Shown: piece after piece, positions 1 to 64,000 of the stretch
Position numbering within the stretch: position 1 is the first letter of the stretch
How the letters are laid out: every line of letters begins with the position of its first letter
NCBI GenBank assembly: GCA_017528315.1
Contig: JAFXOW010000036.1
Coordinates: 1-64,000, forward strand
Direction of reading: 5' to 3'
Source: Bacilli bacterium
GTDB lineage: Bacteria; Bacillota_I; Bacilli_A; RF39; UBA660
DNA length: 64,000 nt
Made by a program: the position numbers and the translations under genes
Notes under the pieces: model-generated
Databases searched by the model: none
What the model saw: the letters and a program-made list of their open reading frames with translations, nothing else
What the model was told of the DNA's origin: nothing

Positions 1-2
1 AT

Positions 3-161
3 TCAAGTATTGCAACATTAAAAGAAGATCCTAATAATCAACCAAAATGTATAAATTGTAGAAAACTTAAAGTAGAATGTCAAAAAGGTGGAACAACAAC
101 ATTGACAGTTAAATCACAAAAAGGAACTAGTAAAACTGCTAGAATTGAAGTAAAAAAATAA
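3..161 (+). CDS. C-terminal end of an Ig-like-domain surface protein (partial)
   Basis: Only the last 52 codons are in the window; the open frame enters from the left edge and stops with TAA. The tail has the alternating beta-strand look of a bacterial Ig-like (Big_2-type) domain, with TTTLTVKSQKG followed by TARIEVKK, a usual way for such a domain to end. Two Cys pairs (KCINC, VEC) lie just before it. Big_2 domains are normally found in secreted or wall-attached proteins, so an extracellular role is inferred. The function of the missing N-terminal part cannot be judged. Confidence 0.6.
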   Translation, partial: SSIATLKEDPNNQPKCINCRKLKVECQKGGTTTLTVKSQKGTSKTARIEVKK

Positions 162-220
162 TTTGAATCTTTTTTACATGCTAATATATTAGATAGTATT
201 TTAGTGAAAATGTATAATTT

Positions 221-252
221 ATTCTTTTCATAAGTATTGAAAAGAATTTTTT
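221..252 (+). terminator. Intrinsic terminator after the Ig-like gene
   Basis: A perfect 10-bp inverted repeat, ATTCTTTTCA (221-230) and TGAAAAGAAT (238-247), is followed directly by a T run. Confidence 0.8.
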
Positions 253-256
253 ATTT

Positions 257-265
257 TGTTATAAT
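257..265 (+). promoter_or_regulatory. Extended -10 promoter for the secreted protein gene
   Basis: TGT-TATAAT (TATAAT at 260-265) sits 26 bp before the start codon at 292, immediately after the preceding terminator T-tract. TGn-TATAAT recurs many times in this window and appears to be a common promoter form here. Confidence 0.6.
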
Positions 266-291
266 TTAATTGTTAAGATATGAGGTAAGTT

Positions 292-837
292 ATGAAAAAA
301 AATATAATAATAATTGCTGTAATAACTTTTTCTTTAGTGGGAATATTTCTTGGTAAAGAATATATAAAGCCTAGTAGTGCTAAAGAAGATAATATTTGGA
401 ATGTTTATTTAGATAATATGAAATCATCAGTTATAAACGGAAATGTATTTGTACCTAGTAATCCTGAAATTGAAAATACAACGGTTAAGGCATATGATGT
501 TTTAATTAGTAAGAAAGGTGATTATGCAACTTTTACTTTTGATGTTGTAAATGGAGGAAATATTGATGCTAATCTTTCATCTTTAATTAAAGTAGAGCCT
601 AAATGTATCAGTTTAGAGTTACCAGCAATTGTGAAAGATGAAGAATTAGTTTGTAATAATTTGGATTATGTAATTTATTATACAAATAATAATAAAGAAG
701 TTAAAATATCAGATGTAATAAAAGCTCATACAAAAGAAAATGTTACAATTAAAGTTGGTTTAAATGAAAATATAAAAGATGATCTTGTAAGTGATGTGCA
801 AGTGACTTTATTTGATATGATATTGGTATATAATTAA
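292..837 (+). CDS. Secreted or membrane-anchored protein of unknown function, 181 aa
   Basis: The N-terminus (residues 1-20) is a Lys-Lys start followed by a hydrophobic stretch, so it is a signal peptide or single membrane anchor with the rest outside. The mature part is rich in beta-strand-like segments (YDVLISKKGDYATFTFDV and VTIKVGLNENIKDD), compatible with one immunoglobulin-like fold, and has two Cys that could pair. No catalytic motif is visible. It has its own promoter and terminator and so is a single-gene unit next to another surface protein. GAGGT precedes the ATG at proper spacing. Confidence 0.75.
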   Translation: MKKNIIIIAVITFSLVGIFLGKEYIKPSSAKEDNIWNVYLDNMKSSVINGNVFVPSNPEIENTTVKAYDVLISKKGDYATFTFDVVNGGNIDANLSSLIKVEPKCISLELPAIVKDEELVCNNLDYVIYYTNNNKEVKISDVIKAHTKENVTIKVGLNENIKDDLVSDVQVTLFDMILVYN

Positions 838-838
838 G

Positions 839-862
839 AACTAAGAAATCTTAGTTTTTTTA
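839..862 (+). terminator. Intrinsic terminator
   Basis: AACTAAG (839-845), loop AAAT, CTTAGTT (850-856), then a T run that reaches into the 3' end of the convergent ftsW-like gene. Confidence 0.75.
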
Positions 863-1954
863 TATATTAATTTTTTTATTTTTAGAAATATTTAGTAGAA
901 TACCAATACCAACTAAACTAGTAAGAAGACTTGATCCCCCATATGACATAAAAGGGAGAGTAACACCAGTTACTGGAATTAATCCAATAACAACCGATAA
1001 ATTCATAATAACTTGGACTATTAATTGAAATATAAGACCAAAAGCTAAATATTTAGAAAATAGATTTTCTTCTTTTAATGCTATTTTTATACCTCGATAT
1101 AAAATAATACCAAATAGGGTTAAAATAATAAGAGTACCGACAATACCAAATTCTTCTGCAATGATTGAAAAAATAAAATCAGTTTGAGGTTCAGGTAGAT
1201 AAAAAGCTTTTTGACGACTATTTAAGTAGCCAACTCCAAATAAACCACCTGGACCAATGGCATATAAACTTTGGATGATTTGAAACCCAGTTCCTAAAGG
1301 ATCGCTCCAAGGATTTAGAAACGAAGTAATTCTATCCATACGGTAAGGAGCAATAATAATTAGACCAACAATTCCAATGACACCTAAGAAAAAAAGACCA
1401 ATAAAAAATTTTATATCAACCCCTGATATATAAAGTAAAGAAATAATAGTAACGACAATAATCATACCAGTTCCAAAATCTGGTTCTAACATAATAAGTC
1501 CAAATATTAATAATAAAATAAATAAAATAGGAAAAATACCCTTTTTATAATCTTTTAAAAATTTATCTGATTTAGATAAATATTTGCTAGTAAAAATTAT
1601 TAAACCAATTTTTGAAAATTCTGATGGTTGAATAGAAAAACTTCCTATACCAAACCAACTGCGACTACCATTTCTAATAATTCCGAGACCAGGTATAAGA
1701 ACTAAAATAAGTAAAACTATACAAACTATTAATATAGAAGTTGACCATTTAAAATATAATTTATGATTAATTTTAGATATAATTATCATTATAAATAATC
1801 CTATAATACTAAATATGCCTTGATTTATAACATATTTAAAGGGATTATGAAATTTATATTCAGCCCATATGAAAGATGCTGAATAGATCATAAAGAGTGA
1901 TATTATCATTAATAAAATTACAGCAAATAATAAAATTTTGTCAGTATGTTTCAC
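860..1954 (-). CDS. ftsW: FtsW/RodA/SpoVE family peptidoglycan polymerase (SEDS)
   Basis: Polytopic membrane protein of 364 aa with about ten hydrophobic segments. Family marks seen are MIYSAS near the N-terminus, WFGIGSFSIQPSEFSK after the third segment, and a Pro-rich C-terminal stretch (IPVTGVTLPFMSYGGSS), all typical of SEDS glycosyltransferases that polymerise lipid II together with a class B PBP. The start is GTG (1952-1954), chosen because GGTGAT lies 5 bp before it. The length fits FtsW or SpoVE; RodA cannot be ruled out from sequence alone. It is a single-gene unit facing away from the zinc-ribbon gene. Confidence 0.88.
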   Translation of the reverse strand: MKHTDKILLFAVILLMIISLFMIYSASFIWAEYKFHNPFKYVINQGIFSIIGLFIMIIISKINHKLYFKWSTSILIVCIVLLILVLIPGLGIIRNGSRSWFGIGSFSIQPSEFSKIGLIIFTSKYLSKSDKFLKDYKKGIFPILFILLLIFGLIMLEPDFGTGMIIVVTIISLLYISGVDIKFFIGLFFLGVIGIVGLIIIAPYRMDRITSFLNPWSDPLGTGFQIIQSLYAIGPGGLFGVGYLNSRQKAFYLPEPQTDFIFSIIAEEFGIVGTLIILTLFGIILYRGIKIALKEENLFSKYLAFGLIFQLIVQVIMNLSVVIGLIPVTGVTLPFMSYGGSSLLTSLVGIGILLNISKNKKINI

Positions 1955-2010
1955 TTTATCACCAATTAAGTTTATGTTTATTTAATAAAATTTAGAAAAA
2001 AGAAGTGCAA

Positions 2011-2037
2011 TTTATAATTATTTAGTTTATAATTATT
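2011..2037. repeat. Tandem 12-bp direct repeat in the divergent promoter region
   Basis: TTTATAATTATT occurs at 2011-2022 and again at 2026-2037, separated by TAG. Each copy contains TATAAT, so they may be alternative -10 elements for the gene at 2068, or a regulator site. Confidence 0.5.
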
Positions 2038-2067
2038 ATATAGTTAATTTATATAAAAGGAGAGAGT

Positions 2068-3126
2068 ATGGAAAAAGTATTAGATGAAAAGTGTTTAAAC
2101 TGTGGTGCCCAAATTACATACAATCCTAAAAAAAAGTTATTTACATGTGAATATTGTGGTGGAAAATTTACCTTAGAAGATATTAAAAAGAGTAAAGAAA
2201 AAGTTCATAAAACGGATAATTTAACTCGAGAATTTTCTAAGATGGAAGATATGGAAGGATATGTTTGTAAAAACTGTGGAGCAGCTATTATAAGTCTTGA
2301 TAATATATCATCAACAACTTGTCTTTACTGTAAAAGTAATGCGATTATTAAAAATAGATTAAGTGGAATTTATAAACCTGATAGCATAATACCTTTTAAG
2401 TTTTTAAAGGAAGATGCCATTTTGGCATTTAAAGCTTTATGTAAAGGAAGATTACTTTTACCAAGTGGTTTTAATGATACGAAAAATATAAGTGATATGG
2501 AAGGTTTGTATGTGCCATTTTGGTTATATGATTGTAAAAATACAGCATATCTTAAGTGTGATGCAACCAGAGTTTCAAGTTGGATGGATTCAAGATATGT
2601 TTATACTAAAACTGATTACTATAAAGTTGAACGTGGTGGAATCTTAAATTTTGAAAGTGTTCCTAATGATGCTGCAACTCGTTTTGATGACGAGATAATG
2701 AATGCTATAGAACCATTTGATTATAAGGATTTAATCAATTTTGAAACTTCTTATTTAGCTGGATTCTTAAGTGAAAAATATGATGTAGAAATGAGTGATG
2801 CATATATAAATGCTAAAACTCGTATTGAAAGTGATTCAACTAATTATTTGCGTTCTGAAATGAAAGGGTATACTAGCTTAATTAATAAAGAAAAAAAGAA
2901 TGATATAGAAGTAAATAAAACGAAATATGTCTTACTTCCAGTTTATGTTTTAAATATTAAATATAAAGATAAAATTTATCATTTTGCTATGAATGGTCAA
3001 ACTAAAAAAATGGTTGGAGAAATACCAGTTTCTAAAATAAAGTTATTAATTTTAAGTTTAGTAAGTTTCTGTTTTTCATTTGGAATAATACTTTTAATAT
3101 TCAAATTAATGGGATATAGGTGGTAA
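2068..3126 (+). CDS. Zinc-ribbon membrane protein of unknown function, 352 aa
   Basis: Two zinc ribbons open the protein: CLNCGA with CEYCGG (residues about 9-30) and CKNCGA with CLYCKS (about 67-88). A middle domain of about 230 residues has no motif I recognise, and one hydrophobic segment near 325-347 anchors the C-terminus. It looks like the TFIIB-type zinc-ribbon proteins of Bacillota that often sit beside TPM-domain proteins, and the next gene is one. The two are coupled: the SD for the next gene lies in the last codons of this one. Role inferred as envelope-associated; no reaction can be assigned. Confidence 0.7.
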   Translation: MEKVLDEKCLNCGAQITYNPKKKLFTCEYCGGKFTLEDIKKSKEKVHKTDNLTREFSKMEDMEGYVCKNCGAAIISLDNISSTTCLYCKSNAIIKNRLSGIYKPDSIIPFKFLKEDAILAFKALCKGRLLLPSGFNDTKNISDMEGLYVPFWLYDCKNTAYLKCDATRVSSWMDSRYVYTKTDYYKVERGGILNFESVPNDAATRFDDEIMNAIEPFDYKDLINFETSYLAGFLSEKYDVEMSDAYINAKTRIESDSTNYLRSEMKGYTSLINKEKKNDIEVNKTKYVLLPVYVLNIKYKDKIYHFAMNGQTKKMVGEIPVSKIKLLILSLVSFCFSFGIILLIFKLMGYRW

Positions 3127-3128
3127 GT

Positions 3129-4070
3129 ATGAAAAAATATATTTATTATTTAATATTTATTTTAATTTTATTTTTAATTTGGAAATTACCTGCAAGTGCT
3201 AAAGAATTTAAAACTTGTATAAGAACGGAAACAAATTTACATGTTAAAGATTATTTTATTAAGGGTAATAATTTAAATGATATAATGACAACTCCTTGCG
3301 TATTTGATTCTGATAAAATATATGACTATGCTAATCTTTTAACTGATTCTGAAGAAGAAAAATTATATGATGAAGTATGGAATTATATTGAAACTACTGG
3401 TTTTGATTTAGCAATTGTAACAATAAATGAAAATGTTAAAGGAAGTGCGGTTTATTTTGCTGATGATTTTTATGATTATAATTCCTTTGGTAAAGGTGAA
3501 ACTAGAGATGGATCGTTATTTTTAATAGACATGGATACTAGAAAAGTTTATATGTCAACTACTGGTAATGCTATTCTAATGTATAGTGATGATCGAATAG
3601 GAAATGATGAAGAATATCAAAATACTGGAACCATTACTGATTATGGATATGATTATGTTGTAAAACAAGAATACTACAATGCTTTTTCAGAAATGATTAA
3701 AAGAGCTTTATATTTTTATAATTTAGGATATCCGGAAAGTAATAAAAATATTGAAATAAATGAGATTGGAAAACCTATTGTAATCCATTATTTAAATTAT
3801 CCTTTTATAGGAGGAATATCTTTATTTATAACTTTAATTATAGCAATTATTTTTTATAATATAACCAGACTTAAAATAAAAGTAGGTTCAACTATTAGTT
3901 ATTTAAAAGAGAAAAATATAACTACAAGAAATGATAGATTAGTTAATACTATTGTAACTCATACTTTAAGAAATACTGATAGTGGAGGATCTTCTGGACA
4001 TTCGGGAGGTTCTAGTTATCATTCATCATCAAGTGGAGGATTTCATGGCGGTGGCGGTCGAAGTTTCTAA
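3129..4070 (+). CDS. TPM-domain (YgcG-like) membrane protein
   Basis: Residues 1-24 form a signal/anchor, the TPM domain covers roughly 55-190 (opening DYANLLTDSEEEKLYDEV, with ATVTI-like and TRDGSLFLID strands), a second membrane segment lies near 225-245, and the tail is a Gly/Ser/His-rich run ending GGGGRSF, the signature ending of YgcG-type TPM proteins. Start is the ATG at 3129, preceded by AGGTGG at 5 bp; an in-frame GTG at 3120 lies inside that SD and is unlikely. Family members are thought to act in the envelope, some in photosystem or envelope maintenance; the role here is open. Confidence 0.78.
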   Translation: MKKYIYYLIFILILFLIWKLPASAKEFKTCIRTETNLHVKDYFIKGNNLNDIMTTPCVFDSDKIYDYANLLTDSEEEKLYDEVWNYIETTGFDLAIVTINENVKGSAVYFADDFYDYNSFGKGETRDGSLFLIDMDTRKVYMSTTGNAILMYSDDRIGNDEEYQNTGTITDYGYDYVVKQEYYNAFSEMIKRALYFYNLGYPESNKNIEINEIGKPIVIHYLNYPFIGGISLFITLIIAIIFYNITRLKIKVGSTISYLKEKNITTRNDRLVNTIVTHTLRNTDSGGSSGHSGGSSYHSSSSGGFHGGGGRSF

Positions 4071-4587
4071 AGATAAGTTAAGAAAACAAATACTTGAAAA
4101 ACGTTTAAATATAACTAATAAAAAATTAAAAGAAGATATAATAACTGAAAAATTATTAAATAATGAAATAGTTAAAGAAAGTCAAAATATTTTAGTATAT
4201 ATTTCTTTATCTAATGAAGTATCAACAGTTTCCTTAATAGAAAATTTATTTAAATTAAAAAAAAATATTTATGCACCTAAGGTTGTGGATAAAAATATAA
4301 AATTTTATAAATTAAATAAAGATGATAAGTTATTAAAAGGGAAATATGGAATAATGGAACCAATTAGTAATGAAGAATTAAAAAGTTATGAAAATTCAGT
4401 TGTAATTGTTCCAGGATTAATGTTTGATAAATCAGGTAACCGCTTGGGATATGGTGGGGGTTATTATGATAGATTTTTAGAGAATAAAAATATCTATAAG
4501 ATAGGTATTTGTTTTAAAGAATTTTTAGTGGGTGAGTTAAAAAGTTTAAATCATGATATTAAAATGGATTTGATAATAACTGATTAA
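4045..4587 (+). CDS. 5-formyltetrahydrofolate cyclo-ligase
   Basis: Converts 5-formyl-THF to 5,10-methenyl-THF using ATP, in cytosolic one-carbon metabolism. The C-terminal signature LGYGGGYYDRFL is clear and the 180-aa length matches the family. The start is the ATG at 4045 with GTGGAGGA upstream; the open frame extends further 5' but only inside the TPM gene. It overlaps the Gly-rich 3' end of the TPM gene by 26 bp in another frame, so the two are probably translationally coupled. glyA, the other folate enzyme of the window, lies 40 kb away. Confidence 0.88.
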   Translation: MAVAVEVSKDKLRKQILEKRLNITNKKLKEDIITEKLLNNEIVKESQNILVYISLSNEVSTVSLIENLFKLKKNIYAPKVVDKNIKFYKLNKDDKLLKGKYGIMEPISNEELKSYENSVVIVPGLMFDKSGNRLGYGGGYYDRFLENKNIYKIGICFKEFLVGELKSLNHDIKMDLIITD

Positions 4588-4598
4588 ATGGTGATAAA

Positions 4599-6017
4599 GT
4601 GAAAAAGAAAATTATTAATATTTATTTGTTTCTTGTTGGATTAATATTTGTTATAGCTGGAGTAGTACCAGGAATAATAGATAATATTGAATATAAAAAA
4701 TTAGAAGAAGAAGTTATTTTAGTTAGTAATAGTTTGAAAAATAATAGTATTAGTAGTTTAGATATAGATATGTCTAAAAAAATTACTATTAAAAATATTA
4801 AATTAGAAAAAACTTTAGAAAAATATTTAGATAATATAGTAAAAATAACTTCTAGTATAGTAAATGTTACAAGTGATAGTAAATATAATAAAATATTAGA
4901 TATTAATGGTTTACAAAATGATAATTTAGATAATTTAGTTAAAGATTTAGATTATATTAAAGATAATTATAATAAATTAAGTGAAGAACTATTAAATATT
5001 AAAATAGAAGAATTAGATGATGAAAAATATAATGAATTATTAAATACAATAAATGTTGATAATTATAATAATATAATTATAAGTAATTTAGAAAAAATTG
5101 AAAGTTATAGAAAGATACTTTTATTTTTAAAGAAAAATAATAATTATAAAATAGATGATAATAAAGTTGTTTTTTTAAAAAGAAATGGTTATGATGATTT
5201 TGTTAATATTTTAAATGATATTAAAAGTAACAATTTAAATATGTTTGAATTTGATTTAACAAAGGATTTAGAAGGACCAATTATAAATGCAAGTGATGTA
5301 ACTATCTATGAAGGAACTTACTATAATATAGAAAATGCTATCTCTTGTATTGATGAAATAGATGGAGAAGTTTCTTGTCGTATAAATGGTTCTTATGATA
5401 GAAATAAAGTTGGTGTTTATCCAATTAAAATAAGTGCAGTTGATAAATCAGAAATAACAAGTGAAAAAGTAATTTATATTAAAGTAATTGAAAAAGCAAT
5501 GTCTAAATATTATATGGAGATAATTAGAAATCAGAATACAGTTATAGTTTATGAATTAGATAATAATAAGGAGTATACGAAAATAGCTCAAGTATTTCCT
5601 TGTTCAACTGGGAAAAATGGTTCAACACCTACGGGAATATTTTATACAAAAAAAGGTTATTCTTGGGGGTCTTTAATACATGGTTTATGGGGTCAATATT
5701 ATACAGTTATAACAGGTGATATTTTATTTCATTCGGTTCCATATGAAGCAATGTCAAAAGATACTTTGGAATGGGAAGAATATAATAAACTAGGAAATTC
5801 AGTTAGTGCTGGATGTGTTAGATTATCGGTTGCTGATGCTAAATGGATATATGATAATTGTCCAAGTGGAACTAAATTAAAAATATATGATGGTGAACTT
5901 CCAAATGGTGTTATAAAACCAATTACTTTAAAAATAGATGAAAATAGTCCTTTTATAGGTTGGGATCCAACTGATCCAGATATAAATAATCCTTGGAATA
6001 AAAATAATACAGAATAG
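4599..6017 (+). CDS. L,D-transpeptidase (YkuD domain) with membrane anchor and Ig-like domain
   Basis: Residues 1-25 are a membrane anchor, about 30-215 is an Asn/Lys-rich helical spacer, about 225-300 is a DUF5011-like Ig repeat (EGPIINASDVTIYEGTYYNI, then YPIKISAVDKS), and the C-terminal YkuD domain carries the HSVPY histidine and the catalytic motif SAGCVRLSVADAKWIYD. YkuD enzymes make 3-3 cross-links or attach proteins to peptidoglycan outside the cell. Start is GTG with GGTGAT 4 bp upstream. It follows the cyclo-ligase gene by 11 bp and precedes tcdA, so it is in the same operon. Confidence 0.88.
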   Translation: MKKKIINIYLFLVGLIFVIAGVVPGIIDNIEYKKLEEEVILVSNSLKNNSISSLDIDMSKKITIKNIKLEKTLEKYLDNIVKITSSIVNVTSDSKYNKILDINGLQNDNLDNLVKDLDYIKDNYNKLSEELLNIKIEELDDEKYNELLNTINVDNYNNIIISNLEKIESYRKILLFLKKNNNYKIDDNKVVFLKRNGYDDFVNILNDIKSNNLNMFEFDLTKDLEGPIINASDVTIYEGTYYNIENAISCIDEIDGEVSCRINGSYDRNKVGVYPIKISAVDKSEITSEKVIYIKVIEKAMSKYYMEIIRNQNTVIVYELDNNKEYTKIAQVFPCSTGKNGSTPTGIFYTKKGYSWGSLIHGLWGQYYTVITGDILFHSVPYEAMSKDTLEWEEYNKLGNSVSAGCVRLSVADAKWIYDNCPSGTKLKIYDGELPNGVIKPITLKIDENSPFIGWDPTDPDINNPWNKNNTE

Positions 6018-6026
6018 GTGATAGAA

Positions 6027-6701
6027 ATGGAATTTGATAGATTTAAATTATTAGTAGGAGATACTTTTTCTAAAATAGAAAATTTAAAAGTTTTAATTTT
6101 AGGAGTTGGGGGAGTTGGAGGATATGTTGTTGAAAGTTTAGCTAGATGTGGAGTTTCAAATATTACGATAGTTGATAGTGATTCTATTGATATAACTAAT
6201 ATTAATAGACAAATAATTGCTTTAAATTCAACAATTGGAAAGAAAAAAGTAGATGTTTTAAAATCTAGAATATTAGATATAAATCCTGAATGTCTAGTAG
6301 ATACTTTTGATTTATTTTATAAAGAAGAAAATAAAGATATAATTTTTAATCAAAAATATGATTATGTAATAGATTGTTGTGATACTATTAAAAGTAAAGA
6401 AATAATAATTAGAGAATGTTTAAAAAGAAATATTAAAATTATATCATCAATGGGAGCAGGATTTAAATATGATCCGACTAAAATAAAAATAGATAAATTA
6501 AAGAAAACTAGTTATGATAAAATTGCAAGTATCTTAAGATATAATTTAAGAGATAATAAAGATGCTTTAGAAATACCAGTCGTCTATTCAACGGAAGTTG
6601 TTGATAAAAAAAGTGAGGTTATTGGATCAAATTCATATATTCCAGCAATTTTTGGTTTATATATAACAGCATACATAATAGAAGAGGTGAAGAATTTATG
6701 A
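6027..6701 (+). CDS. tcdA: tRNA threonylcarbamoyladenosine dehydratase
   Basis: ThiF/E1-like Rossmann enzyme that cyclises t6A37 of tRNA to ct6A using ATP. Seen: glycine-rich nucleotide loop LGVGGVGGYV, the SDSIDITNINRQ segment with the conserved Asn-x-x-Arg-Gln, and DCCDTIKSK. The usual C-terminal extension is short (224 aa in all). The ATG at 6027 is preferred over the GTG at 6018 because AGGTGAT is 4 bp upstream of the ATG. The stop overlaps the start of the 25-codon ORF that follows. Confidence 0.88.
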   Translation: MEFDRFKLLVGDTFSKIENLKVLILGVGGVGGYVVESLARCGVSNITIVDSDSIDITNINRQIIALNSTIGKKKVDVLKSRILDINPECLVDTFDLFYKEENKDIIFNQKYDYVIDCCDTIKSKEIIIRECLKRNIKIISSMGAGFKYDPTKIKIDKLKKTSYDKIASILRYNLRDNKDALEIPVVYSTEVVDKKSEVIGSNSYIPAIFGLYITAYIIEEVKNL

Positions 6702-6775
6702 AAAAAGAATATATGCCAACATTTTTACTTATAGTTTTAATGATTGCTATGTTAATTTATTATTATATGGGATAA
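6698..6775 (+). CDS. Small single-pass membrane protein, 25 aa
   Basis: ATG overlaps the tcdA stop as ATGA and is preceded by GAGGTG at 9 bp. The product begins MKKEYMPTF, continues with a hydrophobic stretch of about 17 residues (LLIVLMIAMLIYYYMG) and stops with TAA. Charge followed by a membrane span is what a small membrane protein looks like. Its function is unknown; translational coupling to tcdA argues it is made. Confidence 0.5.
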   Translation: MKKEYMPTFLLIVLMIAMLIYYYMG

Positions 6776-6793
6776 AAATTTAATTAAAAAATG

Positions 6794-6821
6794 TTGAATA
6801 ATAAGAAAAATTTGATATAAT
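6794..6821 (+). promoter_or_regulatory. Sigma-A-type promoter for the SPFH gene
   Basis: TTGAAT (6794-6799), 16-bp spacer, TATAAT (6816-6821), 20 bp before the start codon. Confidence 0.75.
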
Positions 6822-6841
6822 GTTAGTAGGAGAGTGATATT

Positions 6842-7963
6842 ATGGGTTTAATTAAATCAGCTTTCACATCAATTAGTAGTACCCTTCATGATCAATGGGA
6901 AGACTATATTACATGTGATAGTTTAGATAATGATACTTTAGTTGTTAAAAAGACAACAAAAAATGGAATAATTTCTAATAAGAGTCGTATTCAAGTTGCA
7001 CCTGGACAGGTTGCTTTAATCTTTGATTCGGGGAAAATTTTAGATGCAACAGCTGAAGAAGGAATTTATACTTTTGATTCTTCAAGTTCACCATCTTTAT
7101 TTGCAGGACAGTTTGGTGAAATGTTTAAAGAAATGTGGGAAAGGTTTAAGTATAATGGAGCACCTAGTAAAGAACAAGCAGTATTTTATATTAATGCCAA
7201 AGAAATAATTGATAATAAGTTTGGTTCAGCTAGTCCAATGGCTTATCCAGATCCAGAATACAAAAATATTTATATAAGATATTTTGGTGTATATTCATTT
7301 AAGATAAGTGATCCATTTGCTTTTGTTTCAAATATAGCTGGAAATATAAGTGATTCTTATACTAAGAGCGAGTTAATGGAACAAGCAAATGCTGAATTTG
7401 TAAGTGCTCTTGATGTTGCTTTACAAGACTGTGCTCATGAAGGCATAGTATTCTCAAGTCTTCCAAGTAAACAATTAGTAATTGCTGACCATATGAATGA
7501 AGCACTTGATTCAAAATGGAAAAATCTTCGTGGTATGGAAGTTGTGAGTGTTGCTATTGAAAAAATTACACCGGATGATGAATCAAGAGAGAGAATTCAA
7601 AAATTTGATAATGCAGCTATGTATGGTAAACAAGAATATGCTGCTGGACGAATGGTTGATGCAACAGCAACGGCTATGGAAAATGCTGCTAGTAATCCAA
7701 ATGGTGCTGGTGCAGGATTCATGGGACTTGGTATGATGAATGGTGCCATGGGAGGTGTTGTTGGAAATCCACTTGAATATGTGGAAAAAAACAATGCAAA
7801 GAAAGAAGCAACAGGAGTTAAGTGTCCAAACTGTGGAAGTATGGAAAGTGGAAAATTCTGCAGTAAATGTGGAACAAAATTAGAAAACGAAAAACATTGT
7901 CCTAATTGTGGTGAAACAGTAACTGGTAATTTCTGTAGTAAATGTGGAACTAAAGTAGAATAA
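6842..7963 (+). CDS. SPFH/band-7 protein with C-terminal zinc ribbons (YdjI-like)
   Basis: 373 aa. The N-terminal two thirds match the virion core protein-like SPFH group (VAPGQVALIFDSGKILDATAEEG near residues 57-78, with a band-7 helix region to about 260), then a Gly/Met/Asn-rich linker, then two zinc ribbons: CPNCG..CSKCG and CPNCG..CSKCG in the last 45 residues. Related B. subtilis YdjI is linked to envelope-stress (PspA-type) assemblies; a membrane-surface scaffold role here is inferred. No transmembrane segment is evident. It has its own promoter and terminator. Confidence 0.78.
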   Translation: MGLIKSAFTSISSTLHDQWEDYITCDSLDNDTLVVKKTTKNGIISNKSRIQVAPGQVALIFDSGKILDATAEEGIYTFDSSSSPSLFAGQFGEMFKEMWERFKYNGAPSKEQAVFYINAKEIIDNKFGSASPMAYPDPEYKNIYIRYFGVYSFKISDPFAFVSNIAGNISDSYTKSELMEQANAEFVSALDVALQDCAHEGIVFSSLPSKQLVIADHMNEALDSKWKNLRGMEVVSVAIEKITPDDESRERIQKFDNAAMYGKQEYAAGRMVDATATAMENAASNPNGAGAGFMGLGMMNGAMGGVVGNPLEYVEKNNAKKEATGVKCPNCGSMESGKFCSKCGTKLENEKHCPNCGETVTGNFCSKCGTKVE

Positions 7964-7989
7964 AGGCTAAGATTAGTCTTTTTCTTTTA
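7963..7989 (+). terminator. Intrinsic terminator after the SPFH gene
   Basis: AAGGCTA (7963-7969), loop AGAT, TAGTCTT (7974-7980), then TTTCTTTT. Confidence 0.75.
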
Positions 7990-8007
7990 ATTTATAAAAA
8001 AATTCTC

Positions 8008-8035
8008 TTGAAATATATGGATAATATGATATAAT
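8008..8035 (+). promoter_or_regulatory. Promoter of the rimP-nusA-infB operon
   Basis: TTGAAA (8008-8013), 16-bp spacer, TATAAT (8030-8035). All genes to rbfA follow without another obvious promoter or terminator. Confidence 0.8.
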
Positions 8036-8044
8036 ACATATGAC

Positions 8045-8064
8045 GAGTGGGAGAAATCCTACTC
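8045..8064 (+). promoter_or_regulatory. 5' leader hairpin of the rimP operon
   Basis: GAGTGGG (8045-8051), loop AGAAAT, CCTACTC (8058-8064), a 7-bp stem with one G-U, starting right at the expected transcription start and not followed by a T tract, so not a terminator. Similar GAGTGGG/CCCACTC stems occur in leaders of this operon in other Bacilli as I remember them; a role in autoregulation or RNA stability is inference. Confidence 0.5.
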
Positions 8065-8083
8065 TTTAGTTTATAGGAGGAGT

Positions 8084-8353
8084 ATGGAAGAGAGAATTAA
8101 AGAGGTTTTAAAAGATAAATTAACTAATTTAAATTTAAGTGTTTATAGTGTTCTTTTAGAGAAAGAAGATAGTAATTTATTTTTAAGGATAGCTCTTGAT
8201 GGTGAAAAGTTGGACTTAGATACGATTGTCGAAGCAACTAAAGTAATTGATCCGATTGTATCAAGTACAGTTGATAATGAAAAATTAATTAAAGATTCAT
8301 ATATTTTAGAAGTATATGGTAGAAGTAAGGAGGATACAGATGAAAAAAATTAA
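8084..8353 (+). CDS. rimP: Ribosome maturation factor RimP, short form
   Basis: 89 aa against about 150 for typical RimP, which helps 30S subunit maturation. The N-terminal alpha/beta domain is recognisable (LRIALDGEKLDLDTIVEATKVIDPIV, close to the family pattern LRVFID..GVSLDDC), and ILEV near residue 78 corresponds to the end of that domain (YxLEVSSPG). The C-terminal SH3-like domain is absent. Identity rests on this match plus position directly before nusA. Its last 14 bp overlap nusA in another frame. Confidence 0.78.
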   Translation: MEERIKEVLKDKLTNLNLSVYSVLLEKEDSNLFLRIALDGEKLDLDTIVEATKVIDPIVSSTVDNEKLIKDSYILEVYGRSKEDTDEKN

Positions 8354-9470
8354 AGAAGAAGTAGTTGATAAAGCTAAAGAATTTTTAATAGCGGTTGAAA
8401 ATATTGTTAAAGAAAAAGGAATAGATGCTGAAATTGTATATGAGGCGATGGAAACAGCTTTAACAACAGCTTTTAAAAAGAATTATGGAAAGAGTAATAG
8501 CAAAGTAGTAATAAATCGTGATACTGGTGAAATTAAAGTATATTCTTATGTTACGGTTGTTGATGATAAAGTTCTCGTAACTGATGAAGAAGGAAATGTA
8601 ACGGAAAGAGAAATAAATCCGGAAATTGAAATTCATGTTAAGGATGCTAAGAAAATCAATAAGAATTTAAAAGTTGGAGATACAATTGATACTGAAATTG
8701 AACCTAAAGACGAGTTTTCAAGAGTTGCAACATCAACTGCTAAACAAGTGGTAATTCAAAAAATAAGAGAAGCTGAACGTAGTAGTATTTTAGCTGAATT
8801 TGATGGAAAAGTTGGAGAATTATTGCTTGGAACAGTAGCTTTAGAGGATTCTGATAACTATTATATTGATTTAGGAAGAAGTAATGGAGTATTACCAAAA
8901 AAAGAAATAATTCCAGGTGAAGTTATTGAAATGGGTTCTAGTATTAAAGTTTATGTAACTAAAATTGATAATACAGGTCGTAACTTATTAATTAAATTAA
9001 GTAGAAGACATTTTGGATTTGTAAGACGTTTATTTGAACTTGAAATACCTGAGTTTACAGATGGTACTATCATGATGTATGGTGTTGCAAGAGAAGCTGG
9101 TATTCGTAGTAAAGTATGTGTTTATTCAGAAAACGAAAGAGTTGATGCAATTGGAGCTTGTATTGGTGATAAGGGTTCAAGAATTGCTAATATTATTAAA
9201 GAACTTAAAGGCGAAAAAGTTGATTTAATAAAATATGATAAAGATCCTAAAATTTTTATTGAAAATGCTTTAGCTCCTGCTAAAAACTTAACGGTTGTTG
9301 TAACTGATCCAAAAGAAAAAGTAGCTATAGTAGTTGCTGATAAAGATAATATTGCTCTTGCTGTTGGAAAAAAAGCTATTAATGCTAAACTTGCTAGTCG
9401 CTTAACTAAATATCAAATAGATATAAAATCAATTGAAGATGCTAAAAAATTAGGTATTAAAGTTGAATAG
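8340..9470 (+). CDS. nusA: Transcription termination/antitermination factor NusA
   Basis: 376 aa, the usual size for Bacillota NusA. N-terminal RNA polymerase-binding domain (residues 1-125), S1 domain (about 135-200), then KH domains with GACIGDKGSRIANIIKEL (about 275-295) and VGKKAINAKLASRLT near the C-terminus. The ATG at 8340 with AAGGAGG 6 bp upstream is chosen; the longer open frame lies inside rimP. It modulates pausing, termination and rRNA antitermination. Confidence 0.95.
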   Translation: MKKIKEEVVDKAKEFLIAVENIVKEKGIDAEIVYEAMETALTTAFKKNYGKSNSKVVINRDTGEIKVYSYVTVVDDKVLVTDEEGNVTEREINPEIEIHVKDAKKINKNLKVGDTIDTEIEPKDEFSRVATSTAKQVVIQKIREAERSSILAEFDGKVGELLLGTVALEDSDNYYIDLGRSNGVLPKKEIIPGEVIEMGSSIKVYVTKIDNTGRNLLIKLSRRHFGFVRRLFELEIPEFTDGTIMMYGVAREAGIRSKVCVYSENERVDAIGACIGDKGSRIANIIKELKGEKVDLIKYDKDPKIFIENALAPAKNLTVVVTDPKEKVAIVVADKDNIALAVGKKAINAKLASRLTKYQIDIKSIEDAKKLGIKVE

Positions 9471-9477
9471 GTGAAAA

Positions 9478-9744
9478 ATGAAAAAAAGAAAAATACCAGA
9501 AAGGACATGTGTCGTTACGAAAGAAAAGTTTCCTAAGTTTGAACTTTTAAGAATTGTGAAAACTCCAGAAGGAAATGTTGAAGTTGATTTAACAGGTAAA
9601 AAAAATGGAAGAGGAGCATATATTAAAAAAGACTTAGAAGTTTTAAATGAGGCTTTTAAAAATAAAGTCTTAGAAAAACATTTGGAAACAAAAATAGACG
9701 ACGACGTGTATTGTGAAATAAAAAATGTAATAGAAAATAATTAG
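9478..9744 (+). CDS. ylxR: YlxR/RnpM family RNA-binding protein
   Basis: 88 aa, the family's normal length. The signature KIPERTCVVTKEKFPKFELLRIV (read here as RKIPERTC then FELLRIV) and the GKKNGRGAYI motif are both present. B. subtilis YlxR (RnpM) binds and modulates RNase P RNA. It follows nusA by 7 bp with AGGTG before the ATG. The L7Ae-like ylxQ that usually comes next is missing; infB follows directly. Confidence 0.92.
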   Translation: MKKRKIPERTCVVTKEKFPKFELLRIVKTPEGNVEVDLTGKKNGRGAYIKKDLEVLNEAFKNKVLEKHLETKIDDDVYCEIKNVIENN

Positions 9745-9759
9745 AAAGGTGTTGATAAT

Positions 9760-11871
9760 ATGAGTATTTTAGAGTATGCAATGGATGTGAATAAAGAAGT
9801 AGCAGAAATTATTAAATTATGTGGTGAATTAAATATTAAAGCTCATGATGAAAATGATTTATTAACCGATGATGATGTAATAATGCTTGATTTAAAAATT
9901 GATTCTTTAAAAGAAAATGAAAATCCTGATTATGAAATTGATGAAGAATTAGAGAGTAAAGTTGAAACTCTAGTTAGTAAAATTGATATGAATTTAGATG
10001 AAGTATCAAGTAAAAAAGAAAAAGTTAAAAGTAAAGTTGAAAATAAAAATGATGCTAAAATTAAATTTCAAAAAGGAAGAAAAGAAATTTATAAACATCG
10101 TGAAAAACTAGGAGATAATAAAGAAGAAGATGATGTAATTGTCTATCATGAAAATATGACTCCAGGAAGTCTGGCTGGACTTTTAAAAGTACCTAGTACA
10201 GAAATAATAAAAAAATTATTTAATTTAGGTATTATGGCTAATGTTAATCAAACTTTAAATTTTGATACAGTAGAAATTATTCTTCTAGATTACAAAAAGA
10301 AGTTAAAGAAAGAAGAAAGCGTTGATAAATCAAATTTTGAAAAATATGAAATAGTTGATAGAGAAGAAGATTTAGTTAGACGCCCACCAGTAATTACAAT
10401 TATGGGACATGTTGATCATGGAAAAACGACTTTACTTGATACTATTCGTAAATCAAACGTTGCTAGTGGAGAAGCTGGAGGAATTACTCAAGCAATTGGA
10501 GCTTATCAAGTTCTAGTTAATGGAGAGAAAGTAACATTTATTGATACTCCAGGTCATGAGGCGTTTACGGAAATGAGATCAAGAGGAGCTAGTGTTACAG
10601 ATATTGTTGTTATAATTGTGGCAGCAAATGATGGAGTGATGCCTCAAACTAAAGAAGCAATTGATCATGCCAAAGCAGCTGGTGTTCCAATTGTTGTTGC
10701 TGTTAATAAAATTGATTTACCAGATGCTAATGTATCACGGGTTTTAACAGAACTTACAGAATATGGAATAGTACCTGAAAGTTTTGGAGGCGATGTGATT
10801 ACATGTAATATTTCAGCTAAAACTGGTGAAGGTGTTAAAGAGCTTTTAGAAACATTATTACTTGTAAGTGAAATGGCAGATTTAAAAGCTAATCCTAAAC
10901 GTTATGCAACGGGAACTGTAATTGAAGCCCGAGGAGATCAAAAAATTGGAAGCGTTGTATCACTTCTTGTTCAAAGTGGAACTTTAAGACTAGGGGATCC
11001 AGTTGTTATTGGAACTAGTTATGGAAAGATTCGAACAATGAAAGATGATAAAGGAAATAATATAACTGAAGCTTTACCATCTACTCCTGTTGAAGTTACC
11101 GGAATTAATGAATTACCAAGAGCAGGAGATAAATTCATGGCTTTTGAAACGGAGAAAGAAGCTAGAAGCATTTCAGTAGAGCGTGGGGCAAGAAGTAGGG
11201 AAGCAGATACTAATAAAGCAGGAATGAGTTTAGATGACTTGTTTAGTATGGTCGAAGCAGGAGAAAAAGAAATTAATGTTGTTTTAAAAACGGATGTTAA
11301 AGGTTCGGAAGAAGCCGTTAAACAAAGCTTATCTAAAATTAATATTGATGGTGTTTGGGTTCATGTAATTCGCTCAGGTGTAGGAGCTATAACGGAAAGT
11401 GATATTATTTTAGCATCAGCTTCTAATGCTTTAATTATTGGATTTAATGTAAGACCTAATAGTAAAATTCTTGATTTTGCTAAAGAGAAAAATGTAGAAA
11501 TAAGACTTTATAACATTATTTATAAAGTAGTTGAAGAAATGGAAGATGCTATTCGTGGAATGCTTGATCCAGAATTTGAAGAAGTGATAATTGGAGAAGC
11601 GGAAGTTAGACAAATATTTAAATTTTCAAAAATTGGTAATATAGCAGGTTCTCATGTTACAAAAGGTACAATTAAAAATATGAGTGATGCACGAATAATT
11701 CGTGATGGAGTAGTAATTTATACTGGAAAAATTGGTTCTTTACAAAGAGAAAAAGATAGTGTCAAAGAAGTTAAAAATGGTTATGACTGTGGTATTACTA
11801 TTGAAAATTTTCAAGATGTGAAAGTTGGGGACACTATTGAAACATTTGAATTAGTTGAGGTTAAGAAATAA
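9760..11871 (+). CDS. infB: Translation initiation factor IF-2
   Basis: 703 aa. A short charged N-terminal part with one IF2_N helix domain (MTPGSLAGLLKVPSTEIIKKLF, about 130-152) leads into the GTPase domain with G1 GHVDHGKTT at about 216, G3 DTPGH and G4 NKID, then the EF-Tu-like domain II, domain III and C-terminal domain with the fMet-tRNA-binding barrel (SKIGNIAGSHVTKG). It positions initiator tRNA on the 30S subunit. It is in the nusA operon; its TAA and the rbfA ATG overlap by one base. Confidence 0.96.
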   Translation: MSILEYAMDVNKEVAEIIKLCGELNIKAHDENDLLTDDDVIMLDLKIDSLKENENPDYEIDEELESKVETLVSKIDMNLDEVSSKKEKVKSKVENKNDAKIKFQKGRKEIYKHREKLGDNKEEDDVIVYHENMTPGSLAGLLKVPSTEIIKKLFNLGIMANVNQTLNFDTVEIILLDYKKKLKKEESVDKSNFEKYEIVDREEDLVRRPPVITIMGHVDHGKTTLLDTIRKSNVASGEAGGITQAIGAYQVLVNGEKVTFIDTPGHEAFTEMRSRGASVTDIVVIIVAANDGVMPQTKEAIDHAKAAGVPIVVAVNKIDLPDANVSRVLTELTEYGIVPESFGGDVITCNISAKTGEGVKELLETLLLVSEMADLKANPKRYATGTVIEARGDQKIGSVVSLLVQSGTLRLGDPVVIGTSYGKIRTMKDDKGNNITEALPSTPVEVTGINELPRAGDKFMAFETEKEARSISVERGARSREADTNKAGMSLDDLFSMVEAGEKEINVVLKTDVKGSEEAVKQSLSKINIDGVWVHVIRSGVGAITESDIILASASNALIIGFNVRPNSKILDFAKEKNVEIRLYNIIYKVVEEMEDAIRGMLDPEFEEVIIGEAEVRQIFKFSKIGNIAGSHVTKGTIKNMSDARIIRDGVVIYTGKIGSLQREKDSVKEVKNGYDCGITIENFQDVKVGDTIETFELVEVKK

Positions 11872-12212
11872 TGGAAACCGTTAAATTAGAAAGATTTAAT
11901 AATGCTTTCATGGAACAACTTAATATAATATTTGGAACGGAAATTAAAAATCCTATTCTAAAACAAGTAGTAGTAAATGCTGTAAAAATTACTAATGATT
12001 TAAGTTTTGCTAAAGTATATTTTACTTGTTTTAATGAAGATAGAAATTTAGTTTTAAAAGAACTTAAAGAAAGTAGTGGATTTTTGAGACATGAATTATG
12101 CGGGAGAATTGATATTCGTCATACTCCAGAACTGAATTTTGTTTATGATGAGTCGCTTGAATATGCTAAAAAAATTGAGGAAAAAATAAAAGAAATAAAC
12201 GATAATAAATAG
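11871..12212 (+). CDS. rbfA: Ribosome-binding factor A
   Basis: 113 aa KH-type protein for 16S rRNA 5'-helix maturation. Family features seen are ILKQVVVNAVKITNDLSFAKVYFTC (shortened here to the VKITNDLSFAKVYF core) and ELCGRIDIRHTPELNFVYDES, close to the usual R.PEL.F..D.S ending. Last gene of the rimP operon; the ATG overlaps the infB stop. The T-box promoter begins at its last base. Confidence 0.93.
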   Translation: METVKLERFNNAFMEQLNIIFGTEIKNPILKQVVVNAVKITNDLSFAKVYFTCFNEDRNLVLKELKESSGFLRHELCGRIDIRHTPELNFVYDESLEYAKKIEEKIKEINDNK

Positions 12213-12240
12213 TAGACAAATTTAAAATAAACATATATAA
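12212..12240 (+). promoter_or_regulatory. Promoter of the T-box/glyS unit
   Basis: TAGACA (12212-12217), 17-bp spacer, TATAAT (12235-12240). Confidence 0.75.
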
Positions 12241-12251
12241 TATAATTATTA

Positions 12252-12360
12252 AAACGATGACGGGCTTGGAAACCTATCAGTTATAAAAATTTGAGAGATT
12301 CTTAGGAATAAGTAAAGTGGAACCGCGATTGATCGTCTTTACGTCTTAAGAGTCTTTTTA
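12252..12360 (+). promoter_or_regulatory. Glycine T-box leader with a very short stem I
   Basis: The core GTGGAACCGCG (12317-12327) is a T-box sequence. Pairing gives a textbook antiterminator: GTAAAG (12312-12317), 7-nt bulge TGGAACC, GCGAT, loop, ATCGT (12332-12336), CTTTAC (12337-12342). Upstream, stem I is only about 30 nt (AACGAT 12253-12258 against ATC-A-GTT 12276-12282) with a GGC glycine codon at 12263-12265. A second, 11-bp stem AGATTCTTAGG (12296-12306) with CTTAAGAGTCT (12345-12355) runs into TTTTT and may be the terminator. Uncharged tRNA-Gly is expected to turn glyS on. Confidence 0.85.
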
Positions 12361-12380
12361 TTTAAAGGAGAGATAAAAAT

Positions 12381-13742
12381 ATGAAAATGGAAGAACTAGT
12401 AAATTACTGCAAACAATATGGATTTATATTTCAAGGATCAGAAATATATGGAGGACTTGCTAATACTTGGGATTATGGTCCACTTGGAACCAGACTTAAA
12501 AATAACGTAAAAGATGCCTGGAGAAAAAGATTTATTCAAGAAAGAAATAATGCTTATGAATTAGATGCGGATATTTTAATGCATCCAAGAGTTTGGGAAG
12601 CATCAGGTCATGTTGATTCATTTGCTGACCCTCTAACAGATTGTAAACATTGTAAAACCAGACATAGAGCGGATAATTTAGTAAATGATTATACTAACTC
12701 ATCAAAGGGAGATGCTATGTCAAATGAAGAATTAATAGAATTTATTCGCGAAAATAAGATACCATGTCCTAAATGTGGTAAATGTGACTTTACGGATATA
12801 AGACAATTTAAATTAATGTTTGAAACCTATAGAGGAGTAGTAAAAGATAATAAAAGTGTTGTATATTTAAGACCAGAGAATGCTCAAGGAGAGTATGTTA
12901 ATTTTTTAAATGTATTAAGAAGTATGAGGGCTAAACTTCCTTTTTCAATAGGACAAATTGGTAAAGCTTTTCGAAATGAAATAACACCAGGAAACTTTAC
13001 ATTTAGAACTATTGAATTTGAACAAATGGAATATCAAACATTTTGTAAAAAAGAAGAATCTGAAGAACTTTATAATTATTTTAAAGAATATGGTAAGAAA
13101 TTTTATATGGATTTAGGATTGCCAGAAGAAAAATTAAGATTTCATGATCATGAAAAACTTGCTCACTATGCAGCCGCTGCTTGTGATATAGAATACGAGT
13201 TTCCGTTTGGATGGGGAGAAGTAAATGGTACTCATAATAGAACTGATTATGATTTAACAAGGCATCAGGAGTATAGTGGTGAATCTATGATGTATTTAGA
13301 TCCAATTACTAATGAAAAATATATTCCTTATATAATAGAATCAACTTATGGACTTGATAGGACAGTCTTAGCACTTTTATTTAATTCTTATGAAAAAGAA
13401 ATTCTTGAAAATGGTGATGCTAGGGAAGTATTAAAATTAAAACCATTTTTAGCACCAATAAAAGTATCAGTATTTCCTTTAATTAAGAAAAATCATAGTG
13501 AAAAAGCTCAAGAAATATATCAAATGTTATCTAAAGAATTTATGACTAGCTATGATGAAACTGGAAATATTGGAAAACGCTATAGAAGAGCAGATGCTAT
13601 AGGAACACCATTTTGTATAACTATTGATGATGAAACATTAAATAATAATACGGTTACTTTAAGAAGTCGTGATTCTATGGAACAAATAACTATGAAACTA
13701 GATGAAGTAATCAATTATGTAAATTCTAAAATAAAATTTTAA
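12381..13742 (+). CDS. glyS: Glycyl-tRNA synthetase, homodimeric class II type
   Basis: 453 aa. Charges tRNA-Gly. Class II motifs are visible: GLANTWDYGPLG at the active-site entry, motif 2 GKAFRNEITPGNFTFRTIEFEQME, and motif 3 ESTYGLDRTVLALL. A Cys4 zinc insert is present (CKHCKTRH and CPKCGKCDF, about 90-135). This is the single-chain enzyme, not the alpha/beta tetramer. AAAGGAGAG precedes the ATG and the gene sits behind a glycine T-box, which agrees with the product. Confidence 0.96.
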   Translation: MKMEELVNYCKQYGFIFQGSEIYGGLANTWDYGPLGTRLKNNVKDAWRKRFIQERNNAYELDADILMHPRVWEASGHVDSFADPLTDCKHCKTRHRADNLVNDYTNSSKGDAMSNEELIEFIRENKIPCPKCGKCDFTDIRQFKLMFETYRGVVKDNKSVVYLRPENAQGEYVNFLNVLRSMRAKLPFSIGQIGKAFRNEITPGNFTFRTIEFEQMEYQTFCKKEESEELYNYFKEYGKKFYMDLGLPEEKLRFHDHEKLAHYAAAACDIEYEFPFGWGEVNGTHNRTDYDLTRHQEYSGESMMYLDPITNEKYIPYIIESTYGLDRTVLALLFNSYEKEILENGDAREVLKLKPFLAPIKVSVFPLIKKNHSEKAQEIYQMLSKEFMTSYDETGNIGKRYRRADAIGTPFCITIDDETLNNNTVTLRSRDSMEQITMKLDEVINYVNSKIKF

Positions 13743-13760
13743 AAAAGTTTCAAAAAGATG

Positions 13761-13789
13761 TTGACATCTGTCGAATAGTATGATAAATT
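13761..13789 (+). promoter_or_regulatory. Promoter of the structured RNA
   Basis: A perfect TTGACA (13761-13766), 17-bp spacer, then TAAATT (13784-13789) preceded by TGA, an extended -10 form. Start expected near 13796. Confidence 0.65.
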
Positions 13790-13795
13790 ATAGTT

Positions 13796-14272
13796 ACTTA
13801 GTATAGATAGCATCAAGTGGATTTAATTGTTCTATTTTATATAATATCTATCCTTATGAATAATATTATATTTATGGACTCTAATATTTATTCTTTTGAA
13901 TATTTATTATTTGAGTATTGAGTTATTTATTTAACTCTTATGCAACTTTTAGTTGCTTTGGACAATTGAGTTTGTCCTATGTTTATTACCTTTCGGTATT
14001 TTAGTATTATTTATTTAATACTTTTATGAACGATTAAAAACATGTATGATGTTTAATGGTATGAAAAGTTATATTTCTTAATATAATCCTTATCGCCGCT
14101 AAGTAAAGCAATTGTTTTGAGAGGAGAAAACTCAAGGATAAGTAGTTGTGGTAAATACTGATAATATTTATTATAAATATTTATATTATCGTGTTTTATC
14201 GATAATATAAATTGTTAACAACTTTTTCCAAACTCGAAATAGATGATTTTATCAGAATCATTTATTTTTTTT
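13796..14272 (+). ncRNA. Candidate large structured RNA of about 475 nt upstream of a sigK-like gene
   Basis: No open frame of note on either strand, but stems follow one another: ATAGATA/TATCTAT (13803-13809, 13845-13851); GAGTT/AACTC (13920-13937); GCAACT/AGTTGC (13942-13956); GGACAA/TTGTCC (13960-13977); TACC/GGTA (13987-13998); AGTATT/AATACT (14003-14022); AAACAT/ATGTTT (14038-14054); CTTATC/GATAAG (14089-14142); AGTTGT/ACAACT (14144-14223) around GATAATAT/ATATTATC. A promoter precedes it and a hairpin-T8 terminator ends it. It has no RNase P, tmRNA or SRP marks. It may be a standalone RNA of the large ornate kind (ROOL, GOLLD and OLE are known examples) or a leader acting on the sigma gene. 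Confidence 0.6.
14241..14272 (+). terminator. Intrinsic terminator of the structured RNA
   Basis: AGATGATT (14241-14248), loop TTATCAG, AATCATTT (about 14256-14263), then A and eight T. It ends 27 bp before the sigma-factor ATG, so either the RNA is separate or read-through controls the sigma gene. Confidence 0.7.
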
Positions 14273-14298
14273 AAACTCATATATTTTATTGGTGGTAT

Positions 14299-14991
14299 AT
14301 GTTTTTAAGTATTATAGAGTTTATTAAACAATTATTTTTCTTTACCGGAAGTTATTCTAATAATTTATTTTTAGAACCTTTAACCAAAGAAGAAGAAGAA
14401 AAATATTTAGAATTATTAAAAAATGGCAATGAAGATGCTAGAAATAAACTTATTGAACATAATTTACGATTAGTTGCTCACATTGTAAAAAAATTTAATG
14501 ATGATTCTCATCAGCAAGATGATTTAATTAGTATAGGAACCATTGGACTTATTAAAGGGATAGATACTTATAAAGAAGGTAAAAATGTTCGTTTGACAAC
14601 TTATTGTGCTCGTTGTATTCAAAATGAGATATTAATGTATTATCGAAGTAATAATAAATATAGTAAAAATATTTCTATAAATGAAGGAATTGGTTTTGAT
14701 AAAGATGGTAATGAAATAACTATTCTTGATATTTTAAAATCTGATAAACCAGATTTTGCTCTTGAATTATATGAAAAAGAAAATATAAAACTTTTGAGTA
14801 AATATTTTCATGTTTTAAATAGTAGGGAAAAAGAAATATTAACTTATAGATATGGTTTAGGTGAAACAGATGAGTTAACTCAAAAAGAAATTGCTAAGAA
14901 GTTACATATATCAAGAAGTTATGTATCTCGTATTGAAAAAAGAGCTTTAACAAAATTATTAAAAGAATTCATTGTTAATAAAAAGAATTAA
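14299..14991 (+). CDS. sigK: SigK-like RNA polymerase sigma factor
   Basis: 230 aa sigma-70 family protein without region 1.1. Region 2 reads ARNKLIEHNLRLVAHIVKKF and DDLISIGTIGLIKGIDTYK; region 4 reads LNSREKEILTYRYGL and TQKEIAKKLHISRSYVSRIEKRAL. These match sporulation sigma-K closely, including KDGNEITILDIL between regions 2 and 4. The N-terminus keeps a hydrophobic stretch (residues 1-19) like the pro-sequence of pro-SigK. GGTGG stands before the ATG. No promoter lies between the upstream RNA terminator and this gene. Whether the organism sporulates is not shown. Confidence 0.82.
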   Translation: MFLSIIEFIKQLFFFTGSYSNNLFLEPLTKEEEEKYLELLKNGNEDARNKLIEHNLRLVAHIVKKFNDDSHQQDDLISIGTIGLIKGIDTYKEGKNVRLTTYCARCIQNEILMYYRSNNKYSKNISINEGIGFDKDGNEITILDILKSDKPDFALELYEKENIKLLSKYFHVLNSREKEILTYRYGLGETDELTQKEIAKKLHISRSYVSRIEKRALTKLLKEFIVNKKN

Positions 14992-15016
14992 TCTAGCAAA
15001 TTTGTTAGATTTTTTC
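14992..15016 (+). terminator. Intrinsic terminator after the sigK-like gene
   Basis: TCTAGC (14992-14997), AAATTT, GTTAGA (15004-15009) forming a stem with one G-U, then TTTTTTC. Confidence 0.75.
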
Positions 15017-15044
15017 TAATTTATTATATTTAAAAATAAATATA

Positions 15045-15053
15045 TGTTATAAT
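15045..15053 (+). promoter_or_regulatory. Extended -10 promoter for the ttcA-like/murI pair
   Basis: TGT-TATAAT with TATAAT at 15048-15053, 23 bp before the ATG; no good -35 is seen. Confidence 0.6.
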
Positions 15054-15075
15054 TATTTTCAAGGAATGTGATAGT

Positions 15076-15912
15076 ATGGAAAAGTATCAAGAAATTGAAA
15101 GAAGTATTATTAAGAAGTTTCGAAAAGAAATATATGGAAGATTTGTCTCAAGTGTCTATGATTATAAATTAATTGAAGATAATGATAAAATCATGGTTTG
15201 TATAAGTGGGGGAAAAGATTCGTTTTTACTTGCTAAATGTATTGAAGAATTTAAAAAACATGGTTTTATTAAGTTTGATGCTAAATATGTGGTAATGGAT
15301 CCTGGTTATAATGAAATAAATCGTCAGATGATAGAAGAAAATGCTAAAATATTAAATGTTGATTTAGAAATATTTGAAAGTGATATATTTAGTATAGTAT
15401 CAAGAGACACGAAAAGTCCTTGTTACTTGTGTGCTCGGATGAGAAGGGGATGTTTATATAATAAAGCTAAAGAACTAGGATGTAATAAGATAGCTTTAGG
15501 ACATCATTTTAATGATGTAATTGAAACAACACTACTTTCTCTTATTTATGGAAGTGAAATTAAAACCATGATGCCTAAACTTCATAGTGAGAATTTCTCG
15601 GGGTTAGAACTAATAAGACCACTTTATAAGGTACATGAAGAGGATATTCTTGCTTGGGTTAAATATAATAATTTACATTTTATTAACTGCGCCTGTCGTT
15701 TTACAGAAAATTGTAGTCTAAATGATTCTGATAGTAAAAGACTTGAAATGAAAAATTTAATAAAACAACTTAAAAAAACAAATCTAAATGCAGATTATAA
15801 TATTTTTAAAGCTTTGGACAATGTTAATTTAAATTGTGTTTTAGGAACTAAGAATGAAGGAATATATAAAAGTTTTTTAGATATATATGATAATAGAGGA
15901 AAGGACTTATAA
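15076..15912 (+). CDS. TtcA-like tRNA thiolation ATP pyrophosphatase
   Basis: 278 aa PP-loop protein. The ATP loop SGGKDSFLLAKC lies near residues 44-55, the iron-sulfur Cys pair PCYLCARMRRG near 117-125 and the third family Cys in NCACRF near 208. These are the marks of TtcA, which makes 2-thiocytidine at tRNA position 32. Lysidine synthetase TilS also has a PP-loop but lacks the Cys set. It starts a two-gene unit with murI (2 bp apart). Confidence 0.8.
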   Translation: MEKYQEIERSIIKKFRKEIYGRFVSSVYDYKLIEDNDKIMVCISGGKDSFLLAKCIEEFKKHGFIKFDAKYVVMDPGYNEINRQMIEENAKILNVDLEIFESDIFSIVSRDTKSPCYLCARMRRGCLYNKAKELGCNKIALGHHFNDVIETTLLSLIYGSEIKTMMPKLHSENFSGLELIRPLYKVHEEDILAWVKYNNLHFINCACRFTENCSLNDSDSKRLEMKNLIKQLKKTNLNADYNIFKALDNVNLNCVLGTKNEGIYKSFLDIYDNRGKDL

Positions 15913-15914
15913 AT

Positions 15915-16628
15915 ATGAAAATAGGTATGTTTGATTCAGGAATAGGAGGACTTAATGTTTTAAAGGAATTTATTAATAAATATCCTAATAACCACTATTA
16001 TTATTATGGTGATACTTTAAATGTTCCTTATGGTGATAAAGATAAAGATACTTTACTTGAATTTTCAAGTAGAATAGTTAATTTTTTTGAAGAAATTAAA
16101 GTTGATTTAATAATAATTGCCTGTGGTACCGTGTCATCAACTTGTCTTAATGAATTAAGAAATATTACAACTATTCCTATTTTGGATATTATTAGTCCAA
16201 CCATTAATTATTTAAAAAAAATAAATTTAGAAAAGATAGTTGTTTTGGGTACTAATAGAACCATTAATAGTCATATATTTAAAAATAGTTTAAATAATTT
16301 AGTAGAAGTTGCAACTCCGGAATTTGTACCTATGCTTGAAAATAATAGTATAGATACTGATATTATAAAAAAATATGTCGTAGAATTTAAAAATTATGAT
16401 GCAATAGTCCTTGGTTGCACGCATTATCCCTTATTAATTTTAGAATTAAAAAAGTATGTTAGTTCTAACACAATCATGATTGATATGGGTAAAGTAATTG
16501 TTGATAGTATGAATATTTCAAGTAAAGATACATATAATTTAGATTTATATTTTACGAAAATAGATGATAATTTAAGGAAAAATATAGAAAAAATAATAAA
16601 AAGTACTTATAAAATACATTTAGTCTAA
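15915..16628 (+). CDS. murI: Glutamate racemase
   Basis: 237 aa. Makes D-glutamate for peptidoglycan. N-terminal FDSGIGGLNVL carries the substrate Asp/Ser; the two catalytic cysteines are C70 (IIACGTVSST) and C168 (VLGCTHYPLL). The family consensus around the first is ACNTA, so Asn is replaced by Gly and Ala by Val here. Both Cys and the THYPL block are intact, so activity is expected. GAGGAAAGG precedes the ATG and the gene follows ttcA-like directly. Confidence 0.88.
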   Translation: MKIGMFDSGIGGLNVLKEFINKYPNNHYYYYGDTLNVPYGDKDKDTLLEFSSRIVNFFEEIKVDLIIIACGTVSSTCLNELRNITTIPILDIISPTINYLKKINLEKIVVLGTNRTINSHIFKNSLNNLVEVATPEFVPMLENNSIDTDIIKKYVVEFKNYDAIVLGCTHYPLLILELKKYVSSNTIMIDMGKVIVDSMNISSKDTYNLDLYFTKIDDNLRKNIEKIIKSTYKIHLV

Positions 16629-16635
16629 AAAATGT

Positions 16636-16664
16636 TTGCAATTTATTAAAAAATATGATATTAT
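16636..16664 (+). promoter_or_regulatory. Promoter of rplS
   Basis: TTGCAA (16636-16641), 17-bp spacer, TGA-TATTAT (TATTAT 16659-16664). Confidence 0.75.
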
Positions 16665-16669
16665 CTTAA

Positions 16670-16709
16670 ATGTAATTCGCTGTAGGTCTTAGACTTATAT
16701 AATTACAAT
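16670..16709 (+). promoter_or_regulatory. L19-leader-like hairpin before rplS
   Basis: TGTAATT and AATTACA form a 7-bp stem enclosing CGCTGTAGG..., starting at the expected transcript start. The GTAATTCGCTGT wording and position resemble the L19 autoregulatory leader of Bacilli (from memory). Control of rplS by free L19 is inferred. Confidence 0.55.
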
Positions 16710-16727
16710 TAGAAAGGAAAGTGTATT

Positions 16728-17066
16728 ATGAACGTAATTGACAAAATTACAGCGTCACAGTTAAATCCAAACATACCTGAATTTCGTGTTGGTGATACTG
16801 TTAGAGTGGATGTAAAAATCATCGAGGGAAAAAGAGAGAGAATTCAAGCTTATGAAGGAATAGTTATTAAAAGACATGGAAGTGGAGTAAGTGAAACATT
16901 CACGGTAAGAAAAGTTTCTTATGGTGTTGGTGTTGAAAGAACATTCCCTGTTAATTCTCCAAAGATTGCTAACATTGTTGTGGTTAAAAAAGGTAAAGTA
17001 AGACGTGCTAAATTAACATTCTTAAGAGATATGGCTGGACAATATAAAATTAAAGAAAGAAATTAA
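16728..17066 (+). CDS. rplS: 50S ribosomal protein L19
   Basis: 112 aa, normal length. Recognised by [52 protein letters not shown] and [11 protein letters not shown]19 sits at the 30S-50S interface. AGAAAGGAAAG precedes the ATG. trmD and rimM, which often come before rplS, are not here. Confidence 0.97.
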
Positions 17067-17074
17067 GAAAGGTG

Positions 17075-17104
17075 GGGTTAGGAGTAAATTACTAACCCTT
17101 TTTT
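17075..17104 (+). terminator. Intrinsic terminator between rplS and lepB
   Basis: GGGTTAG (17075-17081), 10-nt loop, CTAACCC (17092-17098), TTTTTT. It ends 5 bp before the lepB ATG, so lepB depends on read-through or a promoter I do not see. Confidence 0.85.
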
Positions 17105-17109
17105 GGTAT

Positions 17110-17604
17110 ATGAATGATAAAATAAAAGAGATAATCGAATTTGTAATTGTAATTGGAGTAGTTTTATTAATTAAACAATTTATCATAACACCAATTCGTG
17201 TTAATCAAAGTAGTATGAATGATACATTGCATGACAAAGATATTATGATATTAGATAAAATTAGTTATCGTTTTCAAAAAATTAAAAGATTTGATATTGT
17301 AGTAATAAAAAAAGAAGATGAATATTTAATTAAGAGAGTAATTGGACTTCCAGGTGAAATTATTAAATATGAAGATAATAAATTATATGTTGATGGAAAA
17401 TTGATTGAAGAAAACTTTTTACACAAGAATACTAAAGATTATGAATTAACTCAACCTATTCCAAGTGACTATTATTTTGTAATTGGAGATAATAGACCTA
17501 ATTCACTTGATTCTAGAGTATTTGGATTTGTAAGTCGTGATGAGATTATTGGTAAAACTAATTTAGTAATTTATCCTTTCTCGCATTTTGGAGTAAAGAA
17601 ATAG
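17110..17604 (+). CDS. lepB: Signal peptidase I
   Basis: 164 aa with one N-terminal membrane segment (about 9-27). Catalytic Ser35 is in NQSSMNDTL and the Lys75 base in LIKRVIGLPG; the GDNRPNSLDSR box is near the C-terminus. It cleaves signal peptides of exported proteins, many of which occur in this window. The SD AAAGGTGG (17068-17075) is 36 nt from the ATG and separated from it by the terminator hairpin; only GGTAT stands directly before the ATG. Confidence 0.93.
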   Translation: MNDKIKEIIEFVIVIGVVLLIKQFIITPIRVNQSSMNDTLHDKDIMILDKISYRFQKIKRFDIVVIKKEDEYLIKRVIGLPGEIIKYEDNKLYVDGKLIEENFLHKNTKDYELTQPIPSDYYFVIGDNRPNSLDSRVFGFVSRDEIIGKTNLVIYPFSHFGVKK

Positions 17605-17610
17605 TAATAA

Positions 17611-17646
17611 AAATGATATTATAGATTCTATGTATCATTTTTTTTT
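17611..17646 (+). terminator. Intrinsic terminator after lepB
   Basis: AAATGATA (17611-17618) and TATCATTT (17633-17640), then TTTTTT. Confidence 0.75.
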
Positions 17647-17652
17647 ATTCTT

Positions 17653-17661
17653 TGATATAAT
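17653..17661 (+). promoter_or_regulatory. Extended -10 promoter of the HAD operon
   Basis: TGA-TATAAT, TATAAT at 17656-17661, 31 bp before the start codon at 17693. Confidence 0.55.
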
Positions 17662-17692
17662 AAAAGTGACTTAAATTTAAGAGGTGGTATTA

Positions 17693-18292
17693 ATGTATAA
17701 TATTATATTTGATTTAGGTGGGGTTATATTAAAAGACAAATCAATTAATGTTTTAAGTCAATTAAATTTAACTGATGATGAATATCAGGAATTAAGTAAA
17801 TTTTTTGATAATTTTAAACCTCTCGATTTAGGAAAAATGACCTTAGAAGAAAAATTTTATAATTGTAATATTAATAAAAATATTGAAGAAAAATATAAAG
17901 ATTTTCTTATTAATTATTATAAAAAACGCGAAATTGATTTTGAATTGATAAAACTGATTGATAAACTTAAAAGATTGGGTCATCACATTTATATTTTATC
18001 TGATAATAATTTAGAAGCAATTAATTATTATAAAAAACTAGATCATTTTAAAGATATTGATGGTTTTATTGCTTCATATGAATATGGTACTTTAAAACGA
18101 GATGGTAAGTTATTTCAAATATTTTTAGATAAATATCATTTAGAAGCCGAGAATTGTTATTTTATAGATGATCGAGATATAAATATAAAAGTAGCAGAAG
18201 AATATGGTTTTAAAACATTTAAATATGATTTTAATATTGATGAATTAAAAGAAGATTTAAGAAAAAATAATATCTTAAGTGAGGTATTATGA
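17693..18292 (+). CDS. HAD-superfamily hydrolase, subfamily IA-like
   Basis: 199 aa. Motif I is FDLGGVILKD (nucleophile Asp; the second Asp is replaced by Gly as in YihX-type members), motif II ILSDNN, motif III Lys in the TLKRDGKLF region, motif IV FIDDRDINI. A helical cap lies between about 25 and 95. The substrate is probably a small phosphorylated metabolite; it cannot be named. ATG at 17693 with GAGGTGG 5 bp upstream. It is first in a run of four genes, coupled by ATGA overlap to the next. Confidence 0.8.
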   Translation: MYNIIFDLGGVILKDKSINVLSQLNLTDDEYQELSKFFDNFKPLDLGKMTLEEKFYNCNINKNIEEKYKDFLINYYKKREIDFELIKLIDKLKRLGHHIYILSDNNLEAINYYKKLDHFKDIDGFIASYEYGTLKRDGKLFQIFLDKYHLEAENCYFIDDRDINIKVAEEYGFKTFKYDFNIDELKEDLRKNNILSEVL

Positions 18293-18669
18293 AATTTAGT
18301 GAATATAATATATTTAATCCAGATGGTAAAAGCAACTGTGTAATTAGAACTTTTTGTAAGATATTTAATAAAAGTTATGAAGATATTTATAACGATTTAT
18401 GTCAAATTAAAGAAGAATTAAATTCTAGTTTATTTAATGATATAGAAGTATTTGAAACTTATATGAAAAGAAATAATATCTTTAAAATTAATAATATAAA
18501 AGATATTAAAATAAAAGATTTAAAGTTAGAAAATGGAATATATGTTATATTTTGTTATGATAAGAAAAGTTTTTATCATATGGTACCTATTATTAATAAT
18601 ATTTTATATGATAAAGATAGTAAAAGTTTAGATTTATATATAATTACTTTATATAAGTTAAAGAGGTGA
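18289..18669 (+). CDS. Small protein with a papain-like Cys/His layout, unknown function
   Basis: 126 aa, start overlaps the HAD stop (ATGA). GKSNCVIRTFCKIFNKSYEDIYNDL near residues 13-38 (quoted core NCVIRTFCKIF) puts a Cys at the N-end of a helix, and SFYHMVPIINN near 93-103 gives a His on a strand followed by an acidic stretch. This order is that of compact papain-like (C39/NlpC-like) folds, and similar small NCVIR-type proteins occur in Bacillota and phages as I recall. No signal peptide, so cytosolic. Peptidase, transglutaminase-like or non-catalytic roles are all possible. Confidence 0.6.
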   Translation: MKFSEYNIFNPDGKSNCVIRTFCKIFNKSYEDIYNDLCQIKEELNSSLFNDIEVFETYMKRNNIFKINNIKDIKIKDLKLENGIYVIFCYDKKSFYHMVPIINNILYDKDSKSLDLYIITLYKLKR

Positions 18670-18674
18670 TACTT

Positions 18675-19448
18675 ATGAAAAATATAGAATTATTAAATAT
18701 TTGTTATAAATTTTTTAATAGATTTATAACTGCTGATATATTAATTGATCAATTTGAAAATATTGATAAATCAAAGTTATCAGATGATGATATAGAAAAA
18801 ACTAACAAATTATTGAATGAAATAAAAGAAATAGCTAATAATACTTCAAATAAAGTTGATGAATATGTTATAAAGAAAAAAGAAGATATTAATAATTTAA
18901 TAAAAAAATTTGAACAAATACCAGAAGATGATGATAATAGTGAATTTCTGAATCAACGATTAAATAATTTAAAAAAAGAATATAATAAAGAAATAGATTC
19001 TCAAGAAAGATGGTTTAAAATAACAGATTGTATCGATAAAAATGATTATTTTAATCAGCTTTTTGAAAGTTTAACTGATTATGAATTATTGGAATTTATT
19101 GCTCAAAATATTCAAGCTCCTTTTCCACCAAATTTAAATCAAGAAGAATTTAATCGATTAGTTAAAGTTGGTATTGAAAAAGATGAAAGAGAATGGTTAT
19201 TTAGACTTGCATTCAATTATGAAAGAAATAATATAAATTTTGATAGTATTGTGGATTATTTTATAAAGAAAAAAGATGGATATTATCTTGCTGAATTAAT
19301 AAGTGCTGTTGGTGAATGTTTAGATATTGATATTATATTTGATAAAATTGTTGATAAAGATTTAATAGAAGATTTGAAAAAAAGAAAAGATGTTATTAGT
19401 TCTTATGTTTCAGAAGAACAATTTAATAAATTATTGGAAAAAATATAA
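18675..19448 (+). CDS. Helical protein of unknown function, 257 aa
   Basis: Not recognised. Mostly helical and highly charged: a Lys/Glu/Asp/Asn-rich coiled stretch fills about 30-125, and the second half has short helical repeats with bulky pairs (ERWFKITDCID, EREWLFRLAFNYERNN). No signal peptide or membrane span. ATG at 18675 with AGAGGTGAT upstream, 5 bp after the stop of the papain-like gene, so co-translated in the HAD operon. Could be a partner of the preceding protein. Confidence 0.6.
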   Translation: MKNIELLNICYKFFNRFITADILIDQFENIDKSKLSDDDIEKTNKLLNEIKEIANNTSNKVDEYVIKKKEDINNLIKKFEQIPEDDDNSEFLNQRLNNLKKEYNKEIDSQERWFKITDCIDKNDYFNQLFESLTDYELLEFIAQNIQAPFPPNLNQEEFNRLVKVGIEKDEREWLFRLAFNYERNNINFDSIVDYFIKKKDGYYLAELISAVGECLDIDIIFDKIVDKDLIEDLKKRKDVISSYVSEEQFNKLLEKI

Positions 19449-19495
19449 AAATAGTATTTAATTACATTTTACTTTTAATAAATGAGGTAATATAT

Positions 19496-19903
19496 ATGAA
19501 TTATACAATTGAAAAATTAAGTATAGATAATGCATATGATTATGCTTATGTTAATTCTCATGCATGGTTGGAATCATATAAAGGTATAATAGATGAAGAA
19601 TATCTTGAAACGATAAATACTTTAGAAAGTATTGAAAATTATAGTGAAAAATTAAAAGGATATGTAGTTAATAGTCCAGATCATTTTTTCTTGTTGAAGG
19701 TAAAAGGAAAACCAGTAGGTATTCTTTCTGTTAGAAATTCTAAATATGAAGATTATCAAGATTGTGGAGAACTTGGTGCAATATACCTATTAAACGAAGT
19801 AAAAGGACAAGGTTATGGAAAAATCCTTTTTGAATATGCTAAAGAAGAATTAAAAAAGACTGGAGGAAAATTAAAGCATGGCAACCAGGATGGGAATATA
19901 TAA
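19496..19903 (+). pseudogene. GNAT-family acetyltransferase, C-terminally truncated
   Basis: 135 aa read as a Gcn5-type N-acetyltransferase: N-terminal IDNAYDYAYVNSHAWLESYKGII, then FLLKVKGKPVGILSVR (strand 4) and the acetyl-CoA loop VKGQGYGKILFEYA. After helix alpha3 the protein ends in KHGNQDGNI; the last two strands and helix of the fold (normally 30-40 residues) are missing. A +1 frame just after reads AWQPGWEYIIN before its own stop, so the end has been rearranged or shifted. Listed as probably broken; a short functional form is possible. Confidence 0.6.
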
Positions 19904-19925
19904 TTAATTAAATTTTAATGAGTAT

Positions 19926-19952
19926 AAAACAGGACGAAAATTCTGTTTTTTA
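19926..19952 (+). terminator. Intrinsic terminator after the GNAT gene
   Basis: AAAACAG (19926-19932) and CTGTTTT (19943-19949) followed by more T. Confidence 0.7.
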
Positions 19953-19961
19953 TGTTATAAT
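19953..19961 (+). promoter_or_regulatory. Extended -10 promoter of rbgA
   Basis: TGT-TATAAT, TATAAT 19956-19961. Confidence 0.55.
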
Positions 19962-19987
19962 CTTAGTAGATAAAGGAGATGAATCTC

Positions 19988-20845
19988 ATGAATGAAAATA
20001 AAACTAATATAAACTGGTATCCAGGTCATATGGCTAAAACTAAAAGAGAAATTAAAGAAAAATTAGAACTAATTGATATAGTATATGAAGTAATAGATGC
20101 AAGGATGCCAATTTCATCTAGAATAATAGATTTAGATGAGTTAATTAAAGATAAGAAAAGAATAATTATTGTTACTAAATATGATTTATGTGATAAGGAA
20201 AAAACTGATAAATTATTAGAAACTTTAAGAAAACAATATGAAGTTATGATTTTTAATTTAAAAAGTATTTCTAAAAAAGAAATAAATGAACTAATTACTA
20301 AAACTAATAATCTTCTTAAGTATTTAAATGAATCAAGAATTAAAAAAGGATTAAAACCAAGAACTTTTAGAGCTTTGGTGGTTGGTGCTCCTAATGTTGG
20401 AAAAAGTACTTTAATTAACAGAATAAGTGGAAAAAATAGTTTAACAACTGGTAATAGAGCTGGAGTTACTAAAGGAATATCTTGGGTTAGAATTAGTAAT
20501 ACTATAGAACTTATAGATACTCCTGGAATACTTTATCCAAAAATAATAGATAATAAAGTAGGACTTAATTTAGCAAGTCTTTCATCAATTAATGAAGATA
20601 TTTTAAATAAACAAGAATTAGCATCTTATATAGTTGAATTTTTGTATTATAATTATAAAGATATTTTAATTAATAGATATATATTGAATGAAAATATAGA
20701 ATTTAATTTAGATAATATATTTGATATGATTGGTAAAAATACTAATTCTTTAAAAAAAGGGAATTTGATTGATTTAGATAAAGTATATACTATCATTATA
20801 AATGATCTAAAAGAGGGTAGAATTAAAAATATTACTATGGATTAA
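19988..20845 (+). CDS. rbgA: Ribosome biogenesis GTPase RbgA
   Basis: 285 aa circularly permuted GTPase needed for late 50S assembly. N-terminal INWYPGHMAKTKREI is diagnostic. Permuted order is seen: G4-like VTKYDLCD (about 60) comes before G1 GAPNVGKST (about 135) and G3 DTPG (about 178). The C-terminal domain is helical. The ATG at 19988 is used because an upstream in-frame ATG (19979) abuts the SD AAAGGAG with no spacing. Confidence 0.94.
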   Translation: MNENKTNINWYPGHMAKTKREIKEKLELIDIVYEVIDARMPISSRIIDLDELIKDKKRIIIVTKYDLCDKEKTDKLLETLRKQYEVMIFNLKSISKKEINELITKTNNLLKYLNESRIKKGLKPRTFRALVVGAPNVGKSTLINRISGKNSLTTGNRAGVTKGISWVRISNTIELIDTPGILYPKIIDNKVGLNLASLSSINEDILNKQELASYIVEFLYYNYKDILINRYILNENIEFNLDNIFDMIGKNTNSLKKGNLIDLDKVYTIIINDLKEGRIKNITMD

Positions 20846-20846
20846 A

Positions 20847-20877
20847 AAAGAAAGTCGAAATATCGACTTTCTTTAAT
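20847..20877. terminator. Bidirectional terminator between rbgA and pbp1A
   Basis: 12-bp stem AAAGAAAGTCGA (20847-20858), loop AATA, TCGACTTTCTTT (20863-20874); A-rich on the left and T-rich on the right, so it can serve both converging genes. Confidence 0.85.
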
Positions 20878-23686
20878 TTTGTCTATTTTCTGAACTATTG
20901 TCATTTTCATTTGTTGCTTTTTCTTTAATAACAATTTTGTTACTAATATTTCCTGTATAGTCTTTGTAAGTTACTGTATAAGTAATTGTATAGGTTTCAG
21001 CTTCAGTACTGCTAATAGATTGAACAATATCTCCACTTGAATTTTTAACGCTAATTTTAATATTGGATTTATCTAAAGTAACTGCTTTGCCATCAACTTT
21101 TAAAACAACTATATTTCCATTAAATAAATTATCATCTATATTATCACCAATATTTAGATAAGCTGTATTTTTACTAACAGTTAAATCATAGGTTGAGGTA
21201 GATGACAATACTTTGGAAATTTTATCACTTCTTGTACTTTCAGTATCTTTATATCCTGCTTCAACGGAGTAGGTTCCTAAATAATCGCTTTGACCTGTAA
21301 CTGTATAACTTGTTTTAGTTGTAAATCCTAAAAGTTTGTTATTAAAGTAAATATAATATCCAAAGGCTTTATCATTATAATATCCAGGATCCTCAACTTT
21401 ACTCCATGTAAGTTCAACTTTATTGTTCTTATAGCTAACGTTTAAATTTGATGGTGCCGAGAGTTTCGAGTGGGCGACTGAATATTCAGTAGGTTCAGTT
21501 CCTTTTTTAAACAATTCGTATACAACATTAGGACTATATTCGGTTGCAAGAAGTGGTGGATTAGTACCAGCTTCAATTCCTACTTTAACAACACTATCAG
21601 GCATTTCAAAATCGCTTCCATCATGATTAAATACGGCATTAGCAACAGAATTAAATAAATCTTCTCTTTGACGAATAGCAGGATACCAATGTAATACTTT
21701 ATCTAAATGTTCATTATCGAGTTCTTTATATCCATACCAAATTGAAACAACAGTTTTAGTAGTAAAACCAATTACCCAACAATCAGGAATTGCATCATCA
21801 GCAAGTCCCTTATGATATTGCCAAGTATTTGATGGAAAGTTGGTTGTACCAGTTTTAACTGAGAAGTTATCGGTTATATGATATCTACTGTTTTTCATTC
21901 TATTGGTTACAACACCTTTTAAGACATCAGCAATCATATAAGATGTTGAATCGCTTATAATTTGTTTAGTTTCTATTTTAGGTATTATTTCATCTCCTGT
22001 TGAACGAAGGACAATTTTAGAAACTAAATAAGGTTCTGTATATTTTCCTCCATTTGAAAATATTTGGTAAGCACCAGCCATTTGCATTGGATTTGAACCA
22101 TTAAAGGCTCCAATTGCATGAGCTTCATGTAATGTATTGCCACTTATTTCCGGGGTTATTCCAACACTTGTTACTAATTCTATAACTTTCTTTTTATCTA
22201 CTTGTTGGAAAGCTTTAAGAGCTGGTACATTTCTAGAATCAGATAGGGCATATCTTAAAGTAATCCAACCTTTATAATCGCCATCATAGTTTTTAATTGA
22301 TTGTCCACTTGAATAAGTATAAGGACTATCATTAAATAAGGTATAAGTTGACCAATTGTTATATTCAATTCCTGGTGCATAATCAAATAGTGGTTTAGCA
22401 GTTGATCCAATTTGTTTTTTAATATCAGTTGTATAATTATAAAGCATTTCACCATTATAGTTTCGAGCTGCAATTAATGCTTCAACCTTACCAGTTGCGG
22501 AGTCAACTGCAACAATTCCTGTTTGAACGTAATCATCTATCCAACTATAAGTTTCACCACTTGCAACTTTATTTAGAGCATCTTGTTTCTCTCGATTCAT
22601 ATTTGTATAAATTAACATTGAGGTTGTATTTGGATCAAGACCATATTTATCTTTTATTTCATCTCTTAAGGTATCAATATATCCTTGATAAACACTTTGA
22701 TTAGAATTTTGAATATTTAGTAAACTCTTAACAGGAATGCTTCCAGCTAAATCTGCTTCTTCTTTAGTAATGTAATTATGTCTAACCATTAACTTTAAAA
22801 CAGTTTTGCGACGAGCTTCTGCTTTTTCAGGATTTTTTCTTGGATTATAAGTATCGGGTGCTTGATACATTCCTGCAAGTATTGCGGCTTCCGATAAGTT
22901 TAAATCTTTGGCTGATTTATTAAAATAATATTTACTTGCTTCTTCAACACCATACGCATCACCCAAATTATGATTATTAACATAAAATTCAATTATTTGT
23001 TCTTTAGTATATTGTTTCTCTAATTTAAATACTGCTAAATAGATATCAGTAAATTTACGAACTATTCCTTGAAAACCTTTAGATACGGTATCGGTAAAAC
23101 TATTTTTAATAACTTGCATCGAGATAGTAGAACCACCTCCAGCATCACTATGACCTAAAACTTGTCCAAAAGCAGCTTTACCAAATCTTGCAATATCAAC
23201 ACCATTATGTTGGAAATATCTTGAATCTTCAGTTGCAATTAAAGCATCAATAAATACTTCTGGTAAATCAGTATATTCTATATTTTCACGTTTTTGACTA
23301 CCCATTTTGGCAAATTCTTGACCATTTGAGTCATATATAATTGTTGATTGTTTTTCAGTTAATAAACTAGTTTTAAATTCAGGTGCTGAATAAACAACAT
23401 AACCCATAAAGGCTCCAACGCCAATAATGCCTACAATTCCGAATATTAATATAATTATTAATATAGTTTTTAATATAACTCTTTGAGTCTTTTTCTTTTT
23501 AGTCATATCAAATAATTTAGCAATTCCAAAAATTATTAAAACTCCTAATGCTAAAACAATTGCTGCATCTTTTCCTAAAAATAAATAGAAAACTAATATA
23601 CAAGCAATAATCAATAATAAGGTAATAATTAGGCCTATATTTAATTTAGCTTTTTTTCTTTTGTTTAAGTTATTTCTTTTACTCAT
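20873..23686 (-). CDS. ponA: Bifunctional penicillin-binding protein 1A/1B (class A PBP)
   Basis: 937 aa. Two hydrophobic segments near the N-terminus, GT51 glycosyltransferase domain (ATEDSRYFQHNGVDIARF and GGSTISMQVIKNSF), then the transpeptidase domain with SxxK in GSTAKPLFDY, SxN as SDSRNVP, and KTGTTNF. A fibronectin type III domain (APSNLNVSYKNNKVELTWSK) and a beta-rich Ig-like tail follow, making it longer than many PBP1s. Start at the ATG at 23686 (GGAGG upstream); an earlier in-frame ATG lies in recU. recU-ponA pairing as in B. subtilis. Confidence 0.95.
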   Translation of the reverse strand: MSKRNNLNKRKKAKLNIGLIITLLLIIACILVFYLFLGKDAAIVLALGVLIIFGIAKLFDMTKKKKTQRVILKTILIIILIFGIVGIIGVGAFMGYVVYSAPEFKTSLLTEKQSTIIYDSNGQEFAKMGSQKRENIEYTDLPEVFIDALIATEDSRYFQHNGVDIARFGKAAFGQVLGHSDAGGGSTISMQVIKNSFTDTVSKGFQGIVRKFTDIYLAVFKLEKQYTKEQIIEFYVNNHNLGDAYGVEEASKYYFNKSAKDLNLSEAAILAGMYQAPDTYNPRKNPEKAEARRKTVLKLMVRHNYITKEEADLAGSIPVKSLLNIQNSNQSVYQGYIDTLRDEIKDKYGLDPNTTSMLIYTNMNREKQDALNKVASGETYSWIDDYVQTGIVAVDSATGKVEALIAARNYNGEMLYNYTTDIKKQIGSTAKPLFDYAPGIEYNNWSTYTLFNDSPYTYSSGQSIKNYDGDYKGWITLRYALSDSRNVPALKAFQQVDKKKVIELVTSVGITPEISGNTLHEAHAIGAFNGSNPMQMAGAYQIFSNGGKYTEPYLVSKIVLRSTGDEIIPKIETKQIISDSTSYMIADVLKGVVTNRMKNSRYHITDNFSVKTGTTNFPSNTWQYHKGLADDAIPDCWVIGFTTKTVVSIWYGYKELDNEHLDKVLHWYPAIRQREDLFNSVANAVFNHDGSDFEMPDSVVKVGIEAGTNPPLLATEYSPNVVYELFKKGTEPTEYSVAHSKLSAPSNLNVSYKNNKVELTWSKVEDPGYYNDKAFGYYIYFNNKLLGFTTKTSYTVTGQSDYLGTYSVEAGYKDTESTRSDKISKVLSSTSTYDLTVSKNTAYLNIGDNIDDNLFNGNIVVLKVDGKAVTLDKSNIKISVKNSSGDIVQSISSTEAETYTITYTVTYKDYTGNISNKIVIKEKATNENDNSSENRQN

Positions 23687-24267
23687 AATTTCCTCCATAT
23701 TTTATCTATTATTTCTAAATAATCTAATCTTTTTAAATATTTTTCTTTAATCTGATATCCTTTTTCTTCAATATAATTAAAGGGAATACTACTTTTTTGA
23801 TTTTTGTCAATAAAATCTAGTAAATCAATTCCTTTTAATAAATAAGTTTTATTTAAACTTGTAAATCGAATTATTAAAAAACAAATTCCTTTTTCTTTAA
23901 CAATATTTCTAATATGTTCTATTTGGTGTTTATGAATATTACTTAAAGGAAAATTATTTTTGTTTTTAGTTTCTTTGGCTTCATAATCTATATAATTACC
24001 TTTATAAATACCATTATAATCGGTTGTTGAAGGTTCACTATAGTATGCTTCTGTTATAACTCTTTTTCCATTTTCAAAATTTGCTTTAACTACTTTAATG
24101 GGAGTAGGCTTTTTATAAATATATGCAATACCTTGATCTTTATAATAACGATTTGTAATATTTAAATCTTCTTCTAAGTTCATTCCACGATTTTTATAAT
24201 TAATATTATCTTTATTAATATCTTTAATTGTAATTATATTTTTTTTTATACCTCCAGGATAATTCAT
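23683..24267 (-). CDS. recU: Holliday junction resolvase RecU
   Basis: 194 aa. Recognised by NYKNRGMNLEEDLNITN, the DEK-type nuclease core (STTDYNGIYKGNYIDYEAKETKN: Asp, then Glu-x-Lys), and FPLSNIHKHQIEHI. It cleaves Holliday junctions in recombination and chromosome segregation. Start is the ATG of MNYPGG, placed after TAGGTGGTGG; the five upstream codons are SD. Its TGA overlaps the pbp1A ATG, with the pbp1A SD inside recU. Confidence 0.93.
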   Translation of the reverse strand: MNYPGGIKKNIITIKDINKDNINYKNRGMNLEEDLNITNRYYKDQGIAYIYKKPTPIKVVKANFENGKRVITEAYYSEPSTTDYNGIYKGNYIDYEAKETKNKNNFPLSNIHKHQIEHIRNIVKEKGICFLIIRFTSLNKTYLLKGIDLLDFIDKNQKSSIPFNYIEEKGYQIKEKYLKRLDYLEIIDKIWRKL

Positions 24268-24449
24268 TCCACCACCTACCATGAATTATACTACTTTTTT
24301 TGTCATTTTTCTATAAAAATAGGTTAAAAAATATATTTTGTATTCTAGTTGACATTTTATGTAAAGTAGAGAATTATTTAGAAATTAAGATAGGAATAGT
24401 TATTAAAAAATGTTAAAATGTAGATAGATTAAAATAGAAAGGAATTAAT

Positions 24450-25166
24450 ATGGCAACTAGAAAAGGAAAAAATAATAGTTTAATAAATAAAATAATAATT
24501 TTAATAATTTTTTTTGTTATTATTTATTTTAAAAATGATTTTGAAAGGTTTTTAGCAAGTAAATTTATAAATTCTTATGCTTTATCTGATATACCTGAAT
24601 ACACTAACGAAAAGTATATATTTATAAATAATAATATCCCAGAATTTAGTGAAAGTGATATAACAACTGATTCATATGAGCATTATAGTGAATTAGATAT
24701 TTTAGGACGAGCAGGTGTTGCAATAGCTAATATAGGAATTGATTTAATGCCTACTAAAGAAAGAGAAAGAATTGGGATGATAAAACCATCTGGTTGGCAA
24801 ACTACTAAATATGATTTTGTTGATAATAAATATTTATATAATAGATGTCATTTAATTGCTTATCAATTAACAGGAGAAAATGCTAATCCTAAAAATTTAA
24901 TTACTTGTACTAGAAATATGAATGCTAAAGTAATGGTTGAATGGGAAAATAAAGTAGCTAATTATATAAAGAAAACCGGTAATCACGTTCTATATCGAGT
25001 GACACCAATTTTTAAAAGTAATAATATGTTAGCAACAGGAGTAGAGATAGAAGCTATGTCGGTTGAAGATAAAGGTCGTGATATAAAATTTAATGTTTTT
25101 ATTTATAATGTTGAAGATGGAGTAGAGATAAACTATTTAGATGGAACTAGTAAACTTGCTAATTGA
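24450..25166 (+). CDS. Membrane-anchored DNA/RNA non-specific endonuclease (EndA/NucA-like)
   Basis: 238 aa. One membrane segment (about 12-28) then an extracellular NUC-type His-Me finger nuclease domain. The active-site block LYNRCHLIAYQLTG has the catalytic His134 (DRGH in most relatives, here NRCH), followed by NPKNLITCTRNMN with the metal-binding Asn. Closest to streptococcal EndA-type surface nucleases used in DNA uptake or nucleotide scavenging. No competence genes are nearby, so scavenging is as likely. GAAAGGAA precedes the ATG; TGT-TAAAAT at 24411-24419 may be its -10. Confidence 0.85.
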   Translation: MATRKGKNNSLINKIIILIIFFVIIYFKNDFERFLASKFINSYALSDIPEYTNEKYIFINNNIPEFSESDITTDSYEHYSELDILGRAGVAIANIGIDLMPTKERERIGMIKPSGWQTTKYDFVDNKYLYNRCHLIAYQLTGENANPKNLITCTRNMNAKVMVEWENKVANYIKKTGNHVLYRVTPIFKSNNMLATGVEIEAMSVEDKGRDIKFNVFIYNVEDGVEINYLDGTSKLAN

Positions 25167-25196
25167 CGTCAAATTATAATACTTTTTTTTAAGATA

Positions 25197-25205
25197 TGCT
25201 ATAAT
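25197..25205 (+). promoter_or_regulatory. Extended -10 promoter
   Basis: TGC-TATAAT, TATAAT at 25200-25205, 24 bp before the ATG at 25229. Confidence 0.6.
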
Positions 25206-25228
25206 AATTCTATTACAAGGAGGAAAGA

Positions 25229-25645
25229 ATGAATAGTTTAAAAGAAAAAGTATATGATATAAAAGATTTAAGAATTGTTATGATAAATAAAAATTATGTT
25301 ACAAGTAACAAGGATGAGTATATTAATTACTTTAATGAAAATATTAAATTTATTGTTGAAAAACAAGTTTTTAAAGATAGTGATACAAATGGAAATTTAT
25401 GTTACCATGAGTATTATACCGAGTGTGTTACAGAAGAAGATTTGTTGGTAAGAAGTTCTGATCGAGATTTTGACTATTTTCCAAATATGTTTAGTATAGT
25501 ATCACGTATACCTAGTAAATATTTTACTAAGGAAGAACTTCAAAATGGAAAGATTTCAACCATTAGAATATATAAGATTTTTCAAGATATTAATTTTTGT
25601 AAGGAAGATGTTAAAGGTAAAGTTAAGAATTTAAAAAAAAGTTAA
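25229..25645 (+). CDS. Conserved-looking protein of unknown function, 138 aa
   Basis: Not recognised. A compact soluble protein with mixed strands and helices; features are IVMINKNYVTSNKDEYINYF, NLCYHEYYTECVTEEDLLVRSS and FDYFPNMFSIVSRIP. Three Cys, no CxxC. No signal peptide or membrane segment. AAGGAGG precedes the ATG and it has its own promoter and a shared terminator, so it is a free-standing gene. Confidence 0.65.
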   Translation: MNSLKEKVYDIKDLRIVMINKNYVTSNKDEYINYFNENIKFIVEKQVFKDSDTNGNLCYHEYYTECVTEEDLLVRSSDRDFDYFPNMFSIVSRIPSKYFTKEELQNGKISTIRIYKIFQDINFCKEDVKGKVKNLKKS

Positions 25646-25652
25646 TTTTTAA

Positions 25653-25690
25653 GATAAAAAAGATTCCTGAATTATTTAGGAATCTTTTAA
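25653..25690. terminator. Bidirectional terminator
   Basis: AAAGATTCCT (25659-25668) and AGGAATCTTT (25678-25687), with an A run on the left and T-rich sequence on the right, between convergent genes. Confidence 0.8.
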
Positions 25691-25693
25691 TTT

Positions 25694-26182
25694 TTATTTG
25701 TTTGTCAAATAATTTTTTTTACCTTGTTCAATTATTTCTATTGCATCATTTATATCATGAAAATCAAAAACTTCTACTTTAATATTTTGAAGTAATTTAT
25801 AATTTTGAAAAAAGTTTTTAATTTCAACTAAAGAATGTTTTGGTAAATCATCTAAAGAATTATAAAAATTACATCTTGGATCAACATTATTAACAGCAAT
25901 TATTTTAGGATCTTGATGACCTCCATCAATTGTATCTAGATATCCTAAAACTTTTGCTTCGACAACACAGCCTGGAAAAGTAGCTTCACTTGAAATAACC
26001 AAAATGTCAACAGGATCACCATCTCCAGCTAATGTTTCATCAATGTAGCCATATTCACTGGGATAAGTCATTGATGAATATTGAACTCGAGAGAGTCTTA
26101 TTTTATTAATTTTTTTATCAAGTTCATACTTGTTTTTAGTACCAAGTGGAATTTCTATAATAGCATCTACTATATTATTCAT
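25694..26182 (-). CDS. ppa: Inorganic pyrophosphatase, soluble family I
   Basis: 162 aa, typical size. Hydrolyses PPi to two Pi. Visible: EIPLGTKNKYELDK, the YPSEYGYIDETLAGDGDPVDILV block with the metal-binding Asp triad, and KVLGYLDTIDGGHQDPKI. The last contains a GG before the DxK, a small variation. ATG with GAGGTGAT upstream. It faces away from lysS and shares a terminator with the gene at 25229. Confidence 0.92.
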   Translation of the reverse strand: MNNIVDAIIEIPLGTKNKYELDKKINKIRLSRVQYSSMTYPSEYGYIDETLAGDGDPVDILVISSEATFPGCVVEAKVLGYLDTIDGGHQDPKIIAVNNVDPRCNFYNSLDDLPKHSLVEIKNFFQNYKLLQNIKVEVFDFHDINDAIEIIEQGKKNYLTNK

Positions 26183-26233
26183 TAAATCACCTCATTTATA
26201 TAATAACAAATTTTTTAAACTTTTAAAATACAT

Positions 26234-26262
26234 TTGACAACATTTGTAAATAATGCTATTAT
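26234..26262 (+). promoter_or_regulatory. Promoter of lysS
   Basis: TTGACA (26234-26239), 17-bp spacer, TGC-TATTAT (26257-26262); near-consensus. Confidence 0.85.
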
Positions 26263-26288
26263 CTTTATAGAAATTTGAGGTGGATTTT

Positions 26289-27761
26289 GTGAGAGAATTA
26301 ACGGAACAGGAAATTGTTAGAAGAAATAAAGTAGAAGAAATTAGAAAGTATTGTAATCCATATCCTGCAAAGTATGATGTAAATTATTCTTTAAATAAAG
26401 CGAGTGTTCTTCCTGATGAAACACGTGATGTAAGAGTTGCAGGACGTATCGTTTTTATGCGTAAAATGGGAAAGCTTAGTTTTCTAAAACTTCGTGACTT
26501 AGAAGGCTCTTTACAAGTATCAATTAAGATAGATTTAGTAGGAGAAGAAAAATATCAATTTTTTAAAAGTTTAATTGATGTAGGCGATTTTTTGGGAGTT
26601 ACTGGCGAGATGTTTACAACCGGAACAGGAGAAAAAACTTTAAGAGCAGACGATTTTACTTTTTTAGGTAAAGCTTTAAAACCACTTCCTGAGAAATTTC
26701 ATGGACTTACAGATATAGAAGAAAAGTATAGATCAAGATATGTTGATTTAATATCTAATGAAGAATCTAGAAAAGTATTTTTAGGACGTAGTAAATTATA
26801 TTCATTTATACATAGATATTTAGGAGAAAATGGTTTTCTAGAAGTTGAAACACCAATTATGCAAACTGCTGTATGTGGTGCTGCAGCTAGACCATTTTAT
26901 ACTCATCATAATAAACTTGATTTGGATTTAAATTTAAGAATAGCACCTGAAACTTATTTAAAACAATGTATTGCTGCTGGATATAATAAAGTATATGAAG
27001 TTGCCAAATGTTTTAGAAATGAAGGAATGGATACTGAGCATTTACAAGAATTTACTCAAGTTGAATGGTATGCATCATACTGGAATTTTGAAGATAATTT
27101 GAAATTTTATCAAGATTTTATTAGAAATTTAATGATAGAACTTATTGGAACAACTACAATTGAATATAAAGGCAATGTTTTAGATTTTAGCAAAGATTTT
27201 ACAAGAATTAATTATGTTGAAAAATTAAGAGAAATTTTAGGATTTGATTTTTTAAGTATTACTGAACCATGTGATTTAAAAGAAAAAATTGTTGCAACTG
27301 AATTATTTACAATGAACGATTTAGAAGAATATCATTCTTTAAGTCAAATAATTGATTTTGTTTATAAAAGAACAATTAGAGCTAATATTGTAGAACCTAC
27401 GGTAATCTATAATTATCCGGCAGTTTTAATTCCTTTAGCAAGACGTAATGATAATGATAAACGTATAATTGACGTGTTCCAAGTTGTAGCTGGAGGAACA
27501 GAACTTTGTAAAGCTTATTCCGAGTTGGTTGATCCAATTGTTCAAAGACAAGCTTTTGAAGACCAACTAGTGGCTAAAGATCAGGGAGATGATGAAACAA
27601 TGGAAATAGATGAAGGATTTATGGGAGCTATGGAACAAGGTATGCCTCCTATATCTGGACTTGGTTTTGGAATTGATAGACTTTTAATGTTAATTTATAA
27701 TGTTGATTCAATTCGTGATGTAGTATTATTTCCTTTAATGAGACCAGAAGATAATAAATAA
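26289..27761 (+). CDS. lysS: Lysyl-tRNA synthetase, class II
   Basis: 490 aa, normal length. N-terminal OB-fold anticodon-binding domain (VRVAGRIVFMRKMGKLSFLKLRD), then the class II core with motif 2 AKCFRNEGMDTEHLQEFTQVE, ELCKAYSELVDP and motif 3 GLGFGIDRLLML. Start is GTG at 26289, preceded by GAGGTGG at 5 bp; the earlier in-frame GTG is part of the SD. It has a strong promoter of its own and no T-box leader. Confidence 0.95.
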   Translation: MRELTEQEIVRRNKVEEIRKYCNPYPAKYDVNYSLNKASVLPDETRDVRVAGRIVFMRKMGKLSFLKLRDLEGSLQVSIKIDLVGEEKYQFFKSLIDVGDFLGVTGEMFTTGTGEKTLRADDFTFLGKALKPLPEKFHGLTDIEEKYRSRYVDLISNEESRKVFLGRSKLYSFIHRYLGENGFLEVETPIMQTAVCGAAARPFYTHHNKLDLDLNLRIAPETYLKQCIAAGYNKVYEVAKCFRNEGMDTEHLQEFTQVEWYASYWNFEDNLKFYQDFIRNLMIELIGTTTIEYKGNVLDFSKDFTRINYVEKLREILGFDFLSITEPCDLKEKIVATELFTMNDLEEYHSLSQIIDFVYKRTIRANIVEPTVIYNYPAVLIPLARRNDNDKRIIDVFQVVAGGTELCKAYSELVDPIVQRQAFEDQLVAKDQGDDETMEIDEGFMGAMEQGMPPISGLGFGIDRLLMLIYNVDSIRDVVLFPLMRPEDNK

Positions 27762-27841
27762 TTTAAGGTAATGTGCAAGAAATTGTATATTGCTTTTTTT
27801 AACTATTTTTTTTATAATAAAAATAAATAAGAGGTAGTATA

Positions 27842-28627
27842 GTGAAATTTGATATTAATAATTTTTATATTGGTAAATTAACATTTGTAAATGAATTTAA
27901 TGGTTTGAATATTTTAAATACAGATGATGGTCAAGTTAAACTAAAGAAAAAATCTATTCAAAATATAATTAAAGGAGGAGCTATACCTTTAGATACTAAA
28001 ATGAATTGTTATAGTGTTTTAACAATGTTTTATAAAGGAAGTAAGGGATATATTTGTTTTCATAATTTAGAAACTTATGAAGATTCAAACAAAAATAAAG
28101 ATTATGTAGAACAATTAATTAAAATAAAAGATTTACTGCCTAAACTTGGTTATCAAATACCAAATAGAATATCAGTAGAATATTTTTATAAACTATTTAA
28201 TTCTTTTTTTAAACATAATAAACAATTTAAATATAATCATGAATTATATAAGCTGGATGATTTTTATATAGGTTCATTTGATTTATTAATCAAAAAAGAT
28301 ACTGATAATCAACAATTAATACCTAATTTATATTATTACTATATGTTTAAAAATTATGGATTAAATACTATAGAGAAACGCATAGAAATTATTGAAAATG
28401 AAATATATGAATCAGATAAGTTTAAATCAATATTTTACAGACTAAGTGATGATACATTTTATAATGTTAATAATAATCAATTTTATTATCTTCACAATCT
28501 AAATAATATAAGAATAGAAACCTTACTTAAAGATATATTAGAAGATAGAAATATTATATATAATAGAAAAACAATTAGTGTACCAAAAGTATTAAAATTA
28601 CAGAAAGAAATAAATAGAGTTTTATAG
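27842..28627 (+). CDS. Protein of unknown function, 261 aa
   Basis: Not recognised. Soluble, Asn/Lys/Tyr/Phe-rich; the first 90 residues have beta-strand character (IGKLTFVNEFNGLNILNTDDGQVKL), the rest is helical with clusters such as YYYYMFKNYGLNTIEKR. No signal peptide, membrane span or catalytic motif seen. GTG start with GAGGTAG upstream. Placed alone between lysS and miaB with its own terminator. Confidence 0.6.
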   Translation: MKFDINNFYIGKLTFVNEFNGLNILNTDDGQVKLKKKSIQNIIKGGAIPLDTKMNCYSVLTMFYKGSKGYICFHNLETYEDSNKNKDYVEQLIKIKDLLPKLGYQIPNRISVEYFYKLFNSFFKHNKQFKYNHELYKLDDFYIGSFDLLIKKDTDNQQLIPNLYYYYMFKNYGLNTIEKRIEIIENEIYESDKFKSIFYRLSDDTFYNVNNNQFYYLHNLNNIRIETLLKDILEDRNIIYNRKTISVPKVLKLQKEINRVL

Positions 28628-28645
28628 TTACTATAAGACTTTTTT
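28619..28645 (+). terminator. Intrinsic terminator overlapping the stop codon
   Basis: GTTTTATAG (28619-28627) and CTATAAGAC (28631-28639) with one G-U, then TTTTTTT. The left arm contains the stop codon of the gene at 27842. Confidence 0.8.
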
Positions 28646-28697
28646 GTTGTAATTTATTATGTTTTATGATATTATTATACAAGTTGGAAGTGATTAG

Positions 28698-30107
28698 ATG
28701 AATACACCAAATTATAAAGAGGCTCGAAAGAGAACTAAGAATGAAGTTGAAATAAGAGAATTTAGGATAGATAAAAGTTTAGTAGAACTTGGACTTAATA
28801 AAAAGTTTTTTTTAAAAACTTATGGATGTCAAATGAATGAACATGATAGTGAAAATATTAAAGGAATGCTTAGACTAATGAATTTTCAGGAAACATTCAA
28901 TATAAATGAAGCAGATTTTATTCTCCTAAATACTTGTAGTATTAGAGAAAATGCTCATAATAAAGCATTTGGAATGCTTGGAAGGATAAAACATTTAAAA
29001 GAGAGTAAGAAAAATTTAATAGTTGCATTATGTGGTTGTATGGCTCAAGAAGAGGGAGTAGTTTCTCTAATAAAAAAGAAATATAAATTTGTAAATTTTG
29101 TATTTGGTACGCATAATTTAGATGATTTACCTCAGTTATTAAAAAATAGTTTTGAAGATAAAAAACAAAATATTAATGTTTTAAGTATTGAGGGAGATAT
29201 TATTGAAAATATTCCAGTTAAAAGAGATAATCAGTATAAAGCTTATGTTAATATAATATATGGATGTGATAAATTTTGTACTTATTGCATAGTTCCATAT
29301 ACGAGAGGAAAACAAAGAAGTAGAAGAAGAGAAGATATAATAAATGAAGTCAATAATCTTGTTAAAAATGGATATCAAGAAGTAACTTTACTTGGACAAA
29401 ACGTAAATGCCTATGGAAAAGATTTGTATGATGATTATGATTTAGCTAATTTACTTATTGATGTAGCCAAAACTAATATTCCAAGAATTAGATTTATTAC
29501 AAGTCATCCTTGGGATTTTACGGATAATTTAGTCGATGTAATAAAAAAATATGATAATATTGTAAATTTTGTTCATTTACCGGTTCAATCAGGTAGTTCT
29601 AGAATTTTAAAATTAATGGGAAGACGTTATACAAAAGAATCTTATTTAGAATTATTTGATAAGTTAAAAAGTATTCCTGGTATTAGTATAACAACTGATA
29701 TTATTGTTGGATTTCCTGGTGAAACAGAAGAAGATTTTAGGGAAACTTTAGATTTAGTAGAATATTGTAAATTTGATAGTGCGTTTACTTTTATTTATTC
29801 ACCCAGAGAAAATACTCCTGCTAGTCTGTTAGAAGATAATGTAACTCTTGAAGAAAAAGAACAAAGACTATATAAATTAAATGATTTAATTAATAAATAT
29901 TCTAAAGAAGCCAATGATAGGATGTTAAATAAAATATATAAAGTATTAGTTGAAGGAGAAAGTTCCAAAGAGGGAATGCTATTTGGTTATACGGAGACTA
30001 ATAAATTGGTTAACTTTAAAGGAAATTTGGATTTAATTGGAAAAATTGTTTCAGTGAGAATAAATGATGCCAAAAGTTTTAGTTTAGATGGTGAGATAGT
30101 TGAATAA
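28698..30107 (+). CDS. miaB: tRNA-2-methylthio-N6-dimethylallyladenosine synthase
   Basis: 469 aa radical-SAM methylthiotransferase acting on A37 of tRNA. Order seen: N-terminal UPF0004 domain with TYGCQMNEHDSE (first Cys of the auxiliary cluster), NTCSIRENA and CGCMAQ; radical SAM CDKFCTYCIVPYTRG; C-terminal TRAM domain ending VSVRINDAKSFSLDGEIVE. All six cluster Cys are present. It is followed by a ylbF-type gene with 8-bp overlap, an arrangement common in Bacilli. Confidence 0.95.
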   Translation: MNTPNYKEARKRTKNEVEIREFRIDKSLVELGLNKKFFLKTYGCQMNEHDSENIKGMLRLMNFQETFNINEADFILLNTCSIRENAHNKAFGMLGRIKHLKESKKNLIVALCGCMAQEEGVVSLIKKKYKFVNFVFGTHNLDDLPQLLKNSFEDKKQNINVLSIEGDIIENIPVKRDNQYKAYVNIIYGCDKFCTYCIVPYTRGKQRSRRREDIINEVNNLVKNGYQEVTLLGQNVNAYGKDLYDDYDLANLLIDVAKTNIPRIRFITSHPWDFTDNLVDVIKKYDNIVNFVHLPVQSGSSRILKLMGRRYTKESYLELFDKLKSIPGISITTDIIVGFPGETEEDFRETLDLVEYCKFDSAFTFIYSPRENTPASLLEDNVTLEEKEQRLYKLNDLINKYSKEANDRMLNKIYKVLVEGESSKEGMLFGYTETNKLVNFKGNLDLIGKIVSVRINDAKSFSLDGEIVE

Positions 30108-30429
30108 AGAAATAGAAAATAAAGTTGATAATATAATTAATTATATAAAAAATACTGATAGTTATAAAAATTATTTAAAGTCAAAGGAATTATTAAATAA
30201 TCGAGAGGATTTAAAAGAATTAATTCAAGATATAAAGAAATTACAGAAAAATATAATTAAAAATCCTAAAAATAAAGTAAATTTGCAAAAAGAAATAGCT
30301 TGTAAGGTAAAAATTCTTGAAAATGATTTTTTGTATAATGAATATAATAATAATTTAAGTGAAATTAATAATATGTTAGCAATACTTGAAAATAAATTAA
30401 ATAAATATTTTGAAGATATATTTAATTAA
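30100..30429 (+). CDS. YlbF/YmcA-family (RicF/RicA-like) protein
   Basis: 109 aa, mostly helical, fitting the DUF964 family by size, helix pattern (ELIQDIKKLQKNIIKN) and by its fixed place after miaB, where ymcA lies in B. subtilis. Family members form the Y-complex that supports RNase Y-dependent mRNA processing and sporulation/competence signalling. The start is TTG inside the miaB end, with GGTGAG 5 bp upstream; no ATG is available near it. The sequence match is modest. Confidence 0.7.
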   Translation: MNKEIENKVDNIINYIKNTDSYKNYLKSKELLNNREDLKELIQDIKKLQKNIIKNPKNKVNLQKEIACKVKILENDFLYNEYNNNLSEINNMLAILENKLNKYFEDIFN

Positions 30430-30440
30430 GAGGTGACGAG

Positions 30441-30911
30441 ATGAGTGATAATTTATATAAAGTAATGAAACTAGATGAAAAAATAACGAATATGTTAATA
30501 AGTGGTTATCAACCTGATGAATTTGAAATCAACGTTTTAGTATTAAAATTACAAAAATTGCTTCCCAAACTGAATAATAAAGAACTTTTATATATTTTAA
30601 AAGAGGGAAATAGTATTCATGAAGTAATTGATGTTGCATCATATTTAAAAAAATATCGAATTAATAAAAAAGAATTAAAAATGGATAATTCTTATAAAGA
30701 TGAATTAAAAAAATTAAATAATTTTGTTTCTTTAATAAGTGATTCAGCATTAGATGAAACAGAGTATATGTTTATTTGTTCTAAATGTGATGTTGATAAT
30801 ATAGCATCTTATTTGTTATCAAAGATGTCAAATGATGATATAATGAGATTATCGAAAGAAACTGACGATTGGAATTATAAATTGTTTTTATATGGAAACT
30901 TAAAAGTTTAA
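30441..30911 (+). CDS. Protein of unknown function, 156 aa
   Basis: Not recognised. Soluble and helical; contains a single CSKC pair (residues about 115-118) that could bind metal. Starts with ATG after AAGAGGTG, 11 bp behind the ylbF-like gene, so it ends the miaB operon. The last codons form the left arm of the terminator that separates it from the tRNA gene. Confidence 0.6.
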   Translation: MSDNLYKVMKLDEKITNMLISGYQPDEFEINVLVLKLQKLLPKLNNKELLYILKEGNSIHEVIDVASYLKKYRINKKELKMDNSYKDELKKLNNFVSLISDSALDETEYMFICSKCDVDNIASYLLSKMSNDDIMRLSKETDDWNYKLFLYGNLKV

Positions 30912-30917
30912 GTTTTT
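30897..30917 (+). terminator. Intrinsic terminator between miaB operon and tRNA
   Basis: AACTTAAA (30897-30904) and TTTAAGTT (30907-30914) then TTT; overlaps the stop codon of the preceding gene. Confidence 0.55.
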
Positions 30918-30921
30918 ATAT

Positions 30922-30996
30922 GTCCTCATAGTATAAAGGATAGTACGGATCCCTCCTAAGGATTAAATGTAGGTTCGATTCCTACTGGGGACGCCA
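30922..30996 (+). tRNA. tRNA-Arg (anticodon CCU)
   Basis: Acceptor arms GTCCTCA (30922-30928) and TGGGGAC (30986-30992) pair fully with one G-U; the anticodon stem GATCC/GGATT holds loop CTCCTAA, anticodon CCT, reading AGG. The T arm has TAGG-TTCGATT-CCTA. Discriminator G and an encoded CCA (30994-30996). It stands alone with its own terminator. AGG is likely a rare codon next to AGA in this genome. Confidence 0.93.
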
Positions 30997-31008
30997 TTTT
31001 TAAATATT

Positions 31009-31029
31009 ACCCTTTTTATAAGGGTTTTA
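31009..31029 (+). terminator. Intrinsic terminator after tRNA-Arg
   Basis: ACCCTT (31009-31014) and AAGGGT (31020-31025) followed by TTT. Confidence 0.65.
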
Positions 31030-31072
31030 TCATTAAATAATATATAAATGGAATTAAAAAAATAAAAAAGTA

Positions 31073-31099
31073 TTGTAAATTTAAAACATATGATATAAT
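31073..31099 (+). promoter_or_regulatory. Promoter of murC
   Basis: TTGTAA (31073-31078) and TGA-TATAAT (31094-31099); the 15-bp spacer is short but the extended -10 compensates. Confidence 0.6.
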
Positions 31100-31121
31100 A
31101 TGAGAGTTAGTGAGGTATATT

Positions 31122-32426
31122 ATGAAATATTATTTAATTGGAATTAAAGGTAGTGGTATGAGTGCCTTAGCAAGCGTTTTGTATGATTTAGGAAATACTG
31201 TTGTCGGATATGATGATAGTTTGGAATATAAGTTTACCATTGAAGGATTAAATAAGCGAGGAATAAAGATATATCATGATGATTCTTTTATTCCTGATGA
31301 AGACTATATAGTATGCTATTCAAATGCTGTAAGTATTAATCATCCTGAATTGAAAAGACTTGAAAAATTCAACTTAAAACATATTAAATATCAAGATTTA
31401 CTTGGTAGTTTAAGTAAAAAATTTCAAACCATAAGTGTTTCAGGAACTCATGGAAAAACAACAACTAGTTTAATGATTTCAAGTATTTTAGATGAAGTAT
31501 TAGGTGTAAATTACTTTGTTGGAGATGGAAGGGGACATGCTGATATAAAAAATAAATTGTTTGTTTTAGAGTCATGTGAATATAATAAACATTTTTTATC
31601 ATATTATCCTAAAGATTTAGTAATTACCAATATTGATCTAGAACATACCGAGTGTTATAAGGATTTAGATGATATAATAACTAATTTTAATATTTTAGCA
31701 GATAAGACAAGTGATAATTTAATTTTATGTGGAGATGACTTAAATGTTTTAAAGATTAAATCAGATAAAAATAAATATTACTATGGATTTAATGATAATA
31801 ATGATTTAATTGCTTCTAATTTAAAATTAGATTCTTCAGGAAGTACATTTGATGTATATTATAAAGGAAAATATTTTGATACGTTTACGATAAATTTATT
31901 TGGACGTCATATGATACTTGATAGTTTAGCTTGTATAATGGTTTGTATTTTATATAACATAGATAAAGAAATAATTAAAGAAAAATTACAAGAATTTAAA
32001 GGTGCTATTAGACGTTTTAATGAAACAATAATAAATGATAGTATTATTATTGATGATTATGCACATCATCCTACAGAAATTAAAGCGAGCTTAGATTCAG
32101 CTCGTCAAAAGTATAAAGATAAGAAAATTGTTGCTGTATTCTTGCCAAATACTTATTCAAGAACGAAAGATTTTATGGAAGATTTTGCTAATGTTTTATC
32201 GGATTTTGATAAAGCCTTTGTTATGGATATTAAATGTGATAGAGAAAATCCTTTAGATTATCCAAATGTTACAAGTGATACCTTAATAACTAAAATAAAG
32301 AATGGTGAAAAAATTAGTATTGATACAGTAAAAAAATTATTAGAGTATAAAGATTCAATTATTTGTTTTATGAGTTGTGCTAACATTACTCCAATTATTG
32401 ATGCTTATAAAGAGTTATTAAAATGA
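31122..32426 (+). CDS. murC: UDP-N-acetylmuramate--L-alanine ligase
   Basis: 434 aa Mur ligase adding the first L-Ala of the peptidoglycan stem. The N-terminal Rossmann loop is YLIGIKGSGMSALA, the ATP loop VSGTHGKTTT, and the central DDYAHHPTEIKASL motif is typical of MurC. ATG at 31122, after GTGAGG; the GTG at 31110 is an SD element. Substrate choice against Mpl is by length and the HHPTE form. It is a single gene, away from other mur genes. Confidence 0.92.
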   Translation: MKYYLIGIKGSGMSALASVLYDLGNTVVGYDDSLEYKFTIEGLNKRGIKIYHDDSFIPDEDYIVCYSNAVSINHPELKRLEKFNLKHIKYQDLLGSLSKKFQTISVSGTHGKTTTSLMISSILDEVLGVNYFVGDGRGHADIKNKLFVLESCEYNKHFLSYYPKDLVITNIDLEHTECYKDLDDIITNFNILADKTSDNLILCGDDLNVLKIKSDKNKYYYGFNDNNDLIASNLKLDSSGSTFDVYYKGKYFDTFTINLFGRHMILDSLACIMVCILYNIDKEIIKEKLQEFKGAIRRFNETIINDSIIIDDYAHHPTEIKASLDSARQKYKDKKIVAVFLPNTYSRTKDFMEDFANVLSDFDKAFVMDIKCDRENPLDYPNVTSDTLITKIKNGEKISIDTVKKLLEYKDSIICFMSCANITPIIDAYKELLK

Positions 32427-32512
32427 AAAAAATATAATATATGTCATTTTAAAATATTAATTTGTAAATTAAAAACACGATTATTTTTAAAACATATAAT
32501 AAAGTGATGTAT

Positions 32513-32962
32513 ATGAAAATAGAAAACGATGATAACTTAATAATTATCTATTTAATAAATACTTTTTATAGTAGTTTAGATAAAAAAGAATTAATTAATG
32601 AAATAAAAAAAATATTTATTAGACTAACTAATTATTATAATTATGAATTAAAAGGAATATATGATGTAAATTTATACGAAAATATTAAATATGGAACAAT
32701 TTTAGAAATAATAAATAAAGATGAATTGTTATTTAGAAGAGATTATATAGATATAAATTTAAAAATATATAAAAATAATGAATTTTATTTTAAAACTAAT
32801 GATTATTTTATAATAAGTAAATTTAGTAATATTTATTACTATAAAGGCTACTATTATATGAATATTAATAATATTGATAACTATTTATATATAATAGAAC
32901 ATGGAATGATTTTATATAAAGAAAAAGATAATTACTTAAGTAAAATGAAATATATTAAATAA
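32513..32962 (+). CDS. Protein of unknown function, 149 aa
   Basis: Not recognised. Very rich in Asn, Ile, Tyr and Lys, with a hydrophobic-charged alternation suggesting mixed alpha/beta. No signal peptide or clear membrane segment. ATG at 32513 chosen for the AAGTGATG element just upstream; two in-frame starts lie 6 and 9 bp earlier. It overlaps the convergent hydrolase gene by 8 bp. Confidence 0.5.
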   Translation: MKIENDDNLIIIYLINTFYSSLDKKELINEIKKIFIRLTNYYNYELKGIYDVNLYENIKYGTILEIINKDELLFRRDYIDINLKIYKNNEFYFKTNDYFIISKFSNIYYYKGYYYMNINNIDNYLYIIEHGMILYKEKDNYLSKMKYIK

Positions 32963-33719
32963 TATCTTTTTTTAAATAATTATATATTATTTGAAAGACT
33001 AAATATGGGTTTTCTAAGAAAGGAAAATGATAGAGATTATCTAATTTAATTAAATAAGAATTTTTAATTATCTTATTTAGTTTATAAGCCATATTAATAG
33101 GAGTAATAGTATCTTTACATCCCCAAAGAATTAAAGTATCTATATTTATTTTTTTATAATAGGGTTTTAAATTTACTTTAATAATATTTTGAAATGTTTG
33201 ATATAAATCTTTATTTAAATTTTTATAATCAGTGGATGCAAATTTATTAAATAAATATTGTTGATATTTTATTTTTATTTTATTAGGTAGTAAATATTTT
33301 ATTTTTTTTAATAATTTATAAATCATAGTTTTAAAAAATAATATAATATTATATTCTTTAAGACCTGCTACATTTATTAAAATTATTTTTTTATAGTTAA
33401 CTTTATAATTAGTTGTTAAAAGAGAGATAATTCTACCTCCAAATGAATGACCTATTAAAATAGAGTTTTCTAAATTTTGTTTAATAACAAATTCATTTAT
33501 AATATCAGAGTATTCATATATATTAAGAGAATCAATAAATTCTGATTTACCAAATCCCGGATAATCAAGAATATAAACTGTAAAATAATTTTTTAAATAA
33601 TTTATTAAATAATTAAATGTTTTTCTTGTATCTCCCCAACCGGGAAGTATTAAAATAGTGTTTTTACTATTACCATATTTTTCATAATAAATATTTAGGT
33701 TATGTATTTTTAAATACAT
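32955..33719 (-). CDS. Alpha/beta-hydrolase
   Basis: 254 aa. Oxyanion-hole region ILPGWGDTRKTF, the Asp loop LDYPGFGKS, and the nucleophile elbow IGHSFGGR are all clear; the acidic member is in ILWGCKDTITPINMA and the catalytic His in YHFPFLENP. The order fits the BioH/MhpC type of esterases and related hydrolases. Substrate unknown. ATG preceded by GTGGTG. Neighbours give no pathway clue. Confidence 0.82.
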   Translation of the reverse strand: MYLKIHNLNIYYEKYGNSKNTILILPGWGDTRKTFNYLINYLKNYFTVYILDYPGFGKSEFIDSLNIYEYSDIINEFVIKQNLENSILIGHSFGGRIISLLTTNYKVNYKKIILINVAGLKEYNIILFFKTMIYKLLKKIKYLLPNKIKIKYQQYLFNKFASTDYKNLNKDLYQTFQNIIKVNLKPYYKKINIDTLILWGCKDTITPINMAYKLNKIIKNSYLIKLDNLYHFPFLENPYLVFQIIYNYLKKDII

Positions 33720-33742
33720 AGTATCACCACTTTAGTTTATGA

Positions 33743-33771
33743 TAAAAAAAAAGAAAGGTTAAAATTTCTTT
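33743..33771 (-). terminator. Terminator on the minus strand
   Basis: AAAGAAA (33750-33756) and TTTCTTT (33765-33771); on the minus strand the stem is followed by a run of T. It overlaps the 3' end of the gene at 33759. Confidence 0.6.
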
Positions 33772-34064
33772 CTTTTAATAAATATTCGTATTACATAGTA
33801 CAAGAAGATTATCATTAATATTACATAAACCCAGACTAATATTTTATACAAATTTCCTTTTGCATATTTAGAAATAATATGAGGAATATTTTCTGGACAA
33901 TATTTTCCTAAAAAATCTTTTACTTCTTTAAAAGTATTATCTCTTAAGAAAGTTAATATTCTAAGTAATATATCAAATATAGCAATAAAGAAAACTGTAT
34001 TAGATAATCTTTTAAAGAAAAATATAACTACTACTAATAATACTATAAATATAATTGCATCCAT
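33759..34064 (-). CDS. Small two-span membrane protein, 101 aa
   Basis: N-terminal hydrophobic span (residues about 2-18, DAIIFIVLLVVVIFFF), a second region around 25-40, a polar middle (FKEVKDFLGKYCPENIPHII), and a C-terminal span ending in basic residues (IFIKRKKF). Unknown function. Start is the ATG that follows TAGGAGATG; the longer frame upstream has no SD. Single-gene unit, divergent from the dacA-like gene. Confidence 0.6.
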   Translation of the reverse strand: MDAIIFIVLLVVVIFFFKRLSNTVFFIAIFDILLRILTFLRDNTFKEVKDFLGKYCPENIPHIISKYAKGNLYKILVWVYVILMIIFLYYVIRIFIKRKKF

Positions 34065-34169
34065 ATATACATCTCCTACTATAATAATTTTAACAAATAT
34101 CTTTTTAATAAGCAATAAATTTAATGAAATTTATAAGAAAAATAGACATATATTTTTATAGGTGATGCA

Positions 34170-35234
34170 ATGAGAAAAATAGTGATAATATTAATAATTT
34201 TTTTAAGTTTTAAAATAAATGTTTTAGGAATTAACGATACTTCTCATTCTAGTATTGTAATGGATATTGATAGTGGGAGAATTTTATATCAAAAAGATAG
34301 TAATACAAAAAGACTTATAGCATCAACTACTAAACTAATGACTTTTTTAACAGCCTTAAAACTTGGAGAATATAAGTTAGATGATGAGGTTAAAGTTGGA
34401 GAAGAAGTTTTAAAAATGTATGGCACTAATATGTATCTATCAGTTGGCGAAATAGTTACTTTAAGGGATTTATTGTATGGATTAATATTAAGATCCGGAA
34501 ATGATGCAAGTGTTGTGATTGCAACTTATTTATCAGGAAGTACTTACGAATTTGTAAATGAAATGAATAAGAATGCAAAACTTTTAGGAATGAATAATAG
34601 TGTTTTTTATAATCCTCATGGATTAGATGAAGAAACCAAAAACTATTCAACAGCTTATGATTTAGGAGTTTTAACAAGATATTTATATTTAAATTATCCT
34701 GAGTTTTTAGAAATAGGTGGAAGTAAATATTATAATTTTCAAAGTAATTTAAAAAGTTATGAATTAATTAATCGTTGTAAAATTATTTTTACTTATAAAA
34801 ATATTACTACTGCTAAAAATGGTTATACACCTAAATCTGGTAAAAGTCTTGTTACAACAGCTTCAAAAAATAATTTAAATTTATTAATTGTAACTCTTGA
34901 TGATTATAATATATATGAAAATCATGAAAGACTTTATGAATATTTTTTTAATAAATATGAAAATTATTTAATAATTGATAAAAATTCTTTTAAAATACCT
35001 AATAGTTTATTTAAAGATAAATATTATTTAAAAAATAATTTTTATTATCCTATTACTAATTCCGAAAAAGACAAAATAGAAACTAAAATATTAACCTTAG
35101 AAAAAGATAATATTTTAGGTAAAATAAGTGTTTCTCTTAATAAAAAAATTATTCATGAAGAACCTATATATAAATTAGAGAGTCAAATTAATAAAGAAAG
35201 TTTTTTTAATAAAATAAAAAAAATATTTAGATAG
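34170..35234 (+). CDS. D-alanyl-D-alanine carboxypeptidase (DacA/DacF-like)
   Basis: 354 aa, signal peptide about 1-20. Penicillin-binding motifs: S52-T-T-K55, S109-G-N111, and a K-N-G variant (AKNGYTPKSGKS) for KTG. It trims the terminal D-Ala from stem peptides outside the membrane. The usual C-terminal PBP5_C beta domain is replaced by a short Lys/Asn-rich stretch ending in a basic amphipathic helix (ESFFNKIKKIFR) that could tether the protein. AGGTGATG precedes the ATG. Confidence 0.87.
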   Translation: MRKIVIILIIFLSFKINVLGINDTSHSSIVMDIDSGRILYQKDSNTKRLIASTTKLMTFLTALKLGEYKLDDEVKVGEEVLKMYGTNMYLSVGEIVTLRDLLYGLILRSGNDASVVIATYLSGSTYEFVNEMNKNAKLLGMNNSVFYNPHGLDEETKNYSTAYDLGVLTRYLYLNYPEFLEIGGSKYYNFQSNLKSYELINRCKIIFTYKNITTAKNGYTPKSGKSLVTTASKNNLNLLIVTLDDYNIYENHERLYEYFFNKYENYLIIDKNSFKIPNSLFKDKYYLKNNFYYPITNSEKDKIETKILTLEKDNILGKISVSLNKKIIHEEPIYKLESQINKESFFNKIKKIFR

Positions 35235-35236
35235 AG

Positions 35237-35282
35237 AAATGAAATTACTTTTGATAAATTTATGTAATTTCATTTTCTTTAT
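35237..35282 (+). terminator. Intrinsic terminator after the dacA-like gene
   Basis: 12-bp stem AAATGAAATTAC (35237-35248) and GTAATTTCATTT (35264-35275), then TCTTTTATTTTT. Confidence 0.8.
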
Positions 35283-35330
35283 TTTATTTTTATGATATGA
35301 TTAATTTGATGTAAGAAAGTAGTTGATATT

Positions 35331-36176
35331 ATGAATTTTGAAATTAATATAAGTGAATATTTACTTGGTTGGTATTTATTATATGGAGCAAGTCTTTCCA
35401 AAGAAATAGATAAATTTCGCAAAACGTTATGGAATAAATATAATATGGAATATAATTTTTGCTATAAAGATAAAAATGAAATAATTAAATATGGAAAAGA
35501 TTTTATACCCGACAATGATACATTATACAATGAAATATTTAAAAGTGATCTTTATCTAAGTATTAAAAGAGAAACTAATAGACATAAGATGCAACTTAGT
35601 AAGATGTTTAATACTGACTTAAAAAAGATAAAACAAAGTTTAAAAGAAGTCTTAAAGATGAATTTAAAAGATAATTTTAATATTTTTGTTTTGCATCCAA
35701 GAATGGAAGTAATAGAATATTATAATAATAATGTTATCTTATGGGGAAGTGAAAAAGATAAGTATGCTAGTTTAAAATTATTAATTATGACTATTATTAA
35801 AGGTAATGTTCAAGTAGATATAGAGCATAAAGAAATAGTGGATGCTATTATAGAACTTGCTAGTTTAAATGAAATAGGAAAAAGACTTGGATATGCGAAT
35901 AATTATACGGAAGGTGATCCAACTTTAAAATTAATTAAAAGACAAATATATCCTTTTTTCTTAATGTATTTAGGATATGATAATAAGGAAGATATATTAG
36001 ATAGAATGCTTGAAGATAAAATAGGTTTTGATTTAGAAAATTATCCAATTGATAAAAATATGAAAAAAATGAATTTACAGGATTTTATTAATTTTTGTAT
36101 AAAAAATAGTAAACATATATTAAAACTTAATAATGTTTTAGAAATAGAAAAGAATGAAGAAATAGAAGTTATTTGA
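35331..36176 (+). CDS. Protein of unknown function upstream of polC, 281 aa
   Basis: Not recognised. Soluble and mainly helical; regions include EYLLGWYLLYGASLSKEID at the start, a strand-like NIFVLHPRMEVIEYY, and KRLGYANNYTEGDPTLKLIKRQ. No signal peptide or CxxC. polC follows 8 bp later, so they share a transcript, which might hint at a replication link but does not prove one. Weak SD (AAGAAAG) before the ATG. Confidence 0.6.
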   Translation: MNFEINISEYLLGWYLLYGASLSKEIDKFRKTLWNKYNMEYNFCYKDKNEIIKYGKDFIPDNDTLYNEIFKSDLYLSIKRETNRHKMQLSKMFNTDLKKIKQSLKEVLKMNLKDNFNIFVLHPRMEVIEYYNNNVILWGSEKDKYASLKLLIMTIIKGNVQVDIEHKEIVDAIIELASLNEIGKRLGYANNYTEGDPTLKLIKRQIYPFFLMYLGYDNKEDILDRMLEDKIGFDLENYPIDKNMKKMNLQDFINFCIKNSKHILKLNNVLEIEKNEEIEVI

Positions 36177-36184
36177 GGTAGATT

Positions 36185-39100
36185 ATGAAGGACTTAAAAC
36201 TTGAGAAACTTTTACAGATGATTCATATAGATAATGTTTTAGCTTTTAAAGATTTAGAACTTGAAAAAGTAATTATAAGTAAAAAAAATAATTTAATTAA
36301 ATTAATGTTAAAGACAGATACTATGATTAAATTAGAAGATTATATTATTTTAAAAGATCAAATGAAAAATTATTTTAATTCAAATATTCAAATATTTTTA
36401 GAAAATATAGGAGATAAAAGTTTATATTTAAAAGATTATTATGAATATTTTTTACCTAATAAAATTTCTTATTTTAAAGATAGATTAAAGATAAATGGAA
36501 ACAATAATAATTATATTGTTGTTTTTAATAATAGAGAAGAAATAAATCTAAATGAGTATCTTCATGAAATAAATGAAAAGCTAGAAATGGTTGGATATAA
36601 TAAGGTAACTAGTTGTTTAGATGAAGAAGCAGGGAAAAATATTTTAAAACAAATAGAAAATGAGACAAATGATATTGATGTATCTAAATTAAAAGTAAAA
36701 CCTAGTTATAAAAAAGAAAATCAAAATAGTTTTACAAGACATCCGAGAGTCGTTACTATTGATGATGAAAAGGTTATCTATGGAAATATAATTGAAGGAG
36801 AATTTGTAAAACTTAAAGATATAGTATCAGAACAAGATAATATGCAAGTTGAATGTGAAATATTTGGAGTAGATATTTTTGAATCGAGTAAGAGTAATTT
36901 TAAGATTATTACTTTAAAGATAACTGATTATACAGATAGTATGTATGCTAAAGTATTTTTAAATGATAGTAGTGAGTTAGAAAGACTTACTAAATTACTT
37001 AAGAATGGTAAATGGTTTAAATTTCATGGATATACCAAAGTTGATGCTTATTCAAATGGAGAAATTGTTTTTAATATTAATGCTATCAATGTATCTGATA
37101 AAAAACAAGAAGAAGTCATGGATAATGCTCCTGTTAAAAGAGTTGAACTTCATAGTCATACGATGATGAGTGCAATGGATGCAGTATGTGGAGTATCAAA
37201 ACATGGAGTGAAAACGATTGAAACGGCTATTAAATGGGGACATAAGGCTTTAGCTATAACGGATCATGCTGGATGTCAAGCTTTTCCAAATGCTTATAAT
37301 ATGATGCTTGATTATAATAAAGGAAAAAGTGAAGATGAGAAATTTAAAGTTATCTATGGTACGGAATTAACTTTAGTTGATGATAATGTTGAAATAGTTA
37401 AACGTAGTAGTGATTCTGTAATGCTTGAACAAGAGTATGTTGTTTTTGACTTAGAAACAACCGGTTTTAATGCAGCTGGAGGCGATTCGATTATTGAAAT
37501 TGGAGCTGTTAAATTAAAAGATGGAGAAATAATTGATAAATATGATCGATTAATTAAACCACCTAAACCTATAAGTGAAAGAATTACAAGTGTTACTAGT
37601 ATTACGAATGAAATGGTAGAAAATTGTTGCAGTGAAGAAGAAGCTATTAAAGAATTTCTTAGTTGGGCTAAAGATTTACCTATGGTTGCTCACAATGCTA
37701 AATTTGATACCTCATTTATTGAGATGTGCTATAAAAAATATAATTTAGGTGAATATAAAAATACGGTTATTGATACGTTAGCTTTATCGCGAATTTTAGA
37801 CAAAGATGCAACTCGTCATGGATTATCTTATATTACTAAAAGATATGGGGTAGAATTTGATGAAGAAAGTCACCATCGAGGAGATTATGATGCTTTAGCA
37901 ACGGGGTTAGTATTTCATAAAATGATGAAAAAACTTGAGGGGTTAAGTGTTATTAAAATAAGTGATTTAGATAATTTAATCGATAAAAATGATATTCATA
38001 AGTTTGGGCGTACTTATCATGTAAATATTTTAGTTATTAATAAAAAAGGATTAAAGAATTTATTTAAATTAGTTTCTCTTGCTAATACAACTCACTTTTA
38101 TAAAACAGCAAGAGTTTTAAGGAGTGAAATAGAAAAACTTCGAGAAGGACTTCTTATTGGTTCAGGATGCTTTGAATCGGAAGTATTTATTGAAGCCAGA
38201 AGTAAAAGTGATGAAGAACTTCGAGATATTATTGGGTTTTATGATTATGTTGAGGTTCAACCACCAGAAGTTTATAATCATTTAATTCAATTAGGCGATT
38301 TTAAAAATGAAAGGGAACTTACTGATAATATTAAAAAAGTAATTCGTCTTACGAAAGATGCGGGAAAGATAATTGTTGCAACCGGAGATGTACACCATAT
38401 TTCAAGAAGTGATAAGATTTATCGCGAAATTATTATTAATCAAAAACTTCCAGGTGGAGGACTTCATCCTTTAGCAAGACGTGATATTACGGAAATTCCA
38501 AGTCAACATTTTAGAACGACTGATGAAATGCTTAAAGACTTTAATTTTCTTCCTAAAGATTTAGCTTATGAAATAGTAGTTGAAAACACGAATATGGTAG
38601 CTAATATGATAGAAGATGTAGAAGTAATCATTGATACTGGAGGAATTCCTTTTTCGCCACGAATTGAGAACTCAAGGGAAGACGTTTACAATATGGTATT
38701 TTCTAAAGCTCATTTGATGTATGGTGATCCTTTACCATTTAATATAGAAGAAAGAATTTCTCAAGAGTTATATGGAGATAGAATACTATCTTTAGTTAGA
38801 AATTATATAAAGAAAAATAATTCTAAATATAGTGAAAAGGATATTGATGAAGTTTTTCATAATATACTTCATGAGATTGTAAAAGAGGGCTATGATAAAG
38901 TATATGAATTAACTAAAGATGAACTTATAGAAGGAATAGAAGATAAAGAAAAATTAAATGATGAAAACTATTTAGATAAGGAAACTAAGAAACAACTTGG
39001 AGGTATCATTGGAGGAGGTTTTGATGTAATTTATTTAATAGCAGAGAAGCTAGTTAAACACTCGAATGCTGAAGGGTATTTAGTAGGTTCTCGTGGATCA

Positions 39101-40798
39101 GTTGGTTCATCATTTGTTGCTACGATGATGGGAATAACCGAGGTAAATCCTCTTCCAGCTCATTATTTATGCAAAAATTGTCATTTAAGTATGTTTCAAG
39201 ATGAAGAAGGAAATCCATATTCTCTTCATTATTCAGCAAGTGGTTATGATTTACCTGATAAAATGTGTCCTAATTGTAATACACTAATGTCTAAAGAAGG
39301 ACAAGATATGCCATTTGCAACTTTCTTAGGCTTTAATGCGGATAAAGTTCCCGATATTGATTTAAACTTTTCAGGTGATAATCAAGCTTCAGCTCATGCT
39401 TATACAAAAGTAATCTTTGGAGAAGATAATGTGTATCGAGCTGGAACTATTGGTACCGTTGCTGAAAAAACAGCTTTTGGATTTGTTCGAGGTTATTTTG
39501 AAAAAAAAGGTATTGAAAATGTTCATAATGCGGAAATTGAAAGGTTAGCAATAGGTTGTACTGGAGTTAAAAGAACAACCGGTCAACATCCGGGTGGAAT
39601 TGTTGTTATCCCATCTTATATGGATGTCTTTGATTTTACTCCTTTCCAGTATCCAGCTGATGATGTAACTTCGGTTTGGAGAACAACTCACTTTGATTAT
39701 CATGCAATTGATCAAGATGTTTTAAAACTTGATATACTAGGCCACGATGATCCAACTATTCTTAGAATGCTTCAAGATTTATCGGGAATAGATGTAACAA
39801 CACTTCCTATGAATGATTCTAAAGTATTAAGTCTATTATCATCACCTGATGCATTAGGAGTTGATAGTGATGCTATAAAATGTCAAATTGGAACACTAGG
39901 ACTTCCTGAGATGGGAACTAATTTTGTTATTAATATGTTAATAAAAGCAAAACCTAAAACATTTGGAGAATTAGTTAAGATATCAGGACTTTCTCATGGA
40001 ACGGATGTATGGAATGGGAATGCCGAAGATTTAATTGATAATCACATCTGTGAATTTAGGGATGTAATTGGATGTCGTGATGATATCATGGTATATCTTA
40101 GTAATCATGGTTTAAAACCTAAAGATGCTTTTAAAATCATGGAGTTTGTTCGAAAAGGTAAACCTAAAAAAGAACCTGATAAATGGCTTGAATGGAAAGC
40201 GGTTATGGAAGAACACAATATACCTGATTGGTATATTGAATCTTGCCATAAAATTCAATATATGTTTCCTAAAGCTCATGCTTGTGCTTATGTTATGAGT
40301 GCTATGCGAATTGCATGGTTTAAAGTATATCAACCGCTTAATTACTATGCAACCTTCTTTTCAATAAGAGTAGTTGACTTTGATATAGATACAATGATTA
40401 AAGGATATGATGCAATTAAACTTCGAATTGAAGATTTAGAAAATAAAGGCTATGAAATAACTAAAAAAGAAGGAGATGTTTTAGAATCTTTAAAAATTGC
40501 CCTTGAGGCAACAGCTCGTGGAATTAAATTCGGAAACATTGATTTATATAAATCAGATGCTACTAAATTTATTAAATCAGATACCGAAGAAAATACCTTA
40601 ATACCACCATTTAGAGCTATTGATGGACTAGGAGATGCTGTTGGAAAAGGTATATGTACAGAACGTGAAATAAGAGAATTTTTAAGTATTGAAGATTTGC
40701 AAAAACGTAGTAAGGTATCAGCTACCTTAATTGAAAAATTAAGAACTATGAAAGTATTAAAAGACTTACCTGAATCCAATCAATTATCATTATTTTAA
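36185..40798 (+). CDS. polC: DNA polymerase III alpha subunit, PolC type
   Basis: 1537 aa, close to the Bacillota norm. N-terminal and OB regions (1-320), PHP domain starting RVELHSHTMMSAMDAV (about 320), DEDDh proofreading exonuclease inserted at about 418-585 (VVFDLETTGFNAAGGDSII, LPMVAHNAKFDTSF, HHRGDYDALA), then the polymerase core with GSRGSVGSSFVATMMG, KVPDIDLNFSGD and DQDVLKLDILGHDDPT. It is the replicative polymerase. GAGGTAG precedes the ATG. PolC places the organism in the Bacillota/Mollicutes group. Confidence 0.97.
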   Translation: MKDLKLEKLLQMIHIDNVLAFKDLELEKVIISKKNNLIKLMLKTDTMIKLEDYIILKDQMKNYFNSNIQIFLENIGDKSLYLKDYYEYFLPNKISYFKDRLKINGNNNNYIVVFNNREEINLNEYLHEINEKLEMVGYNKVTSCLDEEAGKNILKQIENETNDIDVSKLKVKPSYKKENQNSFTRHPRVVTIDDEKVIYGNIIEGEFVKLKDIVSEQDNMQVECEIFGVDIFESSKSNFKIITLKITDYTDSMYAKVFLNDSSELERLTKLLKNGKWFKFHGYTKVDAYSNGEIVFNINAINVSDKKQEEVMDNAPVKRVELHSHTMMSAMDAVCGVSKHGVKTIETAIKWGHKALAITDHAGCQAFPNAYNMMLDYNKGKSEDEKFKVIYGTELTLVDDNVEIVKRSSDSVMLEQEYVVFDLETTGFNAAGGDSIIEIGAVKLKDGEIIDKYDRLIKPPKPISERITSVTSITNEMVENCCSEEEAIKEFLSWAKDLPMVAHNAKFDTSFIEMCYKKYNLGEYKNTVIDTLALSRILDKDATRHGLSYITKRYGVEFDEESHHRGDYDALATGLVFHKMMKKLEGLSVIKISDLDNLIDKNDIHKFGRTYHVNILVINKKGLKNLFKLVSLANTTHFYKTARVLRSEIEKLREGLLIGSGCFESEVFIEARSKSDEELRDIIGFYDYVEVQPPEVYNHLIQLGDFKNERELTDNIKKVIRLTKDAGKIIVATGDVHHISRSDKIYREIIINQKLPGGGLHPLARRDITEIPSQHFRTTDEMLKDFNFLPKDLAYEIVVENTNMVANMIEDVEVIIDTGGIPFSPRIENSREDVYNMVFSKAHLMYGDPLPFNIEERISQELYGDRILSLVRNYIKKNNSKYSEKDIDEVFHNILHEIVKEGYDKVYELTKDELIEGIEDKEKLNDENYLDKETKKQLGGIIGGGFDVIYLIAEKLVKHSNAEGYLVGSRGSVGSSFVATMMGITEVNPLPAHYLCKNCHLSMFQDEEGNPYSLHYSASGYDLPDKMCPNCNTLMSKEGQDMPFATFLGFNADKVPDIDLNFSGDNQASAHAYTKVIFGEDNVYRAGTIGTVAEKTAFGFVRGYFEKKGIENVHNAEIERLAIGCTGVKRTTGQHPGGIVVIPSYMDVFDFTPFQYPADDVTSVWRTTHFDYHAIDQDVLKLDILGHDDPTILRMLQDLSGIDVTTLPMNDSKVLSLLSSPDALGVDSDAIKCQIGTLGLPEMGTNFVINMLIKAKPKTFGELVKISGLSHGTDVWNGNAEDLIDNHICEFRDVIGCRDDIMVYLSNHGLKPKDAFKIMEFVRKGKPKKEPDKWLEWKAVMEEHNIPDWYIESCHKIQYMFPKAHACAYVMSAMRIAWFKVYQPLNYYATFFSIRVVDFDIDTMIKGYDAIKLRIEDLENKGYEITKKEGDVLESLKIALEATARGIKFGNIDLYKSDATKFIKSDTEENTLIPPFRAIDGLGDAVGKGICTEREIREFLSIEDLQKRSKVSATLIEKLRTMKVLKDLPESNQLSLF

Positions 40799-40800
40799 AA

Positions 40801-40830
40801 AATATACATGAAAAGTGTATGTTTTTTTTT
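40801..40830 (+). terminator. Intrinsic terminator after polC
   Basis: AATATACAT (40801-40809) and GTGTATGTT (40815-40823) then T8. Confidence 0.75.
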
Positions 40831-40907
40831 ATAAAAAAATGCTAATAAACTATATTCGACAAATTTATAATAAATAATTATTTATACTAAAAATATGAGG
40901 AGGGATA

Positions 40908-41342
40908 ATGAAAAAAAATATTATTATAGTAATATTATTTGGAAGTTTAATTGGTTATTTGTTTGGAAGTATAATTTTTAAAAATTATAAGGGTTCAGAT
41001 TTAATTAATGAAGATGGTAATATTTATTATTTACAATATGGTGTTTATACAACTATAGAAGCTGCTAATAGTAATACTGAAAATTTAAAGGAAGAACATT
41101 TTATTAAGGAATTAGATAATAAATATTATGTTTATTTAGGAGTTACAACTGATTATGATAAGGCTTTAAAATTAAAAGAAAAATATGAGAATGAAAATAT
41201 TCATATTTATATTAGAAGTGATTTCGTAGAAAATTCAGAAACTTTAAAAAAATTAAAAGAGTATGATGAACAGATAGATAATTTAGATAATACTTCAGAA
41301 GTTATGAAAAAAATATTTGAAAATTCTAATCTCAATTTATAA
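40908..41342 (+). CDS. Membrane-anchored SPOR-like domain protein
   Basis: 144 aa. Residues 5-25 are a membrane anchor; about 38-105 reads as a SPOR-type repeat (YYLQYGVYTTIEAANSNTENL, then YYVYLGVTTDYDKALKLKEKY), the fold that binds denuded glycan strands at division sites. A helical C-terminal tail follows. AGGAGGG precedes the ATG. Its location ahead of radC-mreCD suits an envelope role. The SPOR match is by pattern and is fair, not strong. Confidence 0.68.
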   Translation: MKKNIIIVILFGSLIGYLFGSIIFKNYKGSDLINEDGNIYYLQYGVYTTIEAANSNTENLKEEHFIKELDNKYYVYLGVTTDYDKALKLKEKYENENIHIYIRSDFVENSETLKKLKEYDEQIDNLDNTSEVMKKIFENSNLNL

Positions 41343-41383
41343 TTTTAAAAAAAATTTATTATATATAAATTGGGAGGAATTAT

Positions 41384-42079
41384 ATGTTAATTAAAGAAAT
41401 GAATGAAAATGATAGACCGAGAGAAAGACTCGCGAATTTAGGAAGTAGTAAACTCACTAATGAAGAACTTTTAGCTATTATATTAAAAACAGGAAGTAAA
41501 GGAAAATCAGCTAAAGATTTAGCTATTGAATTAATTGAAAGATTAGGAAAACTAGAAAATTTTAAAAATTTAGATTTAAATAGTTTAAGAGAATTTAAGG
41601 GAATTGGAAATGTTAAAAAGATTGAACTTTTAGCAACTTTGGAACTTGGAAAAAGAATATATTTAAATAATCCTTTAAAAAATACGAAAAGATATACTAA
41701 TCCGGAGTTTATTTATTTAGATAATAAATATTTATTTTATGGTTTAAAACAAGAATATTTTTATGTATTTTATTTAGATACTAAGAAAAATTTAATAGAA
41801 AGGAAATTATTATTTATGGGAACAATCGATAGAAGTTTAGTTCATCCACGAGAAATATTTAAAGAAGCTTATCTTTTAAGTGCTTCATGTTTTATTTGTA
41901 TGCACAACCATCCAACAGGAGATGTGATGCCTAGTCGAGCTGATATAAGTTTAACCAATACTTTACTTGAAATTGGAAGAATTCAAGGAATAGAACTTTT
42001 AGATCATATTATAGTAAGTGATAGTAATTATTTTAGTTTTTACGATAATCATTTAATGGAGAATAATCATGAAAGTTAA
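41384..42079 (+). CDS. radC: RadC-family JAB/MPN-domain protein
   Basis: 231 aa. N-terminal helix-hairpin-helix region (NDRPRERLANLGSSKLTNEELLAIIL, quoted core RPRERLANLG; FKGIGNVKKIELLA) and C-terminal JAMM metal site HNHPTGDVMPSRAD with downstream Asp. Despite its name, a DNA repair role has been withdrawn for E. coli RadC; the biochemical role is unsettled. As in B. subtilis it precedes the mre genes, here without mreB. Its end overlaps mreC by 11 bp. Confidence 0.92.
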   Translation: MLIKEMNENDRPRERLANLGSSKLTNEELLAIILKTGSKGKSAKDLAIELIERLGKLENFKNLDLNSLREFKGIGNVKKIELLATLELGKRIYLNNPLKNTKRYTNPEFIYLDNKYLFYGLKQEYFYVFYLDTKKNLIERKLLFMGTIDRSLVHPREIFKEAYLLSASCFICMHNHPTGDVMPSRADISLTNTLLEIGRIQGIELLDHIIVSDSNYFSFYDNHLMENNHES

Positions 42080-42806
42080 GAGTTTTGCTATTTTAATTGT
42101 TATTTATATTATATCTTTTATAGCTATTAAAACGAATTTAAATTTATTTTATCCTTATTATATTTTAAAAGATATTATTTTCTTTCCAGTTAAGGCTTAT
42201 AGTAAAGAAGTTAGATTAGAAAGTCAAGTTATTGATGGTATTAATGAAGAGTTAAAAGACGAATTTGATGAATTAAAAAGATTAAATGATTTAAGTAATA
42301 CCTTAGTTGATTTTAAAAGTATTAAAGCATTAGTTATTGAAAGAAATAAAATGTATTGGTTTAATACAATTACAATTAATAAAGGAAAAAGTAGTGGACT
42401 AAAAGAAGATATGGCGGTTATTACAGGGAGTGGGTTAATTGGAAAAATTAATAAAGTTGGATCTAATACTAGTGAAGTTAAATTAATAACTACAAATGAT
42501 ACTAATAATAAAATTTCAGTTATGATAAAAACAAGTACTGATACGATATATGGTATTATGTCAGGATATGATGTTAGTAATAATAAACTGTTAGTAACAT
42601 CAGTTAATAAAAATATAGAAATAGAAGAAAATGCTAGTGTTTATACAAGTGGAATGGGAGGAGTATTTCCAAGTGGTATTTTAATTGGAAGTGTTGATGG
42701 TGTTATTCCAGATAAATATGATGTATCAAAAATTATTTTAGTAAAACCCAATGCTGATATGAATAATACCAGATTTGTTAATGTCTTAGTAAGGAATATA
42801 GAATGA
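42069..42806 (+). CDS. mreC: Rod shape-determining protein MreC
   Basis: 245 aa bitopic membrane protein: N-terminal span (about 5-25), coiled coil (about 55-85), then the two beta-barrel MreC core (MYWFNTITINKGKSSGLKEDMAVITGSGLIGKI, quoted core TINKGKSSGLKEDMAVI; YTSGMGGVFPSGILIG). It organises the elongation machinery outside the membrane. ATG with GGAG upstream inside radC; ATGA overlap with mreD. Confidence 0.93.
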   Translation: MKVKSFAILIVIYIISFIAIKTNLNLFYPYYILKDIIFFPVKAYSKEVRLESQVIDGINEELKDEFDELKRLNDLSNTLVDFKSIKALVIERNKMYWFNTITINKGKSSGLKEDMAVITGSGLIGKINKVGSNTSEVKLITTNDTNNKISVMIKTSTDTIYGIMSGYDVSNNKLLVTSVNKNIEIEENASVYTSGMGGVFPSGILIGSVDGVIPDKYDVSKIILVKPNADMNNTRFVNVLVRNIE

Positions 42807-43276
42807 TATATATAATTGGTTTAATTGTAATTATAATTGATTATTTAATTTCTTATTTTATACCTATTTATTTTAATAATTTAAATTACTTTTTTCCAAT
42901 GTTAACTTTAACTTTTTTAGTTTTTATCTTTAAAAAAAATAAAGATTATATAAAATTAAGTATAATGATAGGAATTATATATGATTTATTATTTTCTTAT
43001 ATCTTTCTTTTTAATACTTTAATATTTGTTTTATTTGCTAAAATATTAAAAAAAGTTGATAAATTAATTAGATACAATTATATAGTAAGTATTGTAATGC
43101 TAGTGTTCTTTATATTTTTATATGATTTAATTTTATTTGGATTAGTTTATTTAAGTGAATATAATGGAATAACTATTAATGATTTAATTAATAAATTTAG
43201 TCATTCTTTAGTTTTAAATTTAAGTTTTTATTTTTTATTAACAATTATTTTTTATAAAAAGAAAATATTAAAATAG
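42803..43276 (+). CDS. mreD: Rod shape-determining protein MreD
   Basis: 157 aa, about five hydrophobic spans with basic loops, the size and topology of MreD, an integral partner of MreC. The start overlaps the mreC stop (ATGA). Identity is based on position and topology, since MreD is poorly conserved; a stretch FFPMLTLTFLVFIFKKNKDY is compatible. Confidence 0.85.
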   Translation: MIYIIGLIVIIIDYLISYFIPIYFNNLNYFFPMLTLTFLVFIFKKNKDYIKLSIMIGIIYDLLFSYIFLFNTLIFVLFAKILKKVDKLIRYNYIVSIVMLVFFIFLYDLILFGLVYLSEYNGITINDLINKFSHSLVLNLSFYFLLTIIFYKKKILK

Positions 43277-43334
43277 GTATTAAAATATGTATAAGTATTA
43301 AAAAAATAATCATAATAATTACAGGAGGAAATAT

Positions 43335-43526
43335 ATGACACAAAAAGAATTATTATATTATGAAGATGCAATTGGACATGAAGGAAATATTATTACTATT
43401 TTAAAAGATAGCATAGAAAGAATTGAAAGTGAAGAATTAAGAACATTTTTAGAAAGTGAAGTAGAAATACACCAAAATTTAAAAACGAATTTAATTCAAA
43501 AATTGGAGGATGAGGCTAATGAATGA
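43335..43526 (+). CDS. Small helical protein paired with a CotF-like gene, 63 aa
   Basis: 63 aa, helical and acidic (YYEDAIGHEGNIITILKDSIER), likely a two-helix ferritin-like half or a coiled coil. It resembles the N-terminal part of CotF/YhcQ-type proteins but the match is weak. AGGAGG precedes the ATG; the stop overlaps the next start by 8 bp, so the pair is coupled and may form a hetero-oligomer. Confidence 0.6.
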   Translation: MTQKELLYYEDAIGHEGNIITILKDSIERIESEELRTFLESEVEIHQNLKTNLIQKLEDEANE

Positions 43527-43767
43527 TCAAGTATTAATGGATAATTATTTGTTAATTTTAAAAAGTTGCGTGGAAGTATATGTACATGGAACTTTAGAGA
43601 GTAGTAATTTAGATGTAAAAAAATTATTAAATAATAGTTTAAATACTATCTTAGATTCTCAAAAAAACACTTATGAATTAATGACTAAATATGGTTGGTA
43701 CCAAACCAATAATGTCGAAAAAAACATTATAAATGATACTTTAACTAAAGTTAAAAGTAAAAATTAA
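43519..43767 (+). CDS. CotF-family spore-coat-like protein
   Basis: 82 aa. The pattern DNYLLILKSCVEVYVHGTLESSN, then NTILDSQKNTYELMTKYGWY (cores DNYLLILKS and TYELMTKYGWY) is that of the coat F domain, where a helical ferritin-like unit ends in YGWY. CotF-like proteins are spore-coat components in bacilli and clostridia but homologs exist in other settings. Start at 43519 (ATG) with GGAGGATGAGG upstream; the earlier frame start lies in that SD. Confidence 0.75.
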   Translation: MNDQVLMDNYLLILKSCVEVYVHGTLESSNLDVKKLLNNSLNTILDSQKNTYELMTKYGWYQTNNVEKNIINDTLTKVKSKN

Positions 43768-43790
43768 AAAGCTTTGGCTTTTTTTTCTTT
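43766..43790 (+). terminator. Intrinsic terminator after the CotF-like gene
   Basis: AAAAAGC (43766-43772), loop TTTG, GCTTTTT (43777-43783), then T. Confidence 0.75.
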
Positions 43791-43855
43791 TTCTTTGTAA
43801 AATAGGTAGATTTTTAATTTTAAATCATTTATAATTAATTTAAAGGAGTAAAATT

Positions 43856-45076
43856 ATGGATAATGAATTAAAAAAAGCTTTATTAAAAGAAAAGAAACGT
43901 CAAAGTGAAAATATTGAATTAATTGCATCAGAAAATTATACATCAAAGTATGTAAGAGAGTTACAAGGAAGTATTTTAACCAATAAATATGCTGAAGGAT
44001 ATCCTGGTAAAAGATATTATGGAGGATGTGAATATATTGATATCTTTGAGGAAAAGGCAATTGAATATGTAACCAAATTATTTGGATGTTGTTATGCTAA
44101 TGTTCAACCTCATAGTGGATCAAGTGCTAATATGGCCGTTTATAGAGCCCTTCTTAATCATGGTGATAAAGTACTAGGAATGAATTTATCTGATGGTGGA
44201 CATTTAACTCATGGCTATAAGTTGAATTTTAGTGGTGTTGATTATAATATTGTAAGTTATGGACTAAATCCTCATACTGAAAGACTTGATTATGATGAAA
44301 TAGAAAAAATTGCTTTAAAAGAAAAACCTAAAATGATAATAGCTGGTGCTAGTGCTTATCCAAGAAAGATTGATTTTAAAAGATTTCGTGAAATTGCTGA
44401 TAAAGTAGGAGCTTATTTAATGGTTGATATGGCTCATATTGCAGGACTTGTTGCAGCAGGACTTCATCAAAATCCTTGTAAATATGCTGATGTTGTTACA
44501 AGTACCACCCATAAAACATTAAGAGGTCCAAGAGGTGGAATAATATTAACTAACGATGAAGAAATAATTAAAAAAATAAATAAAGTAATATTTCCAGGTA
44601 TTCAAGGTGGACCTTTAATGCATGTAATTGCCGGAAAAGCAGAGTGTTTTTATGAAGCAATGCAACCGGAGTTTAAAAAATATCAGGAACAAGTTATCAA
44701 AAATATTAAAGCAATGGCTGAAGAATTTAAAAAACGGGGAGTTAAATTAATATCTGGAGGAACCGATAACCATTTAATATTAGTTGATGTTTATAATAGT
44801 TTTGGAATAACTGGAGCGGAAGCTGAAACTATCCTTGATAAAGCACATATTACTTTAAATAAAAATACTATTCCCAATGAAACTTTAAAGGCTATGCAAG
44901 CAAGTGGAGTAAGAATAGGATCTCCTGCTATGACTACTCGTGGTTTAAAGGAAGACGATTTTAGATTAATTGCTGATATTATTTATAATATACTATCTAA
45001 TCCAAAAGATAAAAAAGTTTTAAAGGAAGAAACCAAAAGAGTACTTGAATTAACTAAAAAATATCCACTTAAATAA
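43856..45076 (+). CDS. glyA: Serine hydroxymethyltransferase
   Basis: 406 aa PLP enzyme interconverting serine and glycine with THF. Seen: [15 protein letters not shown], the [15 protein letters not shown] region, and the PLP lysine in [14 protein letters not shown]. Length is normal. TAAAGGAG precedes the ATG. It supplies one-carbon units, for which the 5-FTHF cyclo-ligase at 4045 is the nearest partner in the window. Confidence 0.96.
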
Positions 45077-45084
45077 TAAAATAA

Positions 45085-45113
45085 AATATCGTGACTATAA
45101 TCATGATATTTTT
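45085..45113 (+). terminator. Intrinsic terminator after glyA
   Basis: AATATCGTGA (45085-45094), loop CTATAA, TCATGATATT (45101-45110), then TTT. Confidence 0.75.
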
Positions 45114-45114
45114 C

Positions 45115-45145
45115 TTGACTCTCCAGTTTGCTGTAATGTTATAGT
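45115..45145 (+). promoter_or_regulatory. MerR-type promoter/operator 1 (ahead of merR)
   Basis: TTGACT (45115-45120), a 19-bp spacer CTCCAGTTTGCTGTAATGT, and TATAGT (45140-45145). The over-long 19-bp spacer with a partial dyad (CTCCAG...CTGTAA) is the hallmark of promoters activated by MerR proteins, which untwist the spacer. It matches site 2 at 48999 in sequence and spacing. Confidence 0.7.
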
Positions 45146-45164
45146 TTACTTGTGGAGGTGGATT

Positions 45165-45193
45165 TTGACAAATTCTAATTAATTTAGTATAAT
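45165..45193 (+). promoter_or_regulatory. Second promoter of merR
   Basis: TTGACA (45165-45170), 17-bp spacer, TATAAT (45188-45193), consensus sigma-A form, 20 bp downstream of the MerR-type promoter. Confidence 0.8.
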
Positions 45194-45247
45194 AGAGGCC
45201 GATTTAGAGATGTTATTTTCTTAGTAACTACCAATGGGGGTGTAGAT

Positions 45248-45595
45248 ATGTATAGAATAGGAGATTTTTCTAAAATGACTGGTGCTAGTGTTAAAACACT
45301 TAGATACTATGATGAAATTAATTTATTAAAACCAGTTACTATTGATAATTTTACTAATTATAGATATTATTCTGATAAAGAAATAGAAGTATTTAAAAAA
45401 ATAGAACATTTAAAGAAATTAGGTTTTACTTTGGAAGAAATAAAAAATAATATTAGTAATATGTCTTTAGAATGTTTAGATGCTAAAAAACAAGAATTAA
45501 GTTTAAAAATAGAGTATATGATGGCTCAAATTAATGGGATAGATGAATTAAAGAATGAGTTATCAAAGAGAAAAGTTAAAACTTATAAAAATTAG
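45248..45595 (+). CDS. Short MerR-family transcriptional regulator
   Basis: 115 aa. Winged-helix DNA-binding domain at 1-70 (IGDFSKMTGASVKTLRYYDE, INLLKP, NYRYYSDKEIEVF) and a dimerisation helix at about 75-110; no metal-binding Cys and no GyrI-like drug domain, so it ends right after the coiled coil. The N-terminus looks most like BmrR/BltR-type members. GGGGGTG precedes the ATG. A MerR-type promoter lies directly upstream and a matching one ahead of the secretion operon, suggesting self-control and control of that operon. Confidence 0.88.
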   Translation: MYRIGDFSKMTGASVKTLRYYDEINLLKPVTIDNFTNYRYYSDKEIEVFKKIEHLKKLGFTLEEIKNNISNMSLECLDAKKQELSLKIEYMMAQINGIDELKNELSKRKVKTYKN

Positions 45596-45610
45596 AATTT
45601 AGTTATTAAA

Positions 45611-45814
45611 ATGAATACAAAAGAAAGAATAGAAAAATTAGAAAATTTAAGACAAAATTATATGATTTTAAGAAGTTTTGTCTTATATTGTAAATATCTA
45701 GTGGATTATAATGCAAGTCTTGAAGAAGAAAAAGAAAAGACAAAAGAAGAAGTTAAAGTTAAAAAATTAGTTTTAACTAAACCTTTCTATGGAAAAAACT
45801 TGCAAGTAGGATAA
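45611..45814 (+). CDS. Small coiled-coil protein next to merR, 67 aa
   Basis: Helical, highly charged (LEEEKEKTKEEVKVKKL) with a central hydrophobic SFVLYCKYLVDY segment. It follows merR by 15 bp and ends at a terminator, so it is co-transcribed with merR. SD is weak. Function unknown; it might modulate the effector-less MerR protein. Confidence 0.5.
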   Translation: MNTKERIEKLENLRQNYMILRSFVLYCKYLVDYNASLEEEKEKTKEEVKVKKLVLTKPFYGKNLQVG

Positions 45815-45846
45815 AAATATCACATTTAATATGTGGTATTTTTTTA
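45813..45846 (+). terminator. Intrinsic terminator of the merR unit
   Basis: AAATATCACA (45815-45824) and TGTGGTATTT (45832-45841) with one G-U, then T. Confidence 0.75.
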
Positions 45847-45879
45847 AATTTTATGTTATTCTTTTTTAGAGGAATAATT

Positions 45880-46506
45880 ATGTTAAATTTAAGAAATTTT
45901 AAAAGTAATGGAAAATTAATATTAAAATTAAGTAAAGATAATATAGAATATTTTATTAACAAAACCAAAAGAATAATTAAATACTGTGATAAACATAAAT
46001 TAAATTTAGAAGTATATTATGATAATAAAATGTTAAATGATAAAGATTTAGAGAAAAAATTAGATAAAAATATAAGAGATATCATTACGATAATGAAGGC
46101 TATTAATATTAAAGATAAATATAAGAGATATGAATATATTTATGATACGGTATGTAGTTATTTAGATGAATTAATATCAACTAATTATTGTGATTTTAAA
46201 AATGATATATGTATTCGTGATAGACTAAAAGGTACTAATCATAAAAATGGTTGTTGCGAATGTTTGGGTCGAGGAAAATGCAAGTATTTAATTGATAGTG
46301 TATGTACAGAAAAATCCTGTATGGCTTGTAAACTCTTTACTTGTAAAACATTAAGAGAAAAAGGAATAGTTCATAATTTAAATGATTATGTATTGATTAA
46401 GTATTTCTTTACTAATAAACAAAAAGATATTTTAAGATTTAGTTATTGGACTCCAAAAGAAATTATTCTTGATAGATTAGTAAAAAATAAATATGTAAGA
46501 CCATAG
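45880..46506 (+). CDS. Cysteine-rich protein of unknown function, 208 aa
   Basis: The first 100 residues are helical and basic. From about 100 on there are twelve Cys in clusters: YCDFKNDICIRDR, NGCCECLGRGKC, CTEKSCMACKLFTCKTL. This spacing suggests zinc or iron-sulfur binding, and related Cys-rich proteins with a GCKLFTC-type block occur in clostridia as I remember them; no function is known to me. ATG at 45880 with AGAGGA 6 bp upstream. Own terminator downstream. Confidence 0.65.
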   Translation: MLNLRNFKSNGKLILKLSKDNIEYFINKTKRIIKYCDKHKLNLEVYYDNKMLNDKDLEKKLDKNIRDIITIMKAINIKDKYKRYEYIYDTVCSYLDELISTNYCDFKNDICIRDRLKGTNHKNGCCECLGRGKCKYLIDSVCTEKSCMACKLFTCKTLREKGIVHNLNDYVLIKYFFTNKQKDILRFSYWTPKEIILDRLVKNKYVRP

Positions 46507-46528
46507 GTGTAAAATTAATGTAAAATTT

Positions 46529-46565
46529 AAAGTTTTGAAAATTAATTTTTTAAAACTTTTTTTCT
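46529..46565 (+). terminator. Intrinsic terminator after the Cys-rich gene
   Basis: AAAGTTTT (46529-46536) and AAAACTTT (46552-46559), then TTTTC. Confidence 0.65.
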
Positions 46566-46678
46566 TTTAATATTAAAAATTCTCTAAGACAATTTTCTTA
46601 TTTTAATAATTTTTTTTAAAAAATATTACAGATGTAGCATTAAATCATCTTTTTGTATTTTTAAATAACATTCATTAT

Positions 46679-46704
46679 AGTATCTTCTTGAAAGGAAGGA
46701 TACT
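46679..46704 (+). promoter_or_regulatory. RBS-masking hairpin before the Rpn fragment
   Basis: AGTATCTTC (46679-46687) pairs with GAAGGATACT (46695-46704, one bulged G). The SD GAAAGGAAGG sits in the loop and right arm and the ATG follows at once, so translation would be damped when the stem forms. Confidence 0.55.
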
Positions 46705-46951
46705 ATGCTAAATACAGAAACCAAAGAAAATTTTCTAATGAATGATAAAGTTGTAAGACCACTTTTAAAGAATAGTCCAGTTGGTAAAACGTTTGTATCT
46801 AAAATTATAAGTGAAATTATAAAAGTTCCTTATGAAGAAGTTTATAATAATATGAGATATTTAAATGATGATCGTATTTTTACTTCTAAAAGTGTTGATG
46901 CAAGAACTGATGTAATGGTTGAAACTAAGAAGTTCTTTATAAACTTAGAAA
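46705..46951 (+). pseudogene. N-terminal fragment of an Rpn/PDDEXK-type nuclease-transposase
   Basis: About 81 residues read as the start of a Rpn family recombination-promoting nuclease (PD-(D/E)XK transposase-like): NDKVVRPLLKN, SKIISEIIKVPYEEVYNNM, then the Asp and Glu of the nuclease core in ARTDVMVETKKFFINLE. After NLE the sequence switches to ABC-transporter DNA in another frame, giving a short nonsense tail. The rest of the gene (normally 200 or more residues) is missing. Confidence 0.7.
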
Positions 46952-47284
46952 GTTGTTGGAGAAGGTGGAGTTACACTTTCTGGTGGTGAAAGACAAAGAC
47001 TAGCAATAGCAAGAGCTTTAATTAAGAAAACGGAGATAATTTTATTTGATGAAGCAACATCAGCACTGGACAATGAAACACAAGAAAAAATCCAAAATGC
47101 TATTCATAGTTTAAAAGGAAAATATACAATATTAATTATTGCTCATAGACTTTCGACAATTATTAATAGTGATAATATCTTTATGATAGAAGATGGTAAA
47201 ATAGTTGCTGAAGGACAACATGATAAATTAATGAAAACATCAAAAAAATATAAAAGTTTATATCAAGCGTCAGTTGTTAAATAG
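46952..47284 (+). pseudogene. C-terminal fragment of an ABC exporter ATPase
   Basis: 110 codons in a frame opened by a stop just upstream. It starts inside the Q-loop-to-signature region: VVGEGGVTLSGGERQRLAIARAL (signature LSGGERQR), then Walker B IILFDEATSALD, the H-loop IIAHRLSTI and the typical C-terminal DGKIVAEGQHDKLM. The transmembrane domain, Walker A and Q-loop are gone, so it cannot act as an ATPase. The deletion joins it to the Rpn fragment. Confidence 0.88.
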
Positions 47285-47307
47285 TCTTAAATTATCTAAA
47301 GGATGTA

Positions 47308-47373
47308 ATGGTAGAGAAAAAAGAATTATTTACAAATATTTATAATCAATTAAATAAAATAAAAGAAAAATAG
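47308..47373 (+). CDS. Possible 21-aa peptide
   Basis: MVEKKELFTNIYNQLNKIKEK with AAAGG upstream, between the ABC fragment and the 514-aa gene. Basic amphipathic helix. It may be another gene remnant instead of a real gene. Confidence 0.25.
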   Translation: MVEKKELFTNIYNQLNKIKEK

Positions 47374-47401
47374 TTACAAATAATAATAGTTATGGTATTA
47401 T
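47374..47401 (+). promoter_or_regulatory. Promoter of the 514-aa gene
   Basis: TTACAA (47374-47379) and TGG-TATTAT (47396-47401), spacer 16, 23 bp before the ATG. Confidence 0.5.
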
Positions 47402-47424
47402 ATTAGTGTAAAGTAGGTGTTTAG

Positions 47425-48969
47425 ATGAAATTTGAGACAATGGGGTATCGTAATTTAGAAAGGCCTCAAAGAAGAACAGAAACAAATGAATATAGTGATA
47501 CATTTAGAGATTTGTTATTACCTGACGAAAGATGGGATGATTTAACTTGGGAAGAACAAAGTGAAAGAATTGATGCGTATAGAGATGGAACTATTGAAAA
47601 GTTGCTTGAAAAGAAGTTGGAAGAAAGGGAAAAAGATACATCTACTGACGATGCATTAAGACAACTTGCTGAGTTAAGAGCTGAAATTTGGTCTGATAGA
47701 CCATCCCAAACTTCTGAAACTAGCGAAGAAAGACTATCAGAATCTCAAAAAGCAATGATGGAAATAGAGAAAAAACTTAAACAAATGCGAGAAAAACTTA
47801 ATGGAAAGCATAATATTGAAAAAAAGGTTGTTAATGGTGAATTTGTTGAAATACCAGATGGTAAAATGGTATCAATTCAAGAAAGAAAAATTGAGCAGAT
47901 GATTAGAGAAACACCTTCAACAGAACCTATAGAGCAATTAGAAGATTTACCAACTAGAAATAATTCTTCTAAAACAATTGTTAGTGATGTTCAATCAATG
48001 GAAAAAAATGAATCAACACAATCAGAACCACCAATGGATACACAACAACCAACAAAAAACGTTAATCAAACCGCTGTAGAATTTGTTGATTTAACTAATA
48101 TGGAATTATTTTCAGATATAGAAGATGAAGAATTGCTTTATGAAAAAGAAGAGCAAGAAGGAGTATATAGTGTTTACAAACTTAAAGATGGACGACTTTA
48201 TGATGCATATATACCTAATAAATTTGAAGGTATAAATTTAAAAGAATATGCAACTAAAAGTTATAAATTTTATGATTATACTGATATAGAAAATTTTACT
48301 CATGATATTATAAAAGGATTAGAATATTACTATAACTTGCGAGAATATTTTAGAAGAAATTGTTATTTTGATGCTATGAATGATGAAAAATTGGAACAGT
48401 TAGAAGGTTATATTGAGGATGTAGGTAAAGTAATGAAGGCTAAATTAGATTTGGCTGCTAAGTTAGCACCTGCTTGGTATCATGGAAGAACTCCAGCCAT
48501 ACCACAATTTTATTATGGTGGAGGAAATCCTAATAATATGCATGGTGTTGATCATAAATATGATTATTTGTTAACAGAAGAAGAAAAAGAAAGATTTCCA
48601 TTAATGCGTGATATGCAATTTTCTCTTGCTACTTCAACAAAACCAATTAAATTTAATGAAGCGGAAATAATTCAAATTCAACATGGAAAAATAATTGATA
48701 AAAAAAGAGAAGAATTTCTTGCTGAATATCACAAATCAACTGAAGATAATATAGACAATAATGATTATTTTGAACCAATTTCTAAATTAGATGAATCTAC
48801 TAAAGAGTCAGAGGATTTAGAAAAGAAAAAAGAAGAAAAAGAAATATATATGACAATGCAAGAATTGGTAATACAAAATAAAAAATTAAAAGAAGAAAAT
48901 GAACAATTAAGAGCAATGCTTGCTAAATACCAACAAATGGAAAATAATCCAAACGTTTCATTAAAGTAA
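47425..48969 (+). CDS. Large soluble coiled-coil protein beside the T4SS, unknown function, 514 aa
   Basis: Not recognised. No signal peptide or membrane span. Order: charged helical region with Trp-rich DERWDDLTWEEQSERI (about 33-50), a Glu/Lys coiled coil (to about 145), a Ser/Thr/Pro/Gln linker (about 165-215), a globular middle (about 215-430: VYKLKDGRLYDAY, YHGRTPAIPQFYYGGGNP), and a C-terminal heptad coil (ELVIQNKKLKEENEQLRAML). It has its own promoter and terminator and lies 240 bp before the secretion operon. Candidate substrate, cytosolic hub or accessory factor of that system, by position only. Confidence 0.7.
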   Translation: MKFETMGYRNLERPQRRTETNEYSDTFRDLLLPDERWDDLTWEEQSERIDAYRDGTIEKLLEKKLEEREKDTSTDDALRQLAELRAEIWSDRPSQTSETSEERLSESQKAMMEIEKKLKQMREKLNGKHNIEKKVVNGEFVEIPDGKMVSIQERKIEQMIRETPSTEPIEQLEDLPTRNNSSKTIVSDVQSMEKNESTQSEPPMDTQQPTKNVNQTAVEFVDLTNMELFSDIEDEELLYEKEEQEGVYSVYKLKDGRLYDAYIPNKFEGINLKEYATKSYKFYDYTDIENFTHDIIKGLEYYYNLREYFRRNCYFDAMNDEKLEQLEGYIEDVGKVMKAKLDLAAKLAPAWYHGRTPAIPQFYYGGGNPNNMHGVDHKYDYLLTEEEKERFPLMRDMQFSLATSTKPIKFNEAEIIQIQHGKIIDKKREEFLAEYHKSTEDNIDNNDYFEPISKLDESTKESEDLEKKKEEKEIYMTMQELVIQNKKLKEENEQLRAMLAKYQQMENNPNVSLK

Positions 48970-48998
48970 AGTTACTATGTAAAATAGTAATTTTTTTA
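48969..48998 (+). terminator. Intrinsic terminator between the 514-aa gene and the T4SS operon
   Basis: AAGTTACTA (48969-48977) and TAGTAATTT (48985-48993), then TTTT. The MerR-type promoter starts at the next base. Confidence 0.75.
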
Positions 48999-49029
48999 TT
49001 GACTCTCCACTTAACTGGAATGATATTAT
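48999..49029 (+). promoter_or_regulatory. MerR-type promoter/operator 2 (ahead of the T4SS operon)
   Basis: TTGACT (48999-49004), a 19-bp spacer CTCCACTTAACTGGAATGA with dyad CTCCA...TGGAA, TATTAT (49024-49029). It shares TTGACTCTCCA, CTG-x-AATG and the 19-bp spacing with site 1 at 45115. With a 19-bp spacer, basal activity should be low without the activator. Confidence 0.75.
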
Positions 49030-49145
49030 CTAGTTGAAACCGAGAGATAACCTTTAAATTTTAGAAATTGTGTTAAATTAAGTAAAGATAATTTACAATT
49101 AACCTGAAAAAATATATAATAAACAAGTTTTTAAAAAGAAAGTTA

Positions 49146-49174
49146 TTTACTTTACTTTCTATTAATGTTATACT
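49146..49174 (+). promoter_or_regulatory. Possible proximal promoter of the T4SS operon
   Basis: TTTACT (49146-49151), 17-bp spacer, TGT-TATACT (49169-49174). Weaker than site 2; would give a basal transcript. The 180-bp leader between the two promoters also holds AGAAAGT/ACTTTCT (49137-49160). Confidence 0.4.
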
Positions 49175-49210
49175 TAAATATATTAATAGGCTTTTTGGAG
49201 GTCGGTGTTA

Positions 49211-51427
49211 ATGGGAATTGCTAGAACGTTATTTTACTTTTTGGATTTTGCTGTTTATTGGGCAGTTGGAGTATTATTTCAATTAATTATAGATTTATCG
49301 AAATTTAATTTATTTTCTGCAAGTGTAATTAAAGATTTTGCGAATCGTATTTATGTTATTCTTGGAATAATAATGATTTTTAAATTAATGATTTCATTTA
49401 TTCAAATGTTAATTGATCCAGATAGAATGAATGATAAAGAAAATGGAGTAGGTGGAATATTAAAAAGAGTTATCATTAGTATGGTTTTGATTGTAATGGT
49501 AGGATCTATTTTTGATTTTGCTATGGATTTACAGGAAAAATTATTACCAATTATACCAAAAGTAATATTAGGAGCTGAAGCTGAGATAGCAGAAGGAAGT
49601 GAAATTGTAGCTACTACAGGTACTCAAATGGCGTACTATACTTTTACTGCTTTCTTTTATCCATATGATGGTGCGTGTTGGAGTCAAACAAATTTAATGG
49701 GATTTGGAAATCCTGATGCTACTATTAATACAGTTACAGGAATTGGACTATCTAATGTAAATGAAAAGTGTGCTGACGGTGATGATGGATATACACATAG
49801 ATATGTTTTCTTGCTTCCTACTTTAGCAGGCGCTTTCTTAGTTTGGACTTTAGTTACAATTGCTGTTAAAGTTGCAATACGAGCAGTTAAATTAAGCTTA
49901 TGCAGAATAATAGCACCTATTCCAATAGCAAGCTATATTGATCCGAAAACTTCTAAACAATCATTTGATAAATGGGTTGAAACTACCATTAAAACTTATA
50001 TTGATTTATTCGTAAATTTAGTATCAGTTTACTTTGTAATTTATATATTTCAATTATTGTTTGTAAGACCTGATACAGCAGGATTAACAATATTCCAATC
50101 ATTACCTGGTAAATATGGTAATAGTTATGCTAGAGCAGCTTTGGTTGTTGTGTTTATAATAACAGGTTTATTACATTTTGCTAAAGAAATGCCTAAATTT
50201 GTTACTAGTATGTTAGGAATACCTGAAGGTATGGGAGACTTGGGAGATATACTTAGAGGGCAAGGATTTAGACAACTTCGTGATGCTGGTCAGTTAGTAA
50301 CTAATCCGCTTACAGTCGGAGGAGGTAACTGGTTAAATGCTTGGAGACAAAATGCTAATAGACCACTTCTTGATCGGTTAAGAAGAACAGCAGGAAGTGC
50401 AATTGGTGGAGGTGTTTCTGCAGCAGCAAGATCTACTACCGCTATTTTAGGAGGACAAGAAGTTGCTGAAGCAGCAAGAAGAGGACGTGAAGGAGCAATC
50501 TTGGCACGTAGAAATAGAGGAATGGATAGGGCTGATGATGTTCATTGGCATGATAGAGCACGTGTTGGTATGCAAACTTATTTTGGAATTGATGATGATG
50601 TAAGTTCTCTTCAACCTCAAGTTGAAGCCACCAATAAAGTATCTAGTGCATTAAGTGGTTTTACCAGTGCTGTTTCTGGAAGAATGGATAAGCATGAGAA
50701 CCTTTCATTTAGAAGTGGAGAGAGTCAAGTTTTAGATAGTATTGCTCGTGCTATAGAACGTAATGGTGGAGTATGGAATTTAGCTCATAGTGATAATGTT
50801 GCCGCTCAAAGATTAGCCGGTTTGTTTGAAGTAGGTGAGCATGGTGAAATTTTAACATTTGATGAAGCTGGTAATGTAACTCATGATGGAACAGGTCATG
50901 TTAGATTTGCTAGAGAACAGGGAATAACAAATCGCGAACTTCAAGAATATGCTGAAGCTTTGCAAGGAACTGCATTGGGTGGTTTTTTTGCAAGTAATGG
51001 ATTAAAGCAAGATGCAATAAGAGAAATAAGAAATAACGTTGCTGCTCATGAAGCTGTTGATTTGGTTAGAGATATTCAAGGAAGAGTAATAGATGTTGTT
51101 GCCTCAGGACTTAATGAACACAGAGATATTGATTCCGCCAGAAATGCGGTTTATCAAGCGCAACGTGAAAATGCAACTAATTTAATTAATGTAGATACAA
51201 ATAGAGTTGATGAGAATGGACAAGCCATTATTATAAACGGAAATCAAGCCCATCAAGAAGAATTTAATAGAAATTTTTCGGATTATTCAGATATGATACA
51301 AGATCACAGAAATGCACTTCAGGAAAGAGTTAATGATAATCCCAGAAATGCAAGTGATGAAGCTGCAAGACGTTCTCAACAACGAAGACAACAAAACAAT
51401 CAACAAAATGGTGGCAATGGTCACTAA
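49211..51427 (+). CDS. VirB6/TrbL-like T4SS polytopic membrane protein with long soluble tail
   Basis: 738 aa. Membrane segments near 6-28, 42-62, 82-106, 200-228, 262-288 and 310-328; the block AVKLSLCRIIAPIPIASYIDPKTS between TM4 and TM5 (core APIPIASYIDP) is typical of VirB6/TrbL-like channels of Gram-positive and mycoplasma integrative elements. A polar tail of about 400 residues, Ala/Arg/Gln/Asn-rich, follows and ends NNQQNGGNGH. ATG at 49211 with GGAGGT 8 bp upstream. First gene of the operon; codon use looks richer in G and C than its neighbours. Confidence 0.82.
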   Translation: MGIARTLFYFLDFAVYWAVGVLFQLIIDLSKFNLFSASVIKDFANRIYVILGIIMIFKLMISFIQMLIDPDRMNDKENGVGGILKRVIISMVLIVMVGSIFDFAMDLQEKLLPIIPKVILGAEAEIAEGSEIVATTGTQMAYYTFTAFFYPYDGACWSQTNLMGFGNPDATINTVTGIGLSNVNEKCADGDDGYTHRYVFLLPTLAGAFLVWTLVTIAVKVAIRAVKLSLCRIIAPIPIASYIDPKTSKQSFDKWVETTIKTYIDLFVNLVSVYFVIYIFQLLFVRPDTAGLTIFQSLPGKYGNSYARAALVVVFIITGLLHFAKEMPKFVTSMLGIPEGMGDLGDILRGQGFRQLRDAGQLVTNPLTVGGGNWLNAWRQNANRPLLDRLRRTAGSAIGGGVSAAARSTTAILGGQEVAEAARRGREGAILARRNRGMDRADDVHWHDRARVGMQTYFGIDDDVSSLQPQVEATNKVSSALSGFTSAVSGRMDKHENLSFRSGESQVLDSIARAIERNGGVWNLAHSDNVAAQRLAGLFEVGEHGEILTFDEAGNVTHDGTGHVRFAREQGITNRELQEYAEALQGTALGGFFASNGLKQDAIREIRNNVAAHEAVDLVRDIQGRVIDVVASGLNEHRDIDSARNAVYQAQRENATNLINVDTNRVDENGQAIIINGNQAHQEEFNRNFSDYSDMIQDHRNALQERVNDNPRNASDEAARRSQQRRQQNNQQNGGNGH

Positions 51428-51451
51428 TTAAAATAAAGGAGTGTGATATAA

Positions 51452-51784
51452 GTGAATGGAAACAATCAGTATTTGATACCTGCAAATACAAAAAAAGGGG
51501 GATTAATTTTAAATATCTTTATGCCTATTGATTTATGGATATTTGGAATAGGAGTTGGAAGTACATTGTTGATATTAATATTAATGTCAACACTAAATCA
51601 CTTAGATAACTTAACAAGTATAGTGGCATTGGTTCCAGGACTTGTTGCAGTAGTTCTAGTCTTTCCTTTTCCTAATTACCATAATATTAGGACGGCAATA
51701 GGAGAAGTAATAGCATTTTATACTAATAGACAAAGATATGTATGGAGAGGATGGTGTTCAAGTTATGAACTCAAAGATAAATAA
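51452..51784 (+). CDS. VirB3/PrgI-like T4SS inner-membrane protein
   Basis: 110 aa, two adjoining membrane spans (about 30-48 and 54-74) after a short cytosolic start (IPANTKKGGLILNIFMP), then a helical tail FYTNRQRYVWRG. Size, spans and place just before VirB4 match VirB3/PrgI proteins that dock the VirB4 ATPase. GTG start with AAAGGAG 9 bp upstream. Overlaps the next gene by 20 bp. Confidence 0.8.
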   Translation: MNGNNQYLIPANTKKGGLILNIFMPIDLWIFGIGVGSTLLILILMSTLNHLDNLTSIVALVPGLVAVVLVFPFPNYHNIRTAIGEVIAFYTNRQRYVWRGWCSSYELKDK

Positions 51785-52403
51785 TCCAACTAATGTTAAA
51801 CCAGTTACTAAGAATAGTAATAGTAATAATAGTAATAATCGTAGTACAGGTAGTAATCAAAATACTCAATCAAGATTTACTGAAGATTGGATTAATATAA
51901 AGGGAATTCAAAATGGAATGATTATGTTACCTGGAAATGAAAAAGTAACAGGAGTTAAAATATATCCAAGAAATATCTTTATTCTTGATTCGTTGCAACA
52001 AGAAGGAGTCTTAAATGCTATGAGAAATTTCTATAATCAATTGAATTTTGAATTTTGGATGATTTCAGCTGATAGACCAGTTGATATATCTGTATATCAA
52101 TCTCAACTTCAAATTATGCTTCAAAATGCTAGAACTCCAGGACAAGCTAAAATAATAGCTCAAGATATAGATAAAGCTAATATGTTTGTTAATAATCAGG
52201 TAGTTGATACTGAATATTACATTCTATTTAAAGAAAAGAATCCTGATGAAATAAATCGTAAAATTAGAGTTTTAATAAATGGACTTGCTCAAGCAGGACT
52301 TAATTCAAGTCAAACCTCAAATGATGATTTAAGAACAATTCTTGATAATTTCTTAAATGGAGGAGTTCGTACAGAATTTGGAACGGTGGTGTTAGAAAGA
52401 TGA
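51765..52403 (+). CDS. VirB4-associated N-terminal-type domain protein
   Basis: 212 aa. A Ser/Asn-rich start (about 1-35) precedes a compact domain (RFTEDWINIKGIQNGMIML, KIYPRNIFILDSLQ, FEFWMISADRPVDI) that looks like the N-terminal TraC/CagE-type domain which normally opens VirB4 or sits as a separate gene before it in Gram-positive elements. No ATP motifs. Start taken as ATG 51765 with GGTG upstream; an earlier ATG at 51738 is possible. Its TGA overlaps the VirB4 ATG. Confidence 0.7.
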   Translation: MNSKINNPTNVKPVTKNSNSNNSNNRSTGSNQNTQSRFTEDWINIKGIQNGMIMLPGNEKVTGVKIYPRNIFILDSLQQEGVLNAMRNFYNQLNFEFWMISADRPVDISVYQSQLQIMLQNARTPGQAKIIAQDIDKANMFVNNQVVDTEYYILFKEKNPDEINRKIRVLINGLAQAGLNSSQTSNDDLRTILDNFLNGGVRTEFGTVVLER

Positions 52404-54187
52404 GTTTATTTAAAAGTGAAATAGCACCTAAGGGATTACAATTTAATCCAAGTGATTTTAATATAAGTGATAAATATGCAACTATAATGACTGTTATATC
52501 ATATCCAAAGTTTATAACACCTGGGTATCTAGCTGATTTAACTAATATAGCAGGCATAAAAGTAGTTATTAAACATATTCCTGTGCCATTTTCAATGATA
52601 CAGAAAATGATTAATAAACAAATTGCTGATTATAAACAGAGATATCAAGAAGAACGTGATAGAACAATGCAAGAGAGAATTCGTCAAGAATTTGAATCTT
52701 TAGAATACTTTGTTTCAATGCTTGCTGCTAATCAATCAACTATTTTTGATTTTCAAATGCATATTATGATTACAGCCGATTCGAGAGAGGAATTAGAACT
52801 TAAGAAAGCTAATGTAAAAAATTACTTAGATTCTATGGAACTTAGAGCGGTTACTTTAAGATTTGAACAAGAAACCATTTTAAAATCGATGTTACCAATA
52901 TTTCCTAAACAAAAAGTTGAAGAAAGAATAGGTACTATTATTCCATCTGTAACTGTTGCTGGAATGTATCCATATGTTTTTGATAGTATTAAAGATCCTG
53001 GCTTATCAAATTTGATTGGAGTAGATTTCTCAGGTGGTGTAATATTATTTAATCAGTTTTTATATAAAATGAGAAAAGAAAGTAATCGTAATAATGCCAA
53101 TATGATTATCCTAGGTGGATCTGGTTCAGGTAAATCAACAGCTGCTAAACTTCTTTTGAGAGGACATATTAGAAATGGATGTCAAATTGTAGCAATTGAC
53201 CCTGAAAATGAATTACAAGAAATGACAGAACTATTTGGTGGAGAAACAGTTGATCTTGGTAAAGGTGGATCGTTTGGTATGATTAACCCCCTTGAAGTAC
53301 TAATGGATGTTGATGAAGAAGAAATGGCACAGGGACTTGGACATACAGTACTAACTAGAACTTTACAATTCTTAAAAGCATTCATGAGATATTATTATCC
53401 TGATATAGAAGAGGATGTTCAAACTTTGTTTAGTGAAATAGTTCAAGATACTTATCGAAGATTTGATATAAATTTTGATACTAATTTTATGAATAAAACT
53501 AGTAATGATTTTCCAACTTTTAATGATGTATATGCAACAATACGTGGGAAACTAACATCAATGACAGAAAAAACTCATGAGAGAGATGTAATGGAACGTC
53601 TTGAACTTCGAGTTAGACCATTTGTAAGAGAATTAAGTTATTATTTTAATGGACATACAACTATTAGTAAAAATAGTAATTATATAGTATTTAATATAAA
53701 AGAATTAATGAATCAAGATACTAATATTAAAAATGCTTTATTCTTTAATATTTTAAAGTTTGCTTGGGGACTTTGTCTTGATAAAAGACGTGATACGGTT
53801 TTAATGGTAGATGAGGCTCATGTATTACTAGAAGGTAAAAATGTATTAGGAGCTGATTTCTTAGCTCAAGTACAAAGAAGAAGTCGTAAATATAATACAG
53901 GAACAATTATTATAACTCAACAACCAAGTGATTTCTCAGATCCTGAAGTAATTGTTCAAGGTAAAGCTATATTTGACAATGCTTCATACTATATGATAAT
54001 GCAACTAAGAAAACAAGCTGTTGAAGATTTAAGTCATCTAGTAGATTTAAATGAAAATGAAATAGAGAGTATAAAGAGATATACTCAAGGACAAGCTTTA
54101 TTTGTGTGTGGATCAAGAAGAATGCAAATAGATGTTGTCGTTACTCAAGATGAATTAGATTCCTTTGGTTCAGGTGGAGGATTATAG
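52400..54187 (+). CDS. virB4: VirB4-type T4SS ATPase
   Basis: 595 aa. Walker A GGSGSGKST at 239-247, Walker B VLMVDEAHVLL with D471-E472, then the QRRSRKYNTGTIIITQQPSDF block and DNASYYMIMQLRKQ typical of TraE/VirB4. The N-terminal 230 residues are the docking domain. It powers substrate transfer or assembly at the inner face of the membrane. Start by ATGA overlap with the preceding gene. All nucleotide-binding residues appear intact. Confidence 0.95.
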   Translation: MSLFKSEIAPKGLQFNPSDFNISDKYATIMTVISYPKFITPGYLADLTNIAGIKVVIKHIPVPFSMIQKMINKQIADYKQRYQEERDRTMQERIRQEFESLEYFVSMLAANQSTIFDFQMHIMITADSREELELKKANVKNYLDSMELRAVTLRFEQETILKSMLPIFPKQKVEERIGTIIPSVTVAGMYPYVFDSIKDPGLSNLIGVDFSGGVILFNQFLYKMRKESNRNNANMIILGGSGSGKSTAAKLLLRGHIRNGCQIVAIDPENELQEMTELFGGETVDLGKGGSFGMINPLEVLMDVDEEEMAQGLGHTVLTRTLQFLKAFMRYYYPDIEEDVQTLFSEIVQDTYRRFDINFDTNFMNKTSNDFPTFNDVYATIRGKLTSMTEKTHERDVMERLELRVRPFVRELSYYFNGHTTISKNSNYIVFNIKELMNQDTNIKNALFFNILKFAWGLCLDKRRDTVLMVDEAHVLLEGKNVLGADFLAQVQRRSRKYNTGTIIITQQPSDFSDPEVIVQGKAIFDNASYYMIMQLRKQAVEDLSHLVDLNENEIESIKRYTQGQALFVCGSRRMQIDVVVTQDELDSFGSGGGL

Positions 54188-54218
54188 TTAATAATTGAAG
54201 TAAAGGTAGGTGAGTCGT

Positions 54219-56849
54219 ATGAATGATGATTTAGATAATAAAAAGAGTAGTAGTCAAATGAATACGACTCCTTTTAAAAATAAGGGTGTTATTCCCAAAA
54301 GACTTAATAATATAAGAAATAGTGTTGGAAATAGTAATACTCAACCATTACCAAATCGAAGTACTACTAATATAAATGAAAAAGATAATGAAATTCCAGT
54401 TAGAAATAGTTTGAATAATATTGAAAGTGATTCTCAAAGTTTAAATGTTAATAATAATAGAAATAATAATCAACAAGGAACTCGTAGTAATAACTTAAAT
54501 AGTAGTTCTGGTGGTAATAATCGATTTGGTCAAGGAAATGTTGCTAATAATTTAAGAAATCAATTAAATACAATTCCAACAAATTTGGATAATGCCAAAA
54601 AAGAAGCTCTTAAAAAAGGATCTGATGTTCTAAAAAAATCAGCTGATCCAATTGCTAAAGCAGCAGGATATGCAATGGGAGCTTATCAAAAAAAACAAGA
54701 GAAAAAAGAACAAGAAGAAAATGGCGAAGAAGAAAATAAAGATAACGATGATAATCCTCAAAATGAAAATAATAACGAAGAAACAACCAAAACTGTAGAA
54801 GAAAAAAGAGGTCAAAAATTATTAAAAAAATTAATGCCAATTTTAATTTCAATTTTACCAATATTATTAATTTTTTTAGTGATTTTTGCTACACTTATGC
54901 CAATTATAACAGCTTTTTCTAACTTTATAAGTTTATTTTATCATAAAACGGAAAATGCTAGTGTTTATACAGTTACTGGTGGTCAAGATGATGCTAAAGT
55001 TAAAGCCGAACAAGACTATAATAATGCACTTCGAGGATCAAGCGATGGAAGTGTTAAAGGAATAGTTAAAGAATACCAAGAAAAATATGGTGTAACAATT
55101 GATTGGTATCTATTAAATGCTCTTATTATGTATCGTTATAATATAAGTGAAGGCGATATGTATTCGAGTGATGGTGATAATGATATAAGTGATGATGAAA
55201 TAAATCAAAGACTTGATGATTTAGAAAATATGGATACTACTGAAACTAGTGACGAAAGTACAACTGATGATGATACAAATAGTGTTGACTATGGAGCTGC
55301 TACTAAGAAAATTAAAGCTTTTGCTAGTTTAATGGTTGTAAAAGATGGTGGAACATATAAAACAGATAAAGAAAAAAATGGAGTAGTTTACAATAATGTA
55401 TTAAGTTCAAATACATTTAAAGATTATTATAAATCAGTATTAAAAGATACTGGAGATGAATCTAAAAAGAAATTACTTGATGAAATATATGATTATGCTG
55501 ATTATGCAAGAGAAATGTTTCCAACGGAAGAAGAGGAACTTCCAGGCAATTCTGGAGTAGTGTCAGAGACTGCAATTATTCATTTGCAAAATTGTCAAAC
55601 TCCATATTCTTTAAAAACCATTAATGGAATAAAAGTTTTTAATAATCCATCAGCTTCTACTTCATCAACATATCCAGATTACTTAAATATTAGAGACTAT
55701 TTAAAAGGGTTATTAAAACGTGAATATGGAATTTCTAGTGATATTAAAGAGGGAATGAAAGCCCAAGTTATTGCTGCTTTGTCATTTATTTTTAGTGATT
55801 CTAGAACGGGGTTCAATCTAAAAAGTGGAGAAATGTATTATCCAAGTGGAACTTGTCGTCAAGCAACATGCAATCCAACATATGGCTGTACTCAAGTTCA
55901 AGAGTCTAATGGCTTACATAGTTTTTATATGGGACAGAATGTTCTTAGTACATCGGGTAAAAGTGGTAAAAGTTTTCCACCATTAACGGCAACAGAATCA
56001 GCTATAGCTGATGAAGTGATTGATGAAGTATTTGGTAAAATTATGGTAAAAAAAGGTGTTACGGCTTCTAATTATAGCGGAAGTAGCGATACAATTACTG
56101 CTCATTTTTGTGCAACTTGGAAGTGCTCAAGTTGTACTACTGGCAAATGCTTAAATCAAACATTATCACACACTGATGCCCGTTCAGGTACTGGATATGA
56201 AGCAATATTAAAGAAATATTATTCTAGTGTCGATTATGATATTATTAATATATCAGAAAGTCTTTATTATCAATCTGGAGGAACTGAGTTAGGAACCGGT
56301 CAAAAAGTGTTAAATGAAGAATATCATTATCATCAAGGAGAATCTCCTTGGGGAAGTATGACTTTATGTGGAACAAGTGGTACAATTAGTTCACTTGGTT
56401 GTAATATAACAGCAGCAGCTATTGCAATTTCTCTTACTACACAACAAAAGATAACTCCTCAAACACTACAAAATCGCCATAATGATATTTCAACCTGTGC
56501 CTATGGATCTCGTCCTCAAATGATAAGAGATTTTGCTAAATTATATGGACTAAATGTAACAGTTATTAAAAAAGATGATACTAGTGAAATTAATTCTATG
56601 CTTCAAAAAATTGCAACTGGTAATTATGTTGCCGTTGCAAGACTTAAAGAAAATAGTGGAATTTATAACACAACAAATGGACATTATATAACTTTAGTTA
56701 GTGCTAAAACGGAAGGTAATGTTAATAAAGTACTTGTTTGGGATCCTGGATATAAATCAAATAAAAATCGTGATAATGCTTGGCATGATATAAATTATAT
56801 TACAAAATATTTAAATAGTAGTTATTCTTTTATATTAATTGGTAAGTAG
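54219..56849 (+). CDS. Membrane-anchored T4SS wall hydrolase: SpoIID-like plus C39-like domains
   Basis: 876 aa. Asn/Ser/Gln-rich cytosolic part (1-150), acidic/basic coil, one membrane span (about 203-232), an outside helical region (IVKEYQEKYGVTIDWYLLNALIM, core TIDWYLLNALIM, about 290), a Cys-containing SpoIID/LytB-like domain (about 505-680: EGMKAQVIAALSFIF, LSHTDARSGTGYEAILKKYY), and a C-terminal peptidase C39-like domain with Cys728 (LGCNITAAAI), His822 (GHYITLV) and Asp842 (WDPGY). It stands where VirB1-type enzymes open the wall. ATG at 54219 after AGGTGAG. The two-domain pairing is unusual. Confidence 0.78.
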   Translation: MNDDLDNKKSSSQMNTTPFKNKGVIPKRLNNIRNSVGNSNTQPLPNRSTTNINEKDNEIPVRNSLNNIESDSQSLNVNNNRNNNQQGTRSNNLNSSSGGNNRFGQGNVANNLRNQLNTIPTNLDNAKKEALKKGSDVLKKSADPIAKAAGYAMGAYQKKQEKKEQEENGEEENKDNDDNPQNENNNEETTKTVEEKRGQKLLKKLMPILISILPILLIFLVIFATLMPIITAFSNFISLFYHKTENASVYTVTGGQDDAKVKAEQDYNNALRGSSDGSVKGIVKEYQEKYGVTIDWYLLNALIMYRYNISEGDMYSSDGDNDISDDEINQRLDDLENMDTTETSDESTTDDDTNSVDYGAATKKIKAFASLMVVKDGGTYKTDKEKNGVVYNNVLSSNTFKDYYKSVLKDTGDESKKKLLDEIYDYADYAREMFPTEEEELPGNSGVVSETAIIHLQNCQTPYSLKTINGIKVFNNPSASTSSTYPDYLNIRDYLKGLLKREYGISSDIKEGMKAQVIAALSFIFSDSRTGFNLKSGEMYYPSGTCRQATCNPTYGCTQVQESNGLHSFYMGQNVLSTSGKSGKSFPPLTATESAIADEVIDEVFGKIMVKKGVTASNYSGSSDTITAHFCATWKCSSCTTGKCLNQTLSHTDARSGTGYEAILKKYYSSVDYDIINISESLYYQSGGTELGTGQKVLNEEYHYHQGESPWGSMTLCGTSGTISSLGCNITAAAIAISLTTQQKITPQTLQNRHNDISTCAYGSRPQMIRDFAKLYGLNVTVIKKDDTSEINSMLQKIATGNYVAVARLKENSGIYNTTNGHYITLVSAKTEGNVNKVLVWDPGYKSNKNRDNAWHDINYITKYLNSSYSFILIGK

Positions 56850-56865
56850 AATAAGGGAGACTAGA

Positions 56866-57582
56866 ATGCAAAAAAAAATATTATTAATAATTTTATTATT
56901 ATTTTTGGTAACTGGATGTTCAAGTGTTAAATATGAAATAAAAATACAAAAAGATTTATCGGTAATTGAAAGTGCAAATATGTCTGCAACTAGTGAATAT
57001 TTTAATAATTTTTATATGAATTTACCAATAACTATTGTTAAAGAATTTTATGAAGATGAGGAATGGATTAGTCCACTTAAAAATAATAATTATCAGTATG
57101 AATTAAGAAAAGATAATACTCCATATCCAAGTGTTTTTGCAACTAAGAAATATAATTCTTTGAATGAATATGTCGAAAGTACAGTTTATAAAAATCAGGT
57201 ATTTAATAAATTAGATGTTAAAACAAAAGATAATTTAGTTACTTTAGAAGCTACTGAATATAAAAAATATTTGCCAGATGATGGAGATGGTGACGTAAAT
57301 GGACGTTATCCTGTATCGAAATTAATAGTTAATATAAAACTTCCTTTTGTAGTTAAAGATACAAATGCCGATAAAATAGATAAAAGAAATAATATCTATA
57401 CTTGGACTATAAATGAAGAAACAGAAGATAAAGAAATAAAAATTACTTTTGATAAAACTAAAATATTTGTTTATAATATTTCGTGGTATATATCACTTGC
57501 TATAATAATTATTATAGTTATTGTAGCAATAGTGTTAATAATAAAAGCAATAAGAAAAAATAAATTAAATAATGGGGTGTAA
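56866..57582 (+). CDS. T4SS-operon lipoprotein with C-terminal membrane span
   Basis: 238 aa. Lipobox FLVTGCSS (Cys about 20) after a basic start, a beta-rich outside domain (KYEIKIQKDLSVIESANMSA, TIVKEFYEDEEW) resembling LppM/DUF3153-type lipoproteins, and a C-terminal span (about 205-228) followed by KAIRKNKLNN inside. ATG at 56866 with AGGGAGA upstream. No VirB8 was found in the operon; whether this protein fills that place is unknown. Confidence 0.72.
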   Translation: MQKKILLIILLLFLVTGCSSVKYEIKIQKDLSVIESANMSATSEYFNNFYMNLPITIVKEFYEDEEWISPLKNNNYQYELRKDNTPYPSVFATKKYNSLNEYVESTVYKNQVFNKLDVKTKDNLVTLEATEYKKYLPDDGDGDVNGRYPVSKLIVNIKLPFVVKDTNADKIDKRNNIYTWTINEETEDKEIKITFDKTKIFVYNISWYISLAIIIIIVIVAIVLIIKAIRKNKLNNGV

Positions 57583-57593
57583 GGAGAAAAGAT

Positions 57594-59921
57594 ATGAAAC
57601 TTAAGATAAGATATGATCAAGATGATTTAAAAAGATTTTTACTTGTTTGTTTACTTCTTTTATATATAGTTGCAATTGCTATATCAAATTTATCTAGTGT
57701 AACATCAACTGGTGAATTTACAGGATTAAATCCTTTTCCAGCATTTGCTCCTAATATGATTTTGTCAACACTTTTATTTTATGTTATGGCGGTTGTTGCT
57801 TTAATGCTTTCAACCAAAAGTTATTTTTTTGAATTTGAAAAAGGTTTTGGTTTTACGACTGATAAAAAATTAGATGGTTATAGTAAATGGGCTGATGAAA
57901 AAGACATGCAAAAAGAATTAAAAATGATTAGACCAACGGATGCTAAAACGGAACATGCAGGAATTGCACTGATAAATAATGGTAAAAAAATTTGGGTTGA
58001 TGATGGTGATTATCATAACCTAATAATTGGTTCAACGGGATCTGGTAAAACGCAAAATATAATTTTTCCAATGATAGAAATACTTGCTAAACATGGTGAA
58101 TCAATGATTATAACCGATCCTAAGGGTGAATTATATGAAAAGAAGAGTAATATGCTTCGTTCTAAGGGATATAATATAGTCGTTTTAAACTTTCGTGATC
58201 CAGGACGAGGTAATGCATGGAATCCAATGAGTTTACCATACAACTTATATAAAAGTGGTAATCGAGATAAAGCAATGGAGCTTTTGGATGATTTAGCTTT
58301 AAATATTTTGTATGATGAAGGAAATAAAAATGCTGATCCTTTCTGGGAAAAAACATCAGCTGACTATTTTTCAGGACTTTCACTCGGATTATTTGATGAT
58401 GCAAGCGAATCAGAAATTAACTTAAATAGTATCAGTTTAATGACTACGGTTGGAGAAGAAAAGATAGGTGGAAGTACTTACATAAAAGAATATTTTAATT
58501 TAAAAGATCCAGGAAGTTCAGCATACATTAATGCATCATCAACAATTCTTGCTCCAAGTGATACAAAGATGAGTATTTTAGCAGTATTTAAACAAAAAAT
58601 AAAATTGTTTGCATCTCGTGAAAATTTATCAGAAATGCTATCTTATAGTGATTTTGATATTGGTGAGATTGGTAAAAGAAAAACAGCTGTATTTATAATT
58701 GTTCAAGATGAAAAGAAAACCTATCATAGTTTAGTTACTATATTTATAAAGCAAGTTTATGAGACATTAATTGATGTAGCTCAATCATCACCTCATAATA
58801 AACTTCCAATTAGAACTAATTTTTTACTTGATGAGTTTGCTAATATGCCACCTCTAAAAGATGTTACAACCATGATTACAGCAGCAAGAAGCCGTGCAAT
58901 GCGATTTACAATGATTATTCAAAATTATGCTCAGTTAAATGAAGTTTATGGTGAACAAAATGCTGAAACTATTAAAGGTAACTGTGGTAATACAGTTTAT
59001 CTAATTTCAACGGAGTTAAAAGCTTTAAAAGAAATTAGTGAAATGTGTGGAGAAATTAAAGTTAAAACTGATAAAAAAGATGCCGAGGGAAAAAATATTG
59101 AAGAAACTCGTCCATTAATTACAGTAAGTGATTTACAAAGGATGAAGATGAATGAAGTAATTGTTCGTCGTATTCGTATGGCACCATTTAAAACTAAGTT
59201 AACTCCTGAATGGCAAATGCAATGGGAACATAAATATCGTGAAGCCAGTGTCAATGATATAAAGGCAAGAGAAAGAAGACAAGTTGAAATGTTTGATGTT
59301 CGTGAATTTGTAAAATCTAAAAAGAAAAGTGCTCCGAGTCCCTTTGGAGGAGGAATGCCTTTTACTTCTTCAATGTCTCCATTTGGAAATATGTCAGATA
59401 CGCCAAGTTTTCCAGGACTTTTTGATGCAATGCCAAAAAATGATTATCCAACAAATGGAAAGATTGATGTAGATAAGATACTAGCAAATTTAGATGCTAA
59501 AATTGCTGAAATAGAAGCTGAAGAGAAAAAGTTAGCTGAAGAAGAAAAAACTAATACTAAAACTAATATTACTAGTAAAGATGATAATTTACTTTCATTA
59601 GATAAAGAGGTTAAGAATGATAATGTTATACCTGAATCAGAAATTATTAATACTAAACCAATAGAAAATTCTAATCCAGAAAAAACTTCCATTAAAGATA
59701 TACTTCCAAGTATTGACTCAGAATTTGTTCCATTTAGTAAAAATGAAGATTTTACACCTGAAAAATTTGAAGATGCATCTTTAATGGTTGATAAAATTCA
59801 AAATACAAATAATATAATTAATAAAGAAAAACCAAATATGATAAATAATCAAAATACTAACGATAAAAAATATACTGAAGTTAGTGATGATGAATTTTTT
59901 GATGACTTCTTCGATGATTAA
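57594..59921 (+). CDS. virD4: VirD4/TraG-type coupling ATPase
   Basis: 775 aa. Two N-terminal membrane spans (about 15-33 and 58-76), Walker A IIGSTGSGKT at 146-153, GDSP-like ITDPKGELYEKKS, NAWNPMSL, Walker B FLLDEFANM with D413-E414, and the RAMRFTMIIQNYAQL block, all as in TraG/VirD4. It selects and feeds substrates to the channel. A 180-residue acidic low-complexity tail ends DDEFFDDFFDD and may be the docking region. AAGGAG precedes the ATG; last gene of the operon. Confidence 0.95.
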   Translation: MKLKIRYDQDDLKRFLLVCLLLLYIVAIAISNLSSVTSTGEFTGLNPFPAFAPNMILSTLLFYVMAVVALMLSTKSYFFEFEKGFGFTTDKKLDGYSKWADEKDMQKELKMIRPTDAKTEHAGIALINNGKKIWVDDGDYHNLIIGSTGSGKTQNIIFPMIEILAKHGESMIITDPKGELYEKKSNMLRSKGYNIVVLNFRDPGRGNAWNPMSLPYNLYKSGNRDKAMELLDDLALNILYDEGNKNADPFWEKTSADYFSGLSLGLFDDASESEINLNSISLMTTVGEEKIGGSTYIKEYFNLKDPGSSAYINASSTILAPSDTKMSILAVFKQKIKLFASRENLSEMLSYSDFDIGEIGKRKTAVFIIVQDEKKTYHSLVTIFIKQVYETLIDVAQSSPHNKLPIRTNFLLDEFANMPPLKDVTTMITAARSRAMRFTMIIQNYAQLNEVYGEQNAETIKGNCGNTVYLISTELKALKEISEMCGEIKVKTDKKDAEGKNIEETRPLITVSDLQRMKMNEVIVRRIRMAPFKTKLTPEWQMQWEHKYREASVNDIKARERRQVEMFDVREFVKSKKKSAPSPFGGGMPFTSSMSPFGNMSDTPSFPGLFDAMPKNDYPTNGKIDVDKILANLDAKIAEIEAEEKKLAEEEKTNTKTNITSKDDNLLSLDKEVKNDNVIPESEIINTKPIENSNPEKTSIKDILPSIDSEFVPFSKNEDFTPEKFEDASLMVDKIQNTNNIINKEKPNMINNQNTNDKKYTEVSDDEFFDDFFDD

Positions 59922-59955
59922 AAAGCAAATTATAAATAATTGCTTTTTTTTCTTT
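59921..59955 (+). terminator. Intrinsic terminator of the T4SS operon
   Basis: AAAAGCAA (59921-59928) and TTGCTTTT (59940-59947), then TTTTTC. Confidence 0.8.
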
Positions 59956-59963
59956 TGAAATAA

Positions 59964-59972
59964 TGATATACT
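59964..59972 (+). promoter_or_regulatory. Extended -10 promoter of rnr
   Basis: TGA-TATACT, TATACT at 59967-59972, 21 bp before the ATG. Confidence 0.5.
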
Positions 59973-59993
59973 TATTATGAAAGTGGTGAAACT

Positions 59994-62177
59994 ATGAGAG
60001 AGTTAACAATTGATGAAAAAATAAATATTAAAAATGACATTATAAATTTATTAAATGATAAAAAAGCTCGAGATGAAGTAGAAATATTAGAATACTTAGG
60101 ATATGGAAAAGAGATGGATTCTAATGTTATAGGTATTTTAAGAGAAATGGTAGATGAATATGATTTATATTTAACTAAGAAGGGTAAATATTTAAATTTT
60201 AAAGATAGTGAGATGGCTCATGATCTTTATAAAGGAATATTCATGTCTACTCGCGATGTATATGGATTTGTAAGAGTAGATGGAATGGACTCGGATATTC
60301 ATATTAAAGGTAATTATACAAATACAGCTATGGATGGAGATTTAGTATTAGTAAGAGTAACACAAGGTGAAACTAATACCTTAAACTGTGAAGGAGAAGT
60401 TGTAAAAGTCTTAAAAAGAAATCAAAATACTAAACTAGGTGAAGTTCAAATAGTTAATAATAACTATTATTGTTTAATTAAAAATAATAAAAAATTAGAT
60501 AAAATAGAACTTGTAGGTCAAGATTTAGAAAGACTAGTTGATGGAGATTTAATTACTTTTGAACTTTTAAATGATAAAATATTAAAAGCTAAATATAAAA
60601 AAAGAATTGGTCATAAAAATGATCCTGGTATTGATATAGTAGCAGTTCTTGCTGAACATGACTTTGATGTTGAGTTTTCAAGTGATGCAATTGAACAATT
60701 AAAAACTATTCCAACCGAGGTATCAGAAAAAGATCTAATTGATCGTCTAGATTTAAGGGGCGAAATGATTTTTACAATCGATGGAGATGATACGAAAGAT
60801 ATTGATGATGCTATAAGTGTTAAGAAACTTTCAAATGGTCATTATGAATTGGGTGTTCATATAGCCAATGTTCCATATTATATTAAAAAAGATAGTCCCC
60901 TAGATCTTGAAGCTAAAAAAAGGGGTACCAGCGTATATCTTGCTGATCGAGTTGTACCAATGTATCCTCATCAAATATCAAATGGAATTTGTTCTTTGAA
61001 TCCAAATGTTGATAGATTAACTATTTCTTCAATTATGGAAATAGATGAAAAAGGTAATATGATTGATTATCATATAGAAAAATCAGTCATAAATTCCAAA
61101 ATCCAAATGACTTATAACAAAGTTAATCAAATATTAGAAGAAGGAGAAATTCCTTCAGGATACGAGTTATATGCTGAAAAACTTCAAGAAATGAAAGAAC
61201 TTGCTGATCTTGTACGAAAAAATAAAATAAACCGTGGTTATATTGATTTTGATATTGATGAAGCTAAGATTATTGTTGATTCCGAAGGACATGTTTTAGA
61301 TATTAAAAAAAGATATCGTGGAGCTGGCGAAAAAATGATAGAAGACTTTATGATTCTTGCAAATGAATCGGTAGCTATGACTATTACTAACTTAGGACTT
61401 ACAGGAATATACCGTATTCATGGAGATGTTAGTATTGATAGACTTAGAAAGTTCTTTAAAATATTAAAAAGTTATAATATTAAAGTAAAAGATGATTTAA
61501 AATTTGTTAGTCAAAAGACAATTCAAAATATTTTAAAAGAACTTAAAGATTTGGAAGGATTTCAAGTACTTGCAACCAGAATGATAAGTTGTATGGATAA
61601 AGCAAAATACTCAACTAATAATATAGGGCACTTCGCTTTAGCAAGTCGTAATTATACCCATTTTACATCTCCTATTAGAAGATATCCTGATACGACAATT
61701 CATCGCCTGTTAAATGATTATTTATTTGGTAATTTAAATGAAGAAATAGTAAGATATTGGGATAATAATTTAGAAGATATTAGTTTAACTTCTAGTGAAA
61801 GAGAAAGAGCAGCCATTGACTGTGAAAGAGTAGTATTTGATATGAAAACAGCTGAATATATGGAAAATCATATAGGAGAGGTGTATGAAGGATTTGTATC
61901 AGGTATTACATCATTTGGAATGTATGTGGAACTTATAAATACGATAGAAGGAATGGTTCGTCTTTCCGACTTAGATGAAAAATTTTATTATGATGAAGAA
62001 ACCGAATCTTTAGTTGGTTCTAAAAGTCATAAATTATATACAATTGGAACTAAAGTTTTAGTAGAAGTAGTTCGATCATCAAAGGAACTTCGTCAAATTG
62101 ATTTTAATTTATATGAGAAAGAAAAAGAGGTAGAAAATGACCAAGAGAAAGTCAAGACGCTTAAAAAGAAAAATTAG
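59994..62177 (+). CDS. rnr: Ribonuclease R
   Basis: 727 aa 3'-5' exoribonuclease. Winged-helix start, cold-shock domains (about 85-230), RNB catalytic domain opening FTIDGDDTKDIDDAISVKKL with the metal Asp residues, TSPIRRYPDTTIHRLL, and a C-terminal S1 domain (YEGFVSGITSFGMYVEL). It degrades structured RNA and, with SmpB/tmRNA, non-stop mRNA. GTGGTG precedes the ATG. secG, the usual upstream neighbour, is absent; the T4SS operon lies there instead. Confidence 0.96.
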   Translation: MRELTIDEKINIKNDIINLLNDKKARDEVEILEYLGYGKEMDSNVIGILREMVDEYDLYLTKKGKYLNFKDSEMAHDLYKGIFMSTRDVYGFVRVDGMDSDIHIKGNYTNTAMDGDLVLVRVTQGETNTLNCEGEVVKVLKRNQNTKLGEVQIVNNNYYCLIKNNKKLDKIELVGQDLERLVDGDLITFELLNDKILKAKYKKRIGHKNDPGIDIVAVLAEHDFDVEFSSDAIEQLKTIPTEVSEKDLIDRLDLRGEMIFTIDGDDTKDIDDAISVKKLSNGHYELGVHIANVPYYIKKDSPLDLEAKKRGTSVYLADRVVPMYPHQISNGICSLNPNVDRLTISSIMEIDEKGNMIDYHIEKSVINSKIQMTYNKVNQILEEGEIPSGYELYAEKLQEMKELADLVRKNKINRGYIDFDIDEAKIIVDSEGHVLDIKKRYRGAGEKMIEDFMILANESVAMTITNLGLTGIYRIHGDVSIDRLRKFFKILKSYNIKVKDDLKFVSQKTIQNILKELKDLEGFQVLATRMISCMDKAKYSTNNIGHFALASRNYTHFTSPIRRYPDTTIHRLLNDYLFGNLNEEIVRYWDNNLEDISLTSSERERAAIDCERVVFDMKTAEYMENHIGEVYEGFVSGITSFGMYVELINTIEGMVRLSDLDEKFYYDEETESLVGSKSHKLYTIGTKVLVEVVRSSKELRQIDFNLYEKEKEVENDQEKVKTLKKKN

Positions 62178-63321
62178 AAATTTTTTATTGATTATAGTAT
62201 TAATGTTAATTTCAGTAGTAGGGGGATGGTATTTACAGAGAAAAGATAATACCAGCACAAGTAAAGTCGAAATTGAATATAAAGTTATAAATACTAAAAA
62301 AGAATATAATACTAATTTAGTAATGGTAGGGGATGCTTTAATTCATGGAATTGTTTATGAAACTGCTCATAAGTATGCTAACTATAATGGATATGATTTT
62401 CGTCCTATGTTAAAGTATACTAAAGAAATAGTTAAAGATTATGATTTAGCATATTATAATCAGGAAACTATTTTAGGAGGAGTTGAACTTGGACTTGCAA
62501 CTTATCCTCAGTTTAATTCTCCGTATGAAGTAGGAGATGCGTTCATTGATGCAGGATTTAATTTGGTGTCACTAGCTACTAATCATACTATGGATAATTA
62601 TCAAAGAACAAGTGGAAAAACCATTGAAAATTCAGTTAATTATTGGAAAAACCATAGTGAAGAGATTCTAGCTGCTGGTTCATATTCTTCATTTGATGAA
62701 AGAGATGAAGTTAGAATAAAAGAAATAAAAGGTATTAAATATGGATTTTTATCTTATACCACTTATACAAATGGACTTATTGTTCCAACGGGCAAAGAAT
62801 ATTTAGTTAACGTTTATGATAAAGCCTTAATTAAAGAAGAAGTTGAGAGATATAGAGATAAAGTAGATTTATTAATGGTTGCTATGCATTGGGGAACTGA
62901 GTATATGACTTATCCAACCAGTGAGCAAAAAGAAATTGCTAAATACTTATCAAGTCTAGGAGTTGATCTTATAATTGGATGTCATCCTCATGTAATTGAA
63001 CCAATTGAGTATATTGGAGATACTTTAGTAATTTATTCTTTAGGTAATTTTGTATCTAGTCAAGTTGGTGTTGAACGACTAACTGGTTTAATGGCGTCCC
63101 TTGATATTAAAAAAACGGAATATCATGGAAAATCGACGATTGAATTTGATAATATTACGGGAACCTTACTATTTACTGATAGAAATAATGGTTATATAGT
63201 TTATCCATATCACTTATTAAATGATAATATTTTAAGTGGTTATAAATCATATTATGAAAAATACAGTAAAGTTGTAACTGCTTATTCTGATAAAGTAACG
63301 GTGAGAGGACTTGATGGTTAA
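62137..63321 (+). CDS. CapA/PgsA-like membrane-anchored phosphoesterase
   Basis: 394 aa. Very basic start (RKSRRLKRKIR) then one span (about 12-30), then the CapA metallophosphatase-like domain: MVGDALIHG, NQETILGG, TNHTMDN, MVAMHWGTEY and IIGCHPHVIEP. Family members occur in poly-gamma-glutamate capsule synthesis, but no capB/capC is nearby, so the role may differ. ATG inside the last codons of rnr (41-bp overlap) with GAGGTAG upstream; smpB starts at its last base. Confidence 0.85.
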   Translation: MTKRKSRRLKRKIRNFLLIIVLMLISVVGGWYLQRKDNTSTSKVEIEYKVINTKKEYNTNLVMVGDALIHGIVYETAHKYANYNGYDFRPMLKYTKEIVKDYDLAYYNQETILGGVELGLATYPQFNSPYEVGDAFIDAGFNLVSLATNHTMDNYQRTSGKTIENSVNYWKNHSEEILAAGSYSSFDERDEVRIKEIKGIKYGFLSYTTYTNGLIVPTGKEYLVNVYDKALIKEEVERYRDKVDLLMVAMHWGTEYMTYPTSEQKEIAKYLSSLGVDLIIGCHPHVIEPIEYIGDTLVIYSLGNFVSSQVGVERLTGLMASLDIKKTEYHGKSTIEFDNITGTLLFTDRNNGYIVYPYHLLNDNILSGYKSYYEKYSKVVTAYSDKVTVRGLDG

Positions 63322-63764
63322 TGGAAGTAGTAAATAGAGAAGCTAAGTATAATTATTTTATTTTAGAGGAACTTGAATGTGGGATAGCTTTAACCGGAAC
63401 CGAAATAAAATCGATTCGTAGTGGTAAAGTTAATTTAAAAGATAGCTATGCTCTTATTCGTAATCATGAAGTATTTTTAGTTAATACTCATATAGCAGAG
63501 TATAATGAAGGTAATATTTTTAACCATGATACAAGACGTAGTAGAAAATTACTTTTACATAAAAAAGAAATATTGAAACTAGAAAGCAAAGTTACTTTAG
63601 AAGGACTTACCTTAATTCCTTTAAAATTATATTTTAATAAAAATAAAGTTAAAATATTATTAGGACTTTGTCGTGGTAAAAAAACTTTTGATAAAAGAGA
63701 AACCATAAAAATAAGAGAACAAAATAGAGAAGCTAGTAAGTTAGCTAAATATAATTATAAATAA
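63321..63764 (+). CDS. smpB: SsrA-binding protein SmpB
   Basis: 147 aa, normal length. N-terminal NREAKYNYFILEELECGIALTGTEIKSIRSGKVNLKDSY core (NREAKYNYFI, GTEIKSIRSGKVNLKDSY) and LCRGKKTFDKRETIK near the C-terminus are diagnostic. It brings tmRNA to stalled ribosomes. Conserved order rnr-smpB is kept, with capA-like placed between. Confidence 0.97.
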   Translation: MEVVNREAKYNYFILEELECGIALTGTEIKSIRSGKVNLKDSYALIRNHEVFLVNTHIAEYNEGNIFNHDTRRSRKLLLHKKEILKLESKVTLEGLTLIPLKLYFNKNKVKILLGLCRGKKTFDKRETIKIREQNREASKLAKYNYK

Positions 63765-63807
63765 TAAAAAATAGAAGACTTTAAATAATTAATCTTCTAT
63801 TTTTTTA
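63765..63807. terminator. Bidirectional terminator between smpB and the RluA-type gene
   Basis: ATAGAAGA (63771-63778) and TCTTCTAT (63793-63800), flanked by A run on the left and T run on the right. It overlaps the end of the convergent gene. Confidence 0.8.
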
Positions 63808-64000
63808 ATATTAAATTTTGTAAATGGGTTATAATCTGGATAATTAATAAATACCATTTTTTCTTTAGTAATTGGATGAATAATTTCTAATTTATAAGCA
63901 TAAAGACCTAAATTTTTATTAGTATCATTTCCATATTTAGAGTCTCCATATAAAGGATATCCTCGACTTGAAAATTGAAGTCTTATTTGATGATTTCGAC
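63789..64000 (-). CDS. RluA-family pseudouridine synthase, C-terminal part
   Basis: Last 69 codons of a minus-strand gene that runs off the right edge. The reading RNHQIRLQFSSRGYPLYGDSKYG is the conserved motif III region of RluA/RluD-type rRNA or tRNA pseudouridine synthases, and the tail YKLEIIHPITKEKMVFINYP fits the fold's last strands. The catalytic Asp motif is outside the window, so the exact member cannot be named. Confidence 0.88.
   Translation of the reverse strand, partial: RNHQIRLQFSSRGYPLYGDSKYGNDTNKNLGLYAYKLEIIHPITKEKMVFINYPDYNPFTKFNIKKIED

Follow-up and report, generated by a model that had tools for sequence, protein, structure and literature searches.

Multimers are uncommon among natural RNAs, and for most of them relevance in cells has yet to be demonstrated (PMC7357161, PMC12286853). 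The ornate ROOL and GOLLD RNAs self-associate through kissing loops into 8-mers and 14-mers; OLE is a bacterial noncoding RNA homodimer whose palindrome has switched from one sequence to another, and this palindrome-switch argument has been made for both OLE and GOLLD; and the raiA motif RNA is a monomer by cryo-EM (PMC12286853). Closest in sequence to the RNA described here is Rfam family RF03040 (PGK RNA), a 92-nt model of type 'Cis-reg' named after PGK genes. The PGK motif reportedly stems from a 2017 paper; our literature search found no paper naming RF03040. In alignments from more than 20 genera of gut Bacilli, mostly from metagenome-assembled genomes, RF03040 covers only the central part of a predicted promoter-to-terminator RNA of ~200–550 nt. 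Our main reading, to which we assign a probability of about 0.8, is that this is a stand-alone noncoding RNA gene whose RNA homodimerizes or, after duplication, heterodimerizes.

The window, a 64,000-nt stretch of contig JAFXOW010000036.1 from a Bacilli bacterium (GCA_017528315.1), carries this RNA in a 556-bp gap (13743–14298) between the stop of glyS (glycyl-tRNA synthetase; 13742) and the start of a sigK-like gene (14299), with no open reading frame of at least 50 amino acids. A sequence-only reading of the window had described a gene-free stretch of this length with a TTGACA/extended –10 promoter, many stems, and a hairpin-T8 terminator (13796–14272), all of which our analysis confirmed (Table 1). 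The predicted RNA is ~480 nt long from promoter to terminator. Its folding is strong, with a minimum free energy for 13790–14275 of –115.1 kcal/mol, versus –80.9 ± 5.5 kcal/mol for dinucleotide-shuffled versions (n = 100, none of them as low; z = –6.3). Of the 89 loci compared, nearly all have a comparable promoter directly 5' of the P1 5' strand. The neighboring SigK-like protein, encoded in a ~1.4 Mb genome, scores 286.6 bits against TIGR02846, under the cutoff of 298.65.

A cmscan against Rfam, the check suggested by the sequence-only reading, gave a significant match to RF03040 inside the RNA, the sole one in the genome; no second Rfam family attained its gathering score within the region. 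The earlier description of a large, structured RNA that has a promoter and a terminator of its own stands, while 'unassigned' gives way to RF03040 at 74.6 bits. That this is not RNase P, tmRNA, SRP, or 6S RNA agrees with the lack of any such Rfam match in the region. The ROOL, GOLLD, and OLE models gave no match there, at the gathering threshold or with E-values as high as 10. Weak matches to JA04, STnc240, and a snoRNA fell below threshold and were rejected.

Table 1. Features of the predicted RNA and its surroundings (window coordinates).
Feature	Position	Strand	Details and basis
Sigma-A-type promoter	13761–13789	+	TTGACA 13761–13766, 17 nt, TG-A-TAAATT 13784–13789, extended TG; from sequence
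P1 5' strand, 5' end of RNA	13794–13802	+	UUACUUAGU; pairs with 14098–14106; RNAalifold; 100% paired in genus alignment
5' domain hairpin a	13842–13868	+	RNAalifold, genus alignment
5' domain hairpin b	13876–13917	+	Two stacked helices; RNAalifold, genus alignment
5' domain hairpin c	13920–13940	+	GAGUUA...UAACUC; alignment helix 5, covaries in genus; coordinates placed by eye, alignment shifted in window's own row
5' domain hairpin d	13942–13957	+	GCAAC/GUUGC; covarying, genus alignment
5' domain hairpin e	13959–13978	+	GGACAA/UUGUCC; covarying, genus alignment
5' domain hairpin f	14003–14022	+	Genus alignment
Hairpin directly 5' of PGK core	14068–14087	+	Covarying, genus alignment
Rfam RF03040, PGK RNA	14082–14171	+	cmscan 74.6 bits, gathering score 50.8, full-length model 1–92
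P2	14089–14142	+	CUUAUC 14089–14094 with GAUAAG 14137–14142; pseudoknotted with P1 (3' strand 14098–14106)
Candidate dimer interface, self-complementary	14107–14116	+	AGCAAUUGUU, with a G-U; perfect palindrome CAAUUG 14109–14114
P3 hairpin	14117–14135	+	UUGAG(AGGAGAAAA)CUCAA, conserved purine loop; Rfam model match, alignments
P4a closing helix	14144–14223	+	AGUUGUG 14144–14150 with UAACAACU 14216–14223; genus alignment
P4 hairpin	14151–14171	+	Loop CUGAUAA 14158–14164; Rfam model match, genus alignment
P4b hairpin	14179–14212	+	Genus alignment
Conserved AAACUCG 5' of terminator hairpin	14230–14236	+	Alignments
Terminator	14236–14272	+	Hairpin 14236–14268, loop UUAUCAG 14249–14255, U tract (T8) 14265–14272
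SigK-like sporulation sigma factor gene, outside RNA	14299–14991	+	NF004471 297 bits, cutoff 252

Within the window's genus, ~460–480 nt can be aligned from promoter to terminator. The 16 congeneric sequences support 16 helices, with 97.4% of cells paired. The sequence-only reading had also proposed alignment and covariation as a check, and covariation is evident: among 117 pairs, including the pseudoknot, 24 have double changes versus 9.6 in shuffles (0/500), and shifting the partners abolishes the signal. A second genus (19 sequences, ~290–340 nt) has 19 pairs with double changes versus 8.1 in shuffles (0/500). The variable part of the RNA is its 5' domain, which is long in the window's genus, shorter elsewhere, and nearly missing in locus L020 and in L027, a second copy.

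The Rfam structure does not include three features, each with compensatory changes: P1, a kissing contact between the loops of P4 and the terminator, and a self-complementary segment. Nearly all of the 89 loci have a short strand just 3' of the promoter that can pair with part of the PGK core, in forms that include CUUAGU/ACUAAG, CUUGGU/ACCAAG, GUCUAG/CUAGAC, CCUAGAG/CUCUAGG, and GUUUAGAG/CUCUAAAC. The P1 helix score is 17.8 for own strands and 11.9 ± 0.69 for permuted genera (22 genera). By this prediction, P1 and P2 form a pseudoknot, and P1 shows where the RNA begins. RNAalifold gave an alternative to P2, which we rejected because the program does not handle the P1–P2 pseudoknot. Two elements, the purine loop of P3 and an AAACUNG before the terminator, are nearly fixed while the helices vary, which favors a trans-acting structural or protein-binding role, although we hold this role only tentatively.

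The loop of P4 is complementary to that of the terminator hairpin. The two change together to CUGACA/UGUCAG (CUGACAA/UUGUCAG) in L024, L072, L082, and L084–L086, and the pair is CUAGUAA/UUACUAG in L025. Second RNAs of duplicated pairs have AAUGAAA/UUUCAUU, AAUGACA/UGUCAUU, UCAAUGA/UCAUUGA, or a 10-nt form. Over 14 sequence variants, loop complementarity averages 7.1 nt for own loops and 4.3 nt across variants, and 0/10000 permutations reach the own value. Since the kissing pair and the palindrome are invariant within the window's genus, their support comes from other genera. The unit 2 RNAs of L222–L225 have a conserved terminator loop, UUUUCAUUR, complementary to their own P4-like loop AAUGAAA. 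L025 is a diverged copy among phage-like repressor and DnaD-like genes, so mobile elements may be another carrier of the RNA.

RF03040 occurs in the window's genome and in all 16 other sampled genomes of its genus. Across the order it is found in 73/385 genomes, all of one family and mostly in single copy, and a sample of the class held none beyond that family. The true distribution is likely wider than these counts, and a pattern search turned up copies that the model missed. In named genomes, a pattern scan gave 50 matches followed by CTGAYAA and 30 without it; records of the 50 are titled uncultured Bacilli, Erysipelotrichaceae, Tenericutes, Clostridia, and the like, and many come from rabbit ('Lapin') and rumen ('RUG') sets. 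Three matches in viral_contigs were judged on inspection to be due to chance.

The sequence-only reading had placed the RNA in front of a sigK-like gene, a position that proves to be a neighborhood of the window's genus and no property of the RNA. A cis-regulatory leader of sigK, an attenuator or riboswitch in which kissing of the P4 and terminator loops switches termination, would accord with the Rfam type, with sigK ~30 nt downstream in most copies in the window's genus, and with a terminator engaged in a conserved interaction. However, downstream genes differ between genera: besides sigK they include phosphoglycerate kinase (PF00162, L002), which is downstream only in genus g62, and, by eye, HU, rubrerythrin, MurG, and unknowns. 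The next gene is convergent in L047, L055, L064, and L070, and the RNA lies between spoIVA and an HU gene in either orientation (L003 versus L047 and L055). The start of sigK is ~400 nt (L016) or ~1200 nt (L012) from the motif, and in duplicated lineages the UUAUCAG hairpin lacks a U tract and is followed by a separate terminator. Across the loci compared, there is no conserved sense-orientation association with one gene or pathway. Because neighbors change between genera and are sometimes convergent, the RNA is probably not a sigK leader, a reading we regard as improbable. 'Cis-reg' is a functional label rather than a definition by sequence or structure, so membership in RF03040 stands while the label fails; this corrects a database label that would direct readers toward a riboswitch. 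A link to sporulation was hinted at by the neighbors sigK and spoIVA and by a weak CotD-like match (below the Pfam cutoff). SpoIVA is found in 352/385 genomes of the order, whose small genomes thus mostly keep sporulation genes, but RF03040 is in only 73, and this link was therefore dropped.

The candidate dimer interface is flanked by the 3' strand of P1 and by P3. A perfect palindrome of at least 8 nt occurs here in 79% of loci versus 9% of shuffles, and one of at least 6 nt is kept through sequence change in 80/81 single-type loci, L025 being an exception without a clear palindrome. In most loci it is ACAAUUGU, and ten central tetranucleotides occur (AAUU, AUAU, UAUA, GUAC, GAUC, UGCA, CGCG, ACGU, AGCU, and GCGC). 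A stand-alone monomeric RNA, with the palindrome serving as a small hairpin or as a DNA- or protein-binding site, is quite unlikely: some palindromes are long enough for a short hairpin with a 4-nt loop, but those four central bases, the would-be loop, are palindromic in all ten forms, something that a hairpin or a fixed protein site would not need, and duplicated genes swap palindromicity for mutual complementarity. A loopless perfect palindrome cannot fully pair with itself within one molecule. Palindrome covariation predicts homo-oligomer formation. Two genomes each hold two RNAs with differing palindromes, CAAUUG and UGAUCA (L059/L087, G178) or CAAUUG and GCGCGC (L047/L068, G238), a difference that would stop the two homodimers from mixing.

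With the exception of L025, every locus that departs from the palindrome comes from a genome holding two of these RNAs. Genera g14 and g18 have them as two adjacent units whose segments are not palindromic yet are complementary to each other: UUGUAAUUUCA/UGAAAUUACAA in L077, AAUUGUAAUUUUU/AAAAAUUACAAUU in L078, AAUGUAAUUUU/AAAAUUACAUU in L083, and AACUGUAACU/AGUUGCAGUU in L081, with four more complementary sets in L222–L225. In genus g35, the complementary genes are on separate contigs (L004/L026 and L041/L061). This makes ten duplicated sets that are complementary rather than self-complementary, two of them on separate contigs. Mean duplex energies are –11.0 kcal/mol for partners, –4.2 for self, and –3.4 for shuffled segments, the segments having been delimited by eye and some pairs using G-U. 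The second unit has its own promoter in most adjacent sets (L078, L081, L083, L224, and L225). In the g14/g18 pairs, unit 1 combines the CUGAUAA loop with a plain terminator, and the UUAUCAG hairpin is in unit 2; the predicted contact would therefore be between molecules, unless the units are cotranscribed, as is possible in L077. An antisense-type regulator paired with its target is the least probable account, as the 10–13 nt of complementarity between paired RNAs would suit it but the PGK fold and the conserved elements are common to both partners, and most genomes have one RNA, complementary only to itself. In g14 and g18, the RNA pair of L078, L081, L222, L223, and L225 lies directly 3' of a gene that, by eye, ends like rplL (ribosomal protein L7/L12). 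Tandem copies a few hundred bases apart are seen in three genomes (L063 and L067, two copies each, and L005/L027), the second copy having a much shorter 5' domain.

In the dimeric RNA that we favor, the housekeeping polymerase would transcribe the gene from its own promoter to its own terminator. The 5' end would fold back into the PGK core, threading P1 through P2, and the loop of the last hairpin (P4) would kiss the terminator loop, within one molecule or between the two of a homodimer. The exposed palindrome (CAAUUG here) would pair with its counterpart in a second copy, making the dimer the working form; in two lineages, the gene would have been duplicated and the two RNAs would have become partners with complementary interfaces. 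Comparison among loci bears out an independent, highly conserved RNA with the predicted promoter, terminator, P1, kissing, and complementarity between molecules at the interface, and we infer that dimers form in cells. Evolution seems to test dimerization, as the interface changes yet stays self-complementary or, after duplication, partner-complementary. We judge it likely that dimeric RNAs of this kind make up a new class of bacterial noncoding RNA, one whose homodimers have given way at least twice to heterodimers of separately transcribed paralogous RNAs with complementary interfaces. If true, this would be the RNA counterpart of a route common among proteins. Dimerization is directly testable with small RNAs.

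The window RNA shares with RF03040 its sequence and the P2, P3, and P4 helices, but nothing in the model corresponds to P1, the 5' domain, the terminator hairpin with its kissing loop, or the pairing of the palindrome, and the model is labeled cis-regulatory, whereas the window RNA runs from promoter to terminator among variable neighbors. Like the raiA motif RNA, it is a large structured bacterial RNA, but it has no raiA match in Rfam. With OLE it would share homodimerization through a palindrome that switches between sequences. OLE differs from it in fold and hosts, and to our knowledge no protein is associated with the window RNA, unlike OLE. The likeness to ROOL, GOLLD, and OLE drawn by the sequence-only reading was apt in that self-association is predicted, although the RNA is none of these by Rfam match. 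ROOL is linked to phages or prophages, whereas the window RNA is mostly chromosomal and single-copy; and in place of the 8-mers and 14-mers of ROOL and GOLLD, the window RNA is predicted to form a dimer.
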